Assembly (NCBI GenBank): GCA_031285685.1
Contig: JAITVS010000191.1
Coordinates: forward strand, 1 to 41,107
Source of the DNA: Tannerella sp.
Lineage (GTDB): Bacteria > Bacteroidota > Bacteroidia > Bacteroidales > Tannerellaceae
Length of the DNA: 41,107 nucleotides
Direction of reading: 5' to 3'
This document shows, one piece after another, positions 1 through 41,107 of this stretch (position 1 is the first letter of the stretch; each line of letters opens with the position of its first letter). Below the pieces are notes generated by a model. It was not told the origin of the DNA, searched no databases, and was given only the letters and a program-made list of their open reading frames with translations. The position numbers and the translations under genes are program-made.

Positions 1-112
1 AACTTTGCTTAACAGGTTTGACACAACTGTCTCAAGTTGGAAAGCGTTTAACTATATTGCATTTATGGTAATTCTTCTCAACAAAATAAATAAAAATGAA
101 AAGTCAAGATGA
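1..112 (+). mobile_element. 3' end of an insertion-sequence transposase gene
   Basis: A plus-strand reading frame is open from base 2 to a TGA at 110-112 and enters from beyond the left edge. Its 36 residues include RFDTTVSSWKAFNYIAFMV followed by a lysine/asparagine-rich tail. This pattern (basic residue, aromatic, TT, W, A-F-x-Y-I-A-F) is what I know from the C-termini of DDE transposases of the IS4/IS5 type. The frame runs into the start of a susD-like gene read on the other strand, so the right end of the IS must lie near 100-112. The family is assigned from memory of the pattern only; the catalytic part, the left end and any target duplication are outside the window. Confidence 0.55.
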
Positions 113-172
113 CTTCAATGTAATTGCGCAAAGCAAGGCGCCCATATATACTATTTTTTTCATATCTTTCAT
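104..172 (-). pseudogene. Truncated SusD lipoprotein gene (N-terminal remnant)
   Basis: On the minus strand an ATG lies at 172-170, two bases after the susC stop, and a second in-frame ATG at 163-161. The frame encodes MKDMKKIVYMGALLCAITLK-S-S and then meets TGA at 106-104. The basic start, hydrophobic stretch and terminal serines are what precedes the lipobox cysteine of SusD/RagB lipoproteins, and susD normally follows susC at this spacing. The stop falls where the cysteine codon would be expected, and the sequence beyond it instead reads as a transposase end on the other strand. I infer that a mobile element interrupted susD within its signal-peptide coding region. The rest of susD may lie beyond the left edge. 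Confidence 0.6.
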
Positions 173-174
173 TT

Positions 175-3100
175 TTAGAAGGTTATATTTACACCGGTTG
201 TCCACGTACGGAAAAACGGATAATAAGCTCTCTGGGTATCATTGCCGGCTTCAGGATCAAAAACGTCTAATACATCCGTATGTTCCCAAAGGTCTGTTCC
301 TGCAATATAGACACGTAAATTCTCTATATACTTCTTTGAAATCGGAATCGTATAACCCACCTGCAGATTCTTCAAGCGGATATAAGAACCGTCCTGCACC
401 CACTTATCCGAGGGTTTATAATTATAGGTATTCTGATTGATAATACGGGGAAACATCGCATTCTGATTGTTTTCCGTCCAATAATCCATATGGATCGTCC
501 ACGGCATCAGTTGAGATTCGGCAAACGGAGCAATCGTATTTGTTCTGATCAGGAAGCTTCGCTTTCCAACCCCCTGAAAAAATACGGAAAAATCAAAACC
601 TCTCCATTGAGCGCCCAGATTAATACCATAAAGATAACGGGGAGTAGTGGTTCCAAGATAGACCAAATCACCCGAGTCTTCAGGTGTTGCATTTCCTGCC
701 CCGATTGTGTGATCGGCTTTTCCCTGTGAGACATATTTCACATCGCCACCCGTAACCATATTGTCATTAAAACTTTCGTAGCCCGGATTTGCAGCTTTGT
801 AATCCAGATATTCCTGACGGCTGCTCCAGTATCCATCCGTCTTATATCCCCAGACCGAATTCAGCGGATAACCTTCCAGACGATTTACCAAACCTTCTTT
901 TACGACACTTGCTCCATCATATTTAACCAACTCGTTCTGACTGTCGGAAATATTAAACCCGACCTGATAAGAAACCTCTCCGATCTTATCATTCCAGTTT
1001 GCAGATATTTCCCATCCCCAGGTTTTTAATTCACCAATGTTCTGAGCAGGAACACCTACGCCAATAATGTGCCCGACCTGCATTTCCGCCATCATATTTT
1101 TATTCCGCTTCCAATAGTAATCTGCAGTTAAGTTCAAACGATTCCTTAACAATCCAAGATCAATCCCGATATTGGTAGACTCAATAATCTCCCATGTAAT
1201 ATCTTTTGATGCCATTGTTGCCTGCCAGTACGCCGGATTACCCAACAGATTAATCACCGTACCAGTAGATGTTGTATTATTTTTATTCGTAAGTAACCCC
1301 AGATAAGGAAAATAACCGTCAAGCGCCGAACTATTACCCAATTGCCCCCATGAAGCACGTACTTTAAAATTACCGACATACTCTCTCATTGATTCAAACC
1401 AGGCTTCTTCACTTACACGCCAACCGGCAGAAAAAGATGGAAATATGTCCCAACGCTGATCCGGATCCAAACGTGAACTGCCATCGTAACGGAAATTCGC
1501 CTCAAGCAAATAACGATCTGCAAAGCTGTAATTCAAACGGCCAAAAAGAGAAGCCATTTTCCAGGGCTGAATCAAATCGGAAAGAATAGAGTTAGCGGCC
1601 TCCGAATTCTCATAAAAATTCAAACTGAAAAAGTCATTTGAGAGCAGATTATTTGCCCTGGCCGTTATCTGATCTTTCTTGTATTGTTCATAAGATGCGC
1701 CCAAAAGCACATGAAAAGAATGATTCGTTATTTTATAATCATAATTCAACAATGCTTCAATTTTATCCTGGTAAGCATGGTCTTTTGTTTTAGACACATA
1801 ATTCGGACTGACCGACCTTCGTTCTCCATCTCCGTTTCTGCCTGCCCAGGCAGTCCGGCGCCTATCTATTTCCTGCCTGTAATAACTTGCCTTACGGGAG
1901 GCATTTACGTCAATCGTAAGACCCTTGACAAAATTTTTAAACTGAACACCTATCTTTCCGGTATAATGATCCGTATATCGTTTATCAAACCCTGAATTTT
2001 TCATAAGATCAATCGGATTGTCCTGTAAATCGCCATTATACGGATTCGCATTATACTTGGTATCTTCTTCCGGTTGATAAATAGGCTGGCGCCCACGATT
2101 GGAATAAAGCAAAGAAAGGATATTATTACTTCCATACGAACTCTGTTCAACAAAATTCTGTTGATAGATTGCCAACAAATCGACAGAAACATATTTATTC
2201 AATTCCGTATCAAGTGAAATACGCAGATTGGTCCGTTTGTTTCCGTCCGGTCCATATTTCAGAATACCTTCTTTTGCAAAGAATCCGCCGGAAATATAAT
2301 ATCGTGTCTTTTCACCTCCTCCAGAAACCGAAACGGAATGATCCTGTTGTGTTCCGTAATTATCCAATCCTTCTTCCATCCAGTTCGTACTTGTGAAAAG
2401 ATCCCATCTTGATCCATTCGGGCGATAATTATAGTTCGGATTACCAATCCACGACGAACGTTCCGCACTCAGTTCCGCATTTCCGGTAGCAGCGCCTGTC
2501 ACTGAATTCACGCTTGCATTGATACGCGAGATATTAATAAGCTTTTGTTCATCCCATGAAGAAAGGCGCTCCGGCATAAGCGACGGAATATTTACTCCGA
2601 ACGAGCCATTATAAGAAATTTTTGCTCTTTCTCCGGAACGCCCTTTTTTCGTTGTAACCAACACTACCCCTGCAGCAGCACGGGCTCCATAGATAGAAGC
2701 GGCGGCCGCATCCTTCAGTACAGATATACTTTCGATATCATTCGCATTTAACAAGGCAATATCGCCTTCCACGCCATCAATCAGGACAAGAGCATTCGCC
2801 TTTCCGGCAGAAGACATCCCTCTAATCTGAAGCCCGTTTGTTTCCGAATCCATCTCACCGCCCGGACGACCGCTACTACGCAAAACAGACACTCCCGGCA
2901 ATACACCCTGCATAGACGAAAGAGCATTTGCACTTGGTTTCGAAGCGATCTCATCACCGCTAACTGCTGCGACAGCACCCGTCAAATTCACTTTTTTCTG
3001 GATACCGTATCCTACAACCACCACTTCTTCCACACCAATGGCATCTTCCCTTAACATAACATTTAAATGCGTCTGATTCGTAATAACAATTTCTTCTGTG

Positions 3101-3672
3101 ATGTAACCGATATAAGAAATTATAACAGTCGCATTCTCCGGTACTTTTTCCAGAATAAAATGGCCTTCCATATCACTGATGACTCCCATCGTCGTTCCTT
3201 TTATTACAATATTCGCTCCGGCTACAGGGCCCAAATCATCAGAAATGGTACCCGTAATTGTTCTGGAATCTTTTTGTTGTTGGACAGCCGGAGAAGGGGC
3301 TACCGTCCGGTTTTCTTTTGAGATAATAATTTGCCGGTCGGATATATGATACTGATTATCCGTTCCGTCAAAGACCTGGTCCAAAACCGCATTTATCTGC
3401 TGGTTTTTTACTTTAACAGACACTTTACGATTCAGATCGAGTGATTTATCCAGATAAAAGAATATATATTCACTCGACGCTTCAATTTCATTGAAAACAT
3501 CTTTTATGGTCCGGTTATTGATCTCAATAGTAAAAAATGTTTCCTGTGAATAGCTGTTATTGGCAAAACTTGCGCCAATTCCTAAAAAAGTAAATAACAT
3601 GAAGATTTTCATAATCCGCATTATTTTCCTCTGTTTGACCTTTTTTTGATCTAACATTGATTTTTTTTCCAT
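175..3672 (-). CDS. SusC/RagA TonB-dependent receptor with STN signalling domain
   Basis: An outer-membrane TonB-dependent transporter of the SusC/RagA family, 1165 residues. It would import an oligosaccharide or similar ligand and, through its extra N-terminal domain, signal to the FecR anti-sigma encoded upstream. From the ATG at 3672 the order is: basic leader and signal peptide (about 1-42), STN domain (about 46-118), carboxypeptidase-regulatory-like domain (about 136-200), the SusC signature EEVVVVGYG, plug domain with SIYGARAAAGVVLVTTKKG, and a 22-strand-type barrel ending in an aromatic (GVNITF). The frame is open to a GTG at 3714, but the ATG at 3672 is a more natural start; a further Met 5 residues in is also possible. 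It is third in a sigma-FecR-susC order typical of cell-surface signalling. The partner susD downstream is broken. The ligand cannot be told from sequence. Confidence 0.93.
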   Translation of the reverse strand: MEKKSMLDQKKVKQRKIMRIMKIFMLFTFLGIGASFANNSYSQETFFTIEINNRTIKDVFNEIEASSEYIFFYLDKSLDLNRKVSVKVKNQQINAVLDQVFDGTDNQYHISDRQIIISKENRTVAPSPAVQQQKDSRTITGTISDDLGPVAGANIVIKGTTMGVISDMEGHFILEKVPENATVIISYIGYITEEIVITNQTHLNVMLREDAIGVEEVVVVGYGIQKKVNLTGAVAAVSGDEIASKPSANALSSMQGVLPGVSVLRSSGRPGGEMDSETNGLQIRGMSSAGKANALVLIDGVEGDIALLNANDIESISVLKDAAAASIYGARAAAGVVLVTTKKGRSGERAKISYNGSFGVNIPSLMPERLSSWDEQKLINISRINASVNSVTGAATGNAELSAERSSWIGNPNYNYRPNGSRWDLFTSTNWMEEGLDNYGTQQDHSVSVSGGGEKTRYYISGGFFAKEGILKYGPDGNKRTNLRISLDTELNKYVSVDLLAIYQQNFVEQSSYGSNNILSLLYSNRGRQPIYQPEEDTKYNANPYNGDLQDNPIDLMKNSGFDKRYTDHYTGKIGVQFKNFVKGLTIDVNASRKASYYRQEIDRRRTAWAGRNGDGERRSVSPNYVSKTKDHAYQDKIEALLNYDYKITNHSFHVLLGASYEQYKKDQITARANNLLSNDFFSLNFYENSEAANSILSDLIQPWKMASLFGRLNYSFADRYLLEANFRYDGSSRLDPDQRWDIFPSFSAGWRVSEEAWFESMREYVGNFKVRASWGQLGNSSALDGYFPYLGLLTNKNNTTSTGTVINLLGNPAYWQATMASKDITWEIIESTNIGIDLGLLRNRLNLTADYYWKRNKNMMAEMQVGHIIGVGVPAQNIGELKTWGWEISANWNDKIGEVSYQVGFNISDSQNELVKYDGASVVKEGLVNRLEGYPLNSVWGYKTDGYWSSRQEYLDYKAANPGYESFNDNMVTGGDVKYVSQGKADHTIGAGNATPEDSGDLVYLGTTTPRYLYGINLGAQWRGFDFSVFFQGVGKRSFLIRTNTIAPFAESQLMPWTIHMDYWTENNQNAMFPRIINQNTYNYKPSDKWVQDGSYIRLKNLQVGYTIPISKKYIENLRVYIAGTDLWEHTDVLDVFDPEAGNDTQRAYYPFFRTWTTGVNITF

Positions 3673-3729
3673 AAATTTACACTGATTTAAGTTAGTAGTA
3701 ATTTCTGATAACACTGATTTTTATCATTT

Positions 3730-3757
3730 GGCCGGAGATATGGCAGTATTTCCGGCC
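3730..3757. other. GC-rich hairpin between fecR and susC
   Basis: A perfect 7-bp stem (GGCCGGA at 3730-3736, TCCGGCC at 3751-3757) with a 14-nt loop sits in the 125-bp gap between the FecR-like gene and the susC start. In the direction of transcription (minus) it is not followed by a U-run, so it is not a classical terminator. It could be an mRNA processing or stability element separating receptor from regulator expression. Confidence 0.45.
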
Positions 3758-3797
3758 TTTTTCATGGCATTTCTAAGTTTTCATAGGTTATTAATTT

Positions 3798-5003
3798 TTA
3801 AAGTTCGACATCTATATATATTTTCTCATTGTTATTGCTGATTTTTATGGGTACTGCCTTTTTCAGTGAGTGAAGAACTTCATCAATATCATCTTTCAGA
3901 TCCAGTTTTCCACTGCATGTAAATTCATTCAATCGTTTATTCCAATCAAGATCAACACCATAAAAATTGGATATTTTCTGAAAAATAACATTCATTTTCT
4001 GTTTGTTAAACTGATAATATCCGTCTTTCCAGGCAACATAATCGTTGACATCCACATGTGTTATTTCATTTTCATGCGTTATTGGATTATATGAATACAT
4101 TTGGCTCGGGGATAACGTTTTTACCTCTTTTTCCGATGTCCGGACCTCCACTTTTCCATCTACAAGCACTACCTGAATTTGCTCTTCCGATTCATAAGCC
4201 GAAATATCGAATTGCGTCCCTAAAACCGTAACATCCAATTGTTTTGTTTTTACAATGAACGGCTTTTTACTATCCTGCTTTACATCCAGAAAAACCTCCC
4301 CCTCCACAAAAATCTCCCGTTTTTTCTCATCAAATGATTCCGGATAGATAACTTTCGAACCGGAATTAACCCATAATTTAGTACCATCATGAAATGTAAG
4401 CGTCGAACGTTTTCCTTTCGGGACAACCAGTTGATTAAATGTTTTTTCGGGACTCATTTTTTCCGCCGTATTTACTTTTTCCGCCTCATTAATATTTACA
4501 GATCCATCTTCCTGATATTCAACGCTTGTCTCTTTTCCATCAATCGAGATGCTTTCATCATTTGACAATATCAGTTGTACATTATTTGCCAAAGTATCCT
4601 GTTTCATATTTTCCAGCATGGATAGATAATCCGTCTCTTCCAGAATCGGCCCTGATCCTTGATAATACCATACAAATCCGATCAACAAAGCAACCGAAGC
4701 TGCAATGCTCAAACCGATCTTTATACTTCGTTGAAATCTTGTATCAAATCTGTGATTTTTCCGGTTAATCCTGTTCCAAAGTTCCCGCTCATCTTCCGAA
4801 GTCATGGATTCCTTTTCTGCACAGCTTTTCAGGTTTTCCAGAAAAGCGCGAGCTATTTTTATTTCTTCAGCCAGTATTTTATCTTCGTTTTCCAGTTCTG
4901 ACCAGAATATTTTATCTGAGTGGGTCGGATGTAATTCCGAATGGATAAAATAATCATCATCCAATAATTGATCAGCCCGATATCCAAAGTAGTCCGATTT
5001 CAT
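3798..5003 (-). CDS. FecR-family anti-sigma factor
   Basis: An inner-membrane anti-sigma/sigma-regulator of the FecR family, 401 residues. It would hold the upstream-encoded ECF sigma factor and release it when the STN domain of the SusC receptor signals. A cytoplasmic N-terminal part (1-93) precedes one transmembrane helix (about 95-114). The periplasmic FecR domain follows, with QLVVPKGKRSTLTFHDGT, a GEVFLDV stretch and a V-LGTQFDISAY stretch. A C-terminal DUF4974-type domain begins at MNVIFQKISNFYGVDLDWN. The N-terminus lacks the compact FecR_N pattern and instead resembles the N-termini usual in Bacteroidota FecR homologues. It is 88 bp downstream of the sigma gene and 125 bp upstream of susC, all on the same strand. 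The product assignment is secure; the specific partner pairing is inferred from gene order. Confidence 0.93.
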   Translation of the reverse strand: MKSDYFGYRADQLLDDDYFIHSELHPTHSDKIFWSELENEDKILAEEIKIARAFLENLKSCAEKESMTSEDERELWNRINRKNHRFDTRFQRSIKIGLSIAASVALLIGFVWYYQGSGPILEETDYLSMLENMKQDTLANNVQLILSNDESISIDGKETSVEYQEDGSVNINEAEKVNTAEKMSPEKTFNQLVVPKGKRSTLTFHDGTKLWVNSGSKVIYPESFDEKKREIFVEGEVFLDVKQDSKKPFIVKTKQLDVTVLGTQFDISAYESEEQIQVVLVDGKVEVRTSEKEVKTLSPSQMYSYNPITHENEITHVDVNDYVAWKDGYYQFNKQKMNVIFQKISNFYGVDLDWNKRLNEFTCSGKLDLKDDIDEVLHSLKKAVPIKISNNNEKIYIDVEL

Positions 5004-5091
5004 TTTATGTTGTATTTATATAGGATGGATACAACAAAAAGGAAATAGTACTCACTTTTTAAACTATTTTTTTTAATTTAGTGAAAAACTT

Positions 5092-5700
5092 TTATTTGGA
5101 AATAAAGTTTGAAAGAAAAAGGAATAAAAGAAAACTTTCAAATGAGCCATCATAATTTTCTCTTATTTTATTCAGGGAACGCTGTATCAGGTTTTTGGCC
5201 GATTGATTGTTAAGATCCATCAACTTACAAATATCGTCTAAATCAAGTTCCTGAATATACCGGTAGTAGATAATTTCTTTTTGCCGGGGAGTCAGAATGG
5301 AAATAATTTTTTCGACTTTCTTTTTTTGTTGAATATATTCTTCATTTTCAATGTATTCTTCTTCGACCGTTGGTGCCAGGATAAATTGAGAGTCTTCATC
5401 CAAACCATAATCAACATAAAGTTCTTTTTTTTGTAAGGTACGTATTAATTTATTTTTCAATGAAATCATTAAATACGACTTGACATTGTCAGGAGTTGTT
5501 AATCTGTCACGACTTCTGTATATGGTAGTAAAAACTTCCTGTATGCAATCTTTAATTATCTCGGTATCGGATGTGAAACGTTTACCATATGAATACAGTA
5601 TGTGAATATATGTCTTGTAAAGCCATTGATAGGCATCATTATCTCCGGACAGAAAATGATCCCATTTTATTTTGCTTTTTCCCAATATATCCGATTTCAT
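5092..5700 (-). CDS. ECF-type RNA polymerase sigma factor
   Basis: An extracytoplasmic-function sigma-70 factor of 202 residues, expected to activate the receptor operon. Region 2 includes HFLSGDNDAYQWLYKTYI and SDTEIIKDCIQEVFTTIYRS; region 4 includes ILTPRQKEIIYYRYIQELD and a helix-turn-helix with DICKLMDLNNQSAKNLIQRS. I chose the ATG at 5700 because the family starts just before the 'WDHFLSGD' helix. The reading frame extends upstream to an ATG at 5814, but those 38 residues (rich in R, F, W) do not resemble sigma factors. The gene is followed by FecR and the STN-type SusC. A good TAnnTTTG promoter lies about 180 bp upstream, which leaves a long 5' leader. Confidence 0.93.
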   Translation of the reverse strand: MKSDILGKSKIKWDHFLSGDNDAYQWLYKTYIHILYSYGKRFTSDTEIIKDCIQEVFTTIYRSRDRLTTPDNVKSYLMISLKNKLIRTLQKKELYVDYGLDEDSQFILAPTVEEEYIENEEYIQQKKKVEKIISILTPRQKEIIYYRYIQELDLDDICKLMDLNNQSAKNLIQRSLNKIRENYDGSFESFLLFLFLSNFISK

Positions 5701-5879
5701 ATGTACAATTTTTCTTAATACTAAGGTAATATAGAATTGCTTCCACCTCGTAAACCTATTTCGTTCAGTACGGAAACAATTATTAATCGCTTCCGAAGGA
5801 AGCAAAGCTACCATTGGTTCGTTCTTCGGTTAACTCCCCTTTGGTCATCGATCTTCAGTTCAGGTTTGTTTCATAATTG

Positions 5880-5909
5880 CAAATATAGACTTTTTTTAAT
5901 GATTACAAA
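5880..5909 (-). promoter_or_regulatory. Bacteroides-type promoter for the sigma-fecR-susC operon
   Basis: Read on the minus strand, 5887-5880 is TATATTTG (the -7 box) and 5909-5906 is TTTG (the -33 box), with 18 bp between them. Spacing of 19-21 bp is usual, so it is one base short. It would give a 5' leader of about 170 nt before the chosen sigma start. Confidence 0.5.
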
Positions 5910-5924
5910 AACCGGATTAAACTA

Positions 5925-5960
5925 AATCAGGGTATCCCGACATGTAGGAATACCCTGATT
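5925..5960 (-). terminator. Terminator after the Tricorn-like gene
   Basis: A perfect 11-bp stem (AATCAGGGTAT at 5925-5935, ATACCCTGATT at 5950-5960) with a 14-nt loop lies 31 bp past the stop of the minus-strand protease gene. On that strand it is followed by a T-rich run. It separates the protease from the sigma operon promoter. Confidence 0.75.
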
Positions 5961-5990
5961 ATTCTAATAAATTAAACCTTCATTCAATAT

Positions 5991-8900
5991 TTATTTATTC
6001 CACACACGCGGAGCGGGGGTTCTGGGTAATGGTTTACGATTCTTCAACTCTTTCATTACCTCATCAATCGCGCGGTTTAATTGCTCATCCTCACCGTTCC
6101 ATTCTTTGACAGGATCGTTATCAATCAGAATGTCGGGGTTGACTCCATAATTTTCGATCATCCATTCGCCGTTCATGTCGTAGCTTGTAAAGAACGGTAC
6201 ACGTATATCCGTTCCGTCGATAAAAGGAAGTGAACCGCTGATTCCTACAATTCCTCCCCAGGTTCTCGTACCGATCAGCTTGCCTAATCCAAGGGCGCGG
6301 AAGCCCCATGGAAACAGGTCCCCATCGGAGGCTGAATATTTATTAATCAGGCAAACTTTAGGACCAACCTGTACAGCATCAGGGACAGTTCCGTTGCGGA
6401 CGCTTCCGCGATACATCGTCATGCGGTAAGGCTCACGTGCCAGACGTTCCAGGATCATCGGCGATACATTACCGCCACCATTTGCCCGGTCGTCTATAAT
6501 CAGGCCTTCTTTATCAAGCTGAGGATAGAAATAACGCGCAAATTCGTTTAGTCCGTCAACACCCATATCCGGAATATAGATATATCCTATTTTACCACCT
6601 GAAGCTTTGTCCACTTTCTCTATATTATTCTGAACCCACTGGTAATGAACAAGCGAATATTCTTCTTCAAGCGGGCGGATCACCACTTTCCGGGCTCCAT
6701 TCAACGAGGCTGAACTATTTAAAGAAAGTTCGGTCGGCACATTTGCTTTTCCGACAAGCAAGGTATATAAATCATTCACGCTATTCGCGGGAATACCGTC
6801 AATCGCCACAATGAAATCGCCGCTTTTAGCTTCTATACCCGGTTCCGTCAGCGGTGAACGCAAAGAATTACTCCAGGTTTCACCTTTATAGATTTTTCCG
6901 ATACGGAAAAAGCCACTCTTATCGCGTGAAATTTCCGCACCTAAAAGACCGGTCTTAATACGTCCCGGACGATCCATCTCGCCCGTTGAAACATAGGCGT
7001 GTCCGCAATCAAGCTCTCCGATCATCTCTCCGATCACATAATTCAGATCCAGACGATTCTTTATATAAGGAACCAGAACTTCATATTTTGCTTTCATCGC
7101 TTTCCAGTCTACACCATGCATATTTTCCACATAAAAGCCATCCCGGAAAGCACGCCACGCTTCATCAAAGATCTGCGCCCATTCTTTGGGATAATCAGTT
7201 GTAATTTTCATATCGGATAAATTAACCGCTTTTTCGAAGTTTGCTTTTCCCGCCGGTATATCCATCACATAAACCTGTCCGCCTTTAAAGAATCCGGCTT
7301 TTTTACTTCCCGGTTCAACCCACATACGCGCACCGTCGGCAATCTGGTCTTCCTTATTCTTATCCAGATCATACATAAACATGGATCCTCCGCGGGAATA
7401 GTATACCTTGCTGCCATCCGAATAAAAACTGCCATAGAACCCGGAACCCACAGGAATTCTCACAATACGGTCGGAGAGCCCATCCGTATCAATAACAACA
7501 TTCTTAACCGGCTTATCGCCTTTTTTATCATCTTCTTTTTTCTTTCCTTCCTCCACCTTTATCTCCACTTTTTTTGTTTCGTTCCCGTCATCTTTCTGTA
7601 TAAAAGGAGACGGAGTCTCTTTCTGCAGCAAAGCAAGATAGACTCCGTTATCTGACCTTCCATAAATATGGTTCCATTCTTTTGAACCATAGGTCGGATT
7701 AAAATCACGGGAAGAAGTGAATACCAGGTATTTTCCATCCGTACTGAATACCGGAGAGCCGGATTCATACCAACGGTCGGTGACTGCATATTCTTTTTTA
7801 TCGGCAAGGTTATAAACATATACGATCGAAAAATCATTCGATGCATCACGCGTATAGGTAAGCCATCTGGTATCCGGAGAAAACGTAACATCACGCGGGA
7901 TACTGACAGAGTCCTGCAGAACGATCGTCTTATTTTTATTCTGCACATTTAGAAGAACGACCCTGTTTTTACGATCAGTATAGACAATATAACTGCTATT
8001 CGGACTCCACTCAAAATCACGGATGTACGTATCATTATTCTTTGTCAGGGCTATAATCTCACCTCCTTCGGCAGGCTGCATATAAAGTTCCGTCTCGCCG
8101 GTAATATCAGATATATAGGCAATGTGTTTCCCATCGGGAGACCATGCGGCGGAACGTTCGTGAGCGCCGGGAGTACGTGTTATATTCTTTGTTACCCCCT
8201 GTTCCGCCGGGAGGTTAAATATTTCGCCGCGGGCAGTAATAACCAGACGTTTTCCTTCGGGAGAAAGACTTGCTGCGGAGAGGTATTTACCTCCGTCTTT
8301 TATTTCACTGCGGGCATATATATTGTCGGACGTAAGCGTTATATTCACCTTTTCCGCTTTTTTCGCAGAGGGATCCAGCTTATAAATATAACCGCCGTTT
8401 TCAAAAACAATCATTTGACCGTTTGTCGCAGGAAATTTTACATCAAAATCCGTAAAGTTCGTAACTTTGGATGTTTCCTTTGTTTTTGTATTATAAACAA
8501 ATATATTCATCGTACGATCCCGATCGGAAGCAAAATAAATTTCATCACCCACCCACATCGGAAAGATATCCTGAGCATCATTATTTGTTATGTTTTCGAC
8601 AGACTTTTTATCCGCATCATAGATCCATATATCATCGGCCATACCCCCTTTATAGTACTTCCAGGTACGAAATTCACGCATCACACGATTATATGCCAGC
8701 TTCTTTCCATCGGGAGAATAACTGCAGAAACCACCTTCAGGCAAAGGAATAAATTCCGAAAGGCTGCCTTCCTTGCTCACTAATTTCAGGTTACCTTCAA
8801 AACCGCTACCGATCCGATTCCGGTATACGACATGGTTTCCATCTGTCGTCCAACACATAACAATATTATTCGGCCCCATACGGTCACCCAGGTCGTCACG

Positions 8901-9227
8901 ACTGTTTGTCGCCGTATATGTCAGCCGTAACGGTTCGCCGCCATCAGACGGGATGGTATAAACTTCCGTATTTCCGTCATACTGCCCTGTGAATGCAATA
9001 GTCTTTCCATCCGGAGAAAAACGGGGAAACATTTCATACCCCACATGCGAAGTAAGCCGCTTCGCCTCACCACCATTAACCGAAACTTTGTACAAATCAC
9101 CCGCATACGTAAATACGATTTCGGAGCCATTCGTAGAAGGAAAACGCAACAACCGCGCCTCCTCGGCTTTGCCTGTTACGATAGCGAAAGCCATACATAA
9201 CACACTACACAAAAACACTTTTTTCAT
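5991..9227 (-). CDS. Tricorn-like S41 protease with beta-propellers and PDZ domain
   Basis: A large serine protease of the Tricorn type (peptidase family S41), 1078 residues, which trims peptides. A signal peptide (about 1-22, MKKVFLCSVLCMAFAIVTGK) sends it to the periplasm, unlike archaeal Tricorn, which is cytosolic. Two propeller regions of PD40/WD40-like repeats follow (about 30-340 and 350-680, with repeated FSPDGK and WSPDGK). After these come the core C1 domain, a PDZ domain (about 760-850), and the C2 peptidase domain. Candidate catalytic residues match archaeal Tricorn closely: His743 in CGHAYVS, Ser967-Asp968 in SASDGD, and Glu1025 in MIENYGVNPD. A low-complexity KKKEDDKKGDK stretch links the propellers. 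The gene stands alone, with a terminator after it and a 26-bp repeat just upstream. Confidence 0.95.
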   Translation of the reverse strand: MKKVFLCSVLCMAFAIVTGKAEEARLLRFPSTNGSEIVFTYAGDLYKVSVNGGEAKRLTSHVGYEMFPRFSPDGKTIAFTGQYDGNTEVYTIPSDGGEPLRLTYTATNSRDDLGDRMGPNNIVMCWTTDGNHVVYRNRIGSGFEGNLKLVSKEGSLSEFIPLPEGGFCSYSPDGKKLAYNRVMREFRTWKYYKGGMADDIWIYDADKKSVENITNNDAQDIFPMWVGDEIYFASDRDRTMNIFVYNTKTKETSKVTNFTDFDVKFPATNGQMIVFENGGYIYKLDPSAKKAEKVNITLTSDNIYARSEIKDGGKYLSAASLSPEGKRLVITARGEIFNLPAEQGVTKNITRTPGAHERSAAWSPDGKHIAYISDITGETELYMQPAEGGEIIALTKNNDTYIRDFEWSPNSSYIVYTDRKNRVVLLNVQNKNKTIVLQDSVSIPRDVTFSPDTRWLTYTRDASNDFSIVYVYNLADKKEYAVTDRWYESGSPVFSTDGKYLVFTSSRDFNPTYGSKEWNHIYGRSDNGVYLALLQKETPSPFIQKDDGNETKKVEIKVEEGKKKEDDKKGDKPVKNVVIDTDGLSDRIVRIPVGSGFYGSFYSDGSKVYYSRGGSMFMYDLDKNKEDQIADGARMWVEPGSKKAGFFKGGQVYVMDIPAGKANFEKAVNLSDMKITTDYPKEWAQIFDEAWRAFRDGFYVENMHGVDWKAMKAKYEVLVPYIKNRLDLNYVIGEMIGELDCGHAYVSTGEMDRPGRIKTGLLGAEISRDKSGFFRIGKIYKGETWSNSLRSPLTEPGIEAKSGDFIVAIDGIPANSVNDLYTLLVGKANVPTELSLNSSASLNGARKVVIRPLEEEYSLVHYQWVQNNIEKVDKASGGKIGYIYIPDMGVDGLNEFARYFYPQLDKEGLIIDDRANGGGNVSPMILERLAREPYRMTMYRGSVRNGTVPDAVQVGPKVCLINKYSASDGDLFPWGFRALGLGKLIGTRTWGGIVGISGSLPFIDGTDIRVPFFTSYDMNGEWMIENYGVNPDILIDNDPVKEWNGEDEQLNRAIDEVMKELKNRKPLPRTPAPRVWNK

Positions 9228-9265
9228 ACATTTATCTTTTTTAGTTTAAAACAAGGTCTCTTCTT

Positions 9266-9291
9266 TTAACGGCTCACCGCACGAGGTCGGT
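9266..9291 (-). repeat. 26-bp dispersed intergenic repeat, copy 1 (inverted)
   Basis: These 26 bases, reverse-complemented, match 11970-11995 at 24 of 26 positions; the core ACCGACCTCGTG is identical. Both copies lie outside genes, in opposite orientation, about 2.7 kb apart, bracketing the nadA operon and the regulator. Confidence 0.7.
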
Positions 9292-9314
9292 TAAATGATC
9301 TTTTTATCATCATT

Positions 9315-9746
9315 TTAACTATCGAATTCCGTTAATTGCTTTTTTATATCGCTTATTTTTTGTTCGCGATCCCAGGAATACGTGCGACCGTTTTTATTCA
9401 TATATTCGAACAAAAACAAGGCTTTTTCAAGAAGCATACATTTCTCGGGAATACCTCTCTTTATCAGTGCATCCTGATACAATAATTCGGAAAGCATCTG
9501 CATTTTGGCAAAAAGATCCTCTTCACGAAGTCCTTCCTCTTCCAAATCGTCCAAAATGATTTCTTTTTCCGTTTCATAAAAATAGTCCGCGGAACTACGA
9601 AAATATTGTTTGTACATATCGTTAAATCGTTCCTGCTTATCCGAAACATCCGGTTCCATACCAGGCGAATCACGATGCACAATCTTCGCGATGGCCTCAA
9701 AGAATTCCTGCAACATGCGCATCAAATAATCACGTTCAACCGCCAT
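9315..9746 (-). CDS. Small acidic protein of unknown function
   Basis: A 143-residue soluble protein with no signal peptide or membrane segment that I can see, and no family I recognise with confidence. It is predicted to be mostly helical: an N-terminal amphipathic helix (RDYLMRMLQEFFEAIAKIV), an acidic middle (DDLEEEGLREEDLF) and a C-terminal helix pair. The repeated helix lengths resemble a TPR-like fold, but no repeat is clear. It starts 6 bp after the stop of the rhodanese gene on the same strand, so it is very likely the last gene of the nadA operon. No function is assigned. Confidence 0.75.
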   Translation of the reverse strand: MAVERDYLMRMLQEFFEAIAKIVHRDSPGMEPDVSDKQERFNDMYKQYFRSSADYFYETEKEIILDDLEEEGLREEDLFAKMQMLSELLYQDALIKRGIPEKCMLLEKALFLFEYMNKNGRTYSWDREQKISDIKKQLTEFDS

Positions 9747-9752
9747 CGTTTA

Positions 9753-10136
9753 TTACTCTTTTGATTTTTGATAATCAACCCATCCGTTATACCCACTATT
9801 CAATTCATAAACCTTAAAGCCTCTGCCGGATAGTTTTTCGGCGGCGTCTTTACTTCGTTTTCCGCTTCTGCAATAGACAGCAACAGGTTTTGATTTATCA
9901 AGCAACAATTCGGCCTGGGTAACAAAACCGGAATCCAATACATTGATCAGTATTGCCTTATCCAAATGTCCTGCGGCATATTCATCCGGACGACGCACAT
10001 CCACTAATTGTATATCCGCATCTTCCCTGATAAGTTTCTCAAATTCTGCCGGATTATAAGAAACCAACGACGGTTTTTGGGCACAACCACAAAACGACAA
10101 GACTAAACAAATAATAAATATTACTCTTTTCATCAT
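9753..10136 (-). CDS. Rhodanese-like lipoprotein
   Basis: A single-domain rhodanese/sulfurtransferase-like protein of 127 residues. An N-terminal hydrophobic stretch ends in SFCGCAQ, with Cys18 the probable lipidation site, so it should be membrane-anchored in the periplasm. The rhodanese fold shows LVDVRRPDEYAAGHLDKAILI (about 44-64) and the active-site loop YCRSGKRS with Cys89 as persulfide-forming cysteine. The six-residue loop CRSGKR is typical of active sulfurtransferases rather than phosphatases. It lies 63 bp after nadA and 6 bp before an unknown gene on the same strand. The natural sulfur donor and acceptor are unknown. Confidence 0.9.
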   Translation of the reverse strand: MMKRVIFIICLVLSFCGCAQKPSLVSYNPAEFEKLIREDADIQLVDVRRPDEYAAGHLDKAILINVLDSGFVTQAELLLDKSKPVAVYCRSGKRSKDAAEKLSGRGFKVYELNSGYNGWVDYQKSKE

Positions 10137-10199
10137 GTTTTTATTTTATTTCCTGTTTTCAACAACGTGTAAAGGGATTTCTTTCCCGATGAAGCTGAT

Positions 10200-11141
10200 C
10201 TACGAGAGTTCCAGCATACGATGTATTGGCTTGACGGCGCGTTCGCGGATATCGGGATCAACCCATATTTCAGGTTTTTCGTCACGCAGACACAAATATA
10301 ATTTTTCCATTGTATTAAGCCGCATAAAATTACATTCATTGCATGCACATGTGCTGTCATTTGGCGGCGCCGGAATAAAAATCTTTTGCGGACTGCATTT
10401 ACGCATCTCATGGATGACTCCGCTTTCTGTCGTTACGATAAACTGCGTTTTCGGGGATTCTCGCGTATGTTTCAAAAGCGCCGCCGTCGAACCGATAAAA
10501 TCGGCGATCATCAGGATCGGCTGCTTACATTCCGGATGAGCAATTACTTCCGCCTCCGGATATTCTTTTTTCAGTTCTATTATTTTTTCTAACGAAAACT
10601 GTTCATGTACATGACATGCTCCATCCCAAAGCAGCATATTACGCCCGGTGATGCTGTTTATATAATTTCCGAGGTTGCGGTCGGGACCGAAAATCAGTTT
10701 TGCATCTTTCGGAAACGAATCGACAATCTTACGCGCGTTCGTTGACGTAACGACCACGTCCGTCAACGCTTTGACCGCTGCTGTTGTATTCACATATGAA
10801 ATGACCTGATACCCGGGATGGGTCTTGACAAACTTTTCAAACTCATCCGCCGGACAGCTATCCGCCAACGAACACCCGGCTGCCAGATCCGGAACCAGCA
10901 CTTTCTTTTCCGGTGAAAGTATCTTAGCCGTTTCGCCCATAAAGTGAACACCACAAAGAACAATAATATCTGCCGTAGTCTTAGCCGCCCACTGAGCTAA
11001 CGCAAGACTGTCGCCTACACAATCAGCAATATCCTGAATATCTCCGGTTTGATAATAATGAGCCAGTATAACGGCATTTTTTTCTTTCCGCATGCGGTTT
11101 ATTTCCGCCACAAAATCTATCGTTGAAATCATAGTTTTCAA
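10200..11141 (-). CDS. nadA: Quinolinate synthase NadA
   Basis: NadA condenses iminoaspartate with dihydroxyacetone phosphate to make quinolinate, the first dedicated precursor of NAD. At 313 residues it has the family's usual length. It is cytoplasmic and carries an oxygen-sensitive [4Fe-4S] cluster. Visible family motifs are ILAHYYQTGDIQDIADCVGDSL near the N-terminus, PDLAAGCSLADSC, FGPDRNLGNYI, WDGACHVHEQF and CNECNFMRLNT. The likely cluster cysteines are Cys90, Cys176 and one of the CxCxxC group at 265-270, probably Cys270. The start is Met1 or Met4 (MKTMIST). It is the first gene of a minus-strand operon with a rhodanese and an unknown protein. NadB and NadC genes are not in the window. 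A well-formed promoter lies just upstream. Confidence 0.97.
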   Translation of the reverse strand: MKTMISTIDFVAEINRMRKEKNAVILAHYYQTGDIQDIADCVGDSLALAQWAAKTTADIIVLCGVHFMGETAKILSPEKKVLVPDLAAGCSLADSCPADEFEKFVKTHPGYQVISYVNTTAAVKALTDVVVTSTNARKIVDSFPKDAKLIFGPDRNLGNYINSITGRNMLLWDGACHVHEQFSLEKIIELKKEYPEAEVIAHPECKQPILMIADFIGSTAALLKHTRESPKTQFIVTTESGVIHEMRKCSPQKIFIPAPPNDSTCACNECNFMRLNTMEKLYLCLRDEKPEIWVDPDIRERAVKPIHRMLELS

Positions 11142-11157
11142 TTATTATATAGCGATA

Positions 11158-11188
11158 CAAATATAATGTAAGTTACGAGGAATACAAA
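11158..11188 (-). promoter_or_regulatory. nadA promoter
   Basis: On the minus strand TATATTTG (11165-11158) is the -7 box and TTTG (11188-11185) the -33 box, with the canonical 19-bp spacing. The nadA ATG follows 16 bp downstream of the -7 box, so the leader is very short. Confidence 0.7.
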
Positions 11189-11275
11189 ATGAACGGGGTT
11201 ATTTTGTGATCCGAAAGCAATACAAAATACATTCACAGAAAAATCATATAAAATACGGATCATTAACGAAATATA

Positions 11276-11306
11276 GTTGCAATATTAAAAAAAACAATTA
11301 CATTTG
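11276..11306 (+). promoter_or_regulatory. Promoter of the XRE-cupin regulator gene
   Basis: GTTG (11276-11279) and TACATTTG (11299-11306) are separated by 19 bp, the Bacteroides -33/-7 arrangement. The regulator ATG is at 11334. It is divergent from the nadA promoter within a 192-bp intergenic region, so the regulator could in principle act on both. Confidence 0.6.
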
Positions 11307-11333
11307 CCCGAAAATAACAAATATGTAAGCAAA

Positions 11334-11915
11334 ATGAAAACAAACAAAATAATCGGAGAAAAAATAAAAGGTCTCCGTGAAATGAAAAACATATCTGTAG
11401 AAGACATGGCTGAACGCTCCGGCCTGACGGAAGAACAAATCATGAGAATTGAAGGAAACGAAGACTTTCCGTCATTGGCTCCATTAATTAAAATTGCCCG
11501 TGTATTAGGTGTACGTTTAGGAACATTCCTCGATGACCAGCAAGAACTCGGTCCGGTTATCTGCCGTAAAGAAAACCATCAGTGCAGCGAAGGAATCGGT
11601 TTCACCAACAACGCCGTAACAAAACACAAATACATGTCATATCACGCCCTCTCAACAGACAAATCAGGGCGGCATATGGAGCCGTTTATCATTGATGTAG
11701 AACCTGCAAAAAATGCCGACTTTATTTTTTCCACACATGAAGGGGAAGAATTTATATATGTAATTGAAGGCACGATTGAAATAAACTATGGCAGAAACAC
11801 ATACATCCTCCGTGAAGGAGATAGTATCTATTATGATTCTATCGTAGCCCATCATGTACATGCGGAAAATGAAAAACCGGCCAAGATTTTGGGAGTAATA
11901 TACACACCATATTAG
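11334..11915 (+). CDS. XRE-family regulator with C-terminal cupin domain
   Basis: A transcription regulator of 193 residues. The N-terminal helix-turn-helix of the XRE/HTH_3 type (about 8-62) contains IKGLREMKNISVEDMAERSG and LTEEQIMRIEGNEDFPSLAPL. The C-terminal cupin (about 115-193) contains EGEEFIYVIEGTIEINYG and YILREGDSIYYDSIVAHHV, with histidines that could bind a metal or small ligand. The frame is open from a TTG at 11304, but the ATG at 11334 gives the normal HTH start. It reads toward the acyl-CoA synthetase gene 246 bp downstream; such regulators often sit beside acyl-CoA ligases in Bacteroidales. I infer that it senses a fatty-acid-derived or similar ligand, but nothing in the sequence proves this. 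Confidence 0.93.
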   Translation: MKTNKIIGEKIKGLREMKNISVEDMAERSGLTEEQIMRIEGNEDFPSLAPLIKIARVLGVRLGTFLDDQQELGPVICRKENHQCSEGIGFTNNAVTKHKYMSYHALSTDKSGRHMEPFIIDVEPAKNADFIFSTHEGEEFIYVIEGTIEINYGRNTYILREGDSIYYDSIVAHHVHAENEKPAKILGVIYTPY

Positions 11916-11969
11916 TGAATAAAAGCGCATTTGCGGATAAAAATAGAGTTGAAAAATAAAAGTATAAAC

Positions 11970-11995
11970 ACCGACCTCGTGTGGTGAACCGTTAA
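11970..11995 (+). repeat. 26-bp dispersed intergenic repeat, copy 2
   Basis: Reverse-complement partner of 9266-9291 with two mismatches. It opens a structured stretch that runs up to the acyl-CoA synthetase start. Confidence 0.7.
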
Positions 11996-12013
11996 GTAGT
12001 GAGGAAAGCGTTA

Positions 12014-12149
12014 AAAATCTATACTGTTTGAGCGAAGCGGCAAAGCCGCAAAACGAGTTACATAGATTTTAGCTGACCGAACGTTAAGCTTAACGAGCGA
12101 AGCATACGAAGTCTTGCTTTTTTGATACTTTTTTAGCAAGAAAAAAGTA
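12014..12149 (+). other. Run of hairpins and a palindrome upstream of the acyl-CoA synthetase gene
   Basis: Three nested or adjacent structures are visible. First, a long imperfect hairpin: AAAATCTAT at 12014-12022 pairs with ATAGATTTT at 12062-12070, with an inner GCGGC-AAA-GCCGC stem at 12037-12049. Second, a 14-bp perfect palindrome CGTTAAGCTTAACG at 12082-12095. Third, a perfect 9-bp hairpin (TACTTTTTT / AAAAAAGTA, 12126-12149) that ends 11 bp before the ATG. No clear TAnnTTTG box was found here. The last hairpin could limit ribosome access. Confidence 0.6.
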
Positions 12150-12160
12150 CAGAACAAATT

Positions 12161-13813
12161 ATGGAATTAAGCAACAGAACCCTCGGCGATTGGCTTGAAC
12201 ATTGGGCAGAAACAACACCTGATAAAGAATATCTGGTTTATTCGGATCGTGGCCTGCGATTCACCTGGAAAGAATTTAACCAACGCGTGGACGATATGGC
12301 AAAAGGCCTGCTGTCCATCGGCGTAAAACGTGGTACGCATATCGGTATCTGGGCAACCAATGTGCCCGATTGGCTTACATTCCTTTACGCGGGAGCAAAA
12401 ATAGGAGCCGTATTGGTTACGGTCAACACAAATTACAAACAACACGAACTGGAATTTCTCGTAAAAGATTCCGATATTCACACCTTATGCATTACAGAAG
12501 GCGTTTTCGACGGTAACTATATCGATATGGTCTATACCATGTTGCCCGAACTGAAAGATACACAACGCGGATATCTGCACAGCGAACGTTTCCCCGAGTT
12601 GCGTAACGTCGTTTACATTGGTCAGGAAAAATATCGCGGAATGTACAACACGGCGGAAATACTACTGCTCGGCGAAAATGTCGGAGACAAAGAACTTAAT
12701 GATGCGAAATGTCTGGTCAATTGCCAGGATGTGGTTAACATGCAATACACATCCGGTACGACCGGATTCCCGAAAGGCGTGATGCTGACACATCACAACA
12801 TCGCGAATAACGGATTTTTCACAGGTGAGGGAATGGGCTTTACGGCCGATGACAAACTTTGTTGTTGCGTACCGTTATTTCATTGTTTCGGGGTCGTATT
12901 GGCGACGATGAATGTACTGACACACGGATGTACACAGGTCATGGTTGAAAAATTTGATCCGTTACTCGTGCTCGCGTCCGTTCACAAAGAACGATGTACG
13001 GCGTTGTATGGTGTTCCGACCATGTTTATCGCAGAGATGAACCATCCGATGTTTAATATGTTCGACCTCACATCGCTAAGGACGGGTATCATGGCAGGTG
13101 CTCTTTGTCCGATCGAAGTAATGCGTTCCGTGACGGAAAAAATGCATGTCACATACATCACAAGCGTCTACGGACTGACGGAAAGTTCACCCGGAATGAC
13201 ACATTCCGTACTGGAAGACTCGTTTGAAGACCGTTGCACAACGGTCGGCCGCGAATATCCGTTTACCGAAGTCATCGTCGTAGACCCCGAAACCGGCAAA
13301 GAATGCCCTCCCGGCGTACAAGGCGAAATATGTTGTCGCGGTTACCTCGTAATGAAAGGATATTACAAAAATCCGACGGCAACAGCCGAAGTTATTGATA
13401 AAGCCGGCTGGCTTCACTCAGGCGACTTAGGCATAAAAGATGAACGCGGTTACTACAAAATCACGGGCCGGATCAAAGATATGATTATCCGCGGAGGAGA
13501 AAATATCTATCCGCGTGAGATTGAAGAGTTTTTATATCACCTGGAAGGAGTAAAAGACATACAGGTTGCAGCTGTACCATCACAAAAATATGGAGAAGAA
13601 GTCGGCGCGTTTATCATCCGGAAAGACGGTGTGAATCTTACGGAAGAGAAGGTAACAGATTTCTGCCGTGGTAAAATCGCACGTCACAAAATACCGAAGT
13701 ACATCTTTTTTATAGACGAATTCCCGATGACGGGCAGTGGTAAAATACAGAAATTCAAGCTAAAAGACTTAAGCCTGAAATTATTAGCGGAACAAGGCAT
13801 CGAGCCTGTATAA
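12161..13813 (+). CDS. Long/medium-chain acyl-CoA synthetase (AMP-binding enzyme)
   Basis: An ATP-dependent acyl-CoA ligase of the ANL superfamily, 550 residues. It activates a carboxylic acid to an acyl-adenylate and then to the CoA thioester in the cytoplasm. Motifs in order are the P-loop [18 protein letters not shown] (about 196-213), [10 protein letters not shown] (A5, about 335), [22 protein letters not shown] (A7-A8) with [17 protein letters not shown], and the C-terminal lysine motif [13 protein letters not shown] (A10). All key residues for catalysis appear present. Similarity in layout is to fatty-acyl-CoA synthetases; chain length is not readable from the sequence. It follows the XRE-cupin gene on the same strand across a structured 245-bp gap, which suggests separate or attenuated expression. 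Confidence 0.95.
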
Positions 13814-13821
13814 TTTTTTTG

Positions 13822-13829
13822 TATTTTTG
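13822..13829 (+). promoter_or_regulatory. -7 box before the GtrA-like gene
   Basis: TATTTTTG followed by C fits TAnnTTTG and lies 8 bp before the GtrA ATG, so its mRNA would be nearly leaderless. No TTTG at the right upstream distance was found. Confidence 0.4.
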
Positions 13830-13837
13830 CAGCCATT

Positions 13838-14365
13838 ATGCGCAACATTTTTACAAAGGTCGGCCTTTGGATACAAAAGGTAATAGATTTTACACATCCG
13901 CTTTTTCGCAGATTCATGCCCATCCAGTTATACCGGTATGGAGTATGCGGAGCGGCCAACATTGTATTCGACTGGTTATTGTATTTCTTCGTATATAACT
14001 GTGTTTTTAAAGACAAACTGTTTGATCTGGGTTTTGCCACACTAAGTCCGCATATAGCCACATTAATAATCACATTTCCCATCACGACGATTTCCGGATT
14101 TCTTCTCCAGAAATATGTTACTTTCACCGGCTCGGATCTGCGTGGACGGGTACAGCTAATTCGTTATTTGCTGGTTGTTTCAGCCAATTTAATCATCAAT
14201 TACATCGGATTAAAAATATTAGTGGACGGATTGGATTTCTATCCTACTCCATCCAAAATGATCATCACTATCATTACTGTAATATGCAGTTACATCGGTC
14301 AGAAAAAATTCACATTCAAAACATCCGATTCGATAGAGATAGAAGATGATAATGAACAAGCATAA
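13838..14365 (+). CDS. GtrA-like membrane protein
   Basis: A 175-residue integral membrane protein of the GtrA family (PF04138 type). Members are thought to help move undecaprenyl-phosphate-linked sugars across the inner membrane for surface polysaccharide or O-antigen modification. Four hydrophobic segments are visible: about 37-58 (RYGVCGAANIVFDWLLYFFV), 70-95, 105-125 and 138-160. The conserved RYGVCGAANIVFDW start and the C-terminal YIGQKKFTFK motif are diagnostic. The short acidic tail is extramembrane. It lies 24 bp after the acyl-CoA synthetase with its own possible -7 box, and converges with the next gene 16 bp away. No glycosyltransferase partner is adjacent. Confidence 0.9.
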   Translation: MRNIFTKVGLWIQKVIDFTHPLFRRFMPIQLYRYGVCGAANIVFDWLLYFFVYNCVFKDKLFDLGFATLSPHIATLIITFPITTISGFLLQKYVTFTGSDLRGRVQLIRYLLVVSANLIINYIGLKILVDGLDFYPTPSKMIITIITVICSYIGQKKFTFKTSDSIEIEDDNEQA

Positions 14366-14381
14366 AATACAAATAAACAGC

Positions 14382-16856
14382 CTATTCTATTGATATCCTC
14401 TCAACCTGACGTATGATTTTACCGTCTGTGGATAATCCTTCAATGACAACAGAATAAGTCGTCGGAAAATCGGAAGAATAAAACTCGAATGTAGCTTTCC
14501 CATCTTCCGAAAGGAGTACATCCGGCTTCCAAAAAATAGTCGTTCTGAAGTCCGGATTCCCCAGGTGTTTTGACTCCGGAGTGTCGTATTCCGGCGAGTA
14601 AAATTCAACTGGTTTCTGATAGCCGAGAGGAGAGACGAATGCATAGTTAAACCTTCTTTCGGATGAGGAATCATCACTCCCTCCTATTTTTGTCGTAATA
14701 CTGATCACTCCCCCTGATCCACGTATGCCGAACATCGCTGTGCTTGGTCCCTTAAAAACATCAATACTCTCCACGTCGTGGACACTCACATTCTCCAACG
14801 GAGAATCATAAATGGAAAACATGTCTTCGGGCCATTCTACAGGAACTCCATCTATTAATACAAGAGGGCGACGTCCTGCTATTGAACCCACACCTCTTAT
14901 TAAAATATTTCCATCACCAAAGACCTGTACTCCTGCAACACCATAAAGTACATCAGCCACTTTTGAAGGATGCCTCCTTTCAATCTGGTCCCTGTAAATT
15001 GTAACATCCGAACTTGAATTTGCCCAGAACCGCAGTCTCGCTTCATCTTTCTTTTCTATTTTCCTTGCCGTAACCTCAACTTCCTTCAGATGAATCGTCC
15101 TTATATCTTCGTCATACTTGGCGCGTTGCTCCGCTTTTTCCATAAAATCGTCCATAGTATTTTCATTATCCGCTTCCGGAAAGCCAGAAGTAAGGCTATG
15201 CGGCGCATACTTCAAAACAGGGAATTGTTCTTTATTAAGAATTAATTCAACATTCTCACGCCCTTTCCGGTTCTTTGCCTGAATAAAGAAATTTGTACTG
15301 TCAGGAAAACCCGGTCCGTAAAAACTAAAAAATCCGGCAGAATCGGTTTCCGCCTGTCCGAAAGTTCCGTCGGAAGAAAAGAATAAAATCTCCCCGTTTA
15401 TCACGGGTCTTCCCAAAATTGTACTCTTCACCGTTCCGGAGATTTCTTTCGTTTGTTCAAACCCTATTTCGGGATACTTCAGATTCCCTCTGATAACATC
15501 AGGAATATTATACCTCCTCCATCCATGTACCATCATTAAATGATCAAGGGCAACTTCCGCTTTCCTGTCATCCTGCAGATAATATCCCGGTGACTCGATA
15601 TAGCCCCTGAGTTCTGAAGAAAGCAACAGGCTCGACAAAATAGTATTCAATGTATCAACCGCAATATCCCCATCATCGGTAACAGCAACCGAAACATGAC
15701 CTGTCAGCGGGATTCCGTTATCATCCGAAACAGACAGGCCGGAAGTAATTTTCTCCCTGCTTTGATAGCTTGACTTATCCGTGGAAAAAATGAGCCTGGC
15801 CTGGTCCTGGCTTTCGTTTTTATTAAAAACCAGCCGTTCGCTCAATGGATTCATATCCTGATCGAACAATACGATTTGTAATACTCCTGAAGGAAATTCA
15901 TTTCCCGGGAAAGAAATCCAACCGTTCTTCCATTTCCATGAATCAAAATAACATACAATACCACGACAATGCACCAATAGATACAGCGGGTCTTTCGGAA
16001 GACCGGCGGATTTTCTCAAAGACACAAAGATCTTCTGATTACGACAGGCAGTCGTTATTGAGTATGTACTCCGGGCCAATGGAAGTTTAAACCGTTTTTC
16101 ATTTCCACTCCTGTTTTTACATTTCAAATAATATTCTTTGCTTTGCTCCGGCACAAACATAAAAGAACCCATACCGGAATGAACCGTTTCTACGGAACAG
16201 ATGTGCTGACCCTCCTTATCAACAACCTCCCCTGAAATATATTCAGAGGAACCGTTCCTGTTTAATGCTTTGAATGCAATTCTGCAAAATTCTCCTTCCG
16301 GCAGATTTCCTCCTTCGGGAAAAAATGATACATCATAATTATCTTTCGATGATTTTTTCTTTTTTACCTTACCTTGTTCCCTGATTGCCGGCAATTTTCC
16401 GATCCAGATATTTTTCTTAAAAAAATAGTCTTCTCCCAGATTTTCCATATAACGCGTATAAGCGCGAATTGTATAATAACCTTCGGGTATTACATCAGAC
16501 AAAAACACATTTCCATGATACATCTCATCTTCTCCTTTAGGGATCATCACACGGCTTACCAACGAGTCCGACGAATTAATCAGTTCTACATACACATAGC
16601 TGCTATACGTCGGGGATTGATGAGTCAACATATCCGTCACATACGCTTTAAACCAGATTTTCTCTCCCGGAACATAACAGTCACGATCCAGATGCAAATG
16701 TATTTTTTCCTGGGGGAAAATCATCAACTGACTATCGATACGAGCCTGAATTTCTTCTATGGAGCCAACCCTATTTACCTGCCCAAAGACATTCAAACCA
16801 CAAAGAACAAAAACCAAAAATATTACAATGTTTCTCATGCTCCAATAGTTTTGCAT
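14382..16856 (-). CDS. MG2-domain protein with TonB-receptor plug but no barrel
   Basis: An 824-residue secreted protein. After a signal peptide (Met1, or Met7 starting MRNIVIFLVFVLCG) comes a macroglobulin MG2-type domain (IHLHLDRDCYVPGEKIWFKA, about 50-140), more beta-sandwich sequence, and a segment with carboxypeptidase-regulatory-like features (SGTVKSTILGRPVINGEILF). A TonB-receptor plug domain follows at about 595-720 (VADVLYGVAGVQVFG, RPLVLIDGVPV, FGIRGSGGVISITTK). Only about 100 residues follow the plug, ending FEFYSSDFPTTYSVVIEG, too few for a 22-strand barrel. Such MG2/plug proteins are known in Bacteroidota but their role is unclear. It may be periplasmic or outer-membrane associated. 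It is a single gene, divergent from the POT-like transporter. The architecture is clear; the function is not. Confidence 0.88.
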   Translation of the reverse strand: MQNYWSMRNIVIFLVFVLCGLNVFGQVNRVGSIEEIQARIDSQLMIFPQEKIHLHLDRDCYVPGEKIWFKAYVTDMLTHQSPTYSSYVYVELINSSDSLVSRVMIPKGEDEMYHGNVFLSDVIPEGYYTIRAYTRYMENLGEDYFFKKNIWIGKLPAIREQGKVKKKKSSKDNYDVSFFPEGGNLPEGEFCRIAFKALNRNGSSEYISGEVVDKEGQHICSVETVHSGMGSFMFVPEQSKEYYLKCKNRSGNEKRFKLPLARSTYSITTACRNQKIFVSLRKSAGLPKDPLYLLVHCRGIVCYFDSWKWKNGWISFPGNEFPSGVLQIVLFDQDMNPLSERLVFNKNESQDQARLIFSTDKSSYQSREKITSGLSVSDDNGIPLTGHVSVAVTDDGDIAVDTLNTILSSLLLSSELRGYIESPGYYLQDDRKAEVALDHLMMVHGWRRYNIPDVIRGNLKYPEIGFEQTKEISGTVKSTILGRPVINGEILFFSSDGTFGQAETDSAGFFSFYGPGFPDSTNFFIQAKNRKGRENVELILNKEQFPVLKYAPHSLTSGFPEADNENTMDDFMEKAEQRAKYDEDIRTIHLKEVEVTARKIEKKDEARLRFWANSSSDVTIYRDQIERRHPSKVADVLYGVAGVQVFGDGNILIRGVGSIAGRRPLVLIDGVPVEWPEDMFSIYDSPLENVSVHDVESIDVFKGPSTAMFGIRGSGGVISITTKIGGSDDSSSERRFNYAFVSPLGYQKPVEFYSPEYDTPESKHLGNPDFRTTIFWKPDVLLSEDGKATFEFYSSDFPTTYSVVIEGLSTDGKIIRQVERISIE

Positions 16857-16897
16857 TAAAGTTAAAACTGTGAATATATATTATTATAAATTAAAAT

Positions 16898-16905
16898 CAA
16901 AAATA
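16898..16905 (-). promoter_or_regulatory. -7 box for the MG2/plug gene
   Basis: On the minus strand this reads TATTTTTG, a TAnnTTTG match 41 bp before the start at 16856. No partner -33 box is clear. Confidence 0.35.
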
Positions 16906-16969
16906 TTTGTTATTTTTCTTCTAAATCCGGTATGTTTTGAAACATTTTTATAATTTATCACGGATTTCA

Positions 16970-16977
16970 TATCTTTG
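16970..16977 (+). promoter_or_regulatory. -7 box for the POT-like transporter gene
   Basis: TATCTTTG followed by C fits TAnnTTTG and lies 36 bp before the transporter ATG at 17014. It also makes the apparent TTG start at 16975 unlikely, since that codon falls inside the promoter box. Confidence 0.5.
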
Positions 16978-17013
16978 CAACTTCAAAATAAAATTGCTAA
17001 CAAATTAATTATT

Positions 17014-18405
17014 ATGGAGAAAGAAACCAAAGTGAAAGTAAAATGGAGTAAAGCGTTTTGGGTGGCAAATTTTGTTGAATTGCTTGAACGGGCCGCTTAC
17101 TATGGAGTTTTTATTGTAATCACATTATACCTCAGCCGGATCTTAGGATTTAACGATATACAAGCAGCAGCAATTGCCGGAACATTTTCCGCCTGTTTGT
17201 ATTTGTTGCCTACTTTCGCAGGAGCATTGGCCGATAAAATAGGATTCCGTAACTCCATGTTGCTGGCTTTTTCCCTCCTTACCATAGGATATGCAGGACT
17301 CGGCCTCTTCCCTACATTGCTAGAATCGTCGGGACTTGTGAAATACTCCATGACCACCGAATTTACGGGATTACTAGAAAATAATGTACGCTATGGGATT
17401 ATTCCGATTATGGCCCTGATTGTGATAGGAGGTTCCTTTATAAAAAGCGTCATCTCGGGGACGGTCGCCAAAGAAACAACACCGGAAAACAGAGCGAAAG
17501 GTTTTTCCATTTTTTATTCAATGGTAAACATCGGGGCATTCTCAGGCAAAACAATTGTGAAACCGCTTCGTGAAGCAATGGGTAACGAGGGATTAATCAC
17601 CCTGAATTATTTTTCCGCCACCATGACCCTCCTGGCTCTTATCGCCATCTTCTTTTTATACAAAAGTTCACAACATGCGGGCGAAGGAAAATCGTTCCGT
17701 CAGATCTGGAGAGCTTTCATAAAAGTATGTACAAACGGACGCTTAGTGATGCTGATCATTATCATTACAGGCTTTTGGATGGTTCAGCACCAGTTATATG
17801 CAACCATGCCCAAATATGTACTGCGCCTGGCCGGAGAAGGCGCTTCGCCGTCATGGTATGCAAACGTCAACCCTCTGGTCGTTGTACTGACCGTAAACCT
17901 GGTCACACAAATCATGAGTAAGCGGACAGCGCTCACATCCATGACGGTAGGAATGTTTATCATGCCGATTTCCGCACTGTGCATGTCATATGGAAATGTC
18001 CTGGATCCAAACCAGACAATCCTCAGCATGCATCCGGTCGCCTTTATGATGGTGGTTGGTATCGTATTCCAGGGTCTGGCAGAAACATTTATATCACCCC
18101 GTTTTCTCGAATATTTCTCGTTACAGGCTCCGAAAGGAGAAGAAGGCTTATATTTAGGGTTCAGCCATTTACACTCTTTCCTTTCGTCCATACTCGGCTT
18201 CGGTTTGTCCGGCTACCTGCTCGACAAATATTGTCCGGAACCGACACTGTTTTCATCCCATACGGAATGGGCCGCAGCCGCATCTAATGCCCATTATATC
18301 TGGTATTATTTCGGTGTAATCGCTTTGATCTCGGCAATCGCTTTGATCATTTACGGAAAAGTTACCCGATATATCGATCAGAAGAAAGGAACAGAACAAG
18401 TTTAA
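17014..18405 (+). CDS. Major facilitator transporter, POT/PTR2-like
   Basis: An inner-membrane transporter of 463 residues with about 12 predicted membrane segments. The first segment contains FVELLERAAYYGVFIVITLYL, which resembles the ExxER-x-YYG signature of proton-coupled oligopeptide transporters (POT/PTR2). DKIGFRNSMLLAFSLLTIGYAGLG is the usual MFS loop 2-3 region, and GISPRFLEYF-like sequence is present late in the protein (ETFISPRFLEYFSLQAPKGEEG). The substrate could be di/tripeptides or another small solute; the specificity motif is not complete enough to decide. The ATG at 17014 is chosen over an upstream TTG that lies inside the -7 box. Its stop codon overlaps the stop of the convergent sensor gene. 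Confidence 0.85.
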   Translation: MEKETKVKVKWSKAFWVANFVELLERAAYYGVFIVITLYLSRILGFNDIQAAAIAGTFSACLYLLPTFAGALADKIGFRNSMLLAFSLLTIGYAGLGLFPTLLESSGLVKYSMTTEFTGLLENNVRYGIIPIMALIVIGGSFIKSVISGTVAKETTPENRAKGFSIFYSMVNIGAFSGKTIVKPLREAMGNEGLITLNYFSATMTLLALIAIFFLYKSSQHAGEGKSFRQIWRAFIKVCTNGRLVMLIIIITGFWMVQHQLYATMPKYVLRLAGEGASPSWYANVNPLVVVLTVNLVTQIMSKRTALTSMTVGMFIMPISALCMSYGNVLDPNQTILSMHPVAFMMVVGIVFQGLAETFISPRFLEYFSLQAPKGEEGLYLGFSHLHSFLSSILGFGLSGYLLDKYCPEPTLFSSHTEWAAAASNAHYIWYYFGVIALISAIALIIYGKVTRYIDQKKGTEQV

Positions 18406-21400
18406 CCCATTTCTTTGATGAACTCCGAAGGTGATTTTCCATATTGTTTCTGAAAACAGGTTGAGAAATAAGCAGGAGAAGAAAATCCGACAAGGAATGC
18501 AATTTCATTGATCCTTTTTTCACCATCCTGCATTAACTGGACAGCTTTTTTCAAACGCGCCATACGTATAAAATCTACAGGTGAGAGGTCTGAAAGGCCT
18601 TTCACTTTACGATACAAGCTTGAGGCACTCATATTCATCTTACCGGCAATCATTTCCACACTAAGGTTTTCGTTGGCAAGGTTTTCTTCTATAGAAGCGT
18701 TCAGTTTCTGTATAAACTGATTATCAACAAGGGAAACGGCTAATGAAGAAGCCGGAGTCAACGGTTTCTCCAGATAAGATTGCCGAAGAAGCTCTCTGTT
18801 TTTCAACAGATTTCCGATCTGTGCAAAAAGATGCTCTAATGAAAACGGCTTTTCCATATAAGCATCAGCGCCTTCATTAAGGCCTGTTAAACGTGATTGC
18901 TGATTATGTTGCGCCGTTAAGAGGATGAGTGGTATATGACTGTATTGTACATCATTCTTGACCGTATTGCATAATTCAAAGCCATCCATGACAGGCATCA
19001 TAATATCGCTGACAATCAGACTTACATTGTTTTTCGACAAAATATCCAACGCTTCCCGGCCGTTTTCCGCTTCCAGGATTTCATATTCCAGACTTAACTC
19101 ACCGGATAAAAATTTACGCATATCAGGCTGATCCTCCACAATAAGTATAATCTGTTTGCCGGAAGTTACAGGAATCATTATTTCTGTAGATTGCGCGACG
19201 TTTTTTTGTGTCAAATCAAAATTGTAGTCTTCCTGCACAATGGGCAATGTCAACATAAACTGATTAAAACCTTCCGGTGTCTCCTGAAAGACAAGTGAAC
19301 CATGATGAAACTCAGCCAATGTACGCGATAGTGACAAACCGATACCGCTACCCTGCATATTCTCATTTTCCTTCAGCCTGTAAAACGGCGTAAAAATATT
19401 TTCCCGCTCTTTTTCCGGCACCAAAAAACCATTATTGACAACAGCCACCTGAAATGTTTGTTCCGTACCGTTTGTGACAGATAGTTTCAAGGCAATGTAA
19501 TTCGTTGAATATTTCAATGCATTTGTGAGCAGGTTTGTAATTATTTTTGTGAATGCATTGCGGTCGATATAGGCAAAAATGTGATTGTCGGAAATTTCGA
19601 TGTGTGTGTGTTTATTTTCATTCTGAAAAACCGGAATAAAAGGAACCAATATATTTTCCATCATAGCTGTTATATCCGTCTTTACAAAATTCAGGCGAAA
19701 ACCATGACTTTCCGTTTTTCTGAAATCAAGTAACTGATTACTCAGATCAAGCAATCGTTGTGTATTTTTCTCAATAATCTGCAGATTATGTTTCGTTACT
19801 TCCGTTCCGTCATCCGATTTTATAATCTTTTCCAATGGCGCTTTGATCAGTGTAAGAGGGGTACGGATTTCATGTGTGATAAACGTGAAAAACTGTATTT
19901 TGGCATTATATAATTCTTTGTCTTTTTCCACTTCAAAAAGTTCCTGATTCCGTTGAACCTTCATGAAAAGCTTCCGCTTCTTATATTTATAGAAAAAAAC
20001 AATACTGGTTACAATCACGAACCCGTAAAAAATAAAAGCTCCTATCGTGGCCCAGAACGGAGGAGTAATTACAATATGCAATATCTGTTCGTTATCCTGC
20101 CAAACATCATTAATATTCGTAGACCTGACCCTGAATATATATTTTCCGGGGGCAAGATTGGCAAAAGTGACTTCTTTATTTTTATCCATATAAATCCAGT
20201 CCTTATCCACACCATCCAACAAATAAGAATATTTGACGGCATCAGGTGAAGTATACGCCGGGGCAATATAAGAAATAATAAATGTAGACGAATTGTATGG
20301 CAATTTAAGTGTATAAGGCTTATCCGAAACAGGTTGCAATAAATGATTTTGTGAAGTATCGTGTGTCTGAATACGCGTGATATGAAGTTCCGGCGAATAT
20401 GAATCATTTATGAATTGCCTGGGATTAAAAGAAATCATTCCGCGAACAGTTCCCATATAGATGGTTCCTGACGGATCCTTATAGGAGGAGGAATAATTAA
20501 ATTGTGTTTCATGCAAGCCATCGGAACCGGTATATGTGTGCATTACATACGTTTCAGGATTAAATCGTACCAACCCGTTTGCCGTTGATATCCAGAAAAT
20601 ACCGTCTTCATCTTCTACAATTCTGTAAATCATATTACTTGGCAGTCCGTCATCAGTCGTTATCCGGTTAAAAGAATCCGTATTTTTATCGTAAAGCGAA
20701 AAACCATAAACCGTAGTAATCCATATACGCCCTTTGGAATCCTCAAAAACGGATGTTGTATTTGAACTGCCTAACCCCGGCTTTTGAGATTCGGGTGATT
20801 TGACATATCGATATGCCGGAACATCCTCCTCCGTATCTGATTTCGGAGGCACATATTTATACAGTCCGTTATCTGTCGAGACCCATATATTTCCTTCATG
20901 GTCTTCCAGAATTTGTCTCGCCAGATTTTCAACACCTTTCCATTTGGAAAAAGTATTTGTTTTTTTATCGAATAAGAAAACTCCGGCAAAGGTTCCTACA
21001 AGGAACTCATCATTACGGGTTCTGTAAAAGCATAAAACAAAATCGGAGGCCAGTTGATTGTTTGTATTTGATTGTGTGAAATGCCGGAGAATTTTCCGGG
21101 TCGGAATATGCATCAGCTCAATGCCTTTATTAAAAGAACCGATCCACAAGGTGTCTCCATCCGGATATAGACCATGAATATTTGTGGCCGCCAGTTTCCG
21201 TTCTTCATTCAATAATGAATAGTTAACCATTTTATTTGTCTTAAGGTTAAAACAGTTGACACCATTATCCTCCGTTCCAAGCCACAAATTGCCATATTGA
21301 TCCGGATGTATTTCACGGATGGTATTCCCTAACATACCGGTATGGGTTTTTCCTCCGATATAGTAGGTGAAATTTTTATAACTCCTCGGCAAATAATTAA

Positions 21401-22376
21401 TACCTCCGAAATAAGTACCTACCCAAATACCTCCTTCCCGGTCTTTTGTGAGGGTATAAACAGCATTATCCGCAATTGCATAATTATTGGTCAATGACTT
21501 CCGCAGATTTACAACAGACTTATCAATCAGGTTATATATATAAATCCCCGATTCCGACGCAATCCAATATACATTTGTATTATATTGCATAATAGAACGA
21601 ACCTGTATCTCCGGAATAACTGTTTCCAGAAGCCTTCTTCCGGAATGATACATCAATAAACCTTCCGACTTCGTTCCGATAAGAAAACCCACCTGAGGAA
21701 TTTCTTTTATGAAACTGATTGTATTCAAATCATTATTTACAAAATCACGTATTGTAAGTAATTGAATAAAATTTTCCGCCTCCGGATTATAAATAAACAG
21801 AGAAGAGGTGTCTGCGAAAACAGGGTCGCCATTTTCCGTTATCGTCATCGTTAGGGGAGTGAATTTATACTTATCCGAAGGAAATATTTTAGACGATTGA
21901 TCCTTCGCATTATATCTTAATAAATGAAAGGAGTTTCGCATCCAGATATTTCCGTTTTTGTCTTCACATATTTGATCCGCATAATAGCTTGATAACTGCG
22001 GATCAGGAATAAAAGAACGGAAAGATCCGGATCCGGATTCATAATCATAATAACAAACCCCATTCCGGGTACATATCCATATTTTCCCCGAAAAATCTTC
22101 ATAAATACTAAAAACATGATCATTCAAAAGAGTTTCACCGGTATTTACTTTCGCATTGTAACGAAAATTCTGAAAAGCATAACCGTCAAACCTATTCAGG
22201 CCTTCATCCGTACCAAACCACATAAATCCTTTTTTATCCTGTAAAGAGCAATAGACCGTATTATTTGATAAACCGTCTTTATTCGTATAATGCCTGAAAT
22301 AAAAATTTTCATCGTTATCCGCATGAGAATTAAATAGGACCGAAAATAAAAAAACAAAGATTACTTGTGTTTTCAT
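18402..22376 (-). CDS. Hybrid two-component system regulator (HTCS) of the polysaccharide utilisation locus
   Basis: A one-protein sensor-regulator of 1324 residues that should detect a glycan fragment in the periplasm and switch on the divergent susCD genes. The order is: signal peptide (MKTQVIFVFLFSVLFNSHA), two seven-bladed reg_prop propellers (about 25-690, with repeated W-x-GT and DxxGxIW motifs), Y_Y_Y domain (about 700-765), one transmembrane helix (about 779-797), HisKA with the phospho-acceptor in FFTFITHEIRTPLTLIK (about 834), HATPase (GSGIGLSLS), receiver (VEDQPDMRKF, SDIMMPVMDG with Asp about 1123), and a C-terminal AraC-type HTH (FLVGFSSPAYFSTCFQKQYG). All key phosphotransfer residues are present. 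The ATG at 22376 is preferred over an upstream TTG at 22412. It stands beside the SusCD genes, as PUL regulators do. Confidence 0.95.
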   Translation of the reverse strand: MKTQVIFVFLFSVLFNSHADNDENFYFRHYTNKDGLSNNTVYCSLQDKKGFMWFGTDEGLNRFDGYAFQNFRYNAKVNTGETLLNDHVFSIYEDFSGKIWICTRNGVCYYDYESGSGSFRSFIPDPQLSSYYADQICEDKNGNIWMRNSFHLLRYNAKDQSSKIFPSDKYKFTPLTMTITENGDPVFADTSSLFIYNPEAENFIQLLTIRDFVNNDLNTISFIKEIPQVGFLIGTKSEGLLMYHSGRRLLETVIPEIQVRSIMQYNTNVYWIASESGIYIYNLIDKSVVNLRKSLTNNYAIADNAVYTLTKDREGGIWVGTYFGGINYLPRSYKNFTYYIGGKTHTGMLGNTIREIHPDQYGNLWLGTEDNGVNCFNLKTNKMVNYSLLNEERKLAATNIHGLYPDGDTLWIGSFNKGIELMHIPTRKILRHFTQSNTNNQLASDFVLCFYRTRNDEFLVGTFAGVFLFDKKTNTFSKWKGVENLARQILEDHEGNIWVSTDNGLYKYVPPKSDTEEDVPAYRYVKSPESQKPGLGSSNTTSVFEDSKGRIWITTVYGFSLYDKNTDSFNRITTDDGLPSNMIYRIVEDEDGIFWISTANGLVRFNPETYVMHTYTGSDGLHETQFNYSSSYKDPSGTIYMGTVRGMISFNPRQFINDSYSPELHITRIQTHDTSQNHLLQPVSDKPYTLKLPYNSSTFIISYIAPAYTSPDAVKYSYLLDGVDKDWIYMDKNKEVTFANLAPGKYIFRVRSTNINDVWQDNEQILHIVITPPFWATIGAFIFYGFVIVTSIVFFYKYKKRKLFMKVQRNQELFEVEKDKELYNAKIQFFTFITHEIRTPLTLIKAPLEKIIKSDDGTEVTKHNLQIIEKNTQRLLDLSNQLLDFRKTESHGFRLNFVKTDITAMMENILVPFIPVFQNENKHTHIEISDNHIFAYIDRNAFTKIITNLLTNALKYSTNYIALKLSVTNGTEQTFQVAVVNNGFLVPEKERENIFTPFYRLKENENMQGSGIGLSLSRTLAEFHHGSLVFQETPEGFNQFMLTLPIVQEDYNFDLTQKNVAQSTEIMIPVTSGKQIILIVEDQPDMRKFLSGELSLEYEILEAENGREALDILSKNNVSLIVSDIMMPVMDGFELCNTVKNDVQYSHIPLILLTAQHNQQSRLTGLNEGADAYMEKPFSLEHLFAQIGNLLKNRELLRQSYLEKPLTPASSLAVSLVDNQFIQKLNASIEENLANENLSVEMIAGKMNMSASSLYRKVKGLSDLSPVDFIRMARLKKAVQLMQDGEKRINEIAFLVGFSSPAYFSTCFQKQYGKSPSEFIKEMG

Positions 22377-22409
22377 AATAATAATAATACACGATAGTTT
22401 AGATCGACA

Positions 22410-22425
22410 CAAATGTACAAAAATA
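22410..22425 (-). promoter_or_regulatory. Two tandem -7 boxes for the HTCS gene
   Basis: On the minus strand TATTTTTG (22425-22418) and TACATTTG (22417-22410) lie directly end to end, 34-49 bp before the ATG at 22376. Either could serve; no -33 box at the standard spacing is clear. Confidence 0.4.
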
Positions 22426-22515
22426 TGACAGACAAAAACAGGAATAAATTATCCCTGTAAAAAACCACTTTTGTAATGCATTAAAAATGAAAGTTTTTTT
22501 TATTTGTTTGCATTA

Positions 22516-22545
22516 ATTTTGAAAGATTTTGAAGGATTTTTGAAT
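22516..22545 (+). promoter_or_regulatory. Three tandem 10-bp repeats, candidate HTCS operator
   Basis: ATTTTGAAAG, ATTTTGAAGG and ATTTTTGAAT follow one another without gaps, so all three face the same side of the helix. They end 21 bp before a -7 box of the susC gene. This is a natural place for the AraC-type output domain of the divergent HTCS to bind. The assignment rests on position and repetition. Confidence 0.5.
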
Positions 22546-22566
22546 GTACTTACTGCTTCCGTTACT

Positions 22567-22574
22567 TAATTTTG
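22567..22574 (+). promoter_or_regulatory. Candidate -7 box of the susC-susD operon
   Basis: TAATTTTG followed by T fits TAnnTTTG. The nearest TTTG upstream (22539-22542) is 24 bp away, longer than the usual 19-21, as expected for an activator-dependent promoter. The resulting leader of about 170 nt contains two small stem-loops (about 22632-22645 and 22680-22696) and a 12-codon open frame from 22626. Confidence 0.4.
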
Positions 22575-22749
22575 TCCATCATTTTTAAATATCATTAAGA
22601 TTTCTAATATAATATTAATACAATCATGAAAAAAGCATCTGCTTTGGCATTCAACACCAGTTAACAAAATTGAATTTATTCAGCATGGAAATTGCTGGAT
22701 CGGAAAAGAGCATCTTACTCAATTGTTAAACACTTAATTACCTTTTATT

Positions 22750-25700
22750 ATGAAAAAAATGAAAGTAAAATTTCTCTATTTATTATTGTTGGGATTGTCA
22801 ATGAACATTTTCTTCGTTTCATCCGCGTTCTCCCAACAAAACGTATCCGGAACCATCATGGACGAAAGCGGGGAAGCGATCATCGGCGCCAATGTTGTTG
22901 AAACAGGTTCCACAACGAATGGTACCATAACCGACATGGACGGAAAATTCACACTGAGTGTAGCCGGTACGAATGCTTCACTAACCGTCTCCTATATCGG
23001 TTATCAATCCATCACCTATCCGCTTAACGGACAAACAAATGTGACGATCATCCTAAAAGAAGATTTACAAAACCTGGACGAAGTAGTCGTTGTAGGATAC
23101 GGGGTTGTCAGGAAGCGTGACTTAACAGGATCAGTCGCTTCGGTAAAAGGAGATAAAATACAGGAAGTTGCCGCAACCAATCCCTTAGATGCTTTGCAAG
23201 GTCGGGCTGCCGGCGTATCGGTGATGCAAACCAGTGCTACACCGGGCGGAGGAACATCCATCCGAATCCGCGGAAACAGATCTTTAAAAGCAGATAACGG
23301 GCCTTTATACGTTGTTGATGGTATTCCGCTTGCAGGTGTATTGGGCGACAATAAATCGACCGGCTTAGAAGATATCAATCCGTCCGACATCGAATCCATG
23401 GAAATTCTGAAAGATGCTTCCGCAACAGCAATCTATGGATCCCGCGGGGCAAACGGAGTCATCCTGATTACTACCAAAAAAGGAAAAGCCGGCAGAACGG
23501 AAATCAGCTATAACGGTTACTTCGGATTACAGGAAGCCACCCGGGTGGTAGACGTTTTCAACGGAGCCGAATGGATTGAAATGGTACGCGAAGCAAACCG
23601 CGCCACCACAAAAACAACTCCTTATCCGCTGAAACCGTCTTTAGACAGTGACCGGAAAATCGGCTATTTCACAGCGGCTCCGGATGTATGGAGTAAAATC
23701 GAAAACAGTTATGATGCCGACGGAAACTGGCATCCCGAGTGGGTTCAGGATAACGACTGGATGGGGCACGCTTTACAAACTGCCCCGATGCAAAACCACG
23801 AGGTAAGTGTCCGGGGAGGTTCGGAACAGCTTCAGATGGCTGCGTCGGCAACTTATTTCAGTCAGGATGGTATCGTAAAAGGACAGGATTATCAACGCTA
23901 TTCGATCCGTTTTAATTTTAACTGGCAATTGAACGACTATGTGAAAATCGGAGGAAACACACAATTCTCCCATTCCGACAGAACACCGGGAAACAACCTT
24001 TATCAGGACACGAGGCTCATTTATCCCTTGTGCGACATTTTTGACGAAAACGGAAATTACACAACCAGTCGTCCGGGTAACGACCCACAGTTATGGAACC
24101 AATTCCTGAATCTGGAAAACAAGAAAAGAGAAATGAAAAGAGACCGCTTCACCGGAAGTTATTATTTAGAGGCGAAATTACCCTTTGATGTAATCTACCG
24201 GACCAATGTGGGGATCGAGATCAGTCCTTATACAAATAATGAATTTTTCGGCAGATGGGGATCCGACCGTGCCGGCGCAAGTGAGGCCCGGGCAATCAAC
24301 AGGGCGGAAAACCGCCGTACCTACACATGGGAAAACATGTTGATGTATAATAAACAAATCAATCAGGACCATAGCCTCGGAGTTACACTGATGCAATCTA
24401 TCCAGCAGGATACCGAAGAAAAAAACGCAATTGAGGTAAGGGATCTTCCATACGAAAACCAGTTATGGTATAATGTAGGTTCTGCACAAACAATCGACAA
24501 GGTCTCCAGCGACTATATCCGTTGGCGGTTAGCCTCCTTCATGGGCCGTGTGAATTATAACTTCAAAGACAAATACTTGTTGACCGTTTCTGCCCGTTAC
24601 GATGGTTCCTCCCGTCTGGCGGAAGGTCATAAATGGGTATTGTTTCCTTCGGCTGCCCTCGCATGGCGTATCAATGAAGAGTCTTTTCTGAGAAATGTAG
24701 AGGTATTAAGTAACCTGAAACTGAGAGTCGGCTACGGTATAACCGGAAATACCGCCATTGATCCTTACAAAACGCAAGGTAGTCTGGAATACGGGCGTTA
24801 TACATACGCTTCTAACGGCGTTTTATCTTTCTACCAGAAGGAAATGCCGAATCCATATCTGACATGGGAAAAGACGTCACAATGGAACGCCGGTATCGAT
24901 TTTGGCTTTTTCAATGGCCGTGTCGGCGGTGTAATTGATGTATATCAACAAAACACGAATGATCTTCTGATGGAAAGACAACTTCCTATCGTTTCCGGCT
25001 TCCCTGACGTAACATCCAATATCGGAAAAATCCGTAACAGAGGAATCGAAATCACAATTAACACGGTAAACATAGATAATAAAAATTTCAAATGGAATAC
25101 TGACTTTATGTTTGCAACCAATAAAGAAGAAATCACGGAACTATACAACGGAAAAGAAGATGATCCGGGAAATAGCTGGTTCATCGGAGAGCCGGTAAAA
25201 GTATTTTACGACTATAAATCCGATGGTATCTGGCAATTGGAAGATAAAGAAGAATTAGAAAAGTGGGGAGGTATATTCAAACCGGGTGACATCAAAATAG
25301 TCGACAAAAACGGAGATTATAAAATCACAGCGGACGACCGTTTCATTCTCGGCCAGGTAGAACCTAAACTGACGTTGAGTATGAGCAATTATTTCTATTA
25401 TAAGAACTTCGACCTCAACTTCTTCCTGAACGGAGCCTTCGGACAGATGAGAAAATTCAACAGCGGCCTGAGATTGAGCGGCCGGTACAATGGAGCCAAG
25501 GTCAATTACTGGCGGATTACCGGAGAAGATGAAAACGGAAACCTGATCAGCAACAAAAGCAATGAAGCGCCACGCCCCAATATCGACTTTGAAAATCCAA
25601 GCTATATTGATGCGCTTTATTATCAAAAAGCATCTTTTGTCCGCCTGAAAAGTGTGACTTTAGGCTACAATCTGCCGAAAAATATAACCCATAAATTAGG

Positions 25701-25857
25701 TATCAGCAAACTTAGAATTTACGGATCCGTCGACAATGTATTCATAATAACCGATTATACCGGCATCGACCCTGAATTAGGGAACAAAGACGACAATCTT
25801 GAGTTTAATGAACCCATGCCGAGAACATACCGTGTAGGGCTTAATCTGACTTTCTAA
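22750..25857 (+). CDS. SusC/RagA TonB-dependent outer-membrane transporter
   Basis: The outer-membrane importer of the polysaccharide utilisation locus, 1035 residues. A signal peptide (1 to about 29, ending SSAFSQ) is followed directly by a carboxypeptidase-regulatory-like domain (about 32-104, VSGTIMDESGEAIIGANVVE). Then come the SusC signature LDEVVVVGYG (109-118), the plug domain (about 120-235, with NPLDALQGRAAGVSV, PLYVVDGIPL and AIYGSRGANGVILITTKKG), and the beta-barrel, which ends in RTYRVGLNLTF. There is no STN domain, so this receptor is not of the sigma/anti-sigma signalling kind, unlike the one at the left of the window. It is paired with susD 30 bp downstream. Control is probably by the divergent HTCS. 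The start is Met1 or Met4. Confidence 0.96.
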   Translation: MKKMKVKFLYLLLLGLSMNIFFVSSAFSQQNVSGTIMDESGEAIIGANVVETGSTTNGTITDMDGKFTLSVAGTNASLTVSYIGYQSITYPLNGQTNVTIILKEDLQNLDEVVVVGYGVVRKRDLTGSVASVKGDKIQEVAATNPLDALQGRAAGVSVMQTSATPGGGTSIRIRGNRSLKADNGPLYVVDGIPLAGVLGDNKSTGLEDINPSDIESMEILKDASATAIYGSRGANGVILITTKKGKAGRTEISYNGYFGLQEATRVVDVFNGAEWIEMVREANRATTKTTPYPLKPSLDSDRKIGYFTAAPDVWSKIENSYDADGNWHPEWVQDNDWMGHALQTAPMQNHEVSVRGGSEQLQMAASATYFSQDGIVKGQDYQRYSIRFNFNWQLNDYVKIGGNTQFSHSDRTPGNNLYQDTRLIYPLCDIFDENGNYTTSRPGNDPQLWNQFLNLENKKREMKRDRFTGSYYLEAKLPFDVIYRTNVGIEISPYTNNEFFGRWGSDRAGASEARAINRAENRRTYTWENMLMYNKQINQDHSLGVTLMQSIQQDTEEKNAIEVRDLPYENQLWYNVGSAQTIDKVSSDYIRWRLASFMGRVNYNFKDKYLLTVSARYDGSSRLAEGHKWVLFPSAALAWRINEESFLRNVEVLSNLKLRVGYGITGNTAIDPYKTQGSLEYGRYTYASNGVLSFYQKEMPNPYLTWEKTSQWNAGIDFGFFNGRVGGVIDVYQQNTNDLLMERQLPIVSGFPDVTSNIGKIRNRGIEITINTVNIDNKNFKWNTDFMFATNKEEITELYNGKEDDPGNSWFIGEPVKVFYDYKSDGIWQLEDKEELEKWGGIFKPGDIKIVDKNGDYKITADDRFILGQVEPKLTLSMSNYFYYKNFDLNFFLNGAFGQMRKFNSGLRLSGRYNGAKVNYWRITGEDENGNLISNKSNEAPRPNIDFENPSYIDALYYQKASFVRLKSVTLGYNLPKNITHKLGISKLRIYGSVDNVFIITDYTGIDPELGNKDDNLEFNEPMPRTYRVGLNLTF

Positions 25858-25887
25858 TTGTAGAACAACATTTAAAATAAATGATTT

Positions 25888-27747
25888 ATGAAAAATATAG
25901 TAAGAAATAATCTGTTCATCATACTGGCAACTCTCTCTTTTTCTTCCTGCGAATCTTTTCTGGAAGAGGAAGTGGCCAGTGGAGTTTCGTATGATTTTTT
26001 TGAGACAAAAACAGGAATGGAAACTGCAGTAAACGGCCTTTATACCACCATGCGCTGGTATGTAGGACAAGAGCGCTATTATACTTTCACCGAGTATGGT
26101 GTTGATTATGTCTGGGAAGGAGCCGACGGAGGAAATAAAGATGCGTTCAATAAATACAGTGCACAAATGAACTCCGGGTTCAATCTCATTTATGAATTTT
26201 GGGAAAATAACTACAAAGGGATCAATCGCGCCAACACGGCATTAATGTATCTTCCCAAAGTGAAGGACATGACAGATGCGGAAAAAGCAGTTCGTGAAGG
26301 GGAACTCCGTTTTATGCGGGCGTATTTTTACTTTGACCTGGTTCAACATTTCGGAGCCGTTCCATTAACATTGGAGGGGAATGTAACCGAAATCATGACT
26401 GATTTCCCAAGAACTCCGGTAGCAGATGTATATAAAGCGATTATTGAAGACCTGGAAAAAGCTTATAATATCTTACCCGAACAACAATCCGACAGGGGGC
26501 GCGCCACCAAATGGGCTGCTTGTAACCTGCTGGCTAAAGTCTATCTGACAAGAGGAAGCGCAGTCAAAGACCAACGCGGGCAACAATCTACCGATATGCA
26601 AAACGCATTAAAGCATGCAAAAGCAGTCATTGAATCCGGTAAACACGCACTCGAACCGGATTATAAAAATACGTTCAGTATTTCCGGTCAGAAAACATCT
26701 TCAGAAACAATTTTTGCCATTGAATTTACCGAGGAAATCCTATTTAACGGAGACGGAAACAGAATGCATCTTTACTGGGTTCCGACTTACGAAAATATTC
26801 CCGGTTTGCAGAGAGATATCGAACAGGGACGCGCCTGGAAACGGGTAAGACCGACCCCTTATTTCCAGACAAAATTATATGACACGAAAAATGACTCCCG
26901 CCTGCTTAAAATGTTCAAGTGGGTATATTGGGCGAACAGGGCATCTTCCATCCCTGTTTGGAAGGATAAATATTACTATGTGGATCAAAACGGAGCAACT
27001 ACGGATTATCTGCTTTATGAAACGCCGGCGGAATTAGTCGGAAAACCCAAATTCCAACTTGGAGATACGGCTGCGTATTTCATTCCCAAATATTACGGAG
27101 CAAAAGACCGGACAGGAAAAGTACTGGACGTTGAAAAAGACCGTGAGCTGCAGAGAGCCGTTGCGATGAGCCCCTATACACTGTTACCTGTTGATAATAA
27201 TACAAACCACTTCTTTCCCGGTTTGCTGAAATGGTTGGATCCGAACAGACCCGATATGAATTATGAACAAGGATCCCGCAACTTCACCCGTATGCGTTTC
27301 GGAGAAACCTATCTGATCGCAGCCGAAGCGGCAGGAAGAATGGGTAATTATGAACTGGCAGCCCAATATATCAATGTCATCCGCCAAAGAGCCGCTTATA
27401 AAGAAGGCGAGGCTAAACCGAAAGAATGGTATTTTGCCGAAGGCAGTACCCCGGCTGAGTATGAAAAGTCGACGGAAGAGACCAATAAAGTAACGTCAGA
27501 CGAGATCAGCAAAGACTTCATCAACTTCATGCTGGACGAGCGTTGCCGCGAAATGTTCGGAGAAATGAACCGGTGGGAAGATCTGGTACGTACGGAAACT
27601 CTGTACGAAAGAGTAAAGGCGTACAATCCGGATGCAGCGACAAATATCAAAGAATATCACAAATTGCGTCCGATTCCGCAAAAACATATCGACCGTCTCT
27701 CCCCGAAACCAACAGAAAGCGATGCGCAAAATGAAGGTTATTATTAA
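25888..27747 (+). CDS. SusD/RagB glycan-binding lipoprotein
   Basis: The surface lipoprotein that caps the SusC transporter and captures its glycan, 619 residues. The signal peptide ends in TLSFSSC, with Cys21 as the lipidated residue, followed by an acidic stretch (ESFLEEE) that resembles the lipoprotein surface-export signal of Bacteroidota. SusD family features are NGLYTTMRW near the N-terminus, GELRFMRAYFYFDLVQHFGAVPL (TPR-bearing region), and the C-terminal YLIAAEAAGRMGNYELAAQYINVIRQRAA and DERCREMFGEMNRWEDLVRT. The length is at the long end for the family. It is the second gene of the operon and is followed by a strong terminator, so the two downstream genes probably have some independent expression. 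Confidence 0.96.
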   Translation: MKNIVRNNLFIILATLSFSSCESFLEEEVASGVSYDFFETKTGMETAVNGLYTTMRWYVGQERYYTFTEYGVDYVWEGADGGNKDAFNKYSAQMNSGFNLIYEFWENNYKGINRANTALMYLPKVKDMTDAEKAVREGELRFMRAYFYFDLVQHFGAVPLTLEGNVTEIMTDFPRTPVADVYKAIIEDLEKAYNILPEQQSDRGRATKWAACNLLAKVYLTRGSAVKDQRGQQSTDMQNALKHAKAVIESGKHALEPDYKNTFSISGQKTSSETIFAIEFTEEILFNGDGNRMHLYWVPTYENIPGLQRDIEQGRAWKRVRPTPYFQTKLYDTKNDSRLLKMFKWVYWANRASSIPVWKDKYYYVDQNGATTDYLLYETPAELVGKPKFQLGDTAAYFIPKYYGAKDRTGKVLDVEKDRELQRAVAMSPYTLLPVDNNTNHFFPGLLKWLDPNRPDMNYEQGSRNFTRMRFGETYLIAAEAAGRMGNYELAAQYINVIRQRAAYKEGEAKPKEWYFAEGSTPAEYEKSTEETNKVTSDEISKDFINFMLDERCREMFGEMNRWEDLVRTETLYERVKAYNPDAATNIKEYHKLRPIPQKHIDRLSPKPTESDAQNEGYY

Positions 27748-27783
27748 TTCACACACAGGCAATTGATTGTTTAGAGACATGAG

Positions 27784-27820
27784 AAAACGCTCCTCTTCAC
27801 AAACACAGGAGGAGCGTTTT
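27784..27820 (+). terminator. Rho-independent terminator after susD
   Basis: A perfect 12-bp stem (AAAACGCTCCTC at 27784-27795, GAGGAGCGTTTT at 27809-27820) with a 13-nt loop, ending in a T-rich run. It is 37 bp past the susD stop and would cut off or lower read-through into the enzyme genes. Confidence 0.85.
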
Positions 27821-27865
27821 ATTTATACAAATTTCTTCCTTTATTAATAATTAATCGATGTACAC

Positions 27866-29920
27866 ATGAAACAGTTTCGTAAAACAGTTCTGCTTTCTTT
27901 CATCATAGCGACCATTTTTCATTCTAATATATCCGTTGCGGAAACGGTCTATAATATACAAAATATAAGATCAACTATTACACTAAAAACTCCCGGAAAT
28001 CCGGCAATTGAATATCCGGTAAACTTTTATCCGGCAACGCCGGGTAACCAGATGTTTGAACTTCGGGCAAAAGAAACCATTCCGGTATCTCTTCAACAAA
28101 AAATTGAGGATAAGCACGGAGAAAAAATCATTACATTGATGATCAAAGCTCGGGAAGACATTTACTTTAATTACTCTCAGACATTGAATACCGGATTCCC
28201 ACATGACGAATGTTTATTCTACCTGCCGGGGTTCTGGTATCGCCGGAATTTACGCTCTCCGGAAAATGCACCGTCTTTTCATACGGCAGACAGTTGGACT
28301 GTCCGGGAAGACAGACTAAGCGCTCCCTTGTCTGGAATTTTCAATGAAAAAACCGGAAATTATATGACTGTAATGCGTATCGATGATTTTAAATACGAAG
28401 CACTAACAACACACAAAGAAGGGGAAATCATCCTTTCCGGCAAAACTTCAATTGGTTCGTTAGGCTTCAAAAATAATGATGGTAATGCGGTGCTTTCTTT
28501 CGGATTTCCTTATTATGAGACTCCCAGAAGCTATATAAGAAAACTAACTTTGTCCCCTTCCGTACAAGCATTTCAATACTTAGAAAAGGGAGAAAGCCTG
28601 GAATTAGTCTGGAGGTTTAACGAAGGACACCTGGCAAATTACGGTGATTTCATAACAGAGACATGGAAATATTGTTACGATGTTTATGCGCCGGAAGAAT
28701 TGAGTGATACCTACTCCACCGGGAAAATGAAAGAAACATTAAGCAGGTACTTTTTACAGAGTTATGTCAGTGATAAAGAACTCCGGTACACATCCGGAGC
28801 CCACATACGTGTTGACGATTGCCTGCCCTCTGCCATTGCGGAGGTCGGTTTTATCGGTCGCGTGCTACTCAACGCATTTAACGCACTCGAATACGGAGAA
28901 GAACAAAAAAACGACCTGTTAACCGGACAAAGCCGGGATATTTTCGAATCATATTTGAACAAAGGATTTACGACAACCGGTTTTTTCCGGGAATATGTTG
29001 ATTTTAATAACCCTGATGATGAAACCATTCTCAGTATCCGAAGACAGTCTGAAGGAGCGTATGCCATGCTTTTATTCCTGCAATACGAAAATAATAAGGG
29101 CAGCAAGCATCCCGAATGGGAACAAAAAATAAAACAAATTCTGGACTTAATCCTGAAGCTACAAAAAACAGATGGAAGTTTTCCCAGAAAATTCAAGGAT
29201 GATTTTTCACTCGTGGACAAAAGCGGAGGAAGTACACCTTCTGCAACCGTACCGTTGGTACTGGGATATAAATATTTCAAAGATAAACGTTATCTGGAGG
29301 GAGCCCGGAAAAGCGTGAGTTTCCTGGAAAAAGAAATCATCTCTCAATCGGATTACTTCTCATCGACACTGGACGCAAATTGCGAGGACAAAGAAGCATC
29401 TTACTATGCTTCCGTAGCCACTTATTACCTGGCAATGGTATCGAAAGGAAAAGAAAGAGAACATTACATCTCCCTTTGTAAACAGTCCGCATACTTTGCC
29501 GCATCCTGGTATTATGTTTGGGATGTCCCGTTTGCCCGGGGACAAATGTTGGGCGATATCGGCCTTAAAACAAGAGGGTGGGGAAATGTGTCGGTCGAAA
29601 ATAATCACATCGATGTGTTTATTTTTGAACTGGCGCATATCCTGAACCGGCTTTCCAAGGAAACCGGAGAGGTGCGTTTTGCATCTTTATCGCAAGTCAT
29701 CAGCAGTTCCATGCGCCAGTTATTACCATATGAAGGACATTTATGCGGTATCGCGAAAACAGGATTCTATCCGGAAGTAGTGCAACACACAAGCTGGGAT
29801 TACGGAAAAAACGGAAAAGGATTTTACAATGACATCTTTGCACCCGGTTGGACAGTCGCTTCTTTATGGGAATTACTGTCTCCCGGACGCGTGGAAAATC
29901 TATTCGGATTCGGCAAATAA
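27866..29920 (+). CDS. Secreted protein of unrecognised family, probable alpha/alpha-barrel
   Basis: A 684-residue protein that I cannot place in a named family. The N-terminus (MKQFRKTVLLSFIIATIF, cleavage probably after SVA) is a signal peptide. Residues about 27-290 look like beta-sandwich sequence; about 300-684 are mostly helical with repeated aromatic-glycine turns (LQKTDGSFPRKF, GWGNVSVENNHIDVFIFE, HTSWDYGKNGKGFYNDIFAPGW). This pattern is common in alpha/alpha-barrel glycoside hydrolases and polysaccharide lyases. Acidic residues that could be catalytic include those in IRVDDCLPS, STLDANCEDKEAS and VENNHIDVF, but none is proven. Its place between susD and a GH2 gene, on the same strand, argues for an enzyme acting on the glycan imported here. 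It begins 46 bp after the terminator. Confidence 0.7.
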   Translation: MKQFRKTVLLSFIIATIFHSNISVAETVYNIQNIRSTITLKTPGNPAIEYPVNFYPATPGNQMFELRAKETIPVSLQQKIEDKHGEKIITLMIKAREDIYFNYSQTLNTGFPHDECLFYLPGFWYRRNLRSPENAPSFHTADSWTVREDRLSAPLSGIFNEKTGNYMTVMRIDDFKYEALTTHKEGEIILSGKTSIGSLGFKNNDGNAVLSFGFPYYETPRSYIRKLTLSPSVQAFQYLEKGESLELVWRFNEGHLANYGDFITETWKYCYDVYAPEELSDTYSTGKMKETLSRYFLQSYVSDKELRYTSGAHIRVDDCLPSAIAEVGFIGRVLLNAFNALEYGEEQKNDLLTGQSRDIFESYLNKGFTTTGFFREYVDFNNPDDETILSIRRQSEGAYAMLLFLQYENNKGSKHPEWEQKIKQILDLILKLQKTDGSFPRKFKDDFSLVDKSGGSTPSATVPLVLGYKYFKDKRYLEGARKSVSFLEKEIISQSDYFSSTLDANCEDKEASYYASVATYYLAMVSKGKEREHYISLCKQSAYFAASWYYVWDVPFARGQMLGDIGLKTRGWGNVSVENNHIDVFIFELAHILNRLSKETGEVRFASLSQVISSSMRQLLPYEGHLCGIAKTGFYPEVVQHTSWDYGKNGKGFYNDIFAPGWTVASLWELLSPGRVENLFGFGK

Positions 29921-29976
29921 AAGGTTTGTTCCCAAATTTAAAAACCGTATCTTAGATGCGTTAAAAGCGCTCGGGA

Positions 29977-30011
29977 TATTAAAATAAATTACTCTCGTAT
30001 TAAAATAAATT
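29977..30011 (+). repeat. 14-bp direct repeat upstream of the GH2 gene
   Basis: TATTAAAATAAATT occurs at 29977-29990 and again at 29998-30011, a 21-bp period, equal to two helix turns. It ends 9 bp before the GH2 ATG and overlaps a near-match to a -7 box (AATTTTTG). It may be a promoter/operator or just AT-rich sequence. Confidence 0.4.
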
Positions 30012-30020
30012 TTTGTATAT

Positions 30021-31832
30021 ATGAAAAAAACAACATTCATGATTTGTGCCTGTCTATTAACCGCAAGCCTGCATGCACAATGGTCTCCTGCAGGAGACAA
30101 ACTAAAAACGGAATGGGCGGAAAAAATCAATCCGCAAAACGTATTACCGGAATACCCACGTCCGCTGATCGAACGTAATCAGTGGAACAATCTGAACGGA
30201 CTTTGGGAGTATGCCATTACCCCACGCGGAGCGGCAGAGCCGGCAAGCTTTGACGGGAAAATTCTCGTCCCCTTTGCTATCGAATCATCTCTTTCGGGGG
30301 TAATGAAAGAGGTTGGCGAACAAAACGAACTCTGGTATAAACGCGAATTTACAATCCCGGCTAACTGGAAAGGAAAAAACATTGTGCTGAATTTTGGCGC
30401 CGTAGACTGGAAAGCGGACGTATTTATAAACGATATCATGATCGGCTCCCACAAAGGAGGGTTTACTCCTTTCTCCTTCGATATCACCCCCTTCCTGTCG
30501 GGAAAATCAAAACATAAATTAGCTGTCCGCGTATGGGATCCGACCAACAAAGGTTTTCAGCCAAGAGGTAAACAGGTACAAAACCCGGAAAGCATCTGGT
30601 ATACCCCGGTAACAGGTATCTGGCAAACGGTATGGTTGGAACCGGTGGCGACAAACCATATTACGGCTATTAAAACAATTCCATGCATCGAAAGCAGTTC
30701 GTTGGGCGTAACCGTCTCCACATCAAAATGTAATACAAATGATATCGTTGAAATAAAGATGTTGGATAAAGGACAGGTGATCGCTACGGCAAAAGGTTTG
30801 TCCGGTTATGAAATACGTCTGTCCGTCCAGAATCCGATATTGTGGGATACGCAGAATCCGTACTTGTATGACATGAAAGTTTCCGTGATCTCTTCAGGAA
30901 AAGTTTCGGACGAAGTAAAATCATACGCCGCATTCCGCAAGATATCGACGAAACGCGATGCGAATGGTATCATGAGAATGCAACTCAACAATAAGAATTT
31001 GTTCCATTTCGGCCCGCTGGATCAGGGATGGTGGCCCGACGGATTATACACGGCTCCTACGGACGAAGCGCTTCTATATGATATTAAAAAGACAAAGGCC
31101 TGGGGATTCAACATGATCCGCAAACATGTAAAGGTAGAACCGGCACGCTGGTATTATCATTGTGATAAGGAAGGTATTCTTGTATGGCAGGATATGCCGA
31201 GCGGTGATATGGGCAATCAATGGGCGATGCACGAATATAACGGAGGAACCGATAAAAAACGGACACAGGAATCTATCGATAATTTCTATCAGGAATGGAA
31301 AGAAATCATGGACTTATGTATATCCAATCCGTCGGTTGTAGTATGGGTACCTTTCAACGAAGCATGGGGACAATTTGATACGGAAAAGGTGGCGGAGTGG
31401 ACAAAAACGTATGATCCTTCCCGTCTGGTAAACCCGGCGAGCGGTGGAAATCACCGCCCCTGCGGCGACATACTTGACCTGCATAATTATCCGGGACCGA
31501 GAATGTTCCTTTTTGATCCGGAACGTGTCAATGTTTTGGGAGAATACGGAGGTATAGGCCTTGCCATGGAAAATCACCTGTGGTGGAATAAACGTAACTG
31601 GGGATATGTACAATTCAAAAATGAAGATGAAGTCACGGCGGAATATATAAAATATGCGAAAGAACTTCAGGACATGGTAAAACGTGGTTTTTCCGGAGCA
31701 GTATATACACAAACTACGGATGTGGAAGGTGAAGTAAACGGTCTGATGACATACGACCGCAAAAAAATCAAGATCAATGAATCTGCCGTACGCAAAGCGA
31801 ATCAGGATGTTATCAACGAACTCAATAAATAA
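30021..31832 (+). CDS. Glycoside hydrolase family 2 enzyme (beta-galactosidase-like)
   Basis: A periplasmic exo-glycosidase of 603 residues. The signal peptide (MKKTTFMICACLLTASLHAQ) is followed by a GH2 sugar-binding jelly-roll (about 45-210, with YPRPLIERNQWNNLNGLWEYAI, WYKREFTIPANW and DWKADVFINDIMIGSHKGGFTPF), an immunoglobulin-like domain (about 215-310), and a TIM barrel. The acid/base is probably Glu447 in WVPFNEAWGQ and the nucleophile Glu508 in VLGEYGG, as in the family. It is shorter than typical beta-galactosidases because it lacks the domains after the barrel. The actual sugar (galactoside, glucuronide, mannoside or other) cannot be read from the sequence. It is the last gene of the locus; a group II intron fragment lies just after its stop. 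Confidence 0.93.
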   Translation: MKKTTFMICACLLTASLHAQWSPAGDKLKTEWAEKINPQNVLPEYPRPLIERNQWNNLNGLWEYAITPRGAAEPASFDGKILVPFAIESSLSGVMKEVGEQNELWYKREFTIPANWKGKNIVLNFGAVDWKADVFINDIMIGSHKGGFTPFSFDITPFLSGKSKHKLAVRVWDPTNKGFQPRGKQVQNPESIWYTPVTGIWQTVWLEPVATNHITAIKTIPCIESSSLGVTVSTSKCNTNDIVEIKMLDKGQVIATAKGLSGYEIRLSVQNPILWDTQNPYLYDMKVSVISSGKVSDEVKSYAAFRKISTKRDANGIMRMQLNNKNLFHFGPLDQGWWPDGLYTAPTDEALLYDIKKTKAWGFNMIRKHVKVEPARWYYHCDKEGILVWQDMPSGDMGNQWAMHEYNGGTDKKRTQESIDNFYQEWKEIMDLCISNPSVVVWVPFNEAWGQFDTEKVAEWTKTYDPSRLVNPASGGNHRPCGDILDLHNYPGPRMFLFDPERVNVLGEYGGIGLAMENHLWWNKRNWGYVQFKNEDEVTAEYIKYAKELQDMVKRGFSGAVYTQTTDVEGEVNGLMTYDRKKIKINESAVRKANQDVINELNK

Positions 31833-31857
31833 TACACTGAATAAGAAAAGCTTTATT

Positions 31858-31932
31858 GGCTCGTATGCGGTGAAAGCCGCACGTACAGTTCTTAGGGGAG
31901 TTGGAGGTCGTAAGACCTCCCGCTTACCCGAT
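31858..31932 (+). ncRNA. Group II intron 3' end (domains V and VI), truncated
   Basis: Bases 31858-31891 have the 34-nt domain V form: GTATGCGG, a GAAA tetraloop, GCCGCACGTAC, then AGTTC. Domain VI follows: GGAGGTC (31903-31909), GTAA loop, GACCTCC (31914-31920), and a closing segment CTTACCC with a likely bulged branch-point A at 31926, 7 nt counting from the expected 3' splice site after 31932 (...CGAT). The start of domain V (GGCTC, where AGC is usual) looks altered, with about one extra base. Domains I-IV and the reverse transcriptase are absent: a protein gene ends only 25 bp upstream. It is a 5'-truncated remnant and should be inactive. Confidence 0.8.
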
Positions 31933-31943
31933 TAAATAAAGGA

Positions 31944-32369
31944 TTATAGGTCAAATAGTTCTCTATTTGCCTTTGTGTCAGAATATATATGCCATGAACC
32001 AACCTTATTTTTTATAATTTCTGCAACCCAAATCGCATGAATGTTATTGAGTATCTCATTAGAACAAATCGAATAACCTTGCATAATAACGGTAGAACCT
32101 CTTACTATAATATTTTCAAATATATTCCTGTATCCAGGATGGAGATTGAAAGCATGAATATTGCAATCCGCATCAAACCGCATCCATTCAATGCCGAAAG
32201 GACTTGTGGGAAACCCTGATACATAAACTTTTAAGTGAGAAACATATATCATCTCATCCGGCATCTTTTCTTCTGTCGGAACACCCATGTGGTTATATTT
32301 CCATCCCCATTTTTCAGTACACTTTGCAAATTCATGGTCTGATCTGATGTCTTTCATGTTCGTTTTCAA
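31944..32369 (-). CDS. Small soluble protein of unknown function
   Basis: A 141-residue cytoplasmic-looking protein without signal peptide or membrane segments. KWGWKYNHMGVPT near the N-terminus and VSGFPTSPFGIEWMRFDADC recall a group of small VOC-like (glyoxalase-fold) proteins, but the second half does not show the repeating VOC pattern that I would expect, so this is only a suggestion. It starts 12 bp after the alpha/beta hydrolase stop on the same strand and is probably the third gene of that operon. It ends just 12 bp from the intron remnant. No function is assigned. Confidence 0.7.
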   Translation of the reverse strand: MKTNMKDIRSDHEFAKCTEKWGWKYNHMGVPTEEKMPDEMIYVSHLKVYVSGFPTSPFGIEWMRFDADCNIHAFNLHPGYRNIFENIIVRGSTVIMQGYSICSNEILNNIHAIWVAEIIKNKVGSWHIYSDTKANRELFDL

Positions 32370-32381
32370 TGTTTTGCAATA

Positions 32382-33209
32382 TTATTTATTTAAAAACTCT
32401 TTTGTTACTGCTTCAAAAAATTGCGGATATTTATTATGTGCATCGTGGGGCGCAAACGGAATGTTGAAAAGCAACGACTTTTTTATTTTAGCCGCAAGTT
32501 CGACAGCGCTTTCAAGAGGAAAAGAATTATCATCATTACCTCGAATGATCAGTGTCGGAGCAGTAATGTTTTCAACACTTGCAAGTGGGTATCCGTCTTC
32601 GGTTTTATCTGTCCACATCTCTATCACATGTTCCACCGGGCGGTCAATATCGGGTTCCGGGTTGTGTAGTTGATAAAAGTTAAATATTTCTTTCCAACCT
32701 TCAACAAGCATCATATCAGCCATTATTTTCTCCACAAGTTCTGCATCAGACAAACTCCATGTCGCACCGATAGTAACAATTTTTCGTATTGGAATCCTGT
32801 TTGCCGCGGCAAGTCGGTAGGCTATGACCCCGCCATCGCTAAAACCGATAATATGAATGTCTTTTAGCTGTAAATAGTTTACAACTGCCTCAACATCAAA
32901 TTGCAGCCGCTTGTATGTTAATTTGCCTGTCCCCAAAGTGGATTTTCCATGTCCGCGACTGTCAATACCTATGATATGGTAATCATTGGCAAACATCTGC
33001 AGCATGGAATTGAAATCTTCCATGCTTCCAAAACCGCCATGCAGAAAAAGCAAAGTTGGTTTCCCTTTGTTTTCTATCTCTTCGTAGTATATATTTGCAC
33101 CGTCAACTTCAAGATACTTTCCTGCTTTGTGATTAAATTCAACCGTTTGCGCGTTTGACGTAATCGTAAAAAGCGTAAATGTAAGTATGGCTAAAATGAT
33201 TTTTTTCAT
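32382..33209 (-). CDS. Secreted alpha/beta hydrolase
   Basis: An alpha/beta-hydrolase-fold enzyme of 275 residues with a signal peptide (MKKIILAILTFTLFTITSNAQ), so periplasmic. The oxyanion-hole motif LFLHGGFGSMEDF (about 54-66), the nucleophile elbow GFSDGG with Ser124, the acid in IIRGNDDNSFP, and His255 or His258 in PFAPHDAHNKYP make a complete catalytic set. GIDSRGHGKS (81-90) is typical of esterase/proline-iminopeptidase/lactonase-like members; the exact substrate is open. It sits 4 bp downstream of a nitrilase-family gene and 12 bp upstream of a small unknown gene, all minus strand, which indicates a three-gene operon inside an otherwise plus-strand carbohydrate region. Confidence 0.92.
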   Translation of the reverse strand: MKKIILAILTFTLFTITSNAQTVEFNHKAGKYLEVDGANIYYEEIENKGKPTLLFLHGGFGSMEDFNSMLQMFANDYHIIGIDSRGHGKSTLGTGKLTYKRLQFDVEAVVNYLQLKDIHIIGFSDGGVIAYRLAAANRIPIRKIVTIGATWSLSDAELVEKIMADMMLVEGWKEIFNFYQLHNPEPDIDRPVEHVIEMWTDKTEDGYPLASVENITAPTLIIRGNDDNSFPLESAVELAAKIKKSLLFNIPFAPHDAHNKYPQFFEAVTKEFLNK

Positions 33210-33213
33210 GGAT

Positions 33214-34005
33214 TTATTTTATCATTATATTATATTTTTTGTGTTCCGAAAGGAAATCCTTTTTTACCAAGCTTCCGAAAGCAGGGTTGTTTACTTCTGA
33301 AAGATCAATGTCAATAATGGAAAGTAACTCTTCATTTCCGGCTTTAATGAGTATTTTTCCATCAGGATTGACAATCTGGCTTTCTCCACGATAAGAATCA
33401 GGTTCGCCACTGAACATTTCCGTACCAATACGATTGCAACTGATATAGAAACATTGGTTTTCCAATGCCCGGATGGGTATAATCGTCGGAGTAACCCCGC
33501 CTCCGAAACATGCCGAAAGACAAATGACATTGACTCCCTGTAATTTCAAACTCGAACTCAACGGGGCAAACCATGCATCAAAGCAAATAGTCAATCCAAC
33601 TTTCATTTCATTACAGGTACAAGATACGGCTTTATCCCCTGACTCGAAAGCCCTTTTCTCATAATCTGGCAAATGAATCTTCCTGTAAGAAGCAACCAGC
33701 CCTTCGGCCCCTACTATGACGGAAGTATTGTATAACTTTTCGTTACACAATTCAGGGATAGAACCGGTAATGTATCCGCCACATTCTTTCATCAATTCAG
33801 TAAGAAATCTGACGGTATAACTATCCTCTAAATTTTCAGCAAAAGGCATTAGCTCTTCTCTTGATTCAAAAGCATATCCACTGGTGAACAGTTCGGGTAA
33901 CACCAACAGATCAAAGGCTGAATCTTTTATTTTTGAACGAATATAAGATAGGTTTGCTTCCCTGTCGCGCCAAATGATGTTGTATTGAAAAAATCCTACT
34001 TTCAT
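33214..34005 (-). CDS. Carbon-nitrogen hydrolase (nitrilase superfamily)
   Basis: A cytoplasmic amidase of the nitrilase superfamily, 263 residues, the usual length. The Glu-Lys-Cys triad is clear: Glu38 in LVLPELFTSGY, Lys109 in ASYRKIHLPDYEKRAF, and Cys141 in VGLTICFDAWF. Family members release ammonia from small amides such as omega-amides or N-carbamoyl compounds; the residue set resembles omega-amidase-like enzymes but does not fix the substrate. It is the first gene of a minus-strand operon with the alpha/beta hydrolase, from which it is separated by 4 bp. The ATG at 34005 gives the standard N-terminus (MKVGFFQYNI). A weak promoter-like box lies about 45 bp upstream. Confidence 0.93.
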   Translation of the reverse strand: MKVGFFQYNIIWRDREANLSYIRSKIKDSAFDLLVLPELFTSGYAFESREELMPFAENLEDSYTVRFLTELMKECGGYITGSIPELCNEKLYNTSVIVGAEGLVASYRKIHLPDYEKRAFESGDKAVSCTCNEMKVGLTICFDAWFAPLSSSLKLQGVNVICLSACFGGGVTPTIIPIRALENQCFYISCNRIGTEMFSGEPDSYRGESQIVNPDGKILIKAGNEELLSIIDIDLSEVNNPAFGSLVKKDFLSEHKKYNIMIK

Positions 34006-34425
34006 CTTGTTGTTTTATAAGGGGGTAAAGTTAGCAAATATCTGTAAGCCAGCTATGATTACCTCTTAATTCCTTTGCTTTTGCCCTCTTCGGGCTTGAT
34101 ACCGGGTCTTTAATAAAGTAAGCATCCTCTTGACTATTAGAAGGCTCCGGGCTTTAATCAGTATGTTACACGCCTCATCGGATTCCTCCTTTGGATAAAC
34201 TGATTGATGATAGGACTATTTGCTTTCTGCATTGGATGTTCTATCCTATCCCGAACAAGGCTTATTATTTTTTTCGGGTAGACTTTTTCTTTTTGCAAGA
34301 ATAATCCGCTCTAAAATAAAAATCACATCCATCGCCGACGTGTTTTGAAAATGAATTATTTGAAACTATCCACCAAACAAAAAGAATAATCCGCCAACCG
34401 TCTTTTCGCATGGCGTACATTTGTA
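34006..34425. other. 420-bp intergenic region with no convincing gene
   Basis: Two overlapping minus-strand frames are open here. One runs 34066-34215, bounded by stops. A second encodes DAYFIKDPVSSPKRAKAKEL and stops near 34036. Neither has a good start. A short hairpin GCCC-TCTTC-GGGC lies near 34083-34095. A 13-bp direct repeat AAGAATAATCCGC is at 34297-34309 and 34382-34394. The overlap of two open frames argues for conserved non-coding or decayed sequence rather than a gene. Confidence 0.45.
34416..34423 (+). promoter_or_regulatory. -7 box before the first esterase gene
   Basis: TACATTTG followed by T matches TAnnTTTG and lies 71 bp before the ATG at 34495. No TTTG is found at the right distance upstream, but one copy of a 13-bp repeat ends 21 bp before it, where an activator could bind. 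Confidence 0.45.
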
Positions 34426-34494
34426 ATGTCGGATGTACGGATCATATTTAAACAATTATATATAGTCATTAAATCATTTTATAAATCTTGTATT

Positions 34495-35547
34495 ATGAAG
34501 AAAAATAAAATTCTGATTATTTGTTCTGTGTTTTGTCTGTTTCTTACCGGATGCGATAAGAAGAGTACAGAAAATGAGAAACCGAGGCGGCCGGCTATTG
34601 TTTCACCGGAAGTACATGCCGACAACACGGTCACTTTCCGTTATTTAGCTCCAGGCGCCAAAGAGGTAAAAGTAGATCCGCAATTTATGGAAGGTTCTGC
34701 TCCGATGGTGAAAGATGAAAAAGGTGTATGGAGTGTCACGCTTGGCCCCATAACACCAGACATGTATCCTTATGGTTTTATTGTTGACGGTATTACCGTC
34801 ATGGACGATAACAACCCGTTTTACTTCGAGAATGAACGCTTTAAGGCGAGTATTGTCGATATTGAAGGAGACACGCCGTTGATTCATTCTATCCGGGACG
34901 TGCCTCACGGCACGGTTAATTACGATTATTATGTGTCGGATGTATTAGGCACGACGGATACCGACGAAACCTACTTCAAAGTAGGCCGCGCCAATTTCAT
35001 TCTCGACAATCTGATTGCACAAGGGTTGGCCAAACCGATGATTATCGTGATGCCCTACGGAAATCCGGCCGCCTATTTCGATGCCGGTGATCCACGCGGA
35101 GCAGAAGCCGGCAAGCGGCTTAGTGAAGATTTCCTCCATGTAATGATGCCTTACATTGAAAAGAATTACCGTACGATCAACAACGCCGAAAACCGTGCTA
35201 TCGGTGGCTTTTCAAGAGGCGGAAACCAGGGGCTGACCATCGGAATGAATAATCTCGACAAATTCTCTTACCTGTGCTCATATGCTTCTTTCGCAGGAAA
35301 TGTGAAGGATTTCGAAACCACATTCAAACCATTTATCCAAAACCCTGCACAAACCAATAAACAGATTAACCTATACTGGTTAGGTCTCGGAACCGACGAT
35401 TTTCTGTATGAAAACGCCAAACTTTTTATGGATAAATTAGAAAACAACGGGATTAAAACAACAACAATGATCACCGGTGGCGGACATACATGGATGAATG
35501 CCAAACTTTACCTGAGCGAATCGGCTAAACTTCTATTTCAAAAATAA
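34495..35547 (+). CDS. Esterase-like lipoprotein missing its oxyanion-hole segment
   Basis: A 350-residue member of the esterase D/feruloyl-esterase-like family (PF00756 type, with an N-terminal immunoglobulin/CBM48-like domain), paralogous to the next gene. The ATG at 34495 gives a lipoprotein signal ending LFLTGC, Cys20. Nucleophile Ser240 in GGFSRGGN, the acid in LGTDDFLY, and the His in GGGHTWM are all kept. After LG at residues 151-152 the sequence jumps to TTDTDETYFKVGRANF, whereas the paralogue has about 30 further residues there, including VVYTPPGY and VLYLIHG. That stretch forms a core strand and the oxyanion hole, so activity is doubtful. The frame is intact, with no stop. The join falls at 34950/34951. 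It may be a binding protein or a recent in-frame deletion. Confidence 0.88.
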   Translation: MKKNKILIICSVFCLFLTGCDKKSTENEKPRRPAIVSPEVHADNTVTFRYLAPGAKEVKVDPQFMEGSAPMVKDEKGVWSVTLGPITPDMYPYGFIVDGITVMDDNNPFYFENERFKASIVDIEGDTPLIHSIRDVPHGTVNYDYYVSDVLGTTDTDETYFKVGRANFILDNLIAQGLAKPMIIVMPYGNPAAYFDAGDPRGAEAGKRLSEDFLHVMMPYIEKNYRTINNAENRAIGGFSRGGNQGLTIGMNNLDKFSYLCSYASFAGNVKDFETTFKPFIQNPAQTNKQINLYWLGLGTDDFLYENAKLFMDKLENNGIKTTTMITGGGHTWMNAKLYLSESAKLLFQK

Positions 35548-35566
35548 GCGTTGATAACAACTGTAG

Positions 35567-35602
35567 AACTGTTGAATCGTCTAAAGGTAAGACAGTTTTT
35601 TT
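35567..35602 (+). terminator. Possible weak terminator between the two esterase genes
   Basis: AACTGT (35567-35572) pairs with ACAGTT (35592-35597), with an inner GTCT/AGAC pairing, and is followed by a run of seven T. The stem is short and bulged, so read-through is likely. Confidence 0.4.
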
Positions 35603-35628
35603 GAATGAAAAACAAATAAATAAACAAT

Positions 35629-36753
35629 ATGAAACAAATAGCAACTATTATCCTTTTTTCCCTCGCGCTTCAAACAGGCTTTATCATCCAGCCCAAAGCG
35701 CAGATGGGAAGAAATATGATCGTATCTCCCGAAGTGCATCCGGACAACACCGTTACATTCCGCTTCAATGCTCCGAACGCCACATACGTGGAACTTGACG
35801 CACAATTTCTGAAAGAAAATCTGCCGATGACAAAAGATGAAAACGGAATATGGAGCATAACAACATCGCCTGTAAAACCGGATCTTTATCCTTATCACTT
35901 CATCGCAGACAGCATTTCAGTAAACGATCCGAACAATGTCCTTATATTTCCCAACGAACGGTTCAAAGGCAGCCTGGTCGACGTTCAGGGCTCCACGCCG
36001 CTAATCTATTCGGTACGGGATGTTCCTCACGGAAAAATCGCTTACAGATTTTATAAATCCAAAACATTGAACGATACACGCCCATTGGTCGTATATACGC
36101 CACCCGGTTATGATCCGCAAGGCAGCCGGAAATATCCGGTGCTTTACCTGATACATGGCGCGACGGATACTCACGAAACATGGTATAAGGCAGGGCGTGC
36201 GAACTTCATACTCGACAATCTGATCGCGGAAGGAAAAGCCGAACCGATGATTGTGGTAATGCCCTATGCCAATCCGCGCATGACGTTTGCAGGCAAAGTA
36301 AACGCGGCGACAGAAAACCCGTTCGATTATACGGACGAGTTGGTTGATGATGTCATTCCTTTTGTCGAAAAAAACTACCGCGTGGAAGCAAATGCATCTA
36401 ACCGCGCCGTGGCCGGTTTCTCCCGCGGAGGATACCAGACGCTGCATGCCGGACTCGGCCGACCGGACGTTTTTGAATACGTCTGCGCTTTTGCTCCGGC
36501 AGTCAATGCCCAGCGAGCCGAAGAGAGCTTTAAAGACGGAACATATGCATCGGCCGGCGACTTGAAATCCAAACTGAAACTCCTTTGGTTAGGTTGTGGA
36601 ACGGAAGATTTTCTGTATGAATGGTCGTTGGCTCTCACCAAAAAATTAGACGAACAAGGCATCCCATACGAAAAAATGTACACACCGGGCGGACATACCT
36701 GGATGAACTGCCGCCTTTACCTGAATGAAATCGCTCAGAAAATATTCAAATAA
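35629..36753 (+). CDS. Secreted esterase (esterase D/CE1-like) with N-terminal Ig-like domain
   Basis: A 374-residue secreted esterase. The signal peptide (MKQIATIILFSLALQTGFII, cleaved near PKAQ) is followed by an E-set/CBM48-like domain (about 28-125) and an alpha/beta-hydrolase domain. Core motifs: VVYTPPGYDP (154-163), YPVLYLIHGATD (169-180, oxyanion hole), GFSRGG with nucleophile Ser265, Asp327 in GTEDFLY, and His356 in PGGHTWM. This set is typical of carbohydrate esterase family 1 and related feruloyl or acetyl esterases in Bacteroidota, which strip acyl groups from plant or other glycans. It is complete, unlike its upstream paralogue, with which it shares an arrangement of near-identical motifs. 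It converges on a second HTCS gene, the likely regulator, across a shared terminator. Confidence 0.92.
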   Translation: MKQIATIILFSLALQTGFIIQPKAQMGRNMIVSPEVHPDNTVTFRFNAPNATYVELDAQFLKENLPMTKDENGIWSITTSPVKPDLYPYHFIADSISVNDPNNVLIFPNERFKGSLVDVQGSTPLIYSVRDVPHGKIAYRFYKSKTLNDTRPLVVYTPPGYDPQGSRKYPVLYLIHGATDTHETWYKAGRANFILDNLIAEGKAEPMIVVMPYANPRMTFAGKVNAATENPFDYTDELVDDVIPFVEKNYRVEANASNRAVAGFSRGGYQTLHAGLGRPDVFEYVCAFAPAVNAQRAEESFKDGTYASAGDLKSKLKLLWLGCGTEDFLYEWSLALTKKLDEQGIPYEKMYTPGGHTWMNCRLYLNEIAQKIFK

Positions 36754-36802
36754 AACAAATAGATGCTTGGCAAAAGCATAAATTGATATTTTTTCACAGA
36801 GT

Positions 36803-36832
36803 CCCCCTCGTGTATGTGTTCCCACGAGGGGG
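36803..36832. terminator. Bidirectional terminator between esterase and HTCS genes
   Basis: A perfect 10-bp GC-rich stem (CCCCCTCGTG at 36803-36812, CACGAGGGGG at 36823-36832) with a 10-nt loop sits between two converging stops. T-rich sequence follows on both strands, so it can serve both genes. Confidence 0.85.
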
Positions 36833-36837
36833 AAATT

Positions 36838-39800
36838 TTATTTAATAAGAGAACTCGGCGTTATCTTGTACTGTTTGACAAAGCAGCGGGAGAAATATTT
36901 CGGATCATTAAAGCCGACACGATACGCGATTTCAGATACAATGAGATTGTTGTTTTTGTTGTTTTCCAGTATTTTCTTAGCCAGTTGCAATCTGTATAAC
37001 AAGATGAAGCGTACCGGAGGAAGTCCGGTCAGAGATACAAATTTTTTATAAAGCAAGGTGTAGCTGATACTTAGTTTTTCCGTCAGTTCCTTGACTCCAA
37101 ATTCGGAATCTTCGTAATTCCCGGCTAAGATATCCAATACTTCGTTCATAAATTGCTGATCGGAAGAACCAACTTCCAGCATCGAAGGGTTCAGACCTTC
37201 TTCTACAAACTTTTTCTGACGAAGATCGCGGTTTTTAAGGATCGCATCAATATGCGCCATCAGAACCGGCTCTTCGAACGGCTTGGTAATATATCCGTCA
37301 ACTCCGTTTTCATAGCTTTCTAAGCGGGCGTTCTCGCTCGAATTAGCTGTAAGAAGCAAGAATGGGATATGGCACAGAATCTCGTCTCTGCGAACCATTC
37401 TGCAGAAGTCGGCGCCATCGCAAACGGGCATCATCAAATCCGATACAATGAAATCCGGTATGATGTTCTGAGCCATTTTATAACCGGCTTCTCCGTTGTT
37501 AGCTTCAGCGATATTATACTTCTCCTTCAACATATTTTTAATATAATAACGCATATCCGGATTATCTTCTACCAGTAACAACGTTGGTTTATCTCTGTCT
37601 ATAGCAATAAACGGCTCAATCTTATCTTCGGTAAGCACCGGTTCTTTACGCTCATGAACCGTTTCGTTTTCTACTGCTTCCGACAGGGTGACGGGGAAAT
37701 AAATCCTGAAAGAAACACCCGATTTTTCTGATGATTTCACGTTGATCGTACCATTCAACAGCGTAATGATCTCTTTCACAATATGCAAACCTATACCCGT
37801 ACTACTTTGTCCGTAACTTGTGTATTTGTTTTGGTTTGGAATACGATAAAAACGATCGAATATTTTATCAATTTCCTCCTGGGCAATAACACTTCCGCTG
37901 TTACTGACAGAAACATATTGCACAAGTTTTCCGGATGTTTTATCTGTAAACTGATTGGCACGTAGCGAAATTTTTCCTTTATCCGGCGTATATTTAAGAG
38001 CATTGGACAGGAGATTGAACAATACTTTATGCAGGTTTTCCTTGTCGGAGCAAATATGTTCGCTTTTGAATCGGTATATCTTCTCGAACGTAATACCGCG
38101 TTCTTTCATCAGACCGGAGAAGTCTGTCACCGTATTATTCAGGAACCGGCTGAAATCGAACCGGATATGGTTTACCGTCAGATTTTTGGTGTCAATTTTA
38201 CGTAAATCGACTAATTGGTTTACCAACGATAACAGGTATTGGGCATTCCGGCTGACAATCAATAAATTTTCTTTTTGCTCCTGATCGCTGATTTGTTTAA
38301 TAAGTTGGTTTACAGGACCTTGCATTAATGCAAGTGGGGTTTTGAACTCATGAGCCAGATTGGTAAAATAAGAAAATTTTTCCTTATTAACGGCTTCCAT
38401 TTGTTTCGACATATCAATCAGCTCGTTCTTTTGTTTACTGATTTCTTCATTCTGGAACAGCAACTGTTCGTTTTGCTCCAGAATAATAGACTGGGAATCG
38501 GTAAGTTCAGATATCGTCGTATTCAGTTCATTGGTGCGCTCATCGATCTTTTTCTTCAATAATTTCTGAATGTCTTTTTGTCTCCGGTTATACCAATAAA
38601 GCAGATAAAGTAAAACAGATGTAATCAATAATCCGATGAGAGAATAGAACCATATCGTTTTGTAAAAGGGCGGATGCACAATGATAGAAAGATAGGTACG
38701 CTCCGGAGACCAGGTGTTGTCGTAATTTGTACACCACACTTCGAACGTGTATTTTCCCGGAGACAGATTCGTATATCTGGCATGTCTTTTTCTTAGACCA
38801 ACATTGATTCGTTTGTCAAGTTCAAGTATCCGGTGGAAATAATAGATCTTATCTTGCTCTGTATAGTCGAGCGAACTAAAGGTAAGTTCAAATCCATTTT
38901 GGGATGGAAAAAGATGCAATTCCTTGACACCCGATGCAGATACCGCAATATTGTCGCTATCCTGATAAGGCACAAACTCACGATCTCCTGAAACCACACT
39001 CGTAAGTGTTACGACCCGGTCTTTTTGTTTAGGCAGGTTTATCAACGGACTGAATCCCACCAGACCGTCAACCGTTCCCAATATGATCTTATGATCGCCC
39101 GTTTTGCAACCCGCTCTTTTATAGAATTGCTGCACAAGCAATCCGTCTCCTTCATCAAACTTAAACGCCCTTTGGGTATTAGTATCAAAAAAGTATACAC
39201 CCTTCAGCGTACTGATCCATAGATTCCCGTTTTCATCATCCAGTATATTCGAGATATTAGTATCCGACAATCCCGAACGACCGGCGAAATTGATAAATTT
39301 ATACTCCCCGTAATGACTGTTTTTATCCAACAGGTAAATGCCGTTTCCAAGGCTTCCCAGATAAATATCCTTGCTTTTCGTTTCAATTATACAGTTGATC
39401 TTCTCGTTAATTTTACTTTCCGGATCATCTAACTTATGCCGGTAGTAAATACATTCATATCCCTCTTTGGCATTCTTCAGGTCAATGATATAAATGCCGT
39501 TTCCGCCGATCCACAAGCGTGATTGGGAATCGATAAAAATACTGCTCATATTACCTATCGCTTCATTTGAGCGTGTAAAATATTGCAACTGGCTAACCTT
39601 GCGGGTCTGGAAATTAAGAAGATGGATATAATTGTTGCTGCATATCCACAGCGATTTTCTGACGGAATCGAGCGCAATATCGTATATATCGTTCGATAGT
39701 AATCCGGTATTCGACGTATTATAAGATTCAAATACCGGTTCCGGCAGATTTTCTTTCAACAATTTGGCGATCCCTCCCCCCACGGAAGAGATCCAGTAGT

Positions 39801-41058
39801 CCCCTTGAAAGTCCTGAACAATAGCAGAGATATTGTTATGAGGTAGCGAACGTGGATTACCAGGATCATGCTTATAAAATACAAATTCACGGCTACCCTT
39901 TTTCTTTATGGCTAATCCACCGTCGACAATGCCAACCAGCACATTGCCGGCCTTGTCTTCCAGAACCGTACTGATGATATTGGGCGTCCCTTTTTCAAAT
40001 CCTTGCAACTCGTGCGAAAATGTGATATACTGAGGGGCCATGATATTAATTCCGCCAAAGTCGGTTCCTACCCAGATATTATTCTTTTCATCCACGAATA
40101 GTTTGTTTACCACGTTGTCATTCAAGGCTCTGTCTCCTTTCTGGAAAGTGGCAAACCGATCGTTCCGCAAATAAATATTCACTCCGTTCCGTGTACCGAT
40201 AATAATCTCCCCCGAGATGTTTTTATCTATATCCGTAATAAAATCGGACGATATGCTGTTGGCGTCACGCGGATCGTGCCGATAAAGAGCGAAAAACTGA
40301 TTTTGTGTATTATAGCAGTACAGCCCGCTTTGTGTACCGATCCATAGATAATCACCATACGAAAACAAACAATTGAATGTAAGTTCGGATATCTCAAAAC
40401 CAACATTGATCGGAATGTTCACATAATTATCGGAAGTCGAAGCCATAAAGCCGGCCAGGTACCCGCTACCGCCTACCCAGATATCATTGTCGTGCTTTAT
40501 AATCGTCTTAATATCAACATCTTTTTTTAAAATCCGGATATCCGAGATATCCCCCTCTTCCGTCAGAACGGCGTATGCCAGACAATCGCTCTTCCCGATC
40601 CACAGGTTGCCCAGGTCATCGATAAGTATGGTTTTTACAGGGGAGGATAGTATTTCCCTGTTTTCTCCAGAATAATCCTTGAAATACTCAATATTCTCAC
40701 GAAGCAGATGAATGCGCATGATACCCGCTTCCGACGCAACCCATAAATTGTCATGATCATCTTCTTTGATATCGTTGATGTAGTTACTCTCAATAAACAG
40801 GTGCGAGAAGAGTGAAGCCGTGGAATAATGCTTTAAATCATAGCCGTCGTAACGGTCAAGTCCGTTAGACGTACCAAACCACATGAATGAATTTTTATCT
40901 TTATGGATTGCGCGGATCGAGTTATCACATAACCCGTCGCGGATAGTCAGGTATTTGTAATTATACTTACCCGGATTATCCTGCGCAAATAACAACCCAC
41001 CGCTACATAAGCAACAGAGTAAAAATAGGGCTATCGTTCGTGTCCGGTTGTACTTCAT
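36838..41058 (-). CDS. Hybrid two-component system regulator (HTCS), second copy
   Basis: A 1406-residue sensor-regulator. The order is: signal peptide (MKYNRTRTIALFLLCCLCSGG), reg_prop propellers (about 30-725, with many WxG and DxxGNLW motifs), Y_Y_Y domain (about 730-790), one transmembrane helix (about 798-823), a coiled coil (about 835-890, EQNEQLLFQNEEISKQKNEL), HisKA with His at about 902 in NLAHEFKTPLALMQG, HATPase (STGIGLHIV), receiver with Asp at about 1206 in VSDLMMPVCDG, and an AraC-type HTH (YRVGFNDPKYFSRCFVKQYK). All phosphotransfer residues are present. The coiled coil before HisKA sets it apart from the first HTCS in this window. Its neighbours are two esterases; other target genes may lie beyond the right edge. 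The start at 41058 is followed directly by a good signal peptide. Confidence 0.95.
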   Translation of the reverse strand: MKYNRTRTIALFLLCCLCSGGLLFAQDNPGKYNYKYLTIRDGLCDNSIRAIHKDKNSFMWFGTSNGLDRYDGYDLKHYSTASLFSHLFIESNYINDIKEDDHDNLWVASEAGIMRIHLLRENIEYFKDYSGENREILSSPVKTILIDDLGNLWIGKSDCLAYAVLTEEGDISDIRILKKDVDIKTIIKHDNDIWVGGSGYLAGFMASTSDNYVNIPINVGFEISELTFNCLFSYGDYLWIGTQSGLYCYNTQNQFFALYRHDPRDANSISSDFITDIDKNISGEIIIGTRNGVNIYLRNDRFATFQKGDRALNDNVVNKLFVDEKNNIWVGTDFGGINIMAPQYITFSHELQGFEKGTPNIISTVLEDKAGNVLVGIVDGGLAIKKKGSREFVFYKHDPGNPRSLPHNNISAIVQDFQGDYWISSVGGGIAKLLKENLPEPVFESYNTSNTGLLSNDIYDIALDSVRKSLWICSNNYIHLLNFQTRKVSQLQYFTRSNEAIGNMSSIFIDSQSRLWIGGNGIYIIDLKNAKEGYECIYYRHKLDDPESKINEKINCIIETKSKDIYLGSLGNGIYLLDKNSHYGEYKFINFAGRSGLSDTNISNILDDENGNLWISTLKGVYFFDTNTQRAFKFDEGDGLLVQQFYKRAGCKTGDHKIILGTVDGLVGFSPLINLPKQKDRVVTLTSVVSGDREFVPYQDSDNIAVSASGVKELHLFPSQNGFELTFSSLDYTEQDKIYYFHRILELDKRINVGLRKRHARYTNLSPGKYTFEVWCTNYDNTWSPERTYLSIIVHPPFYKTIWFYSLIGLLITSVLLYLLYWYNRRQKDIQKLLKKKIDERTNELNTTISELTDSQSIILEQNEQLLFQNEEISKQKNELIDMSKQMEAVNKEKFSYFTNLAHEFKTPLALMQGPVNQLIKQISDQEQKENLLIVSRNAQYLLSLVNQLVDLRKIDTKNLTVNHIRFDFSRFLNNTVTDFSGLMKERGITFEKIYRFKSEHICSDKENLHKVLFNLLSNALKYTPDKGKISLRANQFTDKTSGKLVQYVSVSNSGSVIAQEEIDKIFDRFYRIPNQNKYTSYGQSSTGIGLHIVKEIITLLNGTINVKSSEKSGVSFRIYFPVTLSEAVENETVHERKEPVLTEDKIEPFIAIDRDKPTLLLVEDNPDMRYYIKNMLKEKYNIAEANNGEAGYKMAQNIIPDFIVSDLMMPVCDGADFCRMVRRDEILCHIPFLLLTANSSENARLESYENGVDGYITKPFEEPVLMAHIDAILKNRDLRQKKFVEEGLNPSMLEVGSSDQQFMNEVLDILAGNYEDSEFGVKELTEKLSISYTLLYKKFVSLTGLPPVRFILLYRLQLAKKILENNKNNNLIVSEIAYRVGFNDPKYFSRCFVKQYKITPSSLIK

Positions 41059-41080
41059 GGCCGATCGGATTAATCAGAAA

Positions 41081-41088
41081 CAAATATA
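41081..41088 (-). promoter_or_regulatory. -7 box of the second HTCS gene
   Basis: On the minus strand this reads TATATTTG, 22 bp before the ATG. The expected -33 position falls just outside the window. Confidence 0.5.
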
Positions 41089-41107
41089 TTGTAAATTGAA
41101 CGCAATG

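Follow-up and report, generated by a model that had tools for sequence, protein, structure and literature searches.

A susD gene in a draft Tannerella genome appears to be interrupted by an IS5-family insertion sequence

Introduction

Does a SusC transporter gene that lacks an intact susD beside it represent a new kind of transporter, or a pair that has been broken? The question is raised by the first bases of a 41,107-nucleotide stretch of DNA, referred to here as the window, which comes from contig JAITVS010000191.1 (positions 1 to 41,107, forward strand) of a Tannerella sp. assembly (GCA_031285685.1). An initial sequence-only reading of the window proposed that an insertion sequence (IS) had interrupted susD right after an STN-type susC. 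This proposal is borne out by both ends of the IS, both halves of susD and the STN domain in SusC. The assembly is a draft of 5,577,185 bases in 423 contigs (completeness 91.86, contamination 5.04), in which the window lies on contig C136.

Results

The locus and its relative

The locus is encoded on the minus strand and comprises a sigma factor with sigma-70 regions 2 and 4 (5092..5814, domain match), a FecR-type protein (3798..5003, domain match) and a susC gene (175..3714) whose product carries STN, CarbopepD_reg_2 and Plug domains (TIGR04056, 852.8 bits). All three frames are open, as the sequence-only reading had inferred. The sigma factor is adjoined on its upstream side by a tricorn-protease-like protein (5991-9227, minus strand; PD40, Tricorn_C1, PDZ_Tricorn and Peptidase_S41 domains).

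A single related SusC, 75% identical, was found in our search, at locus L009 of the metagenome genome Tannerella sp. TD116_bin63. The two loci share the same gene order, with 75-77% identity for SusC, 81-82% for the remainder of SusD described below and 70% for the next protein. In contrast to the window's locus, the susD of L009 is uninterrupted, beginning 14 bases after SusC and starting MKQIFYIGAIFCAVTFSACDDLLDV, and an alginate-lyase domain is joined there to the GH88-like part. Among 41 genomes of the genus, including the window's own, this SusD was found at more than 80% identity only in the own genome and in G023, and at 52-57% in three more (E up to 1e-100). L009 probably derives from G023, given that the contig positions agree, and by its position the TAA in the G023 match is the natural stop of its SusD. 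The SusC/SusD locus looks accessory.

The right end of a multicopy insertion sequence

Bases 1..116 of the window (plus strand) are the right end of an IS5-type insertion sequence that is present in several copies. When window positions 1-172 were searched against the own genome, nine places matched. Apart from the window itself, these are seven further contig ends, with 98-100% identity over 114-124 bases, and, at 79%, the end of contig C28. The eight ends, the window's included, were compared and show zero differences through base 116 and divergence after it, which sets base 116 as the right end of the IS; the terminal repeat GTCAAGATGACTTC lies at 103-116. Given this identity at eight contig ends, the presence of an IS end in the window is beyond chance.

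Within this end, positions 2..112 (plus strand) translate as TLLNRFDTTVSSWKAFNYIAFMVILLNKINKNEKSR and finish with FMVILLNKINKNEKSR and a stop codon. These 36 codons and stop resemble the C-terminus of a 275-aa transposase from a related element, L073 (68% over 34 residues). The 36-residue frame alone has no Pfam match. It does match transposase-like frames elsewhere in the order and on Bacteroides plasmids, and the earlier claim that the plus strand outward of the susD piece encodes a transposase C-terminus holds on these grounds.

The two halves of susD

The 5' fragment of susD occupies 117..172 (minus strand) and consists of the start codon, the signal peptide MKDMKKIVYMGALLCAIT and two bases of the next Leu codon. 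From position 172, the minus strand reads MKDMKKIVYMGALLCAITLKSS up to a stop codon; the susD part of this frame is MKDMKKIVYMGALLCAITL, after which it runs into IS sequence. As had been proposed, the start directly follows susC: the susC stop codon ends at base 175, and two bases separate it from the start. The second Met of the fragment corresponds to the start of the L009 SusD.

The L009 SusD was then used as a query against the window's own genome. This returned a single strong match, 81% from residue 14 onward, on contig C25 at the end carrying the left end of the IS. The matched remainder of susD (G000:C25:29681-31411 = L048:17682-19412, minus strand) comprises 576 codons without a stop, starts Leu-Ser-Gly-Cys and is 81.5% identical to the L009 SusD. 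Both of its SusD domains score above the cut-off (PF07980, SusD_RagB, 129.5 bits, 2.6e-37; PF14322, SusD-like_3, 67 bits, 3.4e-18). A further 80 SusD-like matches in the own genome reach 25-43% identity over the matched stretches and speak neither for nor against replacement by a distant SusD.

A 3-bp repeat connects the two halves in frame; it reads AAT at 117..119 of the window, and its other copy (ATT read outward) is on C25 beside the IS left end. Once one copy is removed, the joined flanks read MKDMKKIVYMGALLCAITLSGCDDLLDVTPGSEL and translate as MKDMKKIVYMGALLCAITLSGCDDLL, with ...CAITLSGCDD at the junction against ...CAVTFSACDD in the L009 relative. We take L-S-G-C to be the lipobox. The break falls within the codon for the Leu that stands three residues ahead of the lipobox cysteine, so that the signal peptide is severed from the lipobox: the peptide lies in the window and L-S-G-C on C25, in separate frames with IS sequence between them. 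The sequence-only reading had placed the break exactly at the cysteine; this position is corrected here by three codons. No uninterrupted copy of susD is present in the assembly, and no exact empty junction was found there either, the one match having 3 mismatches.

Gene order beyond susD also follows L009. On C25, the next gene encodes a protein of 226 aa that shares 70% identity, over 212 residues, with its 208-aa counterpart after susD in L009. The gene after it encodes a GH88-like protein, which aligns over 385 residues and at 56% identity with the second part of the 775-aa alginate lyase/GH88-like protein of L009. A GH2 enzyme lies beyond, on the opposite strand. Taken alone, the 3-bp repeat is weak support for pairing the window with C25: among the 8 x 8 end pairs, C23 fits the window equally well, C25 also fits other right ends, and for 4 of the 16 ends no partner shares 3 bp (right end of C59; left ends of C324, C331 and C421). 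Pairing the other IS copies by their 3-bp repeats was tried over the same end pairs and rejected as too weak a test. From these data we infer that the window contig and C25 are neighbors across an assembly gap.

The left end, the interior and other copies

The terminal repeat was searched for in the own genome with up to 2 mismatches allowed, yielding eight exact copies at the known right ends and nine places with one mismatch. Eight of these nine (C23, C25, C157, C324, C325, C331, C345 and C421) read GAAGTTATCTTGAC, share their neighboring sequence and all lie at contig ends, and thus represent the left end of the IS. The element therefore has terminal inverted repeats, with 13 of 14 positions matching between the left end, GAAGTTATCTTGAC, and the right end read inward, GAAGTCATCTTGAC. 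All 16 IS ends (eight right, eight left) are contig ends. A search of the own-genome bin with an ISBf6-type transposase as query did not recover the element's interior; the query matched only the known ends, C28, a 272-residue frame on C221 (30%) and a fragment on C330 (36%). Extension to the left, which the sequence-only reading had set as a check, thus recovered the IS left end, the 3-bp repeat and the rest of susD from the lipobox, across contigs, but not a full IS between them.

The 16 IS-bearing ends were also scanned for frames of at least 100 codons, a scan that is blind to short fragments such as the 18-codon susD piece. Besides the remainder on C25, a frame on C324 is probably cut by an IS copy, frames on C59 and C23 open into the IS and likely start inside the flank, and at the remaining 11 ends (C136 aside) no frame of at least 100 codons running into the IS was judged cut. 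The seemingly cut frame on C324 (L058:121-1432) carries GLIGY-type repeats. The copy on C266 (L054:147-1078) adjoins two transposase-like frames, presumably of IS982-like type.

Family and relatives of the element

Among the 392 other genomes of the order that were searched, five carry transposase-like frames that match the 36-residue frame at 57-81% (six of 393 once the own genome is counted). Matches also occur in 12 plasmid records. Nine of these are Bacteroides records at 65-68% over 34 residues, eight annotated as ISBf6 family and one as IS5 family; the remaining three reach 46-49%. The family name expected from this short frame could thus be given through relatives, and assignment of the element to the IS5 family is well supported by these sequence matches. 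The ISBf6-type transposase of NZ_CP036548.1 is 60% identical over 273 residues to that of L073. It scores 127.2 bits against NF033580 ('IS5 family transposase', cut-off 110), above the cut-off, while the L073 protein, at 105 bits, falls under it. Domain matches in the L073 transposase are DUF4096 (7e-10), DDE_Tnp_4 (9e-8) and DDE_Tnp_1 (1.9e-7). The NZ_CP036548.1 copy (L088:628-2108) adjoins nimE, annotated as a 5-nitroimidazole reductase, on a mobilizable Bacteroides plasmid.

A DNA search of 100 relatives, including the own genome, matched four. The best match, G054, was rejected as a source of the full element, as it holds only a 292-bp deletion derivative of a related element. This derivative (L068:1987-2278) retains about 27 bp of the left end and 114 bp of the right end, and sits just after a polynucleotide phosphorylase-like gene. 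The L073 element (genome G244, same order) is complete, with 913 bp between its ends, the 3-bp repeat GCT on both sides and the 275-aa transposase. It resembles the window's element in its kind of ends and in having a 3-bp repeat, and differs from it in the transposase, at 68% over the last 34 residues. Among the four relatives with both ends read, L073 is the only one with such a repeat; none is seen at L072 (911 bp), L080 (924 bp) or L082 (shortened), and the transposase frame of L080 is interrupted by a stop. Judged from these relatives, the window's element would be about 0.9 kb in size.

A stem-loop before the transposase start

Only one detail of the element is mildly unusual, a stem-loop immediately ahead of the transposase start. 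At the left end on C25 (G000:C25:31413-31529), a 10-pair stem extends up to the base that precedes the transposase ATG and, read in the susD direction, is followed by seven T. In L073 (L073:700-795), a 10-pair stem with a similar loop ends 2 bases before the ATG; its sequence differs from that of the window's element and the pairing is kept (GGTTGTCGAT/ATCGACAACC against AGGAAGCGTT/AACGCTTCCT). L080 has the same stem sequence as the window's element, 1 base before the ATG, whereas no such stem-loop was seen in the ISBf6-type leader.

Out of 300 mononucleotide shuffles, a weak test in which G-U pairs were allowed, a stem as long arose in 17 for the own left end, 14 for L073, 27 for L080, 37 for L078, 47 for L074, 62 for L072 and 235 for the ISBf6-type leader. 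Folding of dinucleotide shuffles of the own left end gave z-scores of -2.63 and -2.59 for the two strands, with 5 and 3 of 200 shuffles as good. A terminator scan of the left end, which allows loops of 3-8 bases, returned none; the loop here has 30.

IS10 and IS50 hold down read-through translation by folding, and the stem of the window's element may likewise hold down the transposase in read-through messages. In IS10, antisense RNA holds transposase expression down at the translation start (PMC4265352). The likeness to IS10 thus lies in control at the transposase translation start. The difference is that the window's element shows a leader stem-loop only, from which a block on read-through messages would follow. 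Since the element lies antisense to susD, with a run of seven T behind the stem as read towards susD's downstream genes, it may also end transcription into the genes after susD. Both proposed roles are weakened by the ISBf6-type leader, in which no such stem-loop was seen, by the weak shuffle test and by the terminator scan, which returned none for loops of 3-8 bases. Combining both strands, the left end could be a two-way insulator: the stem-loop would cover the transposase start in incoming messages, from which the element's own message, starting inside the loop, would escape, and on the other strand stem and T run would end transcription of the host operon. We consider this quite unlikely; if true, it would make each insertion a clean operon off switch, possibly reversible by excision.

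Discussion

Taken together, we put the probability at about 0.95 that an IS5-family element inserted in the signal-peptide part of susD in this sigma/FecR/SusC/SusD locus, leaving a 3-bp repeat. Upon transposition of the element into this region, the signal peptide and the mature SusD would have come to lie on its opposite sides, so that SusD is very probably not made as a lipoprotein and would not reach the outer membrane, while the SusC, FecR and sigma factor frames stay open. SusC would then be without its lid. By analogy, the locus is likely to be largely off for import: in PMC7782687, a strain without the SusD protein Bt1762 needs about 8 h before it grows on levan, as do TonB-box mutants of the same transporter.

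The insertion is apparently recent, as both the open remainder of susD and the identity of the IS right ends over their shared length fit such an age. Measured against L009, the susD remainder has a dN/dS of 0.074 and susC one of 0.071; with dS near saturation (1.6 and 2.2), this similarity says only that no decay has built up.

Three other accounts were weighed against insertion with simple loss of function. Surface receptors in general are entry routes for phages, bacteriocins or antibiotics, and loss of SusD could have been favored for that reason if the SusC/SusD pair were such a route. Nothing at the window's locus points to this, and in Flavobacterium johnsoniae a ragB/susD frameshift that had arisen during coevolution with an antibiotic producer left susceptibility unchanged when put in the ancestor (PMC10197871), making selected loss very unlikely here. 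Still less probable is a reversible switch, in which the element inserts and excises within the population and toggles the SusC/SusD pair. The remainder of susD is open and the repeat measures 3 bp, so that excision leaving one or two copies would keep the frame; the assembly, however, holds no exact empty junction, and no paper joining phase variation, insertion sequences, precise excision and Bacteroides was found in the limited literature searched. To our knowledge, precise excision at useful rates is not known for IS5-type elements. Of the sequence-only reading's two suggestions, loss of SusD through a recent insertion fits the data, and on/off switching finds no evidence in the assembly. 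The least probable account is an assembly or binning artefact, in which the IS end and the two susD halves stem from different strains or are wrongly joined. For it one could cite the 423-contig draft with 5% contamination, the position of all 16 IS ends at contig ends and, on our reading, left-end lengths that agree with a simple repeat boundary in just three of eight contigs (C324, C331 and C421). Against it stand the agreement of the susD flanks in frame, homology and gene order, and the right-end lengths (113, 115, 116, 118 or 119): on our reading, each of the eight is what remains of 119 once the flank bases common to another copy are subtracted, as an assembly-graph repeat boundary would give. 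The poor fit of the left ends also makes it a weak inference that the assembly graph holds no empty path.

Insertion of the IS5-family element thus remains the preferred reading, and it is well supported that this is an ordinary IS disruption and a new instance for a susD gene. In the limited literature searched, which does not prove absence, no print report of an IS inside susD was found; one paper describes a duplication with an IS3 element, not in susD. The apparent SusC without SusD in this genome is accordingly best explained by disruption of the pair, not by a novel type of transporter. More generally, a gene disruption in a draft genome can go unnoticed when copies of an IS lie at contig ends, and for predictions of glycan use in this Tannerella genome the locus should be counted as probably off.
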